Positions 1 to 64,000 of a stretch of 64,000 bases of DNA are shown here, piece by piece. Positions within the stretch are counted from its first letter, which is position 1, and the number at the start of each line of letters is the position of its first letter. The notes beneath the pieces are model-generated. The model had not been told where the DNA came from. It saw only the letters and a list, made by a program, of their open reading frames with translations, and ran no database searches. A program made the translations under genes and the position numbers. The stretch is from Brachycybe producta (lineage: Eukaryota > Arthropoda > Diplopoda > Playtdesmida > Andrognathidae): the NCBI GenBank assembly GCA_036925085.1, contig JAUPFP010000001.1:7664688-7728687 (forward strand), read 5' to 3'.

Positions 1-44
1 AATCGGCACCACAGAAGCCCTGAACACAGCCCTTCATACAAAAG

Positions 45-1440
45 ATGAAGAGACACCCGAATGTAGATCCACGGCAACTTCCCGAACCAATGATAGAGGC
101 AGTGAGGACTATTCACGAAGTCATCAGAGATGAAAACGGAAAAGAATCAAAATTTGAGGACTGTTTGAATATTGTGCCGAATCTAACTTCCGAACAGAAA
201 ACAGCTCTTCAGAATCTGCTCATCGAACATAGGAAGTCATTTGTGTTCGATCTGAGCGAATTAGGAGATACAAATCTCACCGAGCACAAAATCGACACCG
301 GAGATGCACGCCCTGTACGTAAACCACTGCAAAAGGACTGCACCGGAAGCACGTGAAATTATGAGGAAGGAGATAAAGGAGATGCTCGACTCAGGAGTCG
401 TCCGTCCTTCCAAGAGCCCCTATGCAAGCCCTGTGGTGATTTTAAGAAAGAAGGATGGACATCATCATTTCTGCGTAGATTATCACAAATTAAACGCCAA
501 TACGAAGATGGACACTTATCGACTACCATGATCAACGATACGTTAGATTCGCTAGCGAATAGTCGGTATTTCGTGACACTTGATAGGTTCTTTGGCTATA
601 ACAAGGTGTCATAGCTGGGCCACATCATTAACGAGGATGGAGTCGCCCCAGAAGAGGATAAAGTCATCGCTGTTCATGACTTTCCACAACCAACCAATGT
701 TACTACAGTTTGAAGCTTCCTTGGATTAGCCGGATACTATCGCCGGTTCATAAAGGATTTGTTTATGCCGCTAAATCACTTCGAACTCACTAAAAAAAGA
801 AAACAAGTTCCAATGGACTAATGAGGCAGATCGGGCCTTCAACAGGTTAAAGGCCCTAGTTATCGAAGCTCCAGTCATGGTCATGGACGATCCGACCGCA
901 GAGATATCATTGCATACGGATTCAAGTGGGCATGGGCTTGGTGTTGTGCTCTACCAACAGAAAGAAGGAGACGTGAAAGAAGTCCTGGCTTTTGCCAGCA
1001 GAACTTCACAGGACGCCGAAACACGATACACCACGACAGAAAAAGAGTGCCTGGCAGCTGTCTTCGGAATTACAAAGTTCAGGCCCTATCTTTTTAATCG
1101 TGACTTCACTGTAGTCACTGACCACAACTCCCTCTGCTATTTACGAAAAGCACCACGCCTATAAAGAAGGTTGGGGAGATGGCAGTTACTTCTTGAGAAA
1201 TACAGGTATAAAGTAATATACAAGAAAAGAATAACGCATGTTGATGCAGGCAGCCTGTCAAGAAACCCTGTGTTGACAAACCACAAGATAAGGATCTACC
1301 AGAGCATGTAGAGCATAAAATGGATGATGGGGTGATTTATGCTGTGTTGCCAGCCAAGAATTGGGCTGAGGAGCAACAGAGACCCCGAGATTTCGGAAAT
1401 TTGTCACAATCTTATGGAACAACCGAACTCACCACTCAGC
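45..1440 (+). pseudogene. Degraded Ty3/gypsy-type pol fragment (RT, RNase H)
   Basis: Relic of a Ty3/gypsy retrotransposon polyprotein. The region before RT and the RT N-terminus are readable at about 45-590, with the fingers motif VVILRKKDG and the strand FVTLD near 570. The frame shifts near 310-350 and there is a stop near 530. The RT catalytic block that should follow (YxDD) is absent: at about 590-620 the sequence jumps straight to the connection region (LGHIINEDGV, then FLGLAGYYRRFIKDL near 715-760), so roughly 150 residues appear deleted. RNase H follows at about 877-1165 (HTDSSGHGLGVVL, then TEKECLAAV and VTDHNSL), and the tail contains HVDAGSLSRNP near 1238-1268. A readable stretch with internal stops continues to about 1440. 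No integrase is seen and the 5' part lies outside the window. The fragment is non-functional. Confidence 0.85.
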
Positions 1441-3014
1441 AAGGAGTGGAAATATGAAGATATATACGTCATTCTAGGTCTCATGACATTTTGTTGTAGG
1501 TGGCCCCGTTTTCGAGTTTCTAAAAAATTCATAAAAAAATAACCCCTGGGTAAAATTTTATGATTTTTTGTCAGGAGCATCATATTGACCCACTGAATCA
1601 AATAAAATATACTGCATGTCTTTATCTCATTCCGTTCTTGAGTTGTTCGACCCACAAACTCGGAATTCTGGCCATCGGACATACGGACATCGGTTTTTGC
1701 CCCTTTTCTTGCATGATCCAATATACGTCAAAAAGAACATCTGTTGTACCTATATTATTTCAAGCCCAAGAAATCTTCTAAACTACTTTATGAACGTTGA
1801 AAGAAATGTTCAAAGATGTTTTTCTTTTGAGGAGTTATGCATATTATTCGAAAAAGCGAAATGGAATGAGCTAACGGATGACATAAAAGTGTGGTAATAG
1901 ATTTTAGAAAAGAGGGGGAGGAAGAACTGCAGGATTGCAACTTTTTATCATTTCAGCAGCGTCAAGTGGCATGACGACGATCAATTGAAAACTGCCGAGG
2001 AAGGAGATAGAGCGAGATAGAAATATTATAGTATAGACATATATACAGTATATAAAGATATGAAATGGAATGCTAAAGCAGCAGCTGTAGAAAAAAGCAG
2101 CACAGCAGCTATGGGCACAAGATCATCATCAACATCATCATCATCACCATAAGAACACACAAGAGTGAGAGAGAGAGAGAGAGAGAGGGGTTTAAAAAAT
2201 CGTTAAGGAAGAAGTACCAGAATGTGCTGCCGTTGTTATTATTTTTTTGTTTACGTTTATTTACAGGCCAGACAGAAAAGCATCACATTATATAACAGTT
2301 ATCTAACGTAACCACAGCAACAGACAATATTGGACAGAGGAACGAAAGAGAGAAACACACACAGAGCGAGGGAGAGAGAGAGAGAGAGAGAGAGAGAAAT
2401 AAATAGAAATATTTTTGCGTGTTACAACTGTTATTTTTCGCGTGTTTGCAGACATTGCAATTTTCAATGTTTATAACGCAGAGCTAGTAGTTAAGAGAGC
2501 ATTTCATGTGTTTTTACTGCTGCAGGTTGGAGATGGAAAAGTAGGCCACCTTTTTTTTTTTTTTGTTTCTTGCACAAACACACACACACAAAAAAGGTCC
2601 CATTATTTTATATCGATTTGTAATATCAAAGAAAACTCAAAATTTTAAAGAGGAAAACGTTTCGTTAATGTAGAACAACAGTGTGTGTGTGTGTTGTGTA
2701 TGCGTGTCCGCAATACAAAACAGAAATGCAAGCGGTAAGTATATTCTTATCACTTTTATTTTAAATATCAACATATATTGATTGATGCAATTAGTATATA
2801 TTTCTAAAAAAAAAAATGTTTAATGCATCAATAATGACAATAGAAATTAATATTATTATTATTATTATGCGTTAATTTTATAAATCTTATCTATAACTTG
2901 TGTATTTTAGTCACACAAAAAATGACTGCAAGTATTTTTGTGAAAAAAATATTTTCATTGCTCTCGAGAAATACTTGTTGTACTTAGGAGGCTAGATATA
3001 CGCCTTCCATCTTG
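1441..3014. other. Intergenic stretch with GA microsatellites
   Basis: No supportable gene. It holds GA-dinucleotide tracts at about 2165-2188 and 2367-2397, a short GT run near 2680-2698, a CA run near 2575-2590 and an ATT run near 2850-2866. The open frames here are short and have no recognisable domain. Confidence 0.5.
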
Positions 3015-3179
3015 TTGTTTTGAGCAGACGACAACGAGACAAATGAATGTTACTCTAATTGGTGTTACTACAAGAAATAGTCTTGCAATCGTTCAATTAA
3101 AATATATTGAAGCGCAAAATGCAATGGAAAGTATTGTTCATTAAGTGGTCCCTTTATATCAATTTTGAAAAGGTATTTT

Positions 3180-3445
3180 TCTATTTTAGATATATTATAG
3201 CTTTGTCTGTCTGTGTATAACGCTGTACAAACAAGGACAAAAACGTTTTAGCACGTCAGAATATATTTAAATTTAAATGAACCGGTTTTTTCTTATAGTC
3301 AACTTTATGTTGCGCTCTCCCGATCCAGGAACCCAAACAATAGTAAGATGCTTATGAAGTACTTGAATAAAATAGTTAAATAATTTTAGTAGCAAAATTA
3401 AACTAGAATTTTGCTTCCGTCATTTTTGACGGGTTACCCCACTAG
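3180..3445 (+). mobile_element. Helitron-like non-autonomous element, 3' end (copy 1)
   Basis: It ends in a GTCATTTTTGAC hairpin followed by GGGTTACCCCACTAG and then T. A stem-loop about a dozen bases before a terminal CTAG, with a T following, is the known architecture of a Helitron 3' end. Internal sequence (AACGCTGTACAAAC, then the 'gaaccggttttttct' block) is shared with the copies near 4.5, 6.1 and 15.6 kb. The 5' limit is approximate. Confidence 0.5.
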
Positions 3446-3699
3446 TTTTTAAATAAGGCTTAAAATCATACATTTTTTTTTTAACTCTTATGTTAAATCC
3501 CATAGACCCAAAAAATCCTCCCGTAAAATTTTGAAGAACTCTCCTTAAGAGCCTAGATACAGCGTTTAGTTCAAAATTTCTCCGAATGTAGGCGATGCGA
3601 TCGTTTTTGATTGAAAAACGGGTTTTTAACGTTTTTTCTCCAGGTTTGAAGTCACACAATAATTAATAGAAAAATATGTTCACGTGCTAACCTCTTAAA

Positions 3700-4085
3700 A
3701 AAGAAACATCGTGAAGCCAATAGATTAATGTACGTGCTAATTATTTTGTTATTGTTCTAAGTCGTTTTTAATGGGAGTTCTTCAAATGTTTGGGTGACGG
3801 TTTTTTGGCCCTATGGAAATTAACATGGGAGTTAAAAAACGTAAGATTTTAAATGTTATTTTAAAAAATAGAAGGACCTTTTCAAAATTTATCAAAAGGA
3901 AACATCGTGAAGCCAATACATGAAAGTATGTGCTAATTATTTTGTTATTCTTCTAAGCCGTTTTTAACGAGAGTTTTTCAAATGTTTGTGGGACAGTTTT
4001 GGGGCCAAAGCGATTTAACATGGGGTTAAAAAAACGAACGACTTTGAACCTTGTTTAAAAATAGAAGGACCTTTTCAAAAATTAT
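3700..4085. repeat. Two tandem copies of a ~196-bp unit
   Basis: Unit 1 (about 3700-3897) and unit 2 (about 3898-4085) both run from 'aaacatcgtgaagccaat' to 'aatagaaggaccttttcaaa'. A partial third copy lies outside the inverted-repeat element at about 4240-4455, and an inverted fragment lies near 3455-3520. This is non-coding repeat DNA. Confidence 0.55.
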
Positions 4086-4450
4086 ATAAATCGAGCACGT
4101 GAAGAACAATACTTTTTATGGCATTTTGCGCTTTACTGTATTTTAATTGAGCGATTGTGAGGCGATTTCTTGCAGTTTTAGTAACACCATATAAGAACAC
4201 ACATTTGTCTCGTTGTCGTCTGCTCAAAACAAAATTTCAAAATTTCAAATTTCAAAATTTCTCCGAATGTAGACGCTGCGATCGTTGTTGATTGAAAAAC
4301 GGTTTTTTAACGTTTTTTCTCTCGGTTCGAAGTCACATAATAATTAATAGAAAAATAATTTCGCGTGTTAATCTTATAAAAAGAAAACATGGTGAAGCCA
4401 ATAGATTAATGCACGTGCTAATTATTATGTGATTGTCCTAAGTCGTTTTT

Positions 4451-4977
4451 AAGCCCCGTCTTTCTGTGTTTCCTATTGTCTGTGATCTAACGCTGTACAA
4501 AAACCACGTAGGAATTTATATTAATTTGAATAAATGAACCGCTTTTTTCTCAAGGTCAACTATATGTTGCACACTCCCCATCCAAGAACCCCATGATATT
4601 AAATTGGAGAGGAGGAAAAGTTGGAAAGTGTAGAGGGGGGAAAAGTGGGAGCAGGTGACTGAAATTGAAATGAAAGGAGTAAAAAAGGAACAAACGACGC
4701 GCATGCGCACACCAGAGAAAATGAAAAACTAATTTTCTCTTTCAAACATAAAAAGGGGAGGGGATAATAGTAGCAAAATTAAACTACAGTTTATCACAGG
4801 AAATTGTGCCCAGCATTAGAATTTCTTTTGCTCAGCCCTTTTATGAACGTCATCAATTTCTAATTGGTTTGTTACTTGGTCTGACGTCATAAAAGGGCGG
4901 AGGAAAAAAAATTCTAATGCAGGGCACAATTGCCTGTAAATTTTGCTCCCGTCATTTATGACGGGTTACCCCACTAG
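4451..4977 (+). mobile_element. Helitron-like non-autonomous element (copy 2)
   Basis: The 3' end is a perfect CCCGTCAT-TT-ATGACGGG hairpin followed by TTACCCCACTAG and T at 4978, a textbook Helitron terminus. The interior contains an imperfect palindrome built on CCCTTTTATGA...TCATAAAAGGG (about 4836-4898). It shares the 'gtgcaacatatagttgacc' block (here in complement) with the other copies. It encodes no protein. The 5' end is approximate. Confidence 0.6.
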
Positions 4978-5221
4978 TTTTGTATATAAAAGGTAATGCC
5001 AACGTATGTCTGTGTCTGTTGCTTATACATTCCCGCCCCTCCCCCCACGGACCGTTTAACCCATTGTGACCTAACGTTGCAGTAATGACACCAGAGGTTT
5101 GAATTTGCCGCATTTGCGTGCAACTATTATTTTTGTTTTAATTCCATCATTTTTTTCTCATCTGATTAGTAATTTTTAGTATAACCAGTTTCATCTAATC
5201 TCATAATTTGCTAAGGGCTGA

Positions 5222-5241
5222 CTCTCTCTCTCTCTCTCTCT
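5222..5241. repeat. (CT)n microsatellite
   Basis: A pure CT dinucleotide tract in otherwise unannotated intergenic sequence (4978-5441). Nothing else was recognised in that interval. Confidence 0.8.
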
Positions 5242-5441
5242 ATCTCTCCTTCATTCCCTCCCTCCCTCCCTTTGTGCACGAAATGTTCTCGGAAACTACA
5301 CGATCTAAAATCGTGAAAATTAACTATTCTACACATCTTTAGAGTAGCTTCTTGGTAGCTAGGCTAAAGTAGAATTTTCAATTTTCCTCCGTATACCTCA
5401 TTTTTGTGAAAAATCATCCAATGTCACCAGAACCCCATAAA

Positions 5442-5771
5442 GGCCTTCCTAGAGCTCAACAAAACCTTCTGAAATGATGGCTTTTAGAACTTTTTCCTTC
5501 TAAAAACCTGCCCTTTTCAGAAGGTTCTGAAATAATGTTTTTAACATTATTTTAGAGTTCTGAAAAGAGAAAACTCTAAAAACGGGCATTTCAATCATTT
5601 AATTCTTATTCAAGATGGCCGACCACATATTTTCACTAGATGGCGTTCATTATTTCAGAATTTTCATTTTAGAGGTTTTGTTGAGCTTTATGGAAAACAT
5701 TAGGAATAGAACTCAAGTTTTCATTTCAGAAATATCTTTTAGAAATAATTTGTTGAGCTCTAGGAAGGCCT
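5442..5771. mobile_element. MITE with ~22-bp terminal inverted repeats
   Basis: The ends are inverted copies: GGCCTTCCTAGAGCTCAACA at 5442 and its complement ending at about 5771. The interior holds further small inverted segments around 'cttttcagaaggttctgaaa'. It encodes no protein. A related right-hand end occurs near 20,905-20,930. The target duplication is unclear. Confidence 0.6.
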
Positions 5772-5855
5772 TACGCTTGTTTACTCGCTTTTATTATTAC
5801 TCGCCTTTATTTAACTTGGTAATTGTCCACTGCCACATTCTGAAATATGTCAAAA

Positions 5856-6211
5856 CTAGTGGGGTAACCCGTCATAAATGACGAAAGCAAAATTCACAGG
5901 CAGTTGTGCGCATGCGCGTCGTTTTTTCCTTTTTTTACTCCTTTCATTTGAATTTCAGTCACCCCCTCCCACTTTTTTCCCCCTCCACGTTTCTCTCCCT
6001 CCTCCCTCTGCACTTTCCAATCTTTTCCCCTCTCCGATTTAATATCATGGGGTTCTTGGATGGGAAGGGTGCAACATATAGTTGACCTTGAGAAAAAAGC
6101 GGTTCATTTATTCAAATTTATATAAATTCCTACGTGTTTCAAGGTTTGTACAGCGTTGTTACAGATAGACACCCACACACGCACACAGACCTGGCTTAAT
6201 ATATATATAAT
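5856..6211 (-). mobile_element. Helitron-like non-autonomous element (copy 3)
   Basis: This is the reverse-strand copy of the same family. Read on the - strand it ends CGTCATTTATGACGGG, TTACCCCACTAG, then T, with CTAG at 5856-5859. The internal block near 6055-6085 matches the copies near 4.5 and 15.6 kb. The far end is placed by similarity to copy 4, which also carries 'cctggcttaatatatata'. Confidence 0.6.
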
Positions 6212-7166
6212 AATTCACACTGCACGGGGATTGAAAATTAACGTTTTCAACGCAATGCAGGCAGTAGCGAATTTAGTGGAGTGGGGCGAGGGGGGGGGGG
6301 GGGGGGGGTTTGAACGCCCAACCCCCTTGCGCCCTATACGCTCTTTTGGTTTAGAATTTCAATGTTTTTTAATTGTCAAAATTGAGAAAAAAAAATTTGT
6401 TTTATTTTAATTTAAGTTTGACAATGTTTTTCATTTGTAAAACACCAGTGCCTTTTTAGAGGCTTTTCTTATTAACACATTTGAAATAAAAATAAAATTT
6501 TGTAATGGGTGCCCTCTCGTCTTTTATTATTAGCCCCACCCACCCCACACTCAATATCCTAGATCCACCATTGAATGCAGGCTTATACCAGGATCAAGCT
6601 AAGTATTTACTCGAAATGTACACCGTGAAATGTTCTCAATCTGAGATATTATTGCAAGAAGGCTATCAACACCCGTCGAAGACGAGTGGGTGATAATTAG
6701 GAAGTTCATTATAAAGTTGTAGTGGCAAATCTCATTGCAAATTGAAGCGCAAGTTTTAATGGGCATGAAAAGTTACTCGTGTGACCGTATGGTTTAAACT
6801 ATCAAGCTAAACAATTGATTCTAAAAAAATGATTTGAATTTCGTGACCACCACCACGACAACCGGGAGTCACCACCCTCCTTGACCACCCTTATTCCGAT
6901 TCCAAATGATGCATGCCATGCACTTGTCACATATTTTTACTTACAAATTATAACCCTTGAACAAAAAAGTTAAAGACAAACAAAATATTTAACAAGTTCG
7001 CACCATATTTCACAGACAGGCATTTCAGCCTAGCAGTAAAATTTTGTTGGACCCGCCCTTTTATGAGCGTAATCCATTTCTAATTGGCTGATATTTGGAC
7101 TGACGCTCATAAAATGGCTACTGCTTGGCAGAGATGCCTGCCCATATTTAGTATCTTGGTGAACAC
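6212..7166. other. Intergenic stretch, no gene
   Basis: It contains a run of about 18 G near 6290-6308 and an imperfect palindrome at about 7050-7115, built on CGCCCTTTTATGAGCG and its complement, that resembles the one inside the Helitron-like copies. No coding sequence is supported. Confidence 0.5.
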
Positions 7167-8037
7167 CATAAGGGTGGCCCTGGTTGGGTCCAGACGAAAA
7201 CAGACAACAGGCAACGAAAATTTTTTTTTCTGTCGGGATGGTAGCAGGGTCTCACTAAAACTCAGAAACTGCAGAGCAGCAGAAAGATTAAATTCTGAAA
7301 TTTTTGTCGCTCGTTGCGCTCGCTTCGAGAGAAAGGTTCCAAAAACCGTCCACACTGTTCGCGAACATGTGCATGAACAGTGCTCTCTGTTCGTTGTTCT
7401 CTTATAGTCTGGACCCACCCAGGGACATACTGGCCCGAGTGGCAAGGCGGCTAATGCCACCTGCGCCGGTCCTTCCAGGCGCCAGTGCACATTTCAAAAA
7501 ACTATAACACATACATTTTTGTAATTTAAGCTATTTGTTAACAGCACATTAAAATATACCAAACTAACTATACTGCATTACTTGAAAATTAAAAAAAAAA
7601 AGTTACAGGATAAATAACCCAACAGGAGCCTAACAAAATTGTGAAGGCGTCGGGATGTTCTTGAAACTGCGAGACATCCAAAAACCTCTCAAAACTGGAA
7701 AGGCCATTGGGAGTCTCTCAAAGCTAAGAATCCCCTCTAAGCAAATAGAAATGGCGAAGCCCTCGGGAACTTCTCAAAATTGGATGTACCTCGAGAGTCT
7801 CTTTCGTAACTGTGAAATGTAAATTTACATTTACCAAAAAATTTAAAAACTACTTCGATCTCATACGTGTTTACGTGTATGGTGGCTATATTGAAAAAAA
7901 AGTATTGCTAATTTCATTTTTGACTCGCTTCGCTCCCAACTAAAAAATACATATTGGAAGGGAGACGAGGCAGTGATGTCGGATATAATGCCGACCTAGA
8001 ATTTTGTAGAAAGTACGTCCCTGGACCCACCCTATAT
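7167..8037. mobile_element. Inverted-repeat element interrupted by a hAT-like MITE
   Basis: The outer ends are inverted relative to each other ('ataagggtgg ... gggtccagac' at 7167-7195 and 'gtctggaccca' plus 'ccctatat' across 7408-8037). The hAT-like element at 7420-8023 has split its right arm. The short open frames inside are not credible genes. Confidence 0.5.
7420..8023. mobile_element. hAT-like MITE with perfect 8-bp target duplication
   Basis: The ends are CAGGGACATACTGG and the inverted GTACGTCCCTG. The flanks are GACCCACC at 7412-7419 and GACCCACC at 8024-8031, an exact 8-bp duplication as expected for hAT. The element is 604 bp with no transposase. The copy at 11,684-12,051 is a relative: both share internal text such as 'ttcttgaaactg' and 'cacctag/gacctag-attttgta'. 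Confidence 0.8.
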
Positions 8038-8288
8038 TGTCGAACTGACCTTTGAAATAAGTACACAAATGTAACTTAATGTAAAATGTACATAAATAGT
8101 GAATCAACGTCTTTTAAATTAGGATGTAGTTAAATTACTTCCTCATTATTGCAACAGTTGACATAAATTTACGATTGTGCGATATACACAGCCATATATC
8201 TCGCCTTAACGATAGGGATACGTTCTTGAAAATTGTATACTTAATTTAATCACTCGTTAATTAAAATCGTCTTAATTGATCATCCAAA

Positions 8289-8680
8289 GGCGGGACCCAC
8301 ACCAAGCTGACAAAAGTGCAACATGCATGCGTTCGCGACAAAAACACAACAAAAATGTCAGAAAAAGGTAGACTTTGAAAACAAAACAAACCCCAAATTT
8401 GGGGTTTGTTTTTGTTTCTATAGCTGTCCTACATAAACTACATGTATGTAACAGTTCTGTTGTTGTTTTAATACTAGCTGCCTACAACTTGAAAACATGT
8501 TACGTCATACCGTGGCAAAACAAAAACCCGTTGATGTTTACCGACTTATATGGCGGGACATGGAATAGTTTGTGAATTTGCAGACAAAACACAAAAGTCG
8601 CAGAAATGTTTTAGAATTGTCACCAATTTGTCTCGAAGCACTGAGTTTCTCTTTTGTCAGCTTGATGTGTTTCCGGCCTA
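8289..8680. mobile_element. MITE, CATCAAGCTGACAAAA family, copy 1
   Basis: The inverted ends are CCCACACCAAGCTGACAAAAG on the left and CTTTTGTCAGCTTGATGTG on the right. It is about 395 bp, rich in CAAAACA, and non-coding. A second copy follows about 45 bp downstream, and another lies at 60.1 kb. Confidence 0.6.
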
Positions 8681-8726
8681 ACTTAATGAGCAAAACGACA
8701 TTGTTTTAACTTTTGCTTTCCAAAAG

Positions 8727-9124
8727 CCCGATCCGTCTCAAGATGACAAAACACAAACAAAACAGAAACTCAGTGCTTCCAGACAAATTGCATGGTGACA
8801 AAGTTAAAACATTTCTGCGACTTTTGTGTTTTTTCTTTTGCCTGCAATTTTACAAACTATTCCATGTCCACCAGCAAGTCGGTAAACAGCAAAAAGTTCC
8901 GTGTTTTGTCTAGATACTACGCAACATTTTGTCGACTGGTGTCCGTGCAACAAAAAACATTTTGTTTGTGTTGGCGTGACAAATTTGTTGTGGTATTGTT
9001 TTGAGTACTGCTCACAGTTGTTTCAATTTTCTTTTGTTTTCAAAATCTGCTTTTCCGGCATTTTTGTTGTGTTTTTGTCTCTCGAACTCATGTTGTGCTT
9101 TTGTCAGCTTGATGTGGATCGGGC
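8727..9124. mobile_element. MITE, CATCAAGCTGACAAAA family, copy 2
   Basis: The left end is GCCCGATCCGTCTCAAGATG and the right end is CTTGATGTGGATCGGGC. Its size matches the preceding copy, and it is partly an inverted copy of it around 'aaactcagtgcttc'. A half-copy ends near 9455 ('aatttgatatggatccggcc'). Confidence 0.6.
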
Positions 9125-9455
9125 ATTTGACACGAGCTATTGTAAAGGATTACTTGATACGAGCAACACGAGTTTGAGACAAAACAAAAACACCAGAAAA
9201 AGCAAACTTCAATAACAAAACAAAACTGAAACTAACTATCAGCAGTACTCAAGACAAAAACCCAATAAATGTGTGACAAAACACAAACCTTTTTAGGTTT
9301 ACCGACTTGACCCTGGACACGCATAAACTGTTTGTGAAATTGCAGACAAAACAAAAACCCAAATACAAAAAGTCATAAAAAAAATGTTCTAGCATTGTCA
9401 CCAATTTGCCTCAAAACATTTGAGTTTCTGTTTTGCCAATTTGATATGGATCCGG

Positions 9456-9625
9456 CCTCAGACCAACACGGGACATGGTGCAGGGAGCTGTGGTGGGTAA
9501 GATACGAGAAATCCAACATATGGCGGGAAATGGACCCACCTGCCAGCGGTGCTGCAGCGTTTTTACCGCCATATGCTGGATGCCCTGCGACTTACCCTCT
9601 ACCGTCCCCGTGTTGGTTCTGAACA
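9456..9625. mobile_element. Short palindromic MITE (CAGACCAACA family)
   Basis: The ends read CTCAGACCAACACGGGAC and the inverted CCGTGTTGGTTCTGA. The interior is also a folded palindrome (TCCAACATATGGCGGGAAA and its inverted partner near 9563-9590). Relatives lie at 12,661-12,830 and 16,632-17,010. It sits about 50 bp upstream of the LRR gene's coding exon. Confidence 0.55.
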
Positions 9626-9689
9626 GTAATACTAGACTGTATTTATACAAAAGAATCATTTTTCTTTCTTTCAGGTCATTGAGTGTAGA

Positions 9690-17385
<7,696 letters not shown>

Positions 17386-18039
17386 AATCAACTTCCGTAA
17401 TTTTTTTTATGTAAAGATCCTTAACTAATTACAATTATAAATACAAATACAAATATATTTAGTGCAAATATGGTCAATTGATAGGTTTTAACCTTTTTAA
17501 ATATTTCTAAAAATCATTCTGACAATGGCCAGTTCACACATACCACATATCATGACAATTTCTGCTGTAGGACTATACAAGTTTTGTAGACAAGCTTAAC
17601 TGATTTTTATACTGGGCTTACTGCCATGTTCTAAGTGTTGTCTCAAGCAGCAGTAACCAATAAAGGAAGGCAACTGACCAAAAAAGGCAAAATACACTAA
17701 CCACTTGCAAAATAAACAAAATGACTGACCAACACATTTTTTACTCAGAGCAATATGAATATAAATAATGAATAAATCATGAATATAAATTAAAAAAGCT
17801 GCTCACACATACAATTATATTGATTTCCTTAGGATAACTTACAGCAGTTTAGTCTCAACAACAAACACGGTTAAACAAAGCAGGGTTTATAAAAGCTCAG
17901 CAAAGGATAAGTGCATATTCTTTTTATAAGCTTTTATTTAACTTGACATGACTTTGTCCACTTGCATGGACTTCTATTTCTCCTATTTTAACCAACTTCC
18001 CCATAACTTAAGAGAGGTGTAATTTTGAACACAGCCTGT

Positions 18040-18400
18040 ACTAATGCGACATGTTACTCTATCAAATTTTGATGGATCCTCGAATTACCTGCCCAGGATC
18101 CGTTATAGGAGGGTACCTTCAATAACGTACTTTTCAAATTCAAAATGCACAGTTAGGAAACTATGTGAAAGTCAGAGATGGATGGATATACTGCATTACA
18201 TATTATGGGCAGTTTGTCATTTACCATAATTGACAATGGATCCTTGAATAACCTGTCCAGAATCCATTACAGAAAGGTACATGAATATTGGTCATTCATG
18301 AAATTCAAACTGTAGGGTTAGGCAACCATGTGGGAATAATTAGGGACAGAGATGCAAACCGCATTACATATTTGGAATTTCGGTAACTGATCAAATCAGT
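18040..18400. repeat. Two diverged tandem copies of a ~180-bp unit
   Basis: Both copies carry 'tggatcct(c/t)gaat(t/a)acctg(c/t)ccag' followed by 'atccgttatag'/'atccattacag', 'aggtac', 'ttaggaaac'/'ttaggcaac' and 'gcattacata'. They begin at about 18,040 and 18,220. Non-coding. Confidence 0.6.
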
Positions 18401-20139
18401 CCACAAAGTGATAGTTAACACACTATAGATGCACTACATTGATGTTGCATGATTTGCATAGAATGATGAAATTCATGTGTCATTTAGAAATAGACCACCA
18501 ACAACGGATAGTCTATGGTACAATGGTCTTAATTAAGCTTTATGCATAATACAGTAAAGTATCAAGAATCCATTTTATTTCTGTCTTTCAAAGTTTCATG
18601 TTTGCCCCATTCTTTGCTATTGGTTACTGTTGTTTCTTGGTGCTATGTGTGATGTGGCAGTATGCACTGAATAACACTGGTGGAAAAAGATTTCTCTTTT
18701 ACATGGTCAGTTTGGTGGAACTACATTTTGTCCTTCTGCAAACCTACTATAAAGTTTTTAATTATACATACACAAGTACACAATGAAAAAATTCAACAGA
18801 ATCTAACATATTACAAATGACACTAAATACTTCAGACTATTTCATTAGGCAGTTGTCAATCAATAGGGCATACAAGTTTCTTTGTATAATCAGGTTTGTG
18901 ACAACCTAGGAGCTGCCAGCTTGGTTGTTCCAATGATGTGTAGTTCTTCTTAGTTTAAGCCTGGGGATCGAATTCCTACTTTAAACAGGTATCAATGTTG
19001 CTTTCTTTGAAGAAATACCTTCCACAACTCCAACTAGTTTTAAATAAACTCTTAACTTTCCGATTTTTACCTTTTTCATTGATACAGATCGTTTATACGT
19101 CATTTCTTTGTCATAATCTTTGATCAAACTTTCCAATAAGAACCGAGCTCACCTCACACTCCTCATTTTAACTTCTTTTACCCCAGGAGAGGTGGTTGTC
19201 ACCCAGGGCTAAACCACAGGTAAAACAAACCAATGTTTGGTCCTGGTTCAACATCATTCCTTTTTTGGAAATGGAATTTTAGAGACTTTGTCTAAAATTA
19301 TGACTACTTTCTAGAATCACCAGGTGTGCAAAGTTACTAACACATGTGCAATTAATTGGGTGCAAATGTGTGGGTGGTGTCACCGGTTTCATAACTTTCA
19401 GCAACTGTAAAATATATACTTTAAGATAGTTTTAAAGTGTAAATGCCTCTTGAACTCGTGACTATTCTGACTTTAGGGAAAAATGAATAAACTTGGATGT
19501 GCTTTAGAAATTAGAAGAGCAGCTTCATGACGTAAGTGTATCTTTCATAATAAGCTTTTTATGAGTATGATAATGAACCAACTTTAATCAGATGGTTAAA
19601 CATACATAAAATTAAAAAAATGGTTTTTAGCTAATCGACTAATTTTATAATTTAATTGAATAATAAATATATTGTAGTTGACTAAAACCTACAACTAATG
19701 AATATTTTTTAAACTGCACAAACATATGGTTTGTGTAATTATTCCAACTTCTAGCTGAACTTACATTATACAGATTGGCCAAAAAATGTATACACACTTT
19801 GATTAACGTCCATGTTTATTTTCTTAAACTTAATTCTTTTTTTATAATTATGAGTAAATATTACAATACAGATTAGACAAAAGCATTACATGTTTTAAGT
19901 TTAAACGATGCATTATATCTCAAGTGTTCAAATGGCCCTCTAACAACAATTAATGTATCTCTTGTATTTTTGCAACAATATTTGTCTAATTGTGTAAACA
20001 GGAAGAATACGAAGAGCAAAGCAAATAACTTCTCATTCACTAATCATAAAAAATCTTTCTTATTAATTTGATGTAAGGCATAACTGAAATTAAAAGGTTG
20101 TTTTTTTAGTTTAGTTGACTAGTTTTATACTTTAGTCTA

Positions 20140-20400
20140 GTAAATGTTTAGATGGCTAAAATGTTTAGATGGCTAAAACGTTTAGATCACTAAAAAAATT
20201 AAGTATATAAAAAATTTAGTTGACTAAAACTAGTTGACAAAAATTAAGTTACTTAAAACTAGTTGACAAAAATTAAGTTACTTAAAACTAGTTGACAACA
20301 AATTTCATTACCTAAAACTAGTTGACAAAAAATTTCATTGACTAAAACTAGTTGACAAAAACTTTAGTTGCCTAAAACTACTTGACTAATAATTTCCATT
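20140..20400. repeat. Minisatellite, ~30-bp CTAAAACTAGTTGACAAAAA unit
   Basis: About seven imperfect copies of a unit containing 'actaaaactagttgacaaaaa' followed by 'tttcattg' or 'ttaagtta'. The preceding 60 bp has related 'gtttagatggctaaaa' repeats. Non-coding. Confidence 0.75.
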
Positions 20401-21099
20401 GCGTAATGAACGAAAGGTAATGAGAGGTAACTAAAAATCTTTGGACATTTACGAGTTCACTAAAAATTCTTTGTTGCACAGCTCTAATTTTGAAAGATAA
20501 CTTGAAGATACCCCCACCCATATGTCATTGAACTGCCCTTCTAGGTTCTAAAATACTTTCCAGTTTATCTCAAATTTACTCCTGAAAGATAGAATTATAA
20601 GTTTGAAATCAGCTGTTCATAAACCATCTTAACATTTACATATCCCTTGGTACAGCCAGGCTCGTGCAAAGCTGGTAAAAGGGCCAGGCTAGATGGGAAA
20701 TATAGGCCTCAATACAATCTGCTCCTTAAGTATTTTTTGTAATTAGTGCTAAATACAAGTAGTGTGTCATCTGTTTGTCTTCTACATTTGGTTATGGTCA
20801 CACTGCTGCAGTGCTTGCAAACACTTAAATTTCCAGTTGCTGTTTTTCCACTTTATGACACCTTTTCAGAAGAAAACAGTTCTGAAAATCATCATTTCAG
20901 AAGTTTTTGTTGAGCTCTATCAATGCCTTTACTTAATACCAAAAGGAGTACGCCCCTAAAAATCATAGGCCCATGCCGACTGGCCCCACTGCTTTGACTG
21001 GGTAGTTACATAAATTAGTTTTTCTATTCCAGATTTCGCCTTTCACCCAAGTTATCAGTTTTATCACCTAAATACTAATGTATCTCAGGCCTATACCTT

Positions 21100-21689
21100 A
21101 AGTTTGTAGCACACCACATCGGATCGGAACGAAATAGTTGTAATGGATCAAATCGGAATATTTTGATAACAAGCGTTTCAATAGAGCCCTACCGATGTGG
21201 CATTTCCGATCGAATCCAAGCTAGTGTCCGGGGCTCCAATGAAAAGCTTGTTATGAAATGTGACGGGCCAAACACGTCGGTTTAAACAGTTTTCATCATA
21301 TTTACTCACCTTGTATCACCATGTATTCTCGCCGAGATAGATAACTTTATCAATCTTCCTGCTTTCTTTCTTCTCTTCCACACTTGCAACAAAGCTGTTT
21401 GGAAAAATGTGACCTCAAGATGCCAACATGCAAAACATGATGTGCCTGGTTGCATTCCTCTACAAAAGGGGGCATAAACAGACACGTCATGTTTGAATCT
21501 CGAGGCTCTTTTCTTCAGCAAACTTTGTAGCAAGCAGATGTTCTATAAAAGTTCTCTTTCTGGAATTGTCTGGAGATAACATGTCAAAAGCACGGATACG
21601 GATATCCATCACATTAGACGGTCAGTTAAGTCTAATTCCGAAACCCCAGACACAGAATATTCCGATCCAATGTAATGTGCTACAAGCTT
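21100..21689. mobile_element. MITE with AAGYTTGTAGCAC inverted ends
   Basis: The left end AAGTTTGTAGCACACCACAT and the right end ATGTAATGTGCTACAAGCTT are inverted, and the GGATCGGAA block near the left end is mirrored by TTCCGATCC near the right. It is about 590 bp with no transposase. A half-copy is in LRR intron 3 (about 16,172). Confidence 0.65.
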
Positions 21690-22471
21690 TATAGATTTGC
21701 AATCATAAAACATAACTAATGAAAACAATATTTGTATAAAAACACACAACAAAACATTTAAAAATAGCATTTCATGCCATCAATGCTATTTTCTAACAAT
21801 TGTTACAAGTAATACAGTATTTATTACAAAATGCGTCAAATATAGAATACTACCCATTGTTTACCTGTCGGTGCAATAAATAATTTGTACAAAGTGTTTG
21901 ATGCAATAAGGCAAGTCATGTGCAAAAGACCATTATCACTTAGGCTAATTTCTTACTTCAATCAATTTCGACTACCCTCTCTTTTTAAACTACAAGTACT
22001 TTTCGTGTCTTAATATTTTTTTAAATGTTATATTTGTATTTTTGAACAATACTATATATATGCCACTCTTCTGTTAAGTACTGGAATTTTATTAGACATT
22101 GTAAGTAATTTTCACGTTCATTTTTCAATCGTATACTGTACTGGTTTCAATCAATAAATGTTCAACTTTCATTTCACATGGTTATTGATCATTGTGTAAT
22201 TAAAACATTTAATAACTTTTTATTGTGCATCTAAAATACTTTCTATGTAAAAACATTAAAGAACATTAAAGGATATTAAAACCAAATAAATCTAATTAAT
22301 TAAAAACATTTCTTTAGTGTATGATTCTACTGAAATTAACTCAGACAATAGTTTAAATCAGAATATTATTGGATCAATTTAAATTAAAACATTACAAAAA
22401 TAGGAAAAATAAACTCAACATAGCCATAACGCACCACAAAACAGGACATCAGTTAGAAACACCAACATCAA
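21690..22471. other. 3' flank of the dynein gene
   Basis: It should contain the dynein 3' UTR on the - strand. A possible AATAAA on the - strand (TTTATT on +) lies at 22,219-22,224, about 250 nt past the stop. Nothing else was recognised. Confidence 0.4.
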
Positions 22472-22768
22472 CTAATTATCCAGTTGGCATATGCATGCAA
22501 CACCTCTGTTAATCCAGTGTTTTTCTGGCAAATTTGTATGCAAATCAAGATTACATATAAAGTTCGTTGAGTGTCCAGTTGTCGATAATTCTCCTCTTCG
22601 AGCACTTGTTTTATATACTGGACACGTGTAGTGTTGATAACAAGGCTTTTCCTGAATGAGACACGGTTTCAACCAAATAACAGGTAATGGCTCATAGAGG
22701 CTGTCTGTGTGTGACTCTTCCAATTGATTTGATTCAGAATCCCACCGAGCTCCTTCCAAAAATAGCCC
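22472..22768 (-). CDS. Dynein heavy chain, terminal exon
   Basis: The exon encodes [10 protein letters not shown] through CICQLDN and the TAG stop (complement at 22,472-22,474). It is the conserved end of the C-terminal domain, including [19 protein letters not shown]. The acceptor on the - strand is ATTTTAG|GGGCTA. It joins the previous exon as [13 protein letters not shown]. Confidence 0.95.
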   Translation of the reverse strand, partial: GLFLEGARWDSESNQLEESHTDSLYEPLPVIWLKPCLIQEKPCYQHYTCPVYKTSARRGELSTTGHSTNFICNLDLHTNLPEKHWINRGVACICQLDN

Positions 22769-25700
22769 CTAAAATAGATGTAATATTTAGCATTTTAAAG
22801 TTTAATTTTAAGAAAAAAATAAATGCCATCAGCGCAAAAGGTTTAAAATGTCCTGACATGACTTATGTCTATAAGGACTTGTGTGTCGACACTGCAATGG
22901 CACTAGTTTCAATGGGTGTGGATACAAAAACTTAAGATTTTTACCCAAATATAAGCTCCATCATCTGGTGGTCTCGTTATATCGTCCGTTGAACTGAATC
23001 CCATAACAACATTTTCCATTGTGACATTATCAACTGGAACTTTATGTTTGCGAGCATAATTTTGAATGACACCTACATAATGATATGTTATTTGCTAACT
23101 GACTTCATTTTACCACAAGAAATAATAACAATTTCAAAGTGGCTAGATTAAATACCAGTTAAAAATGCTTGTGTAAAGAAAAAACCAGATATCCAAAACA
23201 CTACTGGAGGTCCAGTGTCCAACCATTTCTTAAAGAAATTTAACCTGATTTAAAAAAAAAACAACAACGCATACCTTAATATAGACAAAATCTCCAATTG
23301 GAACAAAGAATTTCATAATTTACAATCAAAACTAAATATTTCTACGTAAATTTGCAGTTAAATCAAAACATATTCAATGTGCTAGAATTACCATCAAGAC
23401 TAGAGTAGACAAGTTTTTATGAAAAACATAAAAAAAGAAGAATTCTTGCCTTTCCAATAGATCTGTTATATAGCCACTAAGAGGTTTCACTGTTGGATAT
23501 GATACAGATTCCCATGCATTCGGAACTTTACCAAGAAGAATGGCATCCAGTATGTCTTCTAATTTAGCTGTCATTACTATTTGTCCACAGATAGCCCTTT
23601 TGACATCTTTCAAAGATCGTGAAATTTCATCCGTCAATAGCGAGTAGCGAGACACCTCTTGCTGCAGTACTGTATTCATGCATTCATTATACATGATGGG
23701 ATATTTATTAAGCATTGCTACTTGGTCAAATGCAGGTGGAAATTTCTCTAAGATATCATCTAGAAGTTCTAATGCAGTTTCAGAAACTGTTTGTCGCGAC
23801 ACGTTGCCACGCTTGGGTTGTGTTAACACCAGTCCAGATAACAGCTAAAAAATAAACAAAATATTACACTTTTTAGATTATTAAACTTTATGCAATCTTA
23901 AAGATATTAATTATCTACAAACTATGCACAATGTCCAATGAAATATCTAAATTTCAGCCATCAAATAGCAAATTTGCTAATAATACTAATATGAAAATTG
24001 AAATTGGCAAATGGAAATTGCTAAAGGCGCAGAACAATCAAGCTCGCGATCCATTCTAAAACAGTTCGCGAAACATTTGGGACCTGTTCATGAACAGAAA
24101 CAGGACCCAGTTTAGACAACAGCCGGCGAGCAGTTCTAGAGCTGTTTGCTAACAGTACAAAGTTCGCTCTTGAGGTGGGACATCAAAGGTTTAATTCTTG
24201 AACATCCAATGAGCAGAAAACCTGGCCCAGACTTGAGTGAGCTCGTCCCGTAAGTGATGTCATTACTTACTAGTGATGGGCCATTAGAATTCTCGAATCC
24301 CGCGAATCTTGAAAAAGATTCGAAAACTCAAATCTTCGCGCTTTTTTCGTCTTTCGAATCTTTCGAATCCTAACCTTAAAAAACTGTTAAAAACTTTGGT
24401 AAAATTAATTTCAACTTCATTGACGTCCAATAGAAGCGTTCACTAACAAAAAAAAACCCGGCGATTGTTGCAATTTCGGTGTTGTACCCGGATCACCAAT
24501 ATCATCTTGTGAGGACCCTGAGTTATTTAATATTATTTCATTTATTTGTATCTTCTTAATGAATAATATAGGATTCTTATAGGAAGGATTCGAGAACCTT
24601 TTTGGATTCGGATTCGAGAACATTTAGGATTCGTCACACCTCTAGTTATTCCAAGTATTCCAGCTTCAGTGGCTTAGCTAGGCTTGTTTGCGTTGCATCC
24701 CCCCCGGCTTAAAACTTTGCGCTCCCTTTACCTCTCCCTCCACATAGCTCTCAAACTGGGGGTGCTATTTTGTTAAACGGCGTTAACAGTCGAAAGGTTT
24801 AGCTCCCCATTTTTCTTTAGAGTTATTAAATCAAATTTGTCCATTTTCCCATAGTTCCACAACTTCCTCCCATTGAACAAATTAGGGAACACTCGGAACA
24901 ATGGACTTATTTGATTTAATAATTCTTTAAAAAAAATCTGGGTCTAAGTCCCTCAGACCCCCTTGGACTGTTCCGCCGTTCACCAAAATAGCGCCCTCTA
25001 TAAAATTATATGCACAATTCAATTCAATTAGATACACCTGCAATCAGCTTGAAAGCCATGTAGCAGGGGGAATGGCTCCCAATCATGAGTGACTGTCATT
25101 ATTTAAAAATAAGACATCATCACGAAATTGAAATCGTCCTAACAAAGAACTATTCACAGGAAGAGAATTCCATAGTCTAACAACATTAGGAAGAAAAGAC
25201 CAAAAATATGCATCAGTCCTAGCCATTAATTCTTTGAAAGTCTTTGAATGCCCAAATCTACCTTAACGAGGATTTCTAGTTAGTAAACCATTAAGCAGAG
25301 TAATGTTATCATCAGACAGCAAACGTCCCAGAAGAGCAAGGCTTTGCTCATTTCTTCGGACTGCTAATGTTTCCCATTCTAGCTCTTGAAGCATAGATGA
25401 TACGCTGTCAGTATATGCATACCGTCCCTTTACAAATCTTGCAGCCCTATGCTGCACCATTTCTATTTCTTATTTTAGGTTATTTCTAAATGGGCTCCAA
25501 ATTGGGGAACAATATTCTAAGATAGGTCTAACTAGGGCAAAGTAGCAGATTTTCTTTACATTTTCATTACAATGTTTAAGGATGCGTTGGACAAACCGCA
25601 GCCTTTGATTAGCTTTTGCAACTGCTTTATATGATCTTTCCAAAGCATGTCCTTGGACAAGGTTAAGCCAAGATATTTAATGGTATCAACATGAGTTAGC

Positions 25701-28700
25701 TGGACATCTCCCATTGTATAATCTGCCATGCAAGATTCTCGCTTTCGGGAAACTCGCATAACATTGCATTTACTCCTATTGAGTTGTAAATGCCACTCAG
25801 AGCACCATTCTTCAACACTGTCTAGATCTCTTTGGAGGACTTCACTATCCTCATTATCCCTAATCCTCCTGTACACAACAGCATCATCTGCAAACAAGCG
25901 CATCGTACTGTTGCATCTATCTGCCAGATCGTTAATGAACAGAAGGAAAAGTAGTGGTCCAATAATGCTACCCTGAGGTACACCAGATGTTACTTTAGCC
26001 CAGTCCGACACCATCAATTTGGACTCGCTGTTGTCTATTTGTTAAGAATGATGATGTCCACAAAATTACTTATTTATTTAAGTTAAAAGTCACCATTTTT
26101 TTAATTAGTAGTAAATGCTTCACTGTATCAAATGCTTTTGCAAAATCTAAATATACCAATAATTGTTTAAGGTGTCACAGAACAAAATAAAAAGTTACAT
26201 AAAGTTATACAGTATAACTTTTTTATTCTGTGGTCACGGTGTGACTAATAAGATTTCGATTAGAATTAGTTATAAATGCTGCCATTAGATGGCAATGCGT
26301 GAATTTATGTGTGAGGTGTCCGTGTCACTGTGCCCATTGATCTCTATGAAGATTTACTGGTGCGACTATGTAGTTTTTTAGCAAGTGTAAGCTAGCAAGT
26401 AAGTTTAAAGTAAATATTAAATGAAAGTCGATTTATTTTCGAAAATAACTGAATAAATTAAGCGAGTGATTCTTTCTTGTTCTTCTGGTTTCTTTCTCTC
26501 CTGTTTCTGACCTTCTTTTTTCTTTCTTGTTCTTCCCTAATTTCCTTGTGGTTATGGCCATTGGGCTTGGTGGTTCTTTTTGGCGTGTGCCTGTCTGTGT
26601 GTGGTTTTGTGGGGGGTGTGGTGCGGCACATTGTAGGCTGCTTTGTTGGGGAGGTTTCTTCCCATCCTGGCTGCTGTGCGGAAACGAGCCCGTGGGGACA
26701 TTGTGGATGGTGGTGGTGGACTGCGGTATGACCCCTATGCTCTTGTTGGTTTCGGGAGTGGGGAAGACTCAGCTTCGGCTGGTGGGTTTTTGATCCAATC
26801 CACCATCTTGGGCTTGGTGGGGGAGGTTGCTTCTATCCGTCGCCTTGATCATGGGGATTTGCTGATCGCAACTAAGTGTGAAATGCAGTCGTAGCGACTG
26901 CTGTTGTTGGACCGTATTGGAACCTATGCTGTCCGTGTTGTGCCGCATGTTCGGTTCAACCAATCAGTGGGTGTTGTCAGCTCGTTCGACCTTTGGAATG
27001 CGAGTGAGGTCCGTTTGCTGGAGGGGCTTGCCGATCAGCGTGTTGTTAAGGTGTGGAAAATTATGGCTACCGCTAATGGTGTGGCAGGGTCTACAGACAC
27101 TGTGTTTCTCACTTTCTCTATGCCCACAGTCCCTAGCCGGGTGGTGGTTGGCTTCCTTAGTCTTTGTGTGTGCCCTTTTGTTTCACAGCCTCTTCGCTGC
27201 TTTCGTTGCCAGAAGTTTGGTCACATTCAGGATCGGTGTCGCTCGATGGCTAGTTGTGAACGGTGTGTGGCTGGAAGAGCAGAAAGTGCAGGAGTTGCGA
27301 GCTAAGCATGTGGCAATGTTCTTTGGTGATGCCCGCCAGCAGGTGCGGTCTGCAGCAGTTGGTGCCCGGCAGTCTTTTGCGAATGTGGTGTTGGGGCCAC
27401 AGTCCCACTGTTCTGTGGGAACACAAATGGATGCATCTCTCTTGCCTGTGGCAGTACCTCTGCTTGTTTGATTTCCAGTCCGGAGGCCAGAGCCTTCCCG
27501 GATGGTTGACTCTCCTTGTCAGACTGAGCCTTTGAGTGGTTGTGCTTCTGATGTGGTTGGGTCGCAAAGTGCTGTGGTTACCATAGAGTAACATTGGGAC
27601 CCAGATTGCACCACTCATTTACATATTGTGTAATGATTGGCCAACTGATATCACATGACCAGTGCTTACATGTGTATATAAGTTGGGCTCTCATAATATT
27701 TGGAGTTGTTCTCTTGTACTATTCCGTAAGTTCAGCCGGAGGCTATGCCCGGTTGAAGACCTGATTTCTGTCTCCGAATTCAGCCGGAAGTAGACTGCCC
27801 AGTTGATTTCTGCTCTGCACTCTGTTAAGGGTGACCAGGAGCCACCTGCTCGGCCACACCAAGGTCGGGACCATTGAGAGTTGTGAGTGAAGCAACCACC
27901 GAGAAAATGCAGAGAGACTGCTGGTAAGGGCCACCAGGACCAACAGATGGATGCAACAGACGCAGCAGACAGGGCGGAAACGAGACAACGGAAGCAATAA
28001 CGTTACGATTCACGTCACAAGTAATCCGAAAAGCACTTAACCGAGAAAGGATCGATATAGTAGTTGTAATACTCAGATCGATCTTACAATAGTAATTGGC
28101 TTTATTGTGGAAACTCCACCTTAAGTCTGTAAATAAATAGATAACAGAAACACATGGGTTTGTTATTGTTTCCATGCGCCATTTAGTAGGTCAATGCTGC
28201 TGAGAGAATGAATAGGTAATTTGCACAGGCTGCGCTGGAAAGAAGAGTCGACAGCCGGTTTTCCGTCCCCTTGAGAAACTAGAGGACTACCTTGTAGTGT
28301 AGGGGTAGTCTCGGTAAGGGGCCTGCCTAAGGTTATATAAGTACGAACCATCTGCAACGTCATCTGCTCTTTTCTAGCAGACGACACTTCGGCCAATATT
28401 GGAAGTAAAAGCTGTCTGCAACATCATCTGCTTTCCCATAGCAGACGACAATTCGGACAATGTTACACGATAAACGAGACAGGAACTTTACACCAATTAC
28501 CATTTTAAACTGAACTTCGGCTAAATTTGCGTAATGTATGCTGTTCTTGACACTGTCACAATACTAAGTAACAACAAAACCATTTAACTATCAAATAAAA
28601 AGATACAACTCATGCAAATGTAGAAGTTACTGCTTTTATTACTACACTAACGGGGTAACCAGTCATAAATGACGGGAGTCAAATTCTAGTTTAATTTTGC

Positions 28701-31700
28701 TTTTAAAATTATTTAACTATTTTATTCCAATACTTCATTTTATTCAAATACTTCATTATAAATGGGTGTGGGACATTTGCCCTGAAATCATTTGTCCTAA
28801 AACCATTTGTCCTAAAGGGACATTTGCCCTGAAATCATTTGTCCTAAAACCATTTGCACTAAAGGGACAGTTGCAATAAAGGGACATTTGTTGGACATAA
28901 AAAACCAGTTTCTAAATGACGTCACATTGTGCCCTATTGTTTTTAGAAGTAGATCCTGTTCCTTCTATATTTTCCTTTTTTTTTCTTCTCGAAAATGCGG
29001 TCTTAGATGAAGGAAGCATAGTGCACATGTGTAAAAGAATATTATATTTTCTAATTATAATCAAATGTAATCAGTGTTAAATTGTAACCATCAAGTAAAT
29101 AAAATAGCAACAAATGGTAGCAGAGTTTGGTTAGAGTTAGTTGGAAAAAAAAATATCATTTTTATCATCAGTAAAGGACCTTATTGGACTTACAACCGAA
29201 AAAATCTTCAGTTACTGTTTGGTGAAAAAAGATGGCCAATTCCAACTCCATCTCTCTAAACAAAATTGACCTCCTCACAGGGGAAAATTATTATGTGTGG
29301 GAACTTAAAGTAAGTGCCATATTAAGGGCGAAAAAATTTTTTAAAACAGTTATTGTGGATCCAGAACCTACAGAAAATGGTGACTCTGAATTACATCAAA
29401 ATAGTGCACGTGCAGTGTGGGAGGAGAAAAATGACGAAGCCTTCGGGATAATTGTGGTAACTTTATCACCAGAACAAGGAAGTATTTTTATTGGTGAGAC
29501 CAAAGCAAAGAATGTGTGGAATAAACTAAAACGAATCCATGCTGGGAACATCGAAGATAGACGAATCGACACATCATTGGAACTAAAGAACATTCAAATG
29601 GGTAATAATGAACCAATTGATAATTATATTAATCGGGCAAGAAGTATTGCAACCAGAAGTGCTGCATTAGGCCAGGTAATTCCAAGTCGCGAAGTGGTAT
29701 ATCACATAGTTAGAGGGCTCCATCCTAAGATGGAAGGTATAGCTTCTGTACTAAGGCCACAACGTTCTGCAACAATTGAAGATGTCCAACAAGCTTTAAG
29801 AGAAGAAGAAGCAAGGTTAAACTCAAGAGGTGGACCACACCAGCTTAGTAATTTAAAGCCAGAAAGAGCTTTTAAAGCGAAAGTTGGACGAGGACAACAG
29901 GACCGTGGTACACAAAGCAAGTGCTATGTGTGCAACAAGCCAGGCCATCTAGCAAAAGACTGTTGGCACCGAAAATATGAAGAACAACCAGGAAACCGGC
30001 AAAAGACAGGACCAAACCGAGGACAAAGAAGCTACCAAAGACCCAGAGGGGGACACGGAAAAGAACAAGCAAGTGTGGCAAGTGGAGGTAACTCTGAACA
30101 TGCATGGAACACCTTTATTGGACATTCTCAACCAGACAGAGCAAGCAGAAAGACAACAGAATTCTGGACACTGGATTCGGGTTGTACAACACATATGTCT
30201 CCCAGGTTTGATTGAATGGTGGATGTAAAACCATACCAAAGTGAAGTGACATTGGCAGAAGAGGGAAGATCAATTTGTGCTGAAGCAAAGGGCAATGTGA
30301 AGCTCACTTCAATACTCAGCAATGGGGAACAAAAGGATATATTTGTTAAAGATGTATTATATGTTCCTAAACTTAGGTCTAATTTATTATCAGTTAGGAG
30401 CCTACTCAGCAAGGGAAACAAGATCACGTTTGAGCAAGATGATGCAAGGATCTTCAATCAAGGAAATGAACTAATTGGTGAAGCAAGCGAAAAAGGACGA
30501 ATGTTTGTGCTTGAAACAAAGTTAAGAGGTAATAATCAGAACGAAGGTGGGGAATGCATGAATGCAAAATTGGAGGCCTCAGGAGACACCCAAAAGAATA
30601 TTGACAAGAAGTTGTGGCACCGAAGACTTGGTCACCTGAATGAAGAGTATATGGACAGATTAATCCGAAGTGAAATGGTGAGGGGACTACAGTACACTCC
30701 TGAAAAGTTGGGCATTTGCGAGCCATGTATTTTAGCAAAAATGTCACAGAATCCATTCCCAAGAACTGAATGTGAATCAACCTCAAAGCCCTTAGAGTTG
30801 ATTCATATGGACCTGTGTGGTCCAATGCCAAAGGAATCCCTAGGTGGAGCAAAATATATGTATGTTCTTGTTGACTCATTTAGCCGCAGAACATTTGTGT
30901 ATTTTCTAAAATTGAAAAGTGAAGCGTTTGACTACTTCGTCGAGTTCAAAAACATGAGAGAAAATGAACTCAACTCTAAAATCAAATGTGTTAGATCTGA
31001 TAATGGCACCGAATTCGTAAATAGTAAATATGAGCAACTGTTCAAGGAAGAAGGTATTCACCACCAGCGTACGGTACCATACACCCCCCAGAGTAATGGT
31101 GTCGCTGAAAGGGTTAACCGAACACTAGTAGACAGAATTAGGACAATGTTACTTGATGCCAGCCTACCGATCGAATTTTGGGCAGCGGCTGGAGCGACAG
31201 CAGCTTACATCAAGAACTGTACTCCGACAAAAAATGGCGGTTCTCAAACCCCTATGCAAAAATGGAATGGAAAAGTTCCAACCCTTGCACATCTAAAAGT
31301 ATTTGGAAGTGTAGCCTATTACTACACACCTAAAGTTGGAAGGAACAAACTAGAACAAAAAGCTAAGAAGGGAATATTTGTTGGATATTCACGAAACAGA
31401 ATGGCTTATCGAGTCTATGACCCAAAAGATGGTAAAATCCATAAAATCCGAACTTCGAAATTTGACGAAAATTCAAAGGGTGCAACTTTACTTGATATGA
31501 ATGATTCTGCAGGTCCAAATATAGAAGATTTAGAATATAGTACCCAAAATGAAAATGATGACAATGACGAGCTAGCTTTACAGAGAAATGCAGAACCATC
31601 GAACAACCTAGATCATGATCCTCAGCCAGATAATCACTATCAAGCTAACAGACCAGGTCGCAAACCTGGTGAAACAAACGAGCTTATTAGAGCAAGACAC

Positions 31701-34700
31701 GACATCCAGATGATGGAACGTGAAGAAAGACTTGTAGCAGAAGGGGCAAGACGTTCGGAGAGATTAAGAAATCAACACCAGGCTTGTGTCTCAATAGGGA
31801 AAATGGAACCAATCCCAGAGAACTACAAAGAGGCTATGGGGTCATTACAAGCACCTAATTGGAAAATGGCTATGGAAGATGGGATCCAGTCACTCAAGTC
31901 CCACGAAGTATGGTCATTAGTGCCAAGAAGTAAAGACGTAAAAGTTATCAAGAGTAAATGGGTGTTTGACATTAAAGAGAATCCAGATGGGTCCATACAT
32001 AGACGAAAAGCAAGGCTTGTTGTCGTTGGGTGTAGACAACGTCCAGGAGTTGACTTTGAAGAATCATTTTCACCAGTAATGAAGCTGGAATCTTTACGCA
32101 TACTTATTGCACTTGCATCACAACTGAATCTAAAGGTTAGGCAATATGACGTAAGGACAGCCTACCTCCATGGTGAATTAAAAGAAATAATCTACATGGA
32201 ACAACCAGAGGGTTTCATAAAGGCAGGAGATGAAAATAAAGTGTGCAAGTTACAAAGAAGTCTATATGGTTTACCTCAGTCAGGAAGATGTTGGAACGAA
32301 AAGTTAAACGAAACTCTTCTTAGTCATGGCATGCAGAGATTAGATAGTGACCCTTGTGTGTACAAGATGCAGAAAAATGGGGAACTGTTTCTAATGGGTG
32401 TATATGTCGATGATACTTTTGTAGCAGGAACTAGTGACCACATCATTGATGAAATGATGAATTCTTTGAAAAGTCATTTTGAAATGACAGAGACATATGG
32501 ACCAAGTTCCTTTCTTGGAATCGATATCCATGAAACAAAAGATGGATTTCAGTTGTCACAACAAAAGTACATCAACAAGATATTAGATCGTTTTGGGCTC
32601 TTGGAGTGCAACCCTGTTAAGACACCTGGAGATTCAAATCAAGACTTAAGCCTAAGTCAAGATTCTGAACCCATCTGCCAGCAGGAATATCAAGAGATGC
32701 TTGGATCCCTCATGTACTTAGCTATGGGTACAAGACCAGACATCTCATATAATGTCAGTAACTTGTCACAGTTTAGTAAGGACCCTAGGAAAGTCCACAT
32801 GATAGCCATAAAGAGAGTTTACAGATACTTGCAGGGGACGAAACATTATAAGCTTGTCTACAAACGAAATAAAGGCAAGGTAGAAGCCAGCACGAATGCT
32901 AGCTGGTGCTCGACTAAAGACGCGAAATCATTTTCTGGTTTCACTATGAAGTTGGGCGAATCCTTAATAAGTTGGAAAAGTCGTAAGCAAAATTTAGTAG
33001 CTTTGTCAACTTGTGAGGCTGAACTAATCGCAATTCGTGAAGGTGTTCGCGAAATGAAATGGGCAACCAGTTTACTTTCAGAACTTGGGATGTGCGATTA
33101 TATTTCAGTGCCACTTAGTTTGAAGACGGACAGCAAATCAGCCATCGACTGGATCCAAAGTTCCAGTACGCATTCAAGGACGAAACACATCAACAGAAAA
33201 TATTATTTTGTCCGCGATGAAGTCCAGAAGGGAAACATCAAAATTCAATTTGTTCGTTCTGAAGAGATGGAAGCTGATCTACTAACAAAGAGCCTGAGTG
33301 CTGAAAAGACCGAGGCATGCAACGCAAGATTAGGACTAATTTCTGGGAATTAAGACCCTTGCACGCAGAGGGGGTTTGTTGGACATAAGAGGGCGTGCAA
33401 GTATGGTTTAATGTTAAAATTGCAAGTGACCAAACCAGTTTCTAAATGACGTCACATTGTGCCCTATTGTTTTTAGAAGTAGATCCTGTTCCTTCTATAA
33501 TTTCCTTTTTTTTTTTTCTTCTCGAAAATGCAGTCTTAGATGAAGGAAGCATAGTGCACATGTGTAAAAGAATATTATATTTTCTAATTATAATCAAATG
33601 TAATCAGTATTAAATTGTAACCATCAAGTAAATAAAATAGCAACAACATTTTTGCCCTAAAACCATTTGCCTAAAAGAACATTTGCCCTAAAACCATTTG
33701 CCCTAAAGGGACCTTTGTCCTAAACCACTTGCCCTAATGAGTAGTGTAAATTTACATCATTTGGCGTTTTTTGGGAGCCTGCGACATACTGCAATAATGG
33801 CAGCCTTAATAATATGTAGGCTTATTAGGTAACTGTTAATTACCTCTAATAAAGAAAAATATGAATTTTAATATACAAAAAAATGTAATATCTGTAGTGT
33901 CTCATTACAAACACATACAATTTGTTTATAATATCAATTCATTTAACTAATAATTAAACTGAAATTATTCAATTTAATCAAATTATTTTTAAAAAAATGC
34001 CAATTCATGATAACTAGCTGCAAAGGTAGTAGTGCAAAAAATATGAATTTCAAAAATACCTGTTGAGCTTCTTGTATATTCCTTGCAAAATTGGCATTCT
34101 GATTCAACCCAAATACACCTGGAGGTGTTGTGTGCGGTAAATTACGGATATAGTCTAAACAGCTCTGGTAATCTGTTGCCGATGGAACAAAGTAATCTTT
34201 ACAATGATCCACCGCTAATCTATAAAAAAGAATATCGAGTGTCAATGATATAATAAATATTAGAAAAGCTGTTGTTTTTAACGAACTTGCAACTTACGAA
34301 TAATTATCCGTTACAATTATGTCTTTGTTATAAAAGTTTGATAAAAGTGAAAGAAGTAGACGGCGATCTCTTTCATCCGTGACACGACCACCATAATTGC
34401 ATTCTCCAGTTAAATACAGTAGTATATTTAATGGCAAATCCTTAGAAGACTGATTCAAGAACATCTTCAAAAACAAATGTTGACATCAAACACTCTAACT
34501 TTTAATATTGGCGTTTACACATTCAATTGAACTTCAAACTAAAAACGTTTATACCACACACCTGTAGTTGCAATAGGCTAATGCGTAGGTCTGAATCGTT
34601 AAATTCATATGAAATGTTCCATCCCAGAGGGCCAAAATTCTGTCTTTCTTGTATCAAAGCATGAAAAAAACAAAGCCCAAAAAGTAACCTTTGCCACTCT

Positions 34701-37700
34701 CTTAAACGAGAACATCCTCCAAAGAAAGAAGTATCAGAAAGAGGAACATTTAGAAAAGTCCTCAAAAGGTTAGCTCGCAAGCCACGCGGTGCCTCGTTCG
34801 TCATTTTAATCCCTACGTACGAAAAAAACAATAAAACAAATTCAAATGTAACATTTTTGCAATCTTTTTCTCTCAACTTGAGCAAACTTTCCACAACGTA
34901 AGCAAACTTTCCACAACGTAAGCAAACTTTCCTAAACTTTAGCAAACTTTCCTCAACTTTAGCAAACTTTATCCTCAACTTTAGCAAACTTTATCCTCAA
35001 CTTTAGTAAACTTTATTTGAGGAAATTTTCTTCAACTTACACACAATATAAAAATTCAAAATAATACTTTTAAAAAACGAACCATTCTGAAGAATTGATA
35101 TTGGAAAGTCATTTGTTGGGTAGCATGTTAGCCATAGTCGAAAATTCTTGTGTGCCACTTGTGGAACAATTAATTCCTGACAAAGTTTTTCCAAAGTAGG
35201 AAGCCAAGTAGAAACTAAATGGCAATTCTGAAGTACAACCCATGAACCATCTTCTAATGTGGATTCTATGAGGTTAGTGGCCATAGAACCCTATAATAAC
35301 AAATTCTTGGAATAAAATTGTATACAACAAACAAACAATAAAAATCTTTCCTCACCTGTCCTTGTCCTAATGATACTATGTGAATTCGCTCACGAGTATA
35401 ACCCAAATCTTGACCAAATCTCAACAAATCAGCCATTGGGTCAGCACCAGGAGATAATATAAAAATCAGTGGTGTACAATTATTTGAATCTTTGTATGAT
35501 TCTGCTAAATCAAAAGTTGGCGGTTCTATGTACGCATGACCCAAATGTTTGCAAATGAAATCCTTTAAGAAAAAATAATAATATTGTACACATTTTAATT
35601 TGAAAATTAGAAAAACTTTCATGTGCAAAAATAATAAATGCACAAAAAACTCGGAAAGGTGTTCTAGAAATAAATTCAGGCCACCGTTTCCTCAATCTTA
35701 GTCTACAATGCAGCAATAATTGCAAACTCTAAGTCAGGGAGCTCACCAAAGTGATGTGACAACATGAACCGGCAGTGACGTGCTCGTCACTGCAATACGC
35801 TCGTCATTGTCATATGCTCATCACTGTCATACGCCCGTCACTGTAATGTGCTCGTCATTGTCATATGCTCGTCACTGTAATACGCTCGTCATTGTCATAT
35901 GCTCGTCACTGTAATACGCTCGTCATTGTCATATGCTCGTCACTGTAATACGCTCGTCATTGTCATATGCTCGTCACTGTAATACGCTCGTCACTGTAAT
36001 ACGCTCGTCACTGTAATACGCTCGTCACTGTAATACGCTCGTCACTGTAATACGCTCGTCATTGTCATATGCTCGTCACTGTAATACGCTCGTCATTGTC
36101 ATATGCTCGTCACTGTCATATGCTCGTCACTGTAATACGCTCGTCATTGTCATATGCTCGTCACTGTCATATGTCTGCCATTTTGGCAGACATATGACAG
36201 TGACTTAAAGCACACCTGTGACTGATTTAACAGTAATAAATTGAGATGGCTGTCGAGAGAATTAAATGCATTAACTTGTTCATTTACAAGTAACAAAAAG
36301 ATGAGCATACAACAATTGTCTGGCACTGACGTGGCATGTCACGTCACCATTATGTTGCACCCCTTCAGTGGGCACTGACTCATAATGTTGCATTGATGTA
36401 ACCTGAAGATGCATGTTAGGATGCCAGATAACATGCCACGTCTTTTTGGTGAGCTCCCCCGCCTTTGGAAACTTATTAAACGTATGCGGCATGCCGCATG
36501 TGACATTTGGCAATTCTTTCAAGTTACAAACGAATGCACTCAAGAGACTAGCTAGGACTGGGATGCAACCTATGACACCTCTCAACCAGCATGACCAAAC
36601 GAAAAGCAGTGATAACACTCTTGCTCAATGAAGACAACCACGACTATAATATACGTCACTGATCCATGGTTAACCAATAACTTTGAGAGTTGGCACTGGC
36701 AATAATAATAGTGGCATACAATACAATTGTGTGAGTAACCGTGTTCTTTGTGTTCGAATTGGTAAAGCATGCCTGTTTCTAAAACAAAAACCTTTGTCAT
36801 TGCCCATTACAATACCAAATTTCTTTGGGTCCCCTTTGCCAATAGCAATGAACCCAGATTTTGGTGACAAACTTGTATTCATTGTGCACTACATCTGAAA
36901 AACCAAATGGATCTTCAAAATACAGTAAGTCCTCAACTTGTGTGGACAGTGCGGTTAATCCGGTCCAGAGGTTTCCAGATAAGATGAATGTCATTAAATA
37001 CTACGTATTTTTATTGGGGTTACAAAGCCAACTGATACATGGCGCTGCGATTGTAAGAGGAAGTACCCCAACTGTATTTCTACGAATTCGCATTACTCGA
37101 AACTACCTAAGTCGAGGACTTACTGCAGTGCATCAAAACATAATTTTCAAATGCTTACGTAACACAAGATGGGTAGACCAAGCTATATGAACCACATATT
37201 TACGATGAACTTCAAACACATACCAAAGTTCAATGAGACAAGTTATGCTTTTTAGTTTTATCTTTTTTTTTAAAACCACTTCGAAAAATTATTGAATAAA
37301 ACTTTTTGCGACATATCATTAATAAGAAATTATTTTCATTAAGATCAAAAATCTTACTTGCATGGCGGGAACACATTTATCTGGTCGAAGGCAACGCAAA
37401 ATTGCCATTTTTTCCAAACCTTCTAGAAGGTTGTAAGGAGAAGGAAAAACTTCTCGATGAGGTTTACACGATTCATTAACCACTTTCCACAAAAGGACAT
37501 TCTCAGTGAAATCTATTTTTGTAATAAAAATCAAAAAGACAAAAAGAAAAATCCAAAAGTAAAACATATATTGACATTAATTCCATTAATGTACAATAAA
37601 GTCTATTGCAGTGTTTCTCAAACTTTGCCCACTGGCGGACCAGTAGATAATTTGTGAACCCACCTTAAAAGGCCTATTGTGCATGGTACATTCCCATTCG

Positions 37701-40700
37701 CCACATATTAGAGCACAGTGGCGGTTATATCAGCGAGTTAGGAAAGAAGAATCACACACAATGAAAAAATCCAACTGAATTTGCCTTTGTTAGGGTGAAA
37801 ACTAGGGATTGGCCATTCGATAGAATCCTCGAATACCACGAATCTTGAAAAATATTCGAGATTCGAAAACTCGAATCTTCGTCTTTCGAATCTTTCGAAT
37901 CCTAACCTAAATAAACTGTTAAAAACTTTGGTAAAATTAGTCTTAACTCCATTAACGTCCAATAGAAGCGTTCACTAACAACAACAAAAACCTGGCGATT
38001 GCTAATAATTTAATATTTAATATTATTTCATTTATTCGTATCTTCTTAATGAGTAACATAGGATTCTTATATGAAGGATTCGAGATTCGAGAACCTTTTA
38101 GGATTCGGATTCGGATTCGAGAAAATGTAGGATTCGTCTCACCTCTAGTAAAACATAGCGAAAAGGCGAGTCAAGAGCCATGCTGTGATGAAGCTGCGAG
38201 TTTTAGGATGTTAGATGCTAGCAGCACTGCTGCTGTATATAGTGTTGAGGCGAGTCAAAGATCAAAAACCACCCCAAATTGGCACTCGGCTCCACATGTA
38301 ATAAAACTATCCACATCCATATTTTGTTATTTATAATATAAATGTTTTATACCATGTTTACTACTCTGTAGCAGAGTCAACTGGAGCTGCACTTGACAAG
38401 AAATCGTTGGTCAATTTTTTGAGATACAACAGGATTCGGGAAGATGCATGAAAGCTGCACAAAGCGTCACAATGTGCTGATCAACTGCAATGTCTAATAT
38501 CTTAGCTCGCAGCTTGAATAACAGAGCTTGGCTCATGACTCGCCTCTCCAACATGTTTTTTTTTACAGAATTACGCCTTTAGAAACAAAAAATGTATTAG
38601 TTCTAATTCTATTTTCTGGTAATTTTTCAGCATTTGTGATTCTTCCCTTAAGAGTTGGTTCACACAGATCACTTTTGCTGGTTGATTTTGACTGCTAAAA
38701 TGAAGTAGAGTTGTCGCCAAAATCAACCACTCCGAATCTTATTTTATATAAAAAAAATACATTGCAACCACAGCCAAACCACCTGCAACTTCATTTTGTA
38801 GGCGAAATCGACCACAAAAAAATGTCTAGCTGTGTACCAAGGTTCTTATTGTTGACTTAGTGAACTACAATCTGGTTCCTTTAGCAATTTCCGTTCTGAT
38901 AGTTCCAGTGTAAAAACATTTTCTCTTGTTTCCGAACTATCTGGCACATTGCAAAGCCGGCCGCAGTTGTTTGAAAAACACTGGTCTATTTCGATAAATT
39001 TACAAATTACGTACGTTCAACAAGGCCTTGAAACTTTTCAACTTCAGACAAAGAAACAATTTCTTGCCAAGCCGTATTTGTCAACCAGTCGGGTGCTGGG
39101 TTTCGATAAGGATTATCTAGTATTACACCTCCCTTAAGAACAAAGTTCCAAACATTTTCATCAACAGAACCTCTGAAAACATGCAATGCAAACATACGCT
39201 TCATTAGCAAGCAAATCCAAGTAATATTGGTTATACAATGATTAACATACCTAGCATTTAATATTCCGACACAAAGAATACAAGCAAATACCATTTTGTC
39301 TTTTTCGAAAAGAGAGCGGCACACATTTCTATAAATACTATATGTAAAATGTGCATTAAGTTTTCTAATCCGTTCTTTCAAGTCACTAGTCCTCGGGCTA
39401 TTTGTAATAGACTGTCACAAAATAGAAAAAGATCGATTATTAATAATATCTATTGCAGTGGTCTCCAACTAGTGGCCCACAGCGACATCATGAGTGGTGT
39501 CTGCAGGCATTCCACTAAATTTAGAAAAATTCAAATGTTTCTAGACTTTTTTTTTTTTTACTAATCCTTCCCCTTGCAACTCAAGCAGAAACTTGAATTA
39601 TGGCTCTAAAGTTTGTCAAGCTTTGAAAATCAGGTGTGGCCTGCAAGGCGAATGTGAAAAGGCTTTAGTTGCCCGTCGTTAGGAACGAGTTTGAGACCAC
39701 TGATCTATTGCATACAAACATGTCACAATTTCATAAACATTTTAACAATACCTGCAAGAATAATTTCATAAACCAACTTAGAGAATACTGATACATTGGG
39801 TCAATATTGGCTAATTTCGACACACAGAAGAAAAGTGTTGACGAATGTTTTGCAACCGGACGATACAGATTACGTGTTTCATCAATTTGAATCTCGGTAT
39901 TTGCAGCTACTTCTTGCTTAGCTGAAATTTCCTCCGAAAGAACTTTCGATGATGATAAAATACCAATTGCTGTTTCATCGTCTAATATGTTTCCCTGTGT
40001 TTTGAATAAACAAAAAATTATAACATAAATCTTTAAGCTACTCCAATAAACAATAAATAATTTTATATATCTAGTGAGTCTCTCTTATATATCTGATTGA
40101 AGTCTCAAACATATTATGAGAAAATGTTGTTAGAAGATAACATCTCTTAAAATGAGGTGTTATCTGAAAACATGGTCAAAAACAAGTGCGTGCAAGTAAC
40201 TAAAAGAAGCAGGAATTATCCAAAAAAAAGGAAGACTTGGAATATTCTTTGCATTCGAACGGAACAGGTTCTTTAAAAGATCGACAAGGACGTAATAGGC
40301 CACCAGCAGTAATTACAGTAGATGTGCTAAGGGAAGTACCTGAGTGAACCTGAAATGGAAATTTGTTTTGTCGTCGTTTCGACAACATCAAATTCATATT
40401 TCTTGAACGCAAAATGACATAAATAATTTATAAGATGAGGACTTTTCATAAGTAGTACGTACTCCTATAGATATTAGCGGCCTTTACACGCAGATGCGTT
40501 CCTGTGCCATTTGGCGGTGCGCACACTTTCACAAGAGAAAGATCATGTACGTAGGAATCCCAAACGAACTTGTTCATTTTAACACTGCGTACTATACCAA
40601 ATGTAAACTGTCACACATCTCTACAGTAAAGAAAAATGGAAGTAACGACAATACTGCATGCTCCTGATAAAGCTGTGCAAATTACGCGCACTCCACACAG

Positions 40701-43700
40701 TCTGGTTTCACGTGATAATGCATGCTTCATTGGGCTTTACACGTCCCCTTTTTTCATGCGCACCTACTGTATAAGATGTCCGACGTTTGCTTCGACAAAT
40801 GGGTCCAGCTACATCGACGTCACTCTGGTTAAACGAGTCACTAGCTCCAGCTGGATGATACTGGAGGAGGACATGCTGAGCGACCTCAGAGCCATCAACA
40901 TCCAACTAGACTGGGACTCAAGAAAGGAAATCAGGCCAGGCTTCGCATGGAAGAAGGCAGACTGGCAGCGGTTCAAACAACACGTCAGGGACAACCAACT
41001 ACACCTGGAGGGCCTAACAGCAGAAGCGGCAGCAACGGAATTTCAACGAATTTGCATCGAGGCCTGCGTGGCCACGATACCGCAGCGGGGGAGACAGTCC
41101 ACCCACAAATGCGCATGGTGGGACCGCGACCTGCAGTGAACGAGAGGACAGGTACGATCTCTTCGGAAGCGGTACCAGCTAGAGCAGGACAATGAAACAA
41201 GGCAAAGGAGATTGAACGACTACAGGACGAAGCAGCAGACATACAAGAAGCTAATCGCGGAAAAAAGCGGACTTCATGGCACTCCTTCTGCCAGCGAAAC
41301 ATGCAGGAGGATCCATTCAGTCTACCCTACAAGATTATGGCGGCAAAGCGGAAACAGACACCAATGATGACGACAATATGCAGAGAGGACGGCAATTGGA
41401 AGCGGACGAAAGAGGAGACAACCAGAGAGCTCCTCGTCAAATACTTCCCGGACGATGACGAGACTGAGGATACCACACAGCAGCAGAGCATACGACAAAG
41501 GATGCACAGGAACGACAGAGACACGCAGGACGACCCACCCTTAACCATGGACGAGCTGGAGGAGACAGCCTCGGGCTTCAACGTCTCCAAGGCACCTGAA
41601 AGAGATGGCTTTCCGGCCGCGGGGCTGCGGCACCTAAGGGAGGCAGCAGGTAAAGTCTGGCTGGAAATAATCAACCTATGTCTCTTACAGGGCGTCTTCC
41701 CCAAGACCTTGAAGAGGGGCCTGGTGGTGTGGCTCCTGAAACCGGGGGGGGGGAGGACTCCGGCCAATCTGCTTGCTGCCCACAATCGGGAAGGTGCTGG
41801 ACAAACTATGCACGAACCGACTGTGATACTTCGCGGAGACGAACGGTGGCTTCTCAGACAGACAAGTAGGATTTCGGCGGGGACGACGGACCATCCAAGC
41901 CCTCGAGTGCTATGTGAGATGGGTTAAAACAGCCAAACAACGGAAGGAACATAGCCTTGCAGTGGCCCTGGACATCGCCAACGCATTCAACAATGCCTGG
42001 CACCCAGAGATAGTGGACGAAATGAGACGACTAAAATGCCCAGGTAACCTTCGCCGATTAATAACTAACTTCCTACAGGGGAGAGTGGTCATCAGCGGAG
42101 CCACATCCCGCCACACAACGAAGGGCTGCCCCCAGGGCTCCTGCCTGGAACCAGTCCTGTGGCTGCTGCTGATGGAGTCTTGGTTCTCACCGGTGGATGC
42201 AGTCCTCTCAGAGGACAGAGTCCAGGCCTTCACGGACGACACCGTTGACTGCACCGAGTGGGCTTCGCTACTGAAGCTCACCATTGCTCCCCAGAAGACG
42301 GTGGCCCTTTTCCACCCGGCAGCAAGAGTGCTCAGGGCTCCAGTCATCCGCATCAATGGGACGCGTATCTCGACGTGCCTAGGGGTGATGATAGACGCAA
42401 GCTTCAGGTGGATGGACCACACGAAATGTGTTCAAGGAAAGGTACGTGCAATAGCTGCGCATCTTTTCAGAATGGCAGGCAAGGAGTGGAGCCATCATCC
42501 CGATGGTCACATACGGCGCAGAAGTGTGGGAAGAAAAGGCAGGGGATACACTCACGACAAGACATCTGGATGCCACGCAGCGACCGTACCTTCTAACTAT
42601 TTGCAGGGCTTATAGGACGACGGCATATAGGTCACTGCAAGTCGCGGCTGGCTGCCCACCGCTGTCCGTGGTGGTGTCAGCTCGCTTCGAGCTGTGGAAA
42701 TGACGGCAACATTTCGCAGCGCAACTAGACAGACCTATGGAGGAGAGAGAAACAGATCACCCAGGACTAAGACTGAAATTTGCAATCCAACACTGGACAA
42801 AAGATGGGATGGAGGAAATGGACATTGGACTATACACGGACGGCTCAAAGATGGACGGCAGGGTGATGGCAGCATGCATCACGGTGACGAACGATGAGGC
42901 CGCAAGGACATGGTCAACGTAGCTGCCAGATACATGCACCGTCTTCCAGGCGGAGCTAGCAGCAATAGCGGAGGCCACAAGCATCGTCGGAGAAAAGACA
43001 ATCTCCTGGTGGAAGGTAAGCATTTGTTCCGACTCACGCTCTGATTTGCAGGTGGTGGCGTCAGGAGACAGCAGGTACCGGACGGCCTACGAGGCGCACA
43101 GGAGGATGGCACTAGAAGCGGGGACAGCAGTCCAGTTGATGTGGATTAAAGCCCACAAAGATCATGTGCATAACGAGCAAGAGGTCGCAGCAGCCACAGC
43201 AAGACGACTGATGGCCACAGTGAGGCCATACTTGACACCGATCTCTTATATCCGAAACAAGGTGAAAGCCGAGCTGAATATCCATTCGCAGAAGATGTGG
43301 CATGAGGCGACCAAGGGACGGCCGCTATACAGATACCTCCCGGAAGTCAGGCGATCGGGAGGGCTGTTGTCAGGTAAGCTACTCCAGCTGCTAACCGGGC
43401 ATGGCCCTTGCCAAGCCTATCTCCACAGGTTTCGGCTAGCAGAGGCAGCGGGTTGTAGATGTGGACAAGGAGACGAGACAACGGAGCACATCCTGCATGA
43501 CTGTGTAGACCCACGGCGAGCGGCTGCAAGGGCTACACTCATCAACAGACTGCTGACGAGCGGCCATCATTGGCCAATTGACGATGGAGCAACTCTAGAG
43601 GACGATAGCCTCAGGAGCACACTCCTGAAATTCTCAACGGTGGCAGTTTTTGACGACTTTCAAGGCGACGACGGAAGGTAGGAAGGTAACGCCCTGCAGT

Positions 43701-46700
43701 AAAAGGGTAAGGAACGAGGATAAGAGGATGGCTCGGTGGCGGGATTGACCAAATGCGGCAATACTCAGCACTCAATCAGAGGATAGGGTTCGGGTTTGCT
43801 GGCAAAGCATGGTTGTGGACTGCCGATGGGTTAAGGTGATGGACATAGACGTAAGGGTCTTCTTTGGGGGACACACAGCATGATGTGCCACCGGGTGGGT
43901 CCGGGCTGGTTTCGCCAACTCGTATCCTGAGACGTTGGCTAGCATGGAAGTATGGTAGTCTGAAGCTCAGGCCTAATGCCTATCGGTGAGGGGGCCACAC
44001 ATATTCCTGTATAAGATGTCATGATTTCGTGCACGAAAAAATGTGCATGCATTTTAGTGACAAAGTTCAATCGCGCGCGATTGAATGCACAGTCTTCATC
44101 TCACAGAAAGCAGTATGCTCTCGGGCATGCGGGAAAGCACCCGTGTGCAAAGCCTCCTATGATGTTATTCACTTAATGACGTGCAAAATGTGATAACCTA
44201 CCTCTGAAGTTGAAAGCACTTCCAATATCTTGTCTTCAATTTCTTTTAGTAGCCGTTTGTTGTTGGCCCCTTCAACAATTAAAATATTTTTTCTTTCTTC
44301 AAGCTCCGGTTTCTCCTTTGCGACAACACTTCCTAAAAGTTGATCTTCTAATCCAATTGGTGTTATAGTAAAATTTAATATTGTCATCTTAAAAAGGAGA
44401 GAAACATCAACATTTGTGTGTATATAGGCCTACAGTCAATAATAACATGAATCAGACAACACCTTCGCAAAGACATCAGGTAAATAATGTGGATTTGGCA
44501 ATCGAGTGGTCATGTAGAGTCTAAAAGATCCATTGTACTCTATGACATTGTCGGCTAAGCGAATGTATTCAATGGCCCCTTTCTTAAATGTCTGTTTCAG
44601 TAGCAGCGGATGTAACAAAGGATCAAGTTCTTCACCGACATCTTCAATCAGAACAGGAATTCCAAGTTGTATACAGCGATCCAAAACACGAACATAGTTG
44701 GGATCTGACAATCTCACAACTTCTATGTTATTGCTTTTCTCAAAAGATTTTATCCATTTATTGGCTTGTCCTAAAAATAAAAAAGATGTTATTTTAAAAA
44801 TTTTAAAAATTTTAAAAAGACTTCTAGTTAACATGTGTCAATCTCATGTAGAGACATAAACATTATTTGTATCCATGATCCTTATCCTGAACATAAACAT
44901 GGAGTGCTGGAAGATCTTGCCCATTGAAACTATGAGTGACCACTGATATATTAGTATGAGCATTTTTACTGGACATTAAATAGAAAACAGCAGTCTGGGG
45001 AAAGTTTAAAGATTGGGTTGAAAGGGGCATTGAAGGTATTGAGTTTTTCCCCGTAGGGGAAGAAGCTAGTCTCCATCAACAGATAATAACTCAAGCATGT
45101 AAAATATCTATGGAAGGCAACACAGGATAAAACCTGTGTGGTGGTCTCAAACCCTTCAACAGTGAATAATCAAAGTTAGTTAACTTAGGAAGAGATTCCA
45201 GAAGGCTACTGACAGTGGGGGAAAAACTAGATTATCTGGGAAGTTTATGGCCCAGGCACATAATGTGAGGGGAGGTGTCCAGACTCCACCCCAAAAATGT
45301 TTTTGAGACCTATTTGTATGTTACTCAAAAATAAAACTAAAAAATAAAAGATTTCTTCTCATAAATATGAAGCTAAAACATATAACAAAGAACACAGTAA
45401 AATTTGTGAGCATTCAATAAATTCTCAACATACAATTGCTTGAGAAAATCCTAAAGTTCGATAAATGATGAAAGACAAAATAAATAAATAAATAAATGAC
45501 GAAAGATAAAATATCTCAACTGTAGTGGCTCAAATGGAAGGTGAATCACATAAGCTACTAAATTATAAGTTTAAAGCAAGTGGGGTTTCCTGCAAACAAT
45601 TTTGTTTTTGTGCAGAAATACCAATTCTAATGAAGCCTAACTATGAAACAAATATCACTATTCATACATGAAACTTAAAAACAAACATACCTTGTGGATC
45701 AATCATAAGCGGCCATCGACGCGAATTTGTAACAATTATGCCGTTGTCAATAGAAAAATTATCAACAGGCAATCCAGCGATTGCCCAAGCCCTGATTTCT
45801 ACCAAATTTCCCAATGTGTTAATAAATGAGTATGGCTCCGAACATGGAATTTTTAGTTCTCTACACATATGAAGCCACTGTGAAATGCATTCCTGACGAA
45901 GTTCAGTAGTGAAGGTTCCCAAATATGCTATGATACCAGCCGATAAAAGAATATCTCCAACAACGTTGCTAAACTGGTTAGCTAAACTTAAGGCAAGGGC
46001 ATTCCACCGGTCTTTCTCGCCTCCTAAACCACCAATTAACTTCTCAGCCCTTCCGAGTTTTTTGCAACAAAGTTCGATGCTGTCTTCCAGGTCTTTTTTT
46101 TCCTTTGTCTTCTTAATAAATTCATCATTCAATATTTGTAGTTTATCTGTCACCTGTTAAACAAATATTTAGGCAAAAATTAGTAACCTGTCATAAAGTT
46201 TAACTGACTTTTTTTAAAAAAATAAATCTAACTGAACGCCTGTTGACCAAGGAGGTCACTTTTACCTATGTCAGATGGGTGGATTAGAAACACCTCAACC
46301 ACGTCCACTACCAGGCCTGAAAAGAGGGCTAGGGCATGGGGATTTTTCCCTAGGCCAAGACTTGTATAATGGGCTTGGAAATTTAAAAAAAAAGTAGATA
46401 ACTGCCTACAACAGACAGGAGAGATTCTGTGTTAAGGGGCCCAGGAGGATAATCTACCCCAGGGCCCGAGCTGGCTCGCTATGGCCCTGTCCACTCTGAA
46501 TTGGCCTAAATTTTGAATACCACATGGTACGCGTGGAATGAAGGCATTCTTGTCTAGCCGTCTTCACTGAGAATGTAATGCATTCCACGTGTCCGGTTCT
46601 CGCTCTTCCGGTTCACACGTGCAATGAATTTTCAAAGTTTCATGAGCATCTATAGAAACACCTCAAAAAAGTCCACTCTGAATTGCTCTAACTTGATGAG

Positions 46701-49700
46701 CGCATTACATCCAGAAAATGATGATATAGTTGTGACACCCTGTATTTCACCGCTTTGTCCCTCCCCTAGCCTGGGGGTCTCTGGGGACGTGGGGGACGGA
46801 TTTCCGCCCTTTCCTTCCCTCTTGGAGACCCCAAAGCTTCAAGACTCATGCAGGTTCCGGTATCGGCGGATGGATACCCGTCGATGCACGGTCCCCAGGG
46901 CATGTGTACCCCTGAAAAGGTGTACACAGGCCCTGGGTATAAAAGACCGTGTTTCGATAGATTCTTGGTCCATTCTTTGATATCGAAACATGAAATAATT
47001 CATCAATGGTCCAGTGGCGAAAGCACGCCACAGTAACTCTTTCTCTGTTATTCATGTGTTAATGGTTGGTCATGAATAAATAAGTATCGACGAACCTATC
47101 ATCCGTCTCGCCTGTCTAATGATTCTTTTCAGCTACAGTGACGAAATCAAGAAATATCTACGAGAACGACCCCAGCACCAGTAGGACTCAGGTTGTATAA
47201 CACAGACGATCTCTTAACAACAAGCGGTACCCGCTCGAGTTAAGAGATTCTACAACTGAGCCCCGTAACAAAAGCTCGACATTGTTACATTTGGTGGAGG
47301 TGCGGGGTACCTCAAAGATATTTCTTCGCTGCTGTGAAGAAGAGAAACGTCCGTCCGTCCAAAAGTAAACACGCCAATTGCCACGTGTTTTCTTCGTCCG
47401 TCCTTTTTGTTTTTCGTTACTTGTGGGAACCACGTGTACGAATTGTTGGGGCCATCCTACTAACCTAGGGCTCACAAGGGAACAACAATTCCATCCACGT
47501 GCTTCTTTGTCTTCGTTCAAGAGACTCGTAATTATCAGACTGTTCGTCAGCCTCCTTTGGCAGAGGGAAAACTCCGGGACTGCAGCCTGTGAACTACGAA
47601 TCTCCGTCTTCTGTGTTTTTTCGTACCTTTTTGTGTATTCCACCACCTCCTGGATGTTTTCCTTTCGTTACCACGTGGCCCACCTCATTGAGACACCACC
47701 ATCAACGGAAGGGAGACAACCAAGAACTTTAGAGCCGTCATCATCATTTCTTTGTGCACTGTTCATCAAAATAAAGTCGGTAACCGACCCATTCCTTTCT
47801 TCTTCTTAGCCATTCAGCTACTAAAGAGGAGTCTTTGTTCCTCTTACGTACTATTAGCCACGTGGGGTGTATACAAATACATCACTCCGGTAGCTCCGAC
47901 TGCTCCAAGAAAAGAGGGGAGTGGACTTACAAGACTTTATTTCGATTTCGTCACTTCATCATCCTTTTGTGCCCAAATAAAGTCGGTAGCCGACAATCTG
48001 TTCTCCTTTCTCGAAATCTACACTGCTGGAAAGTGAATCTCTCTTCATTGTGCTATTAGTCACGTGGAGTGTATCTAATTCACTGCTCCGGTAGCTCCGA
48101 TTACTCTGAGAGAAGAGGAAACATCGATTTGTAACTTTATTTCCGGTACATTTTCGTTTTCTTGTGTTCTTCTCAATTGTGCTTCTTCTTGTGCTACAAA
48201 AATAAAGTCGGTGACCGACCTCCTGTGTTCTTCTCATCAATCTACACTGCTGAAGACTGAATCTCTCTCCATTGTGCTATTAGTCACGTGGAGTGTATTT
48301 AATTCATCACTCCAACAGCTCCGATTGCTCCGAGCAAAGAGGACAGCCGGTAAAAACTTTATTTTTTTTTGTACATCTTTCGTTCTTTCTTCGAAAAACT
48401 TCTCATCCACGTGGTCAAATACCATTTACCACGTGGTTTTAGAGGTTATTCACCTCCTTTTTCTGGGCTTCATTTATTTAAAGTCGGTCTCCAACCAATT
48501 TTCTCTTCACTCCGATCACTCCGTGTGCTCCGAAAAGAGAAAAATAACCGGTTACTACTTTTATTCATCCTACAAGCCTCTTCTACCCACGTGGTCTTCT
48601 TTTCCATCATCCCACGTGGTGTTTCAAGAGGTTATTAACCCTAGAGACTAGATCGGTAGCCGATCAACAACATAAATAAAGACTGTTTCTGCAATCCTAC
48701 ACTGGAATCAGATCTGGACACGAACTCTATCGCACAATCAGTACGATATCATCCCAGATCTGTTCCCCATCGTTTAGGACTACGAAAAACACACCCACTA
48801 CCTGGACCATCGACAACAATGGCCCAAGCATCCAACCCACAGCTAACACTCAACGGTGGAGAGGGTTCTAACAACCCTCCTCTCAACCCAGATCCTACTC
48901 AACCCTCGCAACCTTCTCAAACTTCTCGTTCTTCGCAAACTTCTACGCAGACGCTGCTACCTAGACAAGGCCATCGCATCCTCTCAGGAAGTGATACATC
49001 GGACGTGTCCAACGGCAGCCAGGGTGATCATCGCCCAAAGCGGAAGAAGACAAAGACACCGAAGTCACCCCAACCAAACCTCTCGCAGCCAGAAAACATG
49101 GATCTCTCTGAAATCATCAGGCTTTTGTCCGCCCTGGGAACCCAGCTGACCACTCAGCTGTCTACCAGTCGCTCTAAGCCAGGATCATCACGGAGTAGAC
49201 ACCCATCTACACCTCGAGAGACCGAACCTCAACGATACTCGAACCCAGAGCCACAAATAGACCACCACCGACCAAGCACAAGTTCCTACGAACCACTGCC
49301 TGCAAGGAGGACCTATCCAATGACTCCGGGACCTCCGAGGACATCGACAGCTCACCAACCCTACCCTGAGGCTCGACACCGGGAAGCGGATCGACCGCGT
49401 CCCCGACCAATCGAGCCTAGATATTATGACTACACCTCAAGCGGGTCGGACAACGGCGGTGACCGCCCGAGTCCGCCTCTCGACGACTATGACCGAAACT
49501 CCATTTATGCTCCGCAATTTCCTCCTCGAGAGCGCCGCCACAGGGACCAAGGGCCAAACCCCAATGCCATAGGGCGAGGCCAGGTCCTGGATGGTGTCTA
49601 TAGGGCACCACCCAGAGTACTTACTGTGGAGGAGCTCAATAAGAAGTATGGAAGCCGCCACCCTGCCGACTCCGTTAAAAAGTTCGATGGGTTAGGCTCC

Positions 49701-52700
49701 TTCCGTGCCTTCTTGGAAGAGTTCGAAGAAGTTGCCAATCTGCATCGATGGGATGACCACCACAAGGAGGACTTCGTAACTACCTGCTTCACCGGATCAG
49801 CTCGCTCGTGGCTCAGCAAGCTTCGCTATCGCCACCCTGACTTGACCTGGTCTGAACTCAGGAAGAGGATGACCTCCGCTTTCGGCAAACCAAACGAACG
49901 AACTCTACTGGAAAAACGCTACTGGGAACTACGCCAAAAGGAAGGAGAGAGCACTCAGGCCTTCATTTGGAAATTCGCCGAATTAGGGGACAAAATTTAC
50001 CCTGAACTGTCCGACGAACTCCGAATCAACCAGCTCCGACGCTCGCTCCATCCGACGATCCAAGACGCAGTGGACTCCGCCCCAACACATTCATTCAGCT
50101 CCTTCAAAGAAGCTGTACTAAGAATGGAAGCGATCCTCTACTCCAAGGATAAGTGGCCCCTAGCTCCGGAAGCAGTAGATGGCCTTCCAGAGAGTAAGTC
50201 AACTAAACCCGATGGGGAGCAACGTGCGGTGACCGCACCAGCTCCTCGAGACAACCGACCTAGACAACCGAATGCGAGAAGATCCTACACTGCCCCACAA
50301 CCTAAATCAGGGGGTCCACAAGCTCCAATAAGCTCGGCCCCTGGCCCTCGCCGCGATGCGCTGGTAACGACCATCGACAAGAGCAAGGCCACCTGTTATC
50401 AATGTGGACAACTAGGACACTTCTCCCGCGAATGCAAGCAACCAAAAAGGAATTTGGAAGTGAAACAGTATGGAGGAATCGTTGAACACCCAGGGGAGGA
50501 CCTGGCTGAGACTGATATTATCAGCGAGGATGGTATCGAATATGCCCTCATCAGTTTGGGAGGACAACTTCGTAAAATCGCCCTCGAAGCTCCGCCACCA
50601 ACTCCTGTTGTAGAAGACATCATCGACGATTCCGAAGACTACTTACCCATCGCAGTCATCAGCCCATCCGCTCATCCCAAGCTGGAACCCTGGACTACCA
50701 TAGACCTGGGCCTCTGGAATGAGATAATGGAAGCTTTCGACTCCGCCAATTCCAATTTCGGTTGCCGAGAAGACAGGACAGTTATGATCATCACACCTGG
50801 AGGCAAAGCTCCCAAAAAGGGGCGAGCCTGTTGCCGAACCATGATGCAGGATCTGTATCAGAAACTAGCAGCCAGCTGTGATGTGAAAGAACTTGGGGCC
50901 CACGACGCTAGTCTCAACAGCCCCCGGATATTGGTCTCCATCAATGGCCGAGAAATCCGGATGCTGGTAGATACAGGAGCCCATAGCAGTGTCCTCTCCG
51001 AATGCATCGCGAACGAACATGACCTCAGAATCGAACCCATGCCAAGAGCTCCAATGATTGAAGGAGTAGGAGGTGCCACCATCAACATAGTGGGCCAAGT
51101 CAATGCTACAGTGGAAGTTGGTGCAAAACGTGCCCAAGGACCACTGTATGTCATCGAAGGACACCGAGAAGCCATCTTAGGTCGTGACCTAGGAAAAGCT
51201 CTTCACCTCAGTGTCTCCATGACCACAGACAAGGTCTATTGTGAGGATGACCTCTTCAACTCCGTTCTCCGTCGCCAATGTGTGGAAGCCTATGTGGGAA
51301 GTGCCCTTCAGGAACAACCACCGTCTGACAACGGCAGCAATCTATTGGAACTTAAGTGTACACAGCGGATCGAGCAACACCTAGTAGTGTTGAGCCACAC
51401 CCGACTTAATGGAGGAGGAATCGCCCTAGTGGAGGTTAAAGCCTCAAAGATGTTGAAAGAAAGTGACTTCTTCGTCATCGTACCGGATGAAAAACTCAAG
51501 GCCGACCGAGGAATTTTCGTGGCACCTGGTCTTATGCAAGGCCAGAACGAAGCCACCTTCAAAATCGAGGTCTTCAACACCAACAAAACGCCGGCCACCC
51601 TCCAGAAAGGCGAAGTATTGGCTCACATGCAGTATGACTATGACTGGGAGGTTGTAGCGGACACCGCTACCATCCCAGAGCAATCAGTGTCGGTGACCGA
51701 TCCTGAAAAATTGGAAGACCATGTTCCGGTGCGGGAACCGCTCCGAAAAGGTGGTTCAGAAACGCAGAAAATGGAAAAACTCAAAAACTCGAGGACGAGT
51801 TTCTTAGGGAAGGAGGGGGGAGAAACAGAGGTGGACACCAGCCCACCCCTACAACCAACAGGACCCAGACCACCCAACAAATCCCTACAACCTACCATAC
51901 CTCAAAATTTTTTTGGAAACGAATCCTCTGGAACTCCATTTGCAAAAGAACCACCCACCAAAACTTCCATTCCATCTAAAAATGCAAAACTCCACCACAA
52001 AAAGAAAAGACTCAAAATAAAAACAACAAATTCATCGTTGGAATCTGCCGCTAAAAACAAAGCGGAAATAAAAAGTGAAATCAACGATGGAATTCCACCA
52101 AAAATACTCACTCTCAAGACCATCCACGTGATTGAAGACGAAAAACCACGTGTCCAGCACATGGAATCATCAAGATCAACGTCCTCAATCATAAACATCA
52201 ACAAAATAGTAGCGGTAACCGCTACCCACGCTTTCAAACATAAAAATCACGTGGCCACAAAAGAAAACTATCTAAAACATCGTAATCCCCCTCTCATGAC
52301 GTCACATCAAAAAGAAAAAGTGAACTCAGTGACCTACTTATGGTTTCAAGTTCAGATTTTCGGTGGGAAAGTCAAACATCTAACTCTTCACACCCTGATG
52401 CAAGAAATGAAACTACGTCATCACCGATGGGAATTAAAACACAAAATCGGGGCCATAAAAGACATCAAAACAAAGCCCCCTGTCAATCAAATCAAAAAAA
52501 TTAATTGGGCCAATCAAGACACCCCTTATATCATCAAGGGGCCCAATCATCAACCAAAATCGACATCAACCCCACCAAAGGGGCTGACCCAACCCTTATC
52601 TCTTTTAATGTTTTGCATAAACTCCATTTGTGATCAAATCGAATCGGTGACCGATTCTCCACTTGTTCAAAAAATTGCGACACCACAACATCCGGAAGTT

Positions 52701-55035
52701 TTATGTTTTGAACAAAGAAATCTATCAACTCATGAAAATTTGGATAAAAAGCGTCAAGGGATTCCTAAAGAAAAACAGGACAAATACCTATCTTCAGCTC
52801 CGAAAAACGTAAGTCTTGAAAGAGGTGGTGGTTATCCCCCCTCTAACAAAACTTTTTCTATCCCTGTTTTAGTATCAAAAATGCCAAAATACAATAGAGG
52901 GACGTGGAGGGGACGCCATCGCCATCCTAATGGCTCCTCTAGTGACGAAGAAGGGGGTAATGCTAATCCTACCCCCTTATCTCCTCCAGTACCTATGGAA
53001 GTGGGTGGTGAACAGGCGGGGGCCGCCCCACCACCCACTGAACCTACCAAGACTACCAAAACGACTACGATTGTGCAGGCTCATGCGGGGACCGCTAGTG
53101 AGCCTGTCACAAGATCATCATCACCACATGACTCCCAGCATCGTCGCCACTCCGTGCCTGAAAACTTCCACCGGCGCGGAGAAAAACGATTGAAGACATC
53201 TTTCCGACGCCCAGCCAACGTGGGTCGCGAGGGAAAACCAGATATACCCACTCTTCTGGTTCCCCTCACCGCCGCCAATTCAAAGCACTGGACTGAGGAT
53301 CGAGAAGACCGAATCGACGTCTCGATCATGCCCCTGGGACCACCCAAGGACTACTGGAAGAGTCTGGCTCCTGGTCAGATGATTCCAGGAGGAGCTGAGC
53401 CCTGGGGGAAGGGATCATCCGGGACGACACTACCAACAGAGACCGAGAAGGAGCAGCAGCGCCTCGACGAGGAACGATGCCATCGACTGAACGAGGAAGC
53501 CCGCATCGAGGGAGAACGCAACAAGCGATACCTCCAGATGGCTTGCCTCCGCCTCCAGGAACTGGGCCTACCATACACAGCCCCGCTTCCCCAGGAGGAG
53601 ATCGACAGAATCAAGACTCTTCTCGCTGCAGAGGAGCGACAGGCTGCGGGGACCGCGGCTAGCCACTCCTTACCTCCAACACCACCTCAATCGACTACTC
53701 CACCTACCACCGGCCCGATTCCACCAGCGCCCCAACAAGGGGCCATTCCAAAAACTAAAAAGCCGCCACCTAAAGAACGGCCCTCTGAGGATCGTCACAA
53801 GTCCAAGAGGGACTCTTCTCCGAAATGGCACCGCTCTCCGCCACGTCACCGCAGTCACCACCATCAGGGCCACCGGGAGTTCCACCGTCGGCCACAAGAC
53901 CTCTGTCACCACGCCAAGGCTGGAACCCAGGGGAATCGCCCGACCATTCGACCACTGATGGAGGTACCCATCGAAAAACCGAAGCCTGTGCCTCGACCCC
54001 CTGGGGATCCTCCCACCGCCACTTCAGCATCATCATCATCACCTGCTGCTGCTGAGAGGGAATATTTTCTCTCTCAGCAGAAGAGAATGACGGACTTGGT
54101 CCTGGACTTCGCCCGGCGAGGAGGAGACCCCCGTGAAGCTTTGGGGATCCCTCCCCTCGAGGACCGGCCACCAATCTCACAGAAGTCCCAAAAGAAGAAG
54201 CCAAGACAGCGCGCCCGGGACATGGCCCGTGCAACTCTGTTTCGGGCCCAACGTGCCCAGTCGTCTGGAGATGCGGGGACCGCGCCTCCTGCTTCCATCA
54301 CCGACCTTCCAGTTGCAGATGCGGGGACCGCGCCTGCAACTCTTCCCGAGGACTCCCCTGCCACCACGACCACAACTCCTGCCGCTCCTCCCGTGGTGAC
54401 CGCCAGGAGGAAGACACCCATCTACAGGCCACTCCGCCTGGAATCTCTACAGGAGAGGTTCCTTAACAACCGTTGGGCATTATGGCAAGGACAAACGAAG
54501 ACGACCCAGACCCTCTACGTTGGACACTACGACCTGGAGGAGGGATTCCCGCACCTGGAGCTCCCTGAAAAGGAACGGTACATCGTCAATATGACGCGGG
54601 ACTCAGCCCTCTTCTCCGCCATCGTGATGCCCCGGCGAAAACACATCGAAGTGTTCCAGTTCTCCGGGGACTTACTCACCACTGCACTCCAGGCCGTAAT
54701 GAGGTCTTTCTTTAACACCATGTTCGGGACGCCAGCCGAGGGGGCCTACAGAGTCAGCCGCAGTTACCTTCGCGGGGCCCAGCCCAACCACCAAGCGGCC
54801 ATCATGTTCGACGGAGTTCTGGGAACCCTCTATGAACGACCTCCGGCCCGGTCCACCCAGTCCGACCAGGAGATCTACCAGGGGTTCTTCAACGACTTAC
54901 AGGACCACGTTGACGGATGGATCGTCACCGCTTGGGATGGGCAGCAGCCGTGATGTGTGTGTCTTCGCGCATTGCCTCACCTTTTCGGGACTGTGTGTTC
55001 TCTCGCGAGGGACTACTCGCGGGACATTCGGAAAA

Positions 55036-55080
<45 letters not shown>

Positions 55081-58000
55081 TAATAAAAAAAAAGGGAAAA
55101 CGTGCTTGTTGTTGTGTTGTCCCTACTGTGTTCTTCGTTTTGTTCGCGAGAAACTACTCGCGAATCTTTCATTCATATTTTTTTTATTTTTGGTTTTTGT
55201 ACCCCGTTGGGTTTTTGTTCCAGTTTACCTTTTTTTGAAATTCATATCTTTGCACCCCGTTGGGTTTATTTTCCTTCTTTATTCATTATGTTCTTACCCC
55301 GTTGGGTTATTGCGTTTTGCCCCGTTGGGCTTGGGTTTCATTGTATTCTCTTCTTAAAATATTGTATGTTCACCCCTACCCCGTTGGGTTTTTGCGTTTT
55401 GTTTCTTGGGTACCCCGTTGGGTTTCCTTTTCGTTTTTTTATCCCCCTCGTTCCGGGGATAATCATTTCCTTTTTTTCTTGTAATGTTATTTTTGACTTG
55501 TTGAAGGGATGGTTGATACGAACTGCATCAACCTCTCTTTCAACATGGATGTACTCATTAGTGACATGCCGAACCACTGGACCACTTCCCTAGAACTGCA
55601 GTCTGTGGCATACCTCCCGGCTCTGAAGCACGAGGACGTGCTTCACGCCCAGTTGGGGGGGTATGTGACACCCTGTATTTCACCGCTTTGTCCCTCCCCT
55701 AGCCTGGGGGTCTCTGGGGACGTGGGGGACGGATTTCCGCCCTTTCCTTCCCTCTTGGAGACCCCAAAGCTTCAAGACTCATGCAGGTTCCGGTATCGGC
55801 GGATGGATACCCGTCGATGCACGGTCCCCAGGGCATGTGTACCCCTGAAAAGGTGTACACAGGCCCTGGGTATAAAAGACCGTGTTTCGATAGATTCTTG
55901 GTCCATTCTTTGATATCGAAACATGAAATAATTCATCAATGGTCCAGTGGCGAAAGCACGCCACAGTAACTCTTTCTCTGTTATTCATGTGTTAATGGTT
56001 GGTCATGAATAAATAAGTATCGACGAACCTATCATCCGTCTCGCCTGTCTAATGATTCTTTTCAGCTACAGTGACGAAATCAAGAAATATCTACGAGAAC
56101 GACCCCAGCACCAGTAGGACTCAGGTTGTATAACACAGACGATCTCTTAACAACAAGCGGTACCCGCTCGAGTTAAGAGATTCTACAACTGAGCCCCGTA
56201 ACAAAAGCTCGACATTGTTACATAGTCTTGCAGACTTCACTGGGAATATGATATGCATTCAACGTTTCCATTCCGCTTTTCTGGTTCACATGCAATGAAT
56301 TTTCGAAGTTGAAGTGTCGAAATTACATTAATTTTGGCAATTTACTTCCCAACGTTGAATGAATTAAAAAGATTTTTTTAACTTGTAATTAGCTTAAATT
56401 GTAATAAATACCGCAAATTACTAAACTAGGTAACTCATTGATTTGTTAGAGTAATTATTCAACGGTTCACCATGTACAACATCAGATATCCATTATCTGA
56501 CAGCAAAATAAAATCAAATATTTTACCAAAACGTATTCTGTTGACACCCCCCCCCCCCCCTGCTAGGCCTATGTGTAAACAATATCATTTTATTAATATC
56601 GTTATTCCAGTTTGGAACTGTCTACCCCAAGATGTAGTCGATTCCTCTACAACAGCCATACTTACTAAATGTGTACAAAAATGTAGAGCTAACAAATTGG
56701 CTCCGGGAACATGCATCTTGTGGCTCTTAGGTTTCAATCATTGTTGTCATATTACGAAAATTGGGATTTTTGCTATTTTCCCAAATTAACCTTTTTATTA
56801 TTTTACTTGTTCGAAATGATCTTGACGAAGCCTCGTGAAAGACTTTTTTATTCTCTTTTTTCTTTAAATTAAATTAAGTAAACCATACTTTATATCGTGC
56901 TTTCTGATTTTGTGTGCATTTGTTGTAAAATTTTCCTGCATTTTACTCATTTATTATTATGGTGGTACTCTACATGTATCTTCATAATTCTCTGTAAACA
57001 ATTTGTTGTTTAACAAAAGTCATTTAACAAAAAATACACAGAATGTTACCTCTTGCAATTGGCTTCTTTTCTTGTTCAACTTTTCCATTTGTTTTCCCAA
57101 ATCTGTTGCTGCTTTTAACAACTTTTCTTTCTTTGGTGCCACTATTTTTGCAACTCTGTCATAAACTTCTATTGCACATATCCACTGACAAAGACCTTCA
57201 CATGCTGTCGATACATTACGAATAATCAGTGGATCAAATTCTGGATTTGGAATGTACCTTGACAGTTATGAAAAATATATATAAACAAATGAGTAAGGAG
57301 GAAGTCTCAATTAGTATAACTCACTGCTGTCGAATAACTTTCATGATTGAATGAGGAATGTTATCTTTGTCATACACTTTAAGATTTTCTAAAAATTTCA
57401 GATCACCAAGCATTTTTTGCGACGAACTCCAATAGTCTTGTACCATTTTTCCAGTTCCACCCGCTTCACGTTTTCGCTCAGGCTTAATGCCTTTCATAAT
57501 ACAGATGGCTTCCATGACTAATTTTACACCAGCCGGAGGATTCTAAAAAATAAAAGGCAATTGACAGTTTAAAAAAGAATAACTTAATAGTTCAAGCAAT
57601 CGGCTTTTCAAATTCGATTTATATAGGAAATAAAAGGGTATGGTCAACGTGCATAATGAACAAGATACTCAGGCAGCACGCCAACAACGAACCAACGTAA
57701 TGCCAATTACTGGAGTTTATATAAAGATGTTGGCCTAATGATCCGGTCAACATTGTGTTTGGCTGTACTCCATGGCCCAACGATAGCTGAACCTGTCATC
57801 AATGACTGATATAATTTTTGGGCCATAGGTAATTTTGCAGCAATGGGCCAACATTAAGTGGGCCATAGGTAATTTTGCAGCAATGGGCCAACATTAAGTG
57901 GGGCAAATGCATTTTTGCAACATTAGGCCAACATTAAGTGGGCCATATGTATTTTTGCAGCAATGGTCCAACATTAAGTGGGCCATAGGTAATTTTGCAG

Positions 58001-61000
58001 CAATGGGCCAACATTAAGTGGGCCACATGCATTTTTGCAACATTGGGCGAACATTAAGTAGGGCAAATGCATTTTTGCAACATTCGGCCAACATTAAGTG
58101 GGCCATACATTTTTTGCAACATTAGGCCAACATAAAGTGAGCCAAATGTATTTTTGGAACATTGGGCCAACATCAAATGAGCAATTGCTGGGCAAAAAGA
58201 TTGTCCCCAGATGCCGACGTTTTGCCAACATTACCAACAAAAATTTGTAAATTGGGCCAACATGTTGTGCTACTTGGGTAAGTTCATTATTAACAAATAT
58301 AATGTTAGCACTTAAAAATAAAGCATTGTTCGGCTTGAAATGTACTTAACATTGGAGTTTCCAAACACAAGGCATCTGTGACGAAATGTTACAAATTCCA
58401 AACTGGGTTTTTGTGATAGAAACTTGCCGACAATCATTCATAAATTAATTATAATAGTCGTTAACATTAGAAAGATTTAACTAAGCTTATTGTTTTTACA
58501 AAATAATATGAAAATTAATACCCACACTTGATTTAAAAAGTATTTCAATTATAAAGTTGTCATTTAATTAATAAAAAAGGTTTCGAAGAAAAGGTAATAT
58601 TATGACTAACATTGCACTAGCAAAAATCACGCGACACTGATGTAAAAAAAGCTTTGAATTAAGGTGGCTGAATAGATGTTTATTTTGTTTTTGTCTCCTC
58701 GGATGGCGCCACTGCTGTGGATAATAATGTTATGTTACAGTATATAGACGTTTTTTTGAAAAATTTGGACGCAAAAACGTCAAACGAATTTTGTTTAAAA
58801 ATTGAACGTTATGAAAAATTTAAATTGTTTTCAAAACTAGAATGGCAAATGATTATGTTAAACATTTTATCTTTAAAAACTAAACAATTTTATAATAAAT
58901 TGGGTCTTAAAAATGATCCGTTTTTTTTTTCGTTTTTCTATTGACATTTCATGAACAATTATTATTTTCGCCTTTTTTAAACTGTCATAAAAAGTTTATT
59001 TTTAAAGATATCATTATGAAAATACTTTTAGCATTATCACCAGCTAGTTTAGTTTCGATAACATTTTGAATTTGTTTCATAATATTTCTCCTGAAAAACG
59101 TTTCCTTGAAATATATAAACTTTCTCAAAACCGTGGGTGGATGTGAAGAAACCTCCTATAGAACATGCTAGCCACATGCTAGCTATTCAGCCACCTTAAA
59201 AAAATAAAATATCATAGCTTACATTGCGTTAGCACAAGTCATGTGACACCCATGTCAAAAAAAGTTTTATATAAAAAAACCAAAATTGTATTTACCAGAA
59301 GAAAAATAAATGCCACAAGGTGACACACACAAAATTTAAAATGAACAAATCATGCAATGTTTATGTACCTTCATAGACTTAATTAAAGTTATGTCCTGTG
59401 GCTTCAGTGTATTAAGTGCCGCAATGGCACTCTCCAATGCTGGTGTTGCCTCAACCAAATCATTTTCACATTCATCCTTAATAGCTTGAGCTTCAGCAGC
59501 TGCTGCATTAGCCAAAGCCTCATCGGCTGCCACCACCTCCTTTTTGGCTTCGACTCCAATTGTGTCCTGTTCAATCTTGATCATCAGTTTCTCAGTTTCT
59601 TCTGTTGTTTTAATTAGTTTAGGTCTTTCTGCAGTGAGCTCGTCTTGCATGACAGCCACCTGAGCTGAAGCAAATTCTAATTTTTCGAGGCCAACAATGT
59701 AGCGATTATGTAGCATGCAAATTTCATTGCGTTTCTTTTCGAGAAGTTCAGTGAAAGTGAAAATGAATTGCAAATACGAAGTAGGCGTAACATAGTTATG
59801 TCTCCTTAAATAGGCATAGTACCTGAGAAGTATTTGTAAGAAGAAGAAAAAAAAAACATTTTAAATTATAAACTCTCAACAATTTCTTTACAAATAAAAA
59901 CCATCTTACTTCTCAGACAACTCGATAATGCTTTTATGAAAATGTTGACATATTGTTACACACTTGAATTTCAAGTCAGCATCAAGATCACAATCTGACA
60001 AATACCTGTCAGCCACCATTTCTAAAGCTTCATTCGGCCATGACTAAAACAAAAACAAAAAACAAAATAAATTTTAGGTCCTGCAATATTAAATAATACA
60101 CCCCTAACACTCAAGAGGCAGGATCCCCACATCAAGAGCTCTGACAAAACACAAACAAAACAAAAACTCAGCGTTTCGAGAAAAAAATTGGCCAGGAACT
60201 CTAAAACACTTCTTTTTGTTTTGTCAGCAATTTCACAAACAATTCATTGTCCCGGCTCATGTCGGTAAACATCACAAGGTTTCTGTTTTGTCTCAGTACT
60301 ATGCAAGATTCTTTAAACTTTGTGCATTGTGAGCAGTTAGTATTAAAACAATGTTCAACAAAACAGAGAAATAAAACACTTCAAAGCAACACTAAAAACA
60401 ATTGTGCACTTCTATGTGGACAGCTATAGAAACACAAAACAAAACCCTAATTTGTTTGTGTTGGTGTCACAAATTTGTTGTGGGTTTGTCTTAAGAGTAC
60501 TGCTGACAGTCGTTTCAGTTTTGTTTTGTTTTCAAACTCTTGCTTTTCCTTGCGTTTTTTGTTGTGTTTTTGTCTCGAACTCATGTTGTACTTTTGTCAG
60601 CTTGATGTGGACCCCACCTAAAATTGTATTGTACGGTGTAATAATTAGGTAAAAAAACATGTTACTCATTAAATTGACCAATTAAAAAGTCATTAATGCA
60701 AATGTAAGTTCCAATTAAAAAATGAGAAGGGAACCAAAAAATTCTAAAATTATTAATTTGGAAGAAGATGTCTAAAAAAACCAGCACAGACCACCAGGCA
60801 ACAATCATCGGACATCGGACACACGTATCCAGCGACTTCACATTTTCATTAGACATAAAACGACTTGTATCCGGATACATGTGGCCACTGATGTTGCACA
60901 TCCAAACCAAATTTAGTATCTGTTGCTCGGTTCTGCAATGGATACGTTGACCGCAGGTGGTGTTAGTGCTGCATTTGGTATTCGCTTCTAGGTACTGATC

Positions 61001-62327
61001 TAAGGAATGTTTTTCGTTTGAAGTGGGAAACAAGAGAAACAAGCAACAATATTTGATGCCAAGCTTCCCGCTACTCGGGCGATGTTATTTCATATCCGTA
61101 AAGTCGCCTAAAGTCGTCGGAAAACATCGCTGATGTTTCCGGCGATTATCACCTGGTCTGTGGCTTTAGCAAGTTATGGTGACAAGATGTCTAAGAAATT
61201 TAATATTTTGGACAAAAATTTTTTTCTAAAGAAAAATTCATTCATGTAAAATGATTGTGTATGACAGAATAGATAATTTTACATTTCGGTTGGTTTAAGG
61301 AAAGAGTTTACTATGTAGATCAGTGATTCCCAACCAGAGTTCCACGAGCCCATGTCTGGAGTTCTGCGAGAATTTGCAATCTTGTAATACGCTCATATTT
61401 TACTCAAGTATGAGTTAATTATTATTCATTAACCCTACTGCTTTACACGTCTTATTTTGTAATTTACCCCTGTCTAATGTAATATGTGTCAACCCAGGTA
61501 GTGGTCCTCCGACATTTTACGAAATATTTCAAGGATTCCCCTCCAAACAAAAAAAAGGTTGGGAATCAGTTACCTAAATAGTAAACTTTTTTTGGTTTAA
61601 GAAAGAAGTTACTCCTTTGTAACTTACAGAATCGTAAATAAATACATAGTATTTATAAATAAAATTATGAATTGTAAACTGCACCTAAGAAGGCCAAGCA
61701 GCTTTGGATTATCCATTAAGCTAAGTAGGCTGATTGAAGGCTAGAGGCCCGGAGCTCTTGAGGGCCCGTGCAAAACTCTTGCAACATTAAAACTATTGAC
61801 ATTTTATTGCTTATTAGGTAAAGGAGGGCCCAAGCACCAAAAAAAAGCTTAGAGCCGGCCCCCTTTTTGGCTTAATCCGGCCCTGAGACCAAGGAAAACA
61901 AGACCCCCATACAATCCCCCTTCCATACCCGATTTAATCTTAACAGAAATCTGGGAGAGTCAAACTAAAAACAATTGGTAATTATAACATAGTGGTTTGT
62001 AAACATTAATGACTGATTACACAATACATGATTAAGAAATTTCCATATATTAAAATACATAAAATAAACAAAGAACTATGCAGAGGGCCAACAACAGTGC
62101 CACACTGCATCATTTAGAAAAAGACTGAATTAAAATAAATGATTGAATGCCACACATACCGAAAACCAGTCAATAGTACACCAATTAATTAAAGCTGGAA
62201 AGTTGAGAAGCCTTTTACGAAATTCATCACCAATAGGGCTCATTGTGATTACAATGTGTAAATGCCGACGAACTCTCTCGATATAAAAATCATACAGAGT
62301 AGATGGTGAACTTTCCACATATTCTCC
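22472..62327 (-). CDS. Axonemal inner-arm dynein heavy chain (DNAH3/7/12-like), 3' 21 exons
   Basis: This is the motor subunit of a ciliary/flagellar inner dynein arm, which couples ATP hydrolysis to sliding of outer doublet microtubules. Twenty-one exons, from 62,160-62,327 down to 22,472-22,768, join with intact phase to 4,758 nt (1,585 residues plus stop), about the last two-fifths of a typical ~4,000-residue chain. Order: end of AAA4, stalk CC1, microtubule-binding domain, CC2, AAA5, AAA6, C-terminal domain. Marks include [50 protein letters not shown] and the final CICQLDN. The MTBD and C-terminus fit the DNAH3/7/12 group; I cannot choose the member. No frameshift or internal stop is seen, so the gene looks functional despite large transposon-filled introns. 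The 5' exons lie beyond the right edge of the window. Confidence 0.93.
22945..23072 (-). CDS. Dynein heavy chain, penultimate exon
   Basis: Encodes [20 protein letters not shown] to DDGAYIW in the C-terminal domain. Acceptor TTATGTAG|GTGTC, donor TGG|GTAAAAA. It completes the Gly codon split from the exon at 23,156. Confidence 0.92.
23156..23244 (-). CDS. Dynein heavy chain, 89-nt exon
   Basis: Encodes [20 protein letters not shown] plus [10 protein letters not shown], a hallmark stretch of dynein C-terminal domains. Acceptor AAATCAG|GTTAAA, donor AACTG|GTATTT. Confidence 0.93.
23450..23844 (-). CDS. Dynein heavy chain exon with apparent GC donor
   Basis: Encodes [13 protein letters not shown] to YITDLLE(R). 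Acceptor TTTTTTAG|CTGTTA. The donor reads GAAAG|GCAAGA: the exon must end there to join LNFFKKW in frame, and no GT lies at that point, so this is a GC-AG intron. Confidence 0.92.
24270..24645. mobile_element. MITE family with TCGAATCTTTCGAATCC core, copy 1
   Basis: It runs from 'tagtgatgggccatt' to 'cgtcacacctcta', with loosely inverted ends, and shares nearly its whole sequence with 37,801-38,149 (including 'gacgtccaatagaagcgttc'). Non-coding. It lies in a dynein intron. Confidence 0.6.
25083..26170 (-). pseudogene. LINE reverse-transcriptase fragment (Jockey/CR1-like)
   Basis: On the - strand the reading starts near 26,165 with [11 protein letters not shown] (RT motif A), continues with [20 protein letters not shown] and FADD (catalytic aspartates near 25,880), and ends with a tail of the RT thumb/C-terminal type ([14 protein letters not shown]). 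There are stops near 26,070, 26,010 and 25,555 and a frame change before 25,460. It is a 5'-truncated, decayed LINE in a dynein intron. The order of motifs fits the Jockey/CR1 group. Confidence 0.85.
26168..26247. repeat. Short imperfect hairpin
   Basis: GTGTCACAGAACAAAATAAA is mirrored by TTTATTCTGTGGTCAC, with an inner AGTTATAC/GTATAACT pair. It may be a tiny MITE at the broken 5' edge of the LINE fragment. Confidence 0.4.
26643..27305 (+). pseudogene. LINE ORF1 (Gag-like, CCHC) fragment
   Basis: This is a nucleic-acid-binding ORF1 of the type found in Jockey-like and related LINEs. One frame runs through with a single in-frame TAG at 26,892-26,894. The N-terminal part has an RRM-like/Gag-like fold, judged only from order and spacing ([13 protein letters not shown], then [17 protein letters not shown]). 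A zinc knuckle follows ([15 protein letters not shown], then CERC). The second half of ORF1 and any RT are missing. Local composition is GT-rich and unlike its neighbours. It lies in a dynein intron, on the opposite strand to the dynein gene and to the LINE fragment beside it. Confidence 0.75.
27571..28152 (+). other. Possible solo-LTR-like block
   Basis: The segment starts TGTGGTTACC, has a TATA-like TGTATATAAG at about 27,668, a C-rich leader, an AATAAATA near 28,130 and an end in AACAGAAACA. That is the layout of an LTR, but no second copy, primer site or target duplication was found, so this is only a suggestion. Confidence 0.3.
28349..28460. repeat. Direct repeat of ~60 bp
   Basis: 'tctgcaacgtcatctgctcttttctagcagacgaca' type sequence occurs twice (about 28,350 and 28,412), each followed by 'tcgg(c/a)caat'. 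Nothing else was recognised between 28,153 and 28,645. Confidence 0.5.
28646..28760 (-). mobile_element. Helitron-like 3' end fragment (copy 5)
   Basis: The reverse-strand relic reads CCCGTCATTTATGACTGG then TTACCCCGTTAG, so the terminal CTAG has decayed. It is followed by the same 'aattaaactagaattttg' text as copy 1 near 3400. Confidence 0.5.
28779..28888. repeat. 15-bp minisatellite, left part
   Basis: Imperfect tandem units ATTTGTCCTAAAACC / ATTTGCCCTGAAATC. The copia element inserted into this array; the array resumes at 33,646-33,745 past the element. Confidence 0.8.
28889..29112 (+). repeat. Copia 5' LTR (224 bp, internally deleted)
   Basis: It begins TGTTGGACATAA and ends GCAACA. Compared with the 3' LTR it lacks about 45 bp right after TGTTGGACATAA. 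Other differences are a few single bases and the length of a T tract. Confidence 0.9.
29115..29125 (+). promoter_or_regulatory. Copia primer-binding site (initiator tRNA-Met)
   Basis: TGGTAGCAGAG, two bases after the 5' LTR, is the complement of the 3' end of animal initiator tRNA-Met (CTCTGCTACCA). It would prime minus-strand DNA synthesis. Confidence 0.85.
29232..30215 (+). CDS. Copia Gag with protease N-terminus
   Basis: A frame of 327 codons starting at the ATG about 120 nt past the primer site. The Gag region (about 1-210) has the usual copia pattern ([18 protein letters not shown] near the start). A CCHC knuckle [14 protein letters not shown] lies near residue 230, and the aspartic-protease active site LDSGCTTHM near residue 315. 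The frame ends at TGA (30,213-30,215) shortly after the active site. The same frame continues at once into pol, so in most copia elements this would be one polyprotein. Confidence 0.9.
   Translation: MANSNSISLNKIDLLTGENYYVWELKVSAILRAKKFFKTVIVDPEPTENGDSELHQNSARAVWEEKNDEAFGIIVVTLSPEQGSIFIGETKAKNVWNKLKRIHAGNIEDRRIDTSLELKNIQMGNNEPIDNYINRARSIATRSAALGQVIPSREVVYHIVRGLHPKMEGIASVLRPQRSATIEDVQQALREEEARLNSRGGPHQLSNLKPERAFKAKVGRGQQDRGTQSKCYVCNKPGHLAKDCWHRKYEEQPGNRQKTGPNRGQRSYQRPRGGHGKEQASVASGGNSEHAWNTFIGHSQPDRASRKTTEFWTLDSGCTTHMSPRFD
30216..33353 (+). CDS. Copia Pol: protease remainder, integrase, RT, RNase H
   Basis: 1,045 codons in the same frame as Gag. A pre-integrase zinc region ([16 protein letters not shown]) lies near residue 130. 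The integrase catalytic residues are in HMDLCGP (about 195), RSDNGTEF (about 260) and [10 protein letters not shown] (about 295). RT contains KARLVVVG (about 600) and the catalytic YVDDTFVAG (about 730). RNase H has [21 protein letters not shown], but the segment where copia elements usually carry the first catalytic Asp (DADW) reads TNASW here. The integrase and RT motifs look intact. Expression would need readthrough of the TGA just upstream or an internal start. Confidence 0.9.
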   Translation: MVDVKPYQSEVTLAEEGRSICAEAKGNVKLTSILSNGEQKDIFVKDVLYVPKLRSNLLSVRSLLSKGNKITFEQDDARIFNQGNELIGEASEKGRMFVLETKLRGNNQNEGGECMNAKLEASGDTQKNIDKKLWHRRLGHLNEEYMDRLIRSEMVRGLQYTPEKLGICEPCILAKMSQNPFPRTECESTSKPLELIHMDLCGPMPKESLGGAKYMYVLVDSFSRRTFVYFLKLKSEAFDYFVEFKNMRENELNSKIKCVRSDNGTEFVNSKYEQLFKEEGIHHQRTVPYTPQSNGVAERVNRTLVDRIRTMLLDASLPIEFWAAAGATAAYIKNCTPTKNGGSQTPMQKWNGKVPTLAHLKVFGSVAYYYTPKVGRNKLEQKAKKGIFVGYSRNRMAYRVYDPKDGKIHKIRTSKFDENSKGATLLDMNDSAGPNIEDLEYSTQNENDDNDELALQRNAEPSNNLDHDPQPDNHYQANRPGRKPGETNELIRARHDIQMMEREERLVAEGARRSERLRNQHQACVSIGKMEPIPENYKEAMGSLQAPNWKMAMEDGIQSLKSHEVWSLVPRSKDVKVIKSKWVFDIKENPDGSIHRRKARLVVVGCRQRPGVDFEESFSPVMKLESLRILIALASQLNLKVRQYDVRTAYLHGELKEIIYMEQPEGFIKAGDENKVCKLQRSLYGLPQSGRCWNEKLNETLLSHGMQRLDSDPCVYKMQKNGELFLMGVYVDDTFVAGTSDHIIDEMMNSLKSHFEMTETYGPSSFLGIDIHETKDGFQLSQQKYINKILDRFGLLECNPVKTPGDSNQDLSLSQDSEPICQQEYQEMLGSLMYLAMGTRPDISYNVSNLSQFSKDPRKVHMIAIKRVYRYLQGTKHYKLVYKRNKGKVEASTNASWCSTKDAKSFSGFTMKLGESLISWKSRKQNLVALSTCEAELIAIREGVREMKWATSLLSELGMCDYISVPLSLKTDSKSAIDWIQSSSTHSRTKHINRKYYFVRDEVQKGNIKIQFVRSEEMEADLLTKSLSAEKTEACNARLGLISGN
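33377..33645 (+). repeat. Copia 3' LTR (269 bp)
   Basis: It begins TGTTGGACATAAGAGGGCG and ends AATAGCAACA. It is the fuller LTR copy, with an AATAAA near the end (about 33,630-33,636). Confidence 0.9.
33646..33745. repeat. 15-bp minisatellite, right part
   Basis: Continuation of the CATTTGCCCTAAAAC array interrupted by the copia element. Confidence 0.75.
34060..34219 (-). CDS. Dynein heavy chain exon
   Basis: Encodes [20 protein letters not shown] to [11 protein letters not shown] in the C-terminal region ([14 protein letters not shown] is typical). Acceptor TTTTTTATAG|ATTAGC, donor CAACAG|GTATTT. Confidence 0.93.
34298..34464 (-). CDS. Dynein heavy chain exon
   Basis: Encodes [20 protein letters not shown] to VTDNY(S), with the conserved [16 protein letters not shown]. 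Acceptor TTTTGAAG|ATGTTC, donor TATTC|GTAAGT. Confidence 0.95.
34562..34812 (-). CDS. Dynein heavy chain exon
   Basis: Encodes (G)[16 protein letters not shown] through [18 protein letters not shown] to LLQLQ, the start of the C-terminal domain after AAA6. Acceptor CGTACGTAG|GGATTA, donor CTACAG|GTGTGT. Confidence 0.95.
34870..35040. repeat. Minisatellite in dynein intron
   Basis: About eight imperfect copies of an 18-21-bp unit, AGCAAACTTTCCTCAACTTT, filling most of the intron between 34,812 and 35,083. Confidence 0.75.
35083..35290 (-). CDS. Dynein heavy chain exon (AAA6)
   Basis: Encodes [20 protein letters not shown] to FPISILQN, including [16 protein letters not shown] and FRLWLTCYP of AAA6. 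Acceptor TTATTATAG|GGTTCT. The donor AATG|GTTCGT is weak but required by frame. Confidence 0.93.
35356..35562 (-). CDS. Dynein heavy chain exon (start of AAA6)
   Basis: Encodes [20 protein letters not shown] to VSLGQGQ, with the diagnostic [17 protein letters not shown]. Acceptor TTCTTAAAG|GATTTC, donor GGACAG|GTGAGG. Confidence 0.95.
35765..36180. repeat. 17-bp minisatellite with two alternating unit types
   Basis: Units GCTCGTCACTGTAATAC and GCTCGTCATTGTCATAT alternate through most of the array, giving a 34-bp higher-order period. There are roughly two dozen units. It is in the dynein intron 35,563-37,357, and its right edge runs into a perfect hairpin. Confidence 0.85.
36160..36204. repeat. 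Perfect 21-bp-arm hairpin at the array edge
   Basis: Arms 36,160-36,180 and 36,184-36,204 are exact reverse complements around a TTT loop. The left arm starts inside the last minisatellite unit (GTCACTGTCATATG...) and ends CTGCCA. Confidence 0.85.
36205..36922. other. Dynein intron sequence, no gene
   Basis: Short frames on both strands show no domain. Small palindromes such as ACATGCGGCATGCCGCATGT-type text near 36,480-36,500 are present. No further assignment. Confidence 0.4.
36923..37125. mobile_element. Short Tc1/mariner-pogo-like MITE
   Basis: Ends CAGTAAGTCCTCAACTT and the inverted AAGTCGAGGACTTACTG, with TA before the left end. It is 203 bp and non-coding. The right flank does not show a clean TA. 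Confidence 0.6.
37358..37512 (-). CDS. Dynein heavy chain exon
   Basis: Encodes (H)[18 protein letters not shown] to [11 protein letters not shown], between AAA5 and AAA6. Acceptor AAAAATAG|ATTTCA, donor ATGCAA|GTAAGA. Confidence 0.92.
37609..37700. mobile_element. hAT-like end fragment
   Basis: CAGTGTTTCTCAAACTTT is a common hAT-type terminus. The matching right end was not found, so this is a partial element. Confidence 0.4.
37801..38149. mobile_element. MITE family with TCGAATCTTTCGAATCC core, copy 2
   Basis: It matches 24,270-24,645 over most of its length, from 'ctagggattggccatt' to 'cgtctcacctcta', with small deletions. Non-coding, in the dynein intron. Confidence 0.6.
38150..39014. 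other. Dynein intron sequence, no gene
   Basis: About 38,650-38,830 holds loosely inverted segments ('gttggttcacacagatcac', 'tgaagtagagttg', 'caacttcattttgt', 'tagctgtgtaccaa') that may be an old MITE. Otherwise nothing was recognised. Confidence 0.4.
39015..39172 (-). CDS. Dynein heavy chain exon
   Basis: Encodes (R)[18 protein letters not shown] to KFQGLVE, with [15 protein letters not shown]. Acceptor TTTTCAG|AGGTTC. The donor GAAC|GTACGT is chosen because it alone keeps frame with the next exon. Confidence 0.92.
39251..39411 (-). CDS. Dynein heavy chain exon
   Basis: Encodes [20 protein letters not shown] to GILNA(R), with the conserved [19 protein letters not shown]. Acceptor TTGTGACAG|TCTATT, donor GCTAG|GTATGT. 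Confidence 0.95.
39456..39702. mobile_element. hAT MITE with perfect 8-bp target duplication
   Basis: The ends are CAGTGGTCTCCAACT and AGTTTGAGACCACTG (inverted). ATCTATTG occurs at both 39,448-39,455 and 39,703-39,710. It is 247 bp, non-coding, between two dynein exons. Confidence 0.85.
39752..39994 (-). CDS. Dynein heavy chain exon
   Basis: 81 codons, [20 protein letters not shown] to SWFMKLFLQ, in the region linking AAA5 to AAA6. Acceptor AAACACAG|GGAAAC, donor TTGCAG|GTATTG. Confidence 0.95.
40478..44150. mobile_element. MITE split by a LINE insertion
   Basis: The ends GCGGCCTTTACACGCAGATGC (about 40,478) and GCACCCGTGTGCAAAGCC (near 44,140) are inverted relatives. Removing the LINE (40,781-44,006) leaves an element of about 430 bp. 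Non-coding; ends approximate. Confidence 0.45.
40781..44006 (+). pseudogene. 5'-truncated R1/I-group LINE with RT, RNase H and zinc finger
   Basis: A non-LTR retrotransposon relic flanked by an exact 14-bp duplication, CTGTATAAGATGTC (40,767-40,780 and 44,007-44,020). It starts inside the endonuclease ([10 protein letters not shown]). RT parts lie at about 41,540-42,500 ([46 protein letters not shown]). The usual FADD reads FTDD. RNase H follows at about 42,820-43,160 ([22 protein letters not shown]), and the tail ends with [17 protein letters not shown], a CCHC-type finger, near 43,457-43,503. Frame breaks occur near 41,138, 41,760, 42,480, 42,620 and 42,920, so it is dead. It has about 320 bp of 3' UTR and no poly(A). 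GC content is clearly higher than its surroundings. Confidence 0.88.
44202..44387 (-). CDS. Dynein heavy chain exon (AAA5 end)
   Basis: 62 codons, [20 protein letters not shown] to ILEVLSTSE, containing [11 protein letters not shown]. Acceptor TTTTTAAG|ATGACA, donor CAGAG|GTAGGT. The intron before the next exon (39,994) holds the R1-like LINE. Confidence 0.95.
44463..44770 (-). CDS. Dynein heavy chain exon (AAA5)
   Basis: Encodes (G)[18 protein letters not shown] to [10 protein letters not shown], with [15 protein letters not shown] and [14 protein letters not shown], both strongly conserved in AAA5. Acceptor TTTTTAG|GACAAG, donor GCGAAG|GTGTTG. Confidence 0.95.
44771..45690. other. Dynein intron, no feature
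   Basis: AT-rich intron with an AAAT tetranucleotide run near 45,480-45,497. No repeat family or gene was recognised. Confidence 0.5.
45691..46153 (-). CDS. Dynein heavy chain exon (stalk CC2 and AAA5)
   Basis: Encodes [20 protein letters not shown] (second stalk coiled coil), [12 protein letters not shown] (hallmark after the stalk) and the first half of AAA5 with [17 protein letters not shown] and [12 protein letters not shown]. Acceptor TTTAACAG|GTGACA, donor CAAG|GTATGT. Confidence 0.96.
46154..46730. other. Dynein intron flank of the LTR element
   Basis: The stretch about 46,540-46,660 resembles the DNA just past the LTR element (56,223-56,320): both have 'cttcactg(a/g)gaat', 'gcattc(c/a)acgt', 'ccggttc'/'ctggttc' and 'gcaatgaattttc(a/g)aagtt'. 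The element therefore landed between two diverged copies of a local repeat. No gene. Confidence 0.5.
46938..46944 (+). promoter_or_regulatory. TATA box of the LTR promoter
   Basis: TATAAAA in the context GGGTATAAAAGACCG. Transcription would start about 25-30 bp downstream, which would define the start of R. Confidence 0.75.
47075..47080 (+). terminator. Polyadenylation signal in the LTR
   Basis: AATAAA in CATGAATAAATAAG, about 135 bp past the TATA box. The same signal at 56,008-56,013 in the 3' LTR would end the transcript. Confidence 0.65.
47292..47307 (+). promoter_or_regulatory. Candidate primer-binding site
   Basis: TGGTGGAGGTGCGGGG begins two bases after the 5' LTR. It would pair with a tRNA ending CCCCGCACCTCCACCA. 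I do not recognise which tRNA that is. Confidence 0.6.
47767..48660 (+). repeat. Four-unit tandem repeat in the element's leader
   Basis: Units begin at about 47,767, 47,977, 48,200 and 48,476, each about 210-280 nt. Each has AATAAAGTCGG-triloop-CCGAC or a decayed form, then a TCTTC-rich stretch, then CACGTGG, then 'agctccgattgctccgag' followed by an AAGAGG block and ACTTTATT. The fourth unit is the most diverged, and a GATCGG-TAG-CCGATC hairpin (48,651-48,665) closes the array. No ORF spans it; it is a 5' untranslated leader. Confidence 0.8.
48819..54953 (+). CDS. 2,044-residue Gag-protease polyprotein with novel C-terminal half
   Basis: The start ATG (ACAACAATGG) is in good eukaryotic context. 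Residues 1-280 are Pro/Ser/Arg-rich and disordered. About 285-440 is a Ty3/gypsy-type Gag (capsid) domain ([19 protein letters not shown], then [12 protein letters not shown]). The CCHC knuckle [14 protein letters not shown] is at about 526-539. The aspartic protease active site is [11 protein letters not shown], with the catalytic Asp at about 718, followed by the post-protease segment usual in gypsy elements (to about 945). Next comes a Lys/Asn-rich stretch from AT-rich DNA (about 1,050-1,350), a Pro/basic-rich region with a Glu/Arg helix ([17 protein letters not shown], about 1,530), and a compact C-terminal domain (about 1,866-2,044: [20 protein letters not shown]) that I do not recognise. 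No RT, RNase H or integrase motif is present. The frame is intact over 6.1 kb. Confidence 0.9.
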   Translation: MAQASNPQLTLNGGEGSNNPPLNPDPTQPSQPSQTSRSSQTSTQTLLPRQGHRILSGSDTSDVSNGSQGDHRPKRKKTKTPKSPQPNLSQPENMDLSEIIRLLSALGTQLTTQLSTSRSKPGSSRSRHPSTPRETEPQRYSNPEPQIDHHRPSTSSYEPLPARRTYPMTPGPPRTSTAHQPYPEARHREADRPRPRPIEPRYYDYTSSGSDNGGDRPSPPLDDYDRNSIYAPQFPPRERRHRDQGPNPNAIGRGQVLDGVYRAPPRVLTVEELNKKYGSRHPADSVKKFDGLGSFRAFLEEFEEVANLHRWDDHHKEDFVTTCFTGSARSWLSKLRYRHPDLTWSELRKRMTSAFGKPNERTLLEKRYWELRQKEGESTQAFIWKFAELGDKIYPELSDELRINQLRRSLHPTIQDAVDSAPTHSFSSFKEAVLRMEAILYSKDKWPLAPEAVDGLPESKSTKPDGEQRAVTAPAPRDNRPRQPNARRSYTAPQPKSGGPQAPISSAPGPRRDALVTTIDKSKATCYQCGQLGHFSRECKQPKRNLEVKQYGGIVEHPGEDLAETDIISEDGIEYALISLGGQLRKIALEAPPPTPVVEDIIDDSEDYLPIAVISPSAHPKLEPWTTIDLGLWNEIMEAFDSANSNFGCREDRTVMIITPGGKAPKKGRACCRTMMQDLYQKLAASCDVKELGAHDASLNSPRILVSINGREIRMLVDTGAHSSVLSECIANEHDLRIEPMPRAPMIEGVGGATINIVGQVNATVEVGAKRAQGPLYVIEGHREAILGRDLGKALHLSVSMTTDKVYCEDDLFNSVLRRQCVEAYVGSALQEQPPSDNGSNLLELKCTQRIEQHLVVLSHTRLNGGGIALVEVKASKMLKESDFFVIVPDEKLKADRGIFVAPGLMQGQNEATFKIEVFNTNKTPATLQKGEVLAHMQYDYDWEVVADTATIPEQSVSVTDPEKLEDHVPVREPLRKGGSETQKMEKLKNSRTSFLGKEGGETEVDTSPPLQPTGPRPPNKSLQPTIPQNFFGNESSGTPFAKEPPTKTSIPSKNAKLHHKKKRLKIKTTNSSLESAAKNKAEIKSEINDGIPPKILTLKTIHVIEDEKPRVQHMESSRSTSSIININKIVAVTATHAFKHKNHVATKENYLKHRNPPLMTSHQKEKVNSVTYLWFQVQIFGGKVKHLTLHTLMQEMKLRHHRWELKHKIGAIKDIKTKPPVNQIKKINWANQDTPYIIKGPNHQPKSTSTPPKGLTQPLSLLMFCINSICDQIESVTDSPLVQKIATPQHPEVLCFEQRNLSTHENLDKKRQGIPKEKQDKYLSSAPKNVSLERGGGYPPSNKTFSIPVLVSKMPKYNRGTWRGRHRHPNGSSSDEEGGNANPTPLSPPVPMEVGGEQAGAAPPPTEPTKTTKTTTIVQAHAGTASEPVTRSSSPHDSQHRRHSVPENFHRRGEKRLKTSFRRPANVGREGKPDIPTLLVPLTAANSKHWTEDREDRIDVSIMPLGPPKDYWKSLAPGQMIPGGAEPWGKGSSGTTLPTETEKEQQRLDEERCHRLNEEARIEGERNKRYLQMACLRLQELGLPYTAPLPQEEIDRIKTLLAAEERQAAGTAASHSLPPTPPQSTTPPTTGPIPPAPQQGAIPKTKKPPPKERPSEDRHKSKRDSSPKWHRSPPRHRSHHHQGHREFHRRPQDLCHHAKAGTQGNRPTIRPLMEVPIEKPKPVPRPPGDPPTATSASSSSPAAAEREYFLSQQKRMTDLVLDFARRGGDPREALGIPPLEDRPPISQKSQKKKPRQRARDMARATLFRAQRAQSSGDAGTAPPASITDLPVADAGTAPATLPEDSPATTTTTPAAPPVVTARRKTPIYRPLRLESLQERFLNNRWALWQGQTKTTQTLYVGHYDLEEGFPHLELPEKERYIVNMTRDSALFSAIVMPRRKHIEVFQFSGDLLTTALQAVMRSFFNTMFGTPAEGAYRVSRSYLRGAQPNHQAAIMFDGVLGTLYERPPARSTQSDQEIYQGFFNDLQDHVDGWIVTAWDGQQP
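54954..55663 (+). promoter_or_regulatory. 3' untranslated region with hairpin arrays
   Basis: It holds two TCGCGAG-NNACTA-CTCGCG hairpins (about 55,003-55,024 and 55,145-55,166). A run of about 38 A follows AATAAA near 55,034-55,073. Six ACCC-CGTT-GGGT mini-hairpins lie between 55,201 and 55,423, and an ATCCCC/GGGGAT hairpin at 55,441-55,460. A G-run polypurine tract (about 55,654-55,661) precedes the 3' LTR. Short open frames cross it (for example 55,509 into the LTR) but have no support as genes. Confidence 0.7.
55664..56222 (+). repeat. 3' LTR of the Gag-only element
   Basis: 559 bp, apparently identical to the 5' LTR over its full length, including TATAAAA, AATAAA and the U5 double hairpin (inner AGCGG-TAC-CCGCT near 56,156-56,168). 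Confidence 0.95.
56223..57049. other. Dynein intron, right flank of the LTR element
   Basis: It starts with the second copy of the flanking repeat seen at 46,540-46,660. A C-run lies near 56,548-56,560. The open frame at 56,472-56,789 contains [15 protein letters not shown]-like text reminiscent of the tail of a LINE RT, but it is too short and diverged to call. Confidence 0.4.
57050..57257 (-). CDS. Dynein heavy chain exon (MTBD end, stalk CC2)
   Basis: Encodes [35 protein letters not shown] (end of the microtubule-binding domain), then [20 protein letters not shown] and KRSQLQE (coiled coil). Acceptor AACTGTCAAG|GTACAT, donor CAAGAG|GTAACA. Confidence 0.95.
57325..57542 (-). CDS. Dynein heavy chain exon (microtubule-binding domain)
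   Basis: Encodes [20 protein letters not shown] to SIMKVIRQ, the start and core of the stalk-tip domain ([19 protein letters not shown]). Acceptor TTTTTTAG|AATCCT, donor CGACAGCA|GTGAGT. Confidence 0.96.
57668..58280. mobile_element. DNA element containing a ~40-bp minisatellite
   Basis: The outer ends CTCAGGCAGCACGCCAACA and TGTTGTGCTACTTGGGT are inverted relatives. The interior (about 57,823-58,200) is a tandem array of roughly nine units like GGGCCATAGGTAATTTTGCA plus GCAATGGGCCAACATTAAGT. Non-coding, in a dynein intron. Confidence 0.6.
58663..59195. mobile_element. TTAA-flanked piggyBac-like MITE
   Basis: TTAA (58,659-58,662), then GGTGGCTGAATAG; right end CTATTCAGCCACC, then TTAA (59,196-59,199). 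It is 533 bp. A 75-codon open frame inside has no recognisable domain. The DNA on both sides is itself a diverged direct repeat ('acattgc..tagca', 'gacac..atgt', 'aaaaaaag'). Confidence 0.8.
59369..59822 (-). CDS. Dynein heavy chain exon (stalk CC1)
   Basis: Encodes [20 protein letters not shown] through the first stalk coiled coil ([20 protein letters not shown]; an Ala/Glu-rich heptad stretch; [20 protein letters not shown]) to SMK. Acceptor CTTCTCAG|GTACTA, donor ATGAAG|GTACAT. Confidence 0.97.
59910..60043 (-). CDS. Dynein heavy chain exon (AAA4 to stalk)
   Basis: Encodes [20 protein letters not shown] to HKSIIELSE(K). It follows CTIDWFS of the preceding exon, as in other dyneins. Acceptor TTTTAG|TCATGG, donor GAGAA|GTAAGA. 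Confidence 0.95.
60120..60618. mobile_element. MITE, CATCAAGCTGACAAAA family, copy 3
   Basis: Ends GGATCCCCACATCAAG and CTTGATGTGGACCCC (inverted). The internal CAAAACACAAACAAAAC text is shared with the copies at 8289-9124. It lies in the dynein intron 60,044-62,159. Confidence 0.65.
60619..62159. other. Dynein intron, one hAT-like MITE
   Basis: A hAT-like MITE lies at about 61,321-61,568, with ends CAGTGATTCCCAACC and GGTTGGGAATCA (the last bases have decayed). No coding sequence is supported elsewhere; the - strand frame at 60,662-61,042 has no domain and lies in an intron whose flanking exons already join. Confidence 0.5.
62160..62327 (-). CDS. Dynein heavy chain exon (end of AAA4), 5'-most in window
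   Basis: 56 codons, [20 protein letters not shown] to CTIDWFS, with [20 protein letters not shown], a diagnostic AAA4 segment. Acceptor ACTCGTAG|GGAGAA, donor TTTTCG|GTATGT. Upstream exons are outside the window. Confidence 0.95.
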
Positions 62328-62458
62328 CTACGAGTGCATTAAAGAAAACCACACATTTAGTTGTCAGGTGCCCAAAAACATTGTAAAGTGCTACACTCAC
62401 AGCATAATGTGAATGATAAAATGAATATCTGTGATTAGCATAATGCATGCAATGCATA

Positions 62459-63071
62459 CTTTTTGGCGAATGTTCGCCGAATTTTTGACAAATGTTCGCC
62501 AAATTTTTGACAAATGTTCGCCAAATTTTTGACAAATGTTTGCCAAATTTTTGACAAATGTTCGCCAAATTTTTGACAAATGTTTGCCAAATTTTTGACA
62601 AATGTTTGCCAAATTTTTGACAAATGTTTGCCAAATTTTTGACAAATGTTCGTCAAATTTTTGACAAATGTTTGCCAAATTTTTGACAAATGTTCGTCAA
62701 ATTTTTGACAAATGTTTGCCAAATTTTTGACAAATGTTCGCCAAATTTTTGACAAATGTTCGCCAAAGTTTTGACGAATGTTGCCGAATTTTTGAAGAAT
62801 GTTTGCTAAATTTTTGGCGAATGTTCGCCGAATTTTTGGCAAATGTTCGCCACTTTTTTGACGAATCTTGCCGAATTCTTGAAGAATGTTCACCAAATTT
62901 TTGACAAATGTTTGCCAAATTTTTGACAAATGTTCGTCAAATTTTTGACAAATGTTCGCCACATTTTTGACGAATGTTCACCGAATTTTTTGCGAATGTT
63001 CGCCATATTTTTGACGAATGTTCGCCAAATTTTTGACGAATGTTTGCCGAATTTTTGGCGAATGTTCGTCG
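62459..63071. repeat. 22-bp minisatellite with all three - strand frames open
   Basis: About 28 units of TTTTTGACAAATGTTCGCCAAA with C/T and G/A variants. Because 22 is not a multiple of 3, three units make a 66-nt (22-residue) period, and none of the three - strand phases of the unit contains a stop. The resulting long frames (ANICQKFGKHLSKIWQTFVK pattern) are an artefact of the repeat. It lies in the dynein intron upstream of the AAA4 exon. Confidence 0.9.
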
Positions 63072-63179
63072 AAGACACAAAACTGCAAAAGATGACAAAA
63101 TACCGATGATTCCGCGCACGATACAGAAACGATGACAAAACACAGGAAATCATTGGGTACATTTTTACGATGTTTTGAC

Positions 63180-63216
63180 AAGAATTTTACCGTCCTAGGA
63201 CGGGTTACCCTACTAG
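63180..63216 (+). mobile_element. Helitron-like 3' end (copy 6)
   Basis: CCGTCCTAGGACGG hairpin, then GTTACCCTACTAG and T: the same terminus as copies 1-5 with a different stem. The minisatellite just upstream may be part of this element. Confidence 0.5.
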
Positions 63217-64000
63217 TCATATTATATTAATGCCACTTCAGCATTTTTACATATAAATTAGTTAAAAATAATTTCCTTGCAAGAACTTGCGATGTTTGAC
63301 ATATTTCGCTCAGAAAAACTCAATTGGAACAGCCTAATGTTCGTATTGCAAATCATACTGAAAATTTGTTAAGGCGCATTCACACTAGGCTGGTTTATCA
63401 ACTACTGGTTGCTGCTTGCTGGTTGTAACAAGCTAGCAGCATAGTGTGAACCGCTACCAGCAGCTGCTTTCTCCAGCATGCTAGTGATTTTAACAGCAGC
63501 TGGTGAAGTTGAACATTTCGAACATGAGCAGCTACCAGCTGGTCATGTGACTCCCTTCTCGCTACTACCAGAATTCCGCCAGCTAGTGCGAACATCATCC
63601 AATCACAGCCCAGCTTTCTGTTGTTTTTTTGCAAGACAACGAAGCGGTTCTGACTAGTTTTTTTTTAAAAAACAAAAGTATACCATGAACACAACGAAAC
63701 GAAACAAAATGTGAAAACGAAATGTTTTGTGAAGCTAAGTGAAACGAAGACGATACTGTTTCTTCGATTCGCATAGTATAGCAACGTTTCGCAGACTATA
63801 AAAACCAACCTTAAATATGTTTTAAGGTGTATGTAACTTTTTTTAATATAGGCAACATATAAGTAGGGGTTTCCTCTTGTATATGCCATTTTACCATTTG
63901 AAATAAGTATTTTTATTATTATATTATTATTTAAAAACGTGTCTTGTAATAAAGGGAAAAAAAAGCAGATTAGGCGGAATTAGGGTTCATTTTCAAATTT
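63217..64000. other. Intron/edge sequence with a possible MITE
   Basis: About 63,369-63,600 begins AAGGCGCATTCACACTAGGCT and has loosely mirrored 'ccagctagtgcg' near its end, with repeated 'agcagctgctg'-like text. The AAGGCGC end recalls the 12,332-12,881 element. No gene is supported to the window edge. Confidence 0.4.

What the first reader, a model, noticed from the sequence alone, without database searches (positions are those of the whole stretch)
47223..54403. About 15 dispersed NNCGG-triloop-CCGNN hairpins with compensating stem changes
The core CGG-NNN-CCG recurs at 47223 (AGCGG-TAC-CCGCT), 47776, 47982, 48207 (GTCGG stems), 48651 (GATCGG), 49455 (GGCGG), 50224 (GTGCGG), 51690, 52209 (GTAGCGG), 52641 (GAATCGG), 53085, 53646, 54273, 54321 (GCGG) and 54393. 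Outer stem bases differ between sites yet remain complementary (GTC/GAC, GGC/GCC, GTG/CAC, TAG/CTA, AAT/ATT). Triloops are mostly TGA, TAA, TAG or GGA. A bare CGG-N3-CCG is expected about twice in 9.5 kb of even-composition DNA, and two further pairs cut that sixteen-fold. The sites span LTR, leader and ORF, so coding need does not explain them. A repeated packaging or recognition signal is a natural hypothesis.
Basis: partly seen in the sequence, partly recalled or inferred. Interest (0 to 1): 0.88.

Follow-up and report, generated by a model that had tools for sequence, protein, structure and literature searches.

The report
Repeated RNA hairpin code in retrotransposon
A jumping gene related to retroviruses carries about eighteen near-identical tiny RNA hairpins scattered along its genome, kept intact while the surrounding sequence and even the encoded protein change, which suggests they are docking sites for an RNA-binding protein.

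Summary
The element at 46731-56222 (Ty3/gypsy type, identical LTRs, pol missing) holds 18 CGG-N3-CCG hairpins before its 3' LTR. The other ~54 kb of the window hold none. The ORF has 13 against about 3.2 in codon-preserving shuffles. Only this core and only a 3-nt loop are enriched: 24 five-bp hairpins against 1.0 expected over two lineages.

The rule is 5'-N[G/T]CGG-NNR-CCG[C/A]N-3', and the two outer pairs covary. A second lineage (47% identical gag-protease) shows the same excess in most pieces. Two of three gag/protease hairpins sit at the same or nearly the same place there, with compensatory changes. In subfamilies whose 3' half is 71-75% identical, five sites keep 79 of 80 stem bases.

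G.U but no A.C at the fifth pair, and a purine at loop position 3 in 27 of 28, point to the sense RNA rather than a DNA palindrome. Local folding does not confirm the strand.

Most likely these are dispersed recognition sites for an RNA-binding protein. The element's Gag (packaging) is my first choice, its 3' ORF product or a host protein the rivals. Binding is untested. Nine paper searches found no such code in a retrotransposon.

The parts
46731..47289 (+). 5' LTR (TGTGAC...GTTACA); target-site duplication TAGT at 46727-46730 and 56223-56226
   Evidence: exact match to 55664-56223, no mismatch over 560 bp (the last base matches by chance); flanks read
47292..47309 (+). primer-binding region TGGTGGAGGTGCGGGGTA, shared with the second lineage (L061 ~331)
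   Evidence: sequence; 23-bp exact match to L061:328-350; tRNA not identified
47290..48818 (+). untranslated leader: 4 hairpins, 11 CACGTG, internal duplication 48015-48119/48239-48343
48819..54953 (+). 2044-aa open frame: Gag (Retrotrans_gag 49773-50048, CCHC 50391-50441), protease (50934-51188), then, where subfamily D has pol, sequence that rejoins D near 51777 and the 3' ORF 'X'
55664..56222 (+). 3' LTR
47223..47235 (+). hairpin, loop TAC (LTR, probably U5; inferred)
47776..47788 (+). hairpin, loop TAA (leader)
47982..47994 (+). hairpin, loop TAG (leader)
48207..48219 (+). hairpin, loop TGA (leader)
48651..48665 (+). hairpin, 6 bp, loop TAG (leader)
49455..49467 (+). hairpin, loop TGA (gag); same alignment column as L061:3253, fifth pair G-C, there A-T
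50224..50238 (+). hairpin, 6 bp, loop TGA (between CA and CCHC); L061:4017 lies three nt away in the alignment, fifth pair T-A, there G-C
51689..51701 (+). hairpin, loop TGA, fifth pair G.T
51731..51741 (+).
52209..52225 (+). hairpin, 7 bp, loop TAA; same site in subfamilies B, C, D
52641..52657 (+). hairpin, 7 bp, loop TGA; B has TGG; absent from D
53085..53095 (+). 4-bp hairpin, loop GGA (fifth pair T-T; G.T in C)
53645..53657 (+). hairpin, loop GGA, fifth pair T.G; B and C have loop TAG and protein AVAA instead of AGTA, inner four pairs unchanged
54272..54284 (+). hairpin, loop GGA, fifth pair T.G
54320..54332 (+). hairpin, loop GGA, fifth pair T.G; fourth and fifth pairs broken in C (A.C, C.A)
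54392..54404 (+). wobble variant GTGG-TGA-CCGC; GCGG in B and C
56156..56168 (+). LTR copy of the 47223 hairpin

Best explanation
The 18 sites are sense-strand RNA hairpins: four to five base pairs or more, exactly three loop bases, rule N[G/U]CGG-NNR-CCG[C/A]N. They are held by selection at about one per 500 nt of the genomic RNA. They work as a multi-site docking platform for an RNA-binding protein that reads the CGG/CCG stem end and the loop's 3' purine. Shown by sequence: the excess, the strict core and loop length, covariation, conservation against background, and the strand bias of loop and wobble. Inferred: that a protein reads them. Inferred further: that it is the element's own Gag, and that many weak sites let Gag select and condense genomic RNA for virus-like particles, including RNA of the copies without pol, which would borrow reverse transcriptase from the autonomous subfamily. 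I give the RNA-hairpin reading about 0.9, and Gag/packaging specifically about 0.45.
For: Excess and specificity: (24 five-bp CGG-N3-CCG v 1.04, 0 of 400 shuffles as high; no significant excess for cores with one G.U, one A.C or nine other Watson-Crick cores, nor for loops of 4-8). In a scan of all 3-nt arms and loops 0-10, CGG-3 ranks first, or second behind the overlapping GCG-5, in the window ORF, lineage-2 gag-pro+inter and subfamily-D pol; in the window leader it ranks fourth behind CACGTG-related and other patterns, and in the lineage-2 leader it is not among the top eight. Covariation over 31 sites chosen by core alone: score 0.386 v 0.111 and paired cells 88.7 v 71.4%, each 0 of 500 shuffles as high; two other measures of that call are weak or uninformative (22/500, 498/500). 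Compensatory replacement at matching gag sites between lineages, 358 of 755 aa identical. For the five sites in the diverged 3' half, stems kept 40/40 (B) and 39/40 (C) while the rest is 1553/2076 and 1465/2061 identical, and loops 11/15 each. Fourfold sites in stems 8/8 and 7/7 v 173/286 and 144/268; 37 of 645 control windows unchanged in both subfamilies v 4 of 5 sites. Leader stems in 7 old copies differ 11/260, loops 15/78, rest 925/10027. Sense strand: loop position 3 purine 27/28 (p 2.6e-6); fifth pair G.U 8, A.C 0 (p 8e-5). None of the window sites falls in the Gag capsid, CCHC or protease Pfam matches. For Gag/packaging: the motif runs through LTR, leader and ORF, persists in copies without pol, and subfamilies A-D share near-identical gag; precedent of dispersed packaging signals (PMC6281560, passages).
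Against: No binding data. RNAfold in context gives core pairing 0.65 on the sense strand, 0.80 on the antisense (201 control cores in shuffled ORFs 0.31), so folding does not confirm the strand. A 2.7-kb pol/ORF-X piece of the second lineage (L069) has one core and no stem, 1 v 0.54 expected. Subfamily D lacks the region holding four window sites. Of D's four pol cores one has no fourth pair and one has a fourth pair C-G, against the G/T rule; two lie inside RNase H and integrase domain matches, so avoidance of folded domains holds for the window only. Lineage-2 gag-pro and ORF2 excess is weak for the bare core (5 v 2.4, p 0.07; 3 v 1.1, p 0.07). In subfamily C the 54322 site is broken in a way that would still wobble-pair on the antisense strand. 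Some loops (TAA, ACA) show no unpaired G, which retroviral zinc knuckles usually favour (recalled).
Confidence: 0.45

Rival explanations
1. The hairpins are read by the product of the 3' ORF 'X', which sits where an env gene would be, to export or stabilise unspliced genomic RNA, as CERV does for Cer1 of C. elegans.
For: A 3' ORF in this position is present in both lineages. CERV, in the same position in Cer1, is required for nuclear export of genomic RNA (PMC10309623, passages), and that paper asks whether other 3' ORFs do the same.
Against: X's C-terminal domain is predicted to be a Ulp1/SENP-like fold, not an RNA-binding one (modest model). Subfamily D (leader 99% identical) has lost most of X but keeps leader, gag and pol hairpins. 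No sequence relation to CERV was tested.
Confidence: 0.17
2. A host RNA-binding protein or RNA-modifying enzyme that recognises short triloop hairpins is recruited, for translation, stability or localisation of the element's RNA.
For: Host readers of exactly three-nt loops exist: LIN41/TRIM71/Wech NHL domains, with a purine at loop position III (PMC5908797, passages). The loop-3 purine bias here is the same.
Against: The LIN41 element needs a U-A closing pair, and G-C at that place 'could not be compensated'; the sites here close with G-C by definition of the core. The one search that joined these motif words returned no paper.
Confidence: 0.2
3. The sites are double-stranded DNA palindromes bound by a dimeric regulator, like the CACGTG boxes that the same element carries.
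For: CGG-N3-CCG is a DNA palindrome with a rigid core. CACGTG, a typical DNA site (recalled), is enriched in the same leaders (11 v 0.37 and 7 v 0.63).
Against: Independent half-sites would not make the fourth and fifth positions covary. The loop is strand-biased (27/28 purine) and fifth-pair wobbles are G.U, never A.C, though duplex DNA has no preferred strand.
Confidence: 0.1
4. By-product of coding repeats ([AS]-[VDG]-[TA]-[AD]) and leader duplications plus G+C content, without function.
For: Ten of 13 ORF sites lie in one phase and encode AVTA, ADTA, SVTD, AGAA or AGTA; 54274/54322 and the leader sites include duplicates.
Against: Codon shuffles; at 53647 two amino acids and all three loop bases change while the inner stem stays; at 49457/L061:3253 the protein differs but the hairpin is at the same column.
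Confidence: 0.04

Closest known systems
Dispersed packaging signals of single-stranded RNA viruses (MS2, HBV pregenome; PMC6281560, passages read)
   Same: Many stem-loops with one shared recognition rule, spread over the genome, with varied context.
   Different: Here in an LTR retrotransposon; the rule lies in a fixed stem core plus loop length rather than in a loop sequence as in MS2; binding to the capsid protein is not shown.
Ty1/Ty3 genomic RNA encapsidation (PMC4974528 and PMC11381356, passages read)
   Same: LTR retrotransposon; [quoted passage not shown]
   Different: In the passages read, no uniform repeated hairpin is reported for Ty1 or Ty3.
LIN41 response element (PMC5908797, passages)
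   Same: Exactly three loop bases, purine at loop position III, short stem.
   Different: Needs a U-A closing pair; the sites here close with G-C.
CERV / Cer1 (PMC10309623, passages)
   Same: 3' ORF in env position in a Gypsy/Ty3 element.
   Different: CERV is encoded by a spliced mRNA; its RNA target was not described in the passages read; no homology to X tested.

Membership tests
Ty3/gypsy LTR retrotransposon | paired LTRs, primer-binding site, Gag with CCHC, aspartic protease | tested here: met
   (primer tRNA not identified)
Ty3/gypsy LTR retrotransposon | RT-RNaseH-integrase in this copy | tested here: not met
   window ORF pieces show no RT or integrase Pfam match and no tblastn hit to D's RT, RNase H or integrase; subfamily D, same leader and gag, has them (L068). 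Filed as a derivative without pol.
Dispersed packaging signals | multiple stem-loops sharing one recognition rule across the genome | tested here: met
Dispersed packaging signals | specific binding to the capsid/Gag protein and effect on assembly | not testable with these tools
   no binding assay
LIN41 response element | three-nt loop with purine at position III | tested here: met
   loop length; purine 27/28
LIN41 response element | U-A closing pair | tested here: not met
   G-C in all 19 window sites, by definition of the core; one-change cores are not enriched; requirement from PMC5908797
Dimeric DNA-binding site | no strand preference, independent half-sites | tested here: not met
Known Rfam RNA family | match at gathering score | tested here: not met
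   (46600-56300): two sub-threshold matches, both at 55001-55150, outside the hairpins
CERV-like export protein for X | sequence or structural relation to CERV | not tested
   only the ORF position was compared

The most novel reading that the evidence does not exclude
A retrotransposon lineage uses a genome-wide, repeated RNA hairpin code (N[G/U]CGG-NNR-CCG[C/A]N, about one per 500 nt, written into both leader and protein-coding sequence) as its packaging or export address. The code has been kept and re-placed over the divergence of two lineages, and parasitic copies without pol keep it to be carried by autonomous relatives.
Probability: 0.5. Interest if true: 0.85.

Novelty: new variant of a known kind. 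Interest (0 to 1): 0.74.

Why it matters
How Ty3/gypsy elements mark their RNA for packaging is not precisely defined even for yeast Ty3 (PMC11381356, passage). Here is a short, uniform, statistically clean candidate signal, with natural compensatory variants in hand, so binding and function can be tested with 17-nt RNAs. It would also extend the dispersed-packaging-signal idea from RNA viruses to retroelements, and show RNA constraint shaping the linkers of Gag and its neighbours.

Tried and rejected
Rejected: LIN41 element (closing pair); Rfam family; DNA dimer site; coding by-product. Strand by local folding: undecided, the antisense folds slightly better. Homologues of the first 601 aa of the ORF in the protein database: 7993 candidates scored, none at E 0.001. 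tRNA search of the window: none. Paper searches: 9 of 10 used. No listing showed a uniform repeated hairpin in a retrotransposon; two searches returned zero papers. Most subscription papers are not in that library, and five papers were read in passages only. At first L069/L070 looked like a third lineage; one search showed a lineage-2 leader (97%).

Limits: searches of the genome score only the best candidates, so copy numbers are lower bounds (45 leader matches from 85 candidates, 40 scored). p values treat sites as independent, although a few are duplicates; they cover the 28 sites of the window and L061/L065 whose fourth pair is Watson-Crick, leaving out 4 lineage-2 cores without one, and D pol.

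Full report
OBSERVATION. The window holds 19 exact CGG-N3-CCG, all inside one LTR element and none in the other ~54 kb. Over the whole 295.3-Mb assembly the pattern occurs 20,983 times, about once in 14 kb (the same pattern read backwards: 23,769); in the element it is about once in 500 bp. Eighteen lie before the 3' LTR: 1 in the LTR, 4 in the leader, 13 in the ORF. Expected numbers are 0.12, 0.14 and 1.6 from dinucleotide shuffles for LTR, leader and ORF; the single LTR site is not significant alone. With protein, codon usage and codon-junction dinucleotides kept, the ORF expects about 3.2 and has 13; counting G.U, stems of 5 bp or more are 11 v 0.9.

WHAT THE ELEMENT IS. LTRs of 559 bp are identical. 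A leader to 48818 is followed by a 2044-aa open frame with Retrotrans_gag, one CCHC knuckle and an aspartic protease, but no reverse transcriptase or integrase match. Many copies with 97-100% identical LTRs and 98-99% identical leaders were listed (lower bounds). One subfamily with a 99% identical leader (D, open frame 2287 aa) carries RT, RNase H and integrase between the protease and the sequence that resumes at window 51777. The window copy (A) and subfamilies B and C are therefore relatives without pol of an autonomous Ty3/gypsy element, with a 3' ORF, X, fused in frame. A second, abundant lineage (gag 55-57% identical over the 267-aa query; gag-protease 358 of 755 aa) shares the primer-binding region; the copies read (L061/L065, L062) show no tblastn hit to D's RT, RNase H or integrase, while another copy of that lineage (L069) does. 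The host is a eukaryote, probably an animal; I did not identify it.

THE RULE. Only the core CGG/CCG with exactly three loop bases is enriched: over five pieces of the two lineages, 24 hairpins of 5 bp (fourth pair Watson-Crick, fifth Watson-Crick or G.U) against 1.04. Cores with one G.U gave 0 against 1.03, with one A.C 1 against 0.95; nine other Watson-Crick cores and loops of 4 to 8 gave 0-2 each, none significant. Among the 28 sites of the window and L061/L065 with a Watson-Crick fourth pair, that pair is G-C or U-A with G or U on the 5' side in 28 (p 1.6e-5). The fifth pair is Watson-Crick in 18, G.U in 8, U-U in 2 and A.C in none (G.U share p 8e-5). Loop position 3 is a purine in 27 (p 2.6e-6), loop position 2 in 20 (p 0.005). 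Four further lineage-2 cores have no Watson-Crick fourth pair. In the 31 sites aligned by core alone (54322, a near-duplicate, and the 3' LTR copy left out; those four kept), covariation is 0.386 against 0.111, no shuffle of 500 reaching it. The sixth pair is Watson-Crick in 8 of 18 window sites and never G.U, so the stem is mostly four or five pairs.

CONSERVATION. (a) Leader: all 23 young copies including the window's own keep the LTR and four leader sites; seven older copies keep 1 to 4 of the five (30 of the 45 leader matches were fetched). In 22 young copies there is no change in 880 stem letters or 264 loop letters against 102 in 32,358 elsewhere (about 3 expected in the stems, so weak by itself); in the 7 older copies stems differ 11/260, loops 15/78, the rest 925/10,027, and 10 of the 11 stem changes are in CpG columns. 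(b) 3' half of the ORF: A, B and C share leader and gag but diverge to 74.8% and 71.1% identity downstream. The five A sites there keep 40/40 and 39/40 stem bases (inner four pairs), with loops at background (11/15 each). Fourfold sites in the stems are 8/8 and 7/7 identical against 173/286 and 144/268; 4 of 5 sites but 37 of 645 control windows are unchanged in both. At 53647 all three loop bases and two amino acids differ while the inner stem is the same. (c) Between lineages: 49457 and L061:3253 fall in the same alignment column with fifth pair G-C against A-T and quite different local protein; 50227 and L061:4017 are three bases apart with T-A against G-C. 50759 and L061:3775 are not shared. 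So sites are kept, replaced and moved. (d) Subfamily D's pol, absent from the window, has 4 cores against 0.36 expected; one of them lacks a fourth pair and one has C-G there, against the rule, and two lie inside domain matches. (e) Contrary: 2.7 kb of lineage-2 pol and ORF X (L069) has one core without a stem, and one C site is broken.

DNA OR RNA, WHICH STRAND. Covarying outer pairs argue against two independent DNA half-sites. The purine at loop position 3 and G.U without A.C argue for the sense RNA. Local folding does not help: mean core pairing 0.65 sense, 0.80 antisense, 0.31 for 201 chance cores in shuffled ORFs. I therefore hold the RNA reading at about 0.9 and the sense strand somewhat lower.

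WHAT READS THEM. The fixed core, the fixed loop length and the purine resemble protein recognition of a hairpin tip. LIN41-type NHL proteins read triloop hairpins with a purine at position III, but need a U-A closing pair (PMC5908797, passages), so these are not LIN41 elements. Gag is my first candidate because the sites run the length of the RNA, lie outside the Gag and protease Pfam matches in the window, persist in copies without pol and fit the dispersed packaging-signal model (PMC6281560, passages). The Ty1/Ty3 literature thinks scattered sites likely and calls the signals undefined (PMC4974528, PMC11381356, passages). The 3' ORF product is the second candidate by analogy with CERV (PMC10309623, passages), weakened by a predicted Ulp1-like fold and by the loss of most of X in subfamily D, which keeps leader, gag and pol hairpins. 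A host protein remains possible.

NOVELTY. Dispersed hairpin signals are a known kind in RNA viruses. A uniform, covarying, coding-spanning hairpin series in an LTR retrotransposon was not found in nine paper searches (listed in Tried and rejected). I file it as a new variant of a known kind, with function inferred.

Noticed in passing
window 47382-48618 and 52125, 52147, 52248; L061 572-2369: CACGTG (often CCACGTGG) is strongly enriched in both lineages' leaders: 11 v 0.37 and 7 v 0.63. Looks like an E-box array for a bHLH factor (recalled), or an RNA self-pairing motif.
   Followed up: partly
[not shown]
   Followed up: partly
L066, L067, L068 v window 51777-54953: Subfamilies A-D share near-identical LTR, leader and gag but have sharply different 3' halves: mosaics, perhaps by template switching during reverse transcription.
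   Followed up: partly
window 47770, 47976, 48201, 48675: AATAAAG directly precedes three of the four leader hairpins and follows the fourth; part of a leader repeat unit.
   Followed up: no
window 41914-42615: Reverse transcriptase fragment (RVT_1, E 1e-14), probably of a non-LTR element.
   Followed up: no
window 57779-58155: Tandem repeat with a 40-bp period.
   Followed up: no
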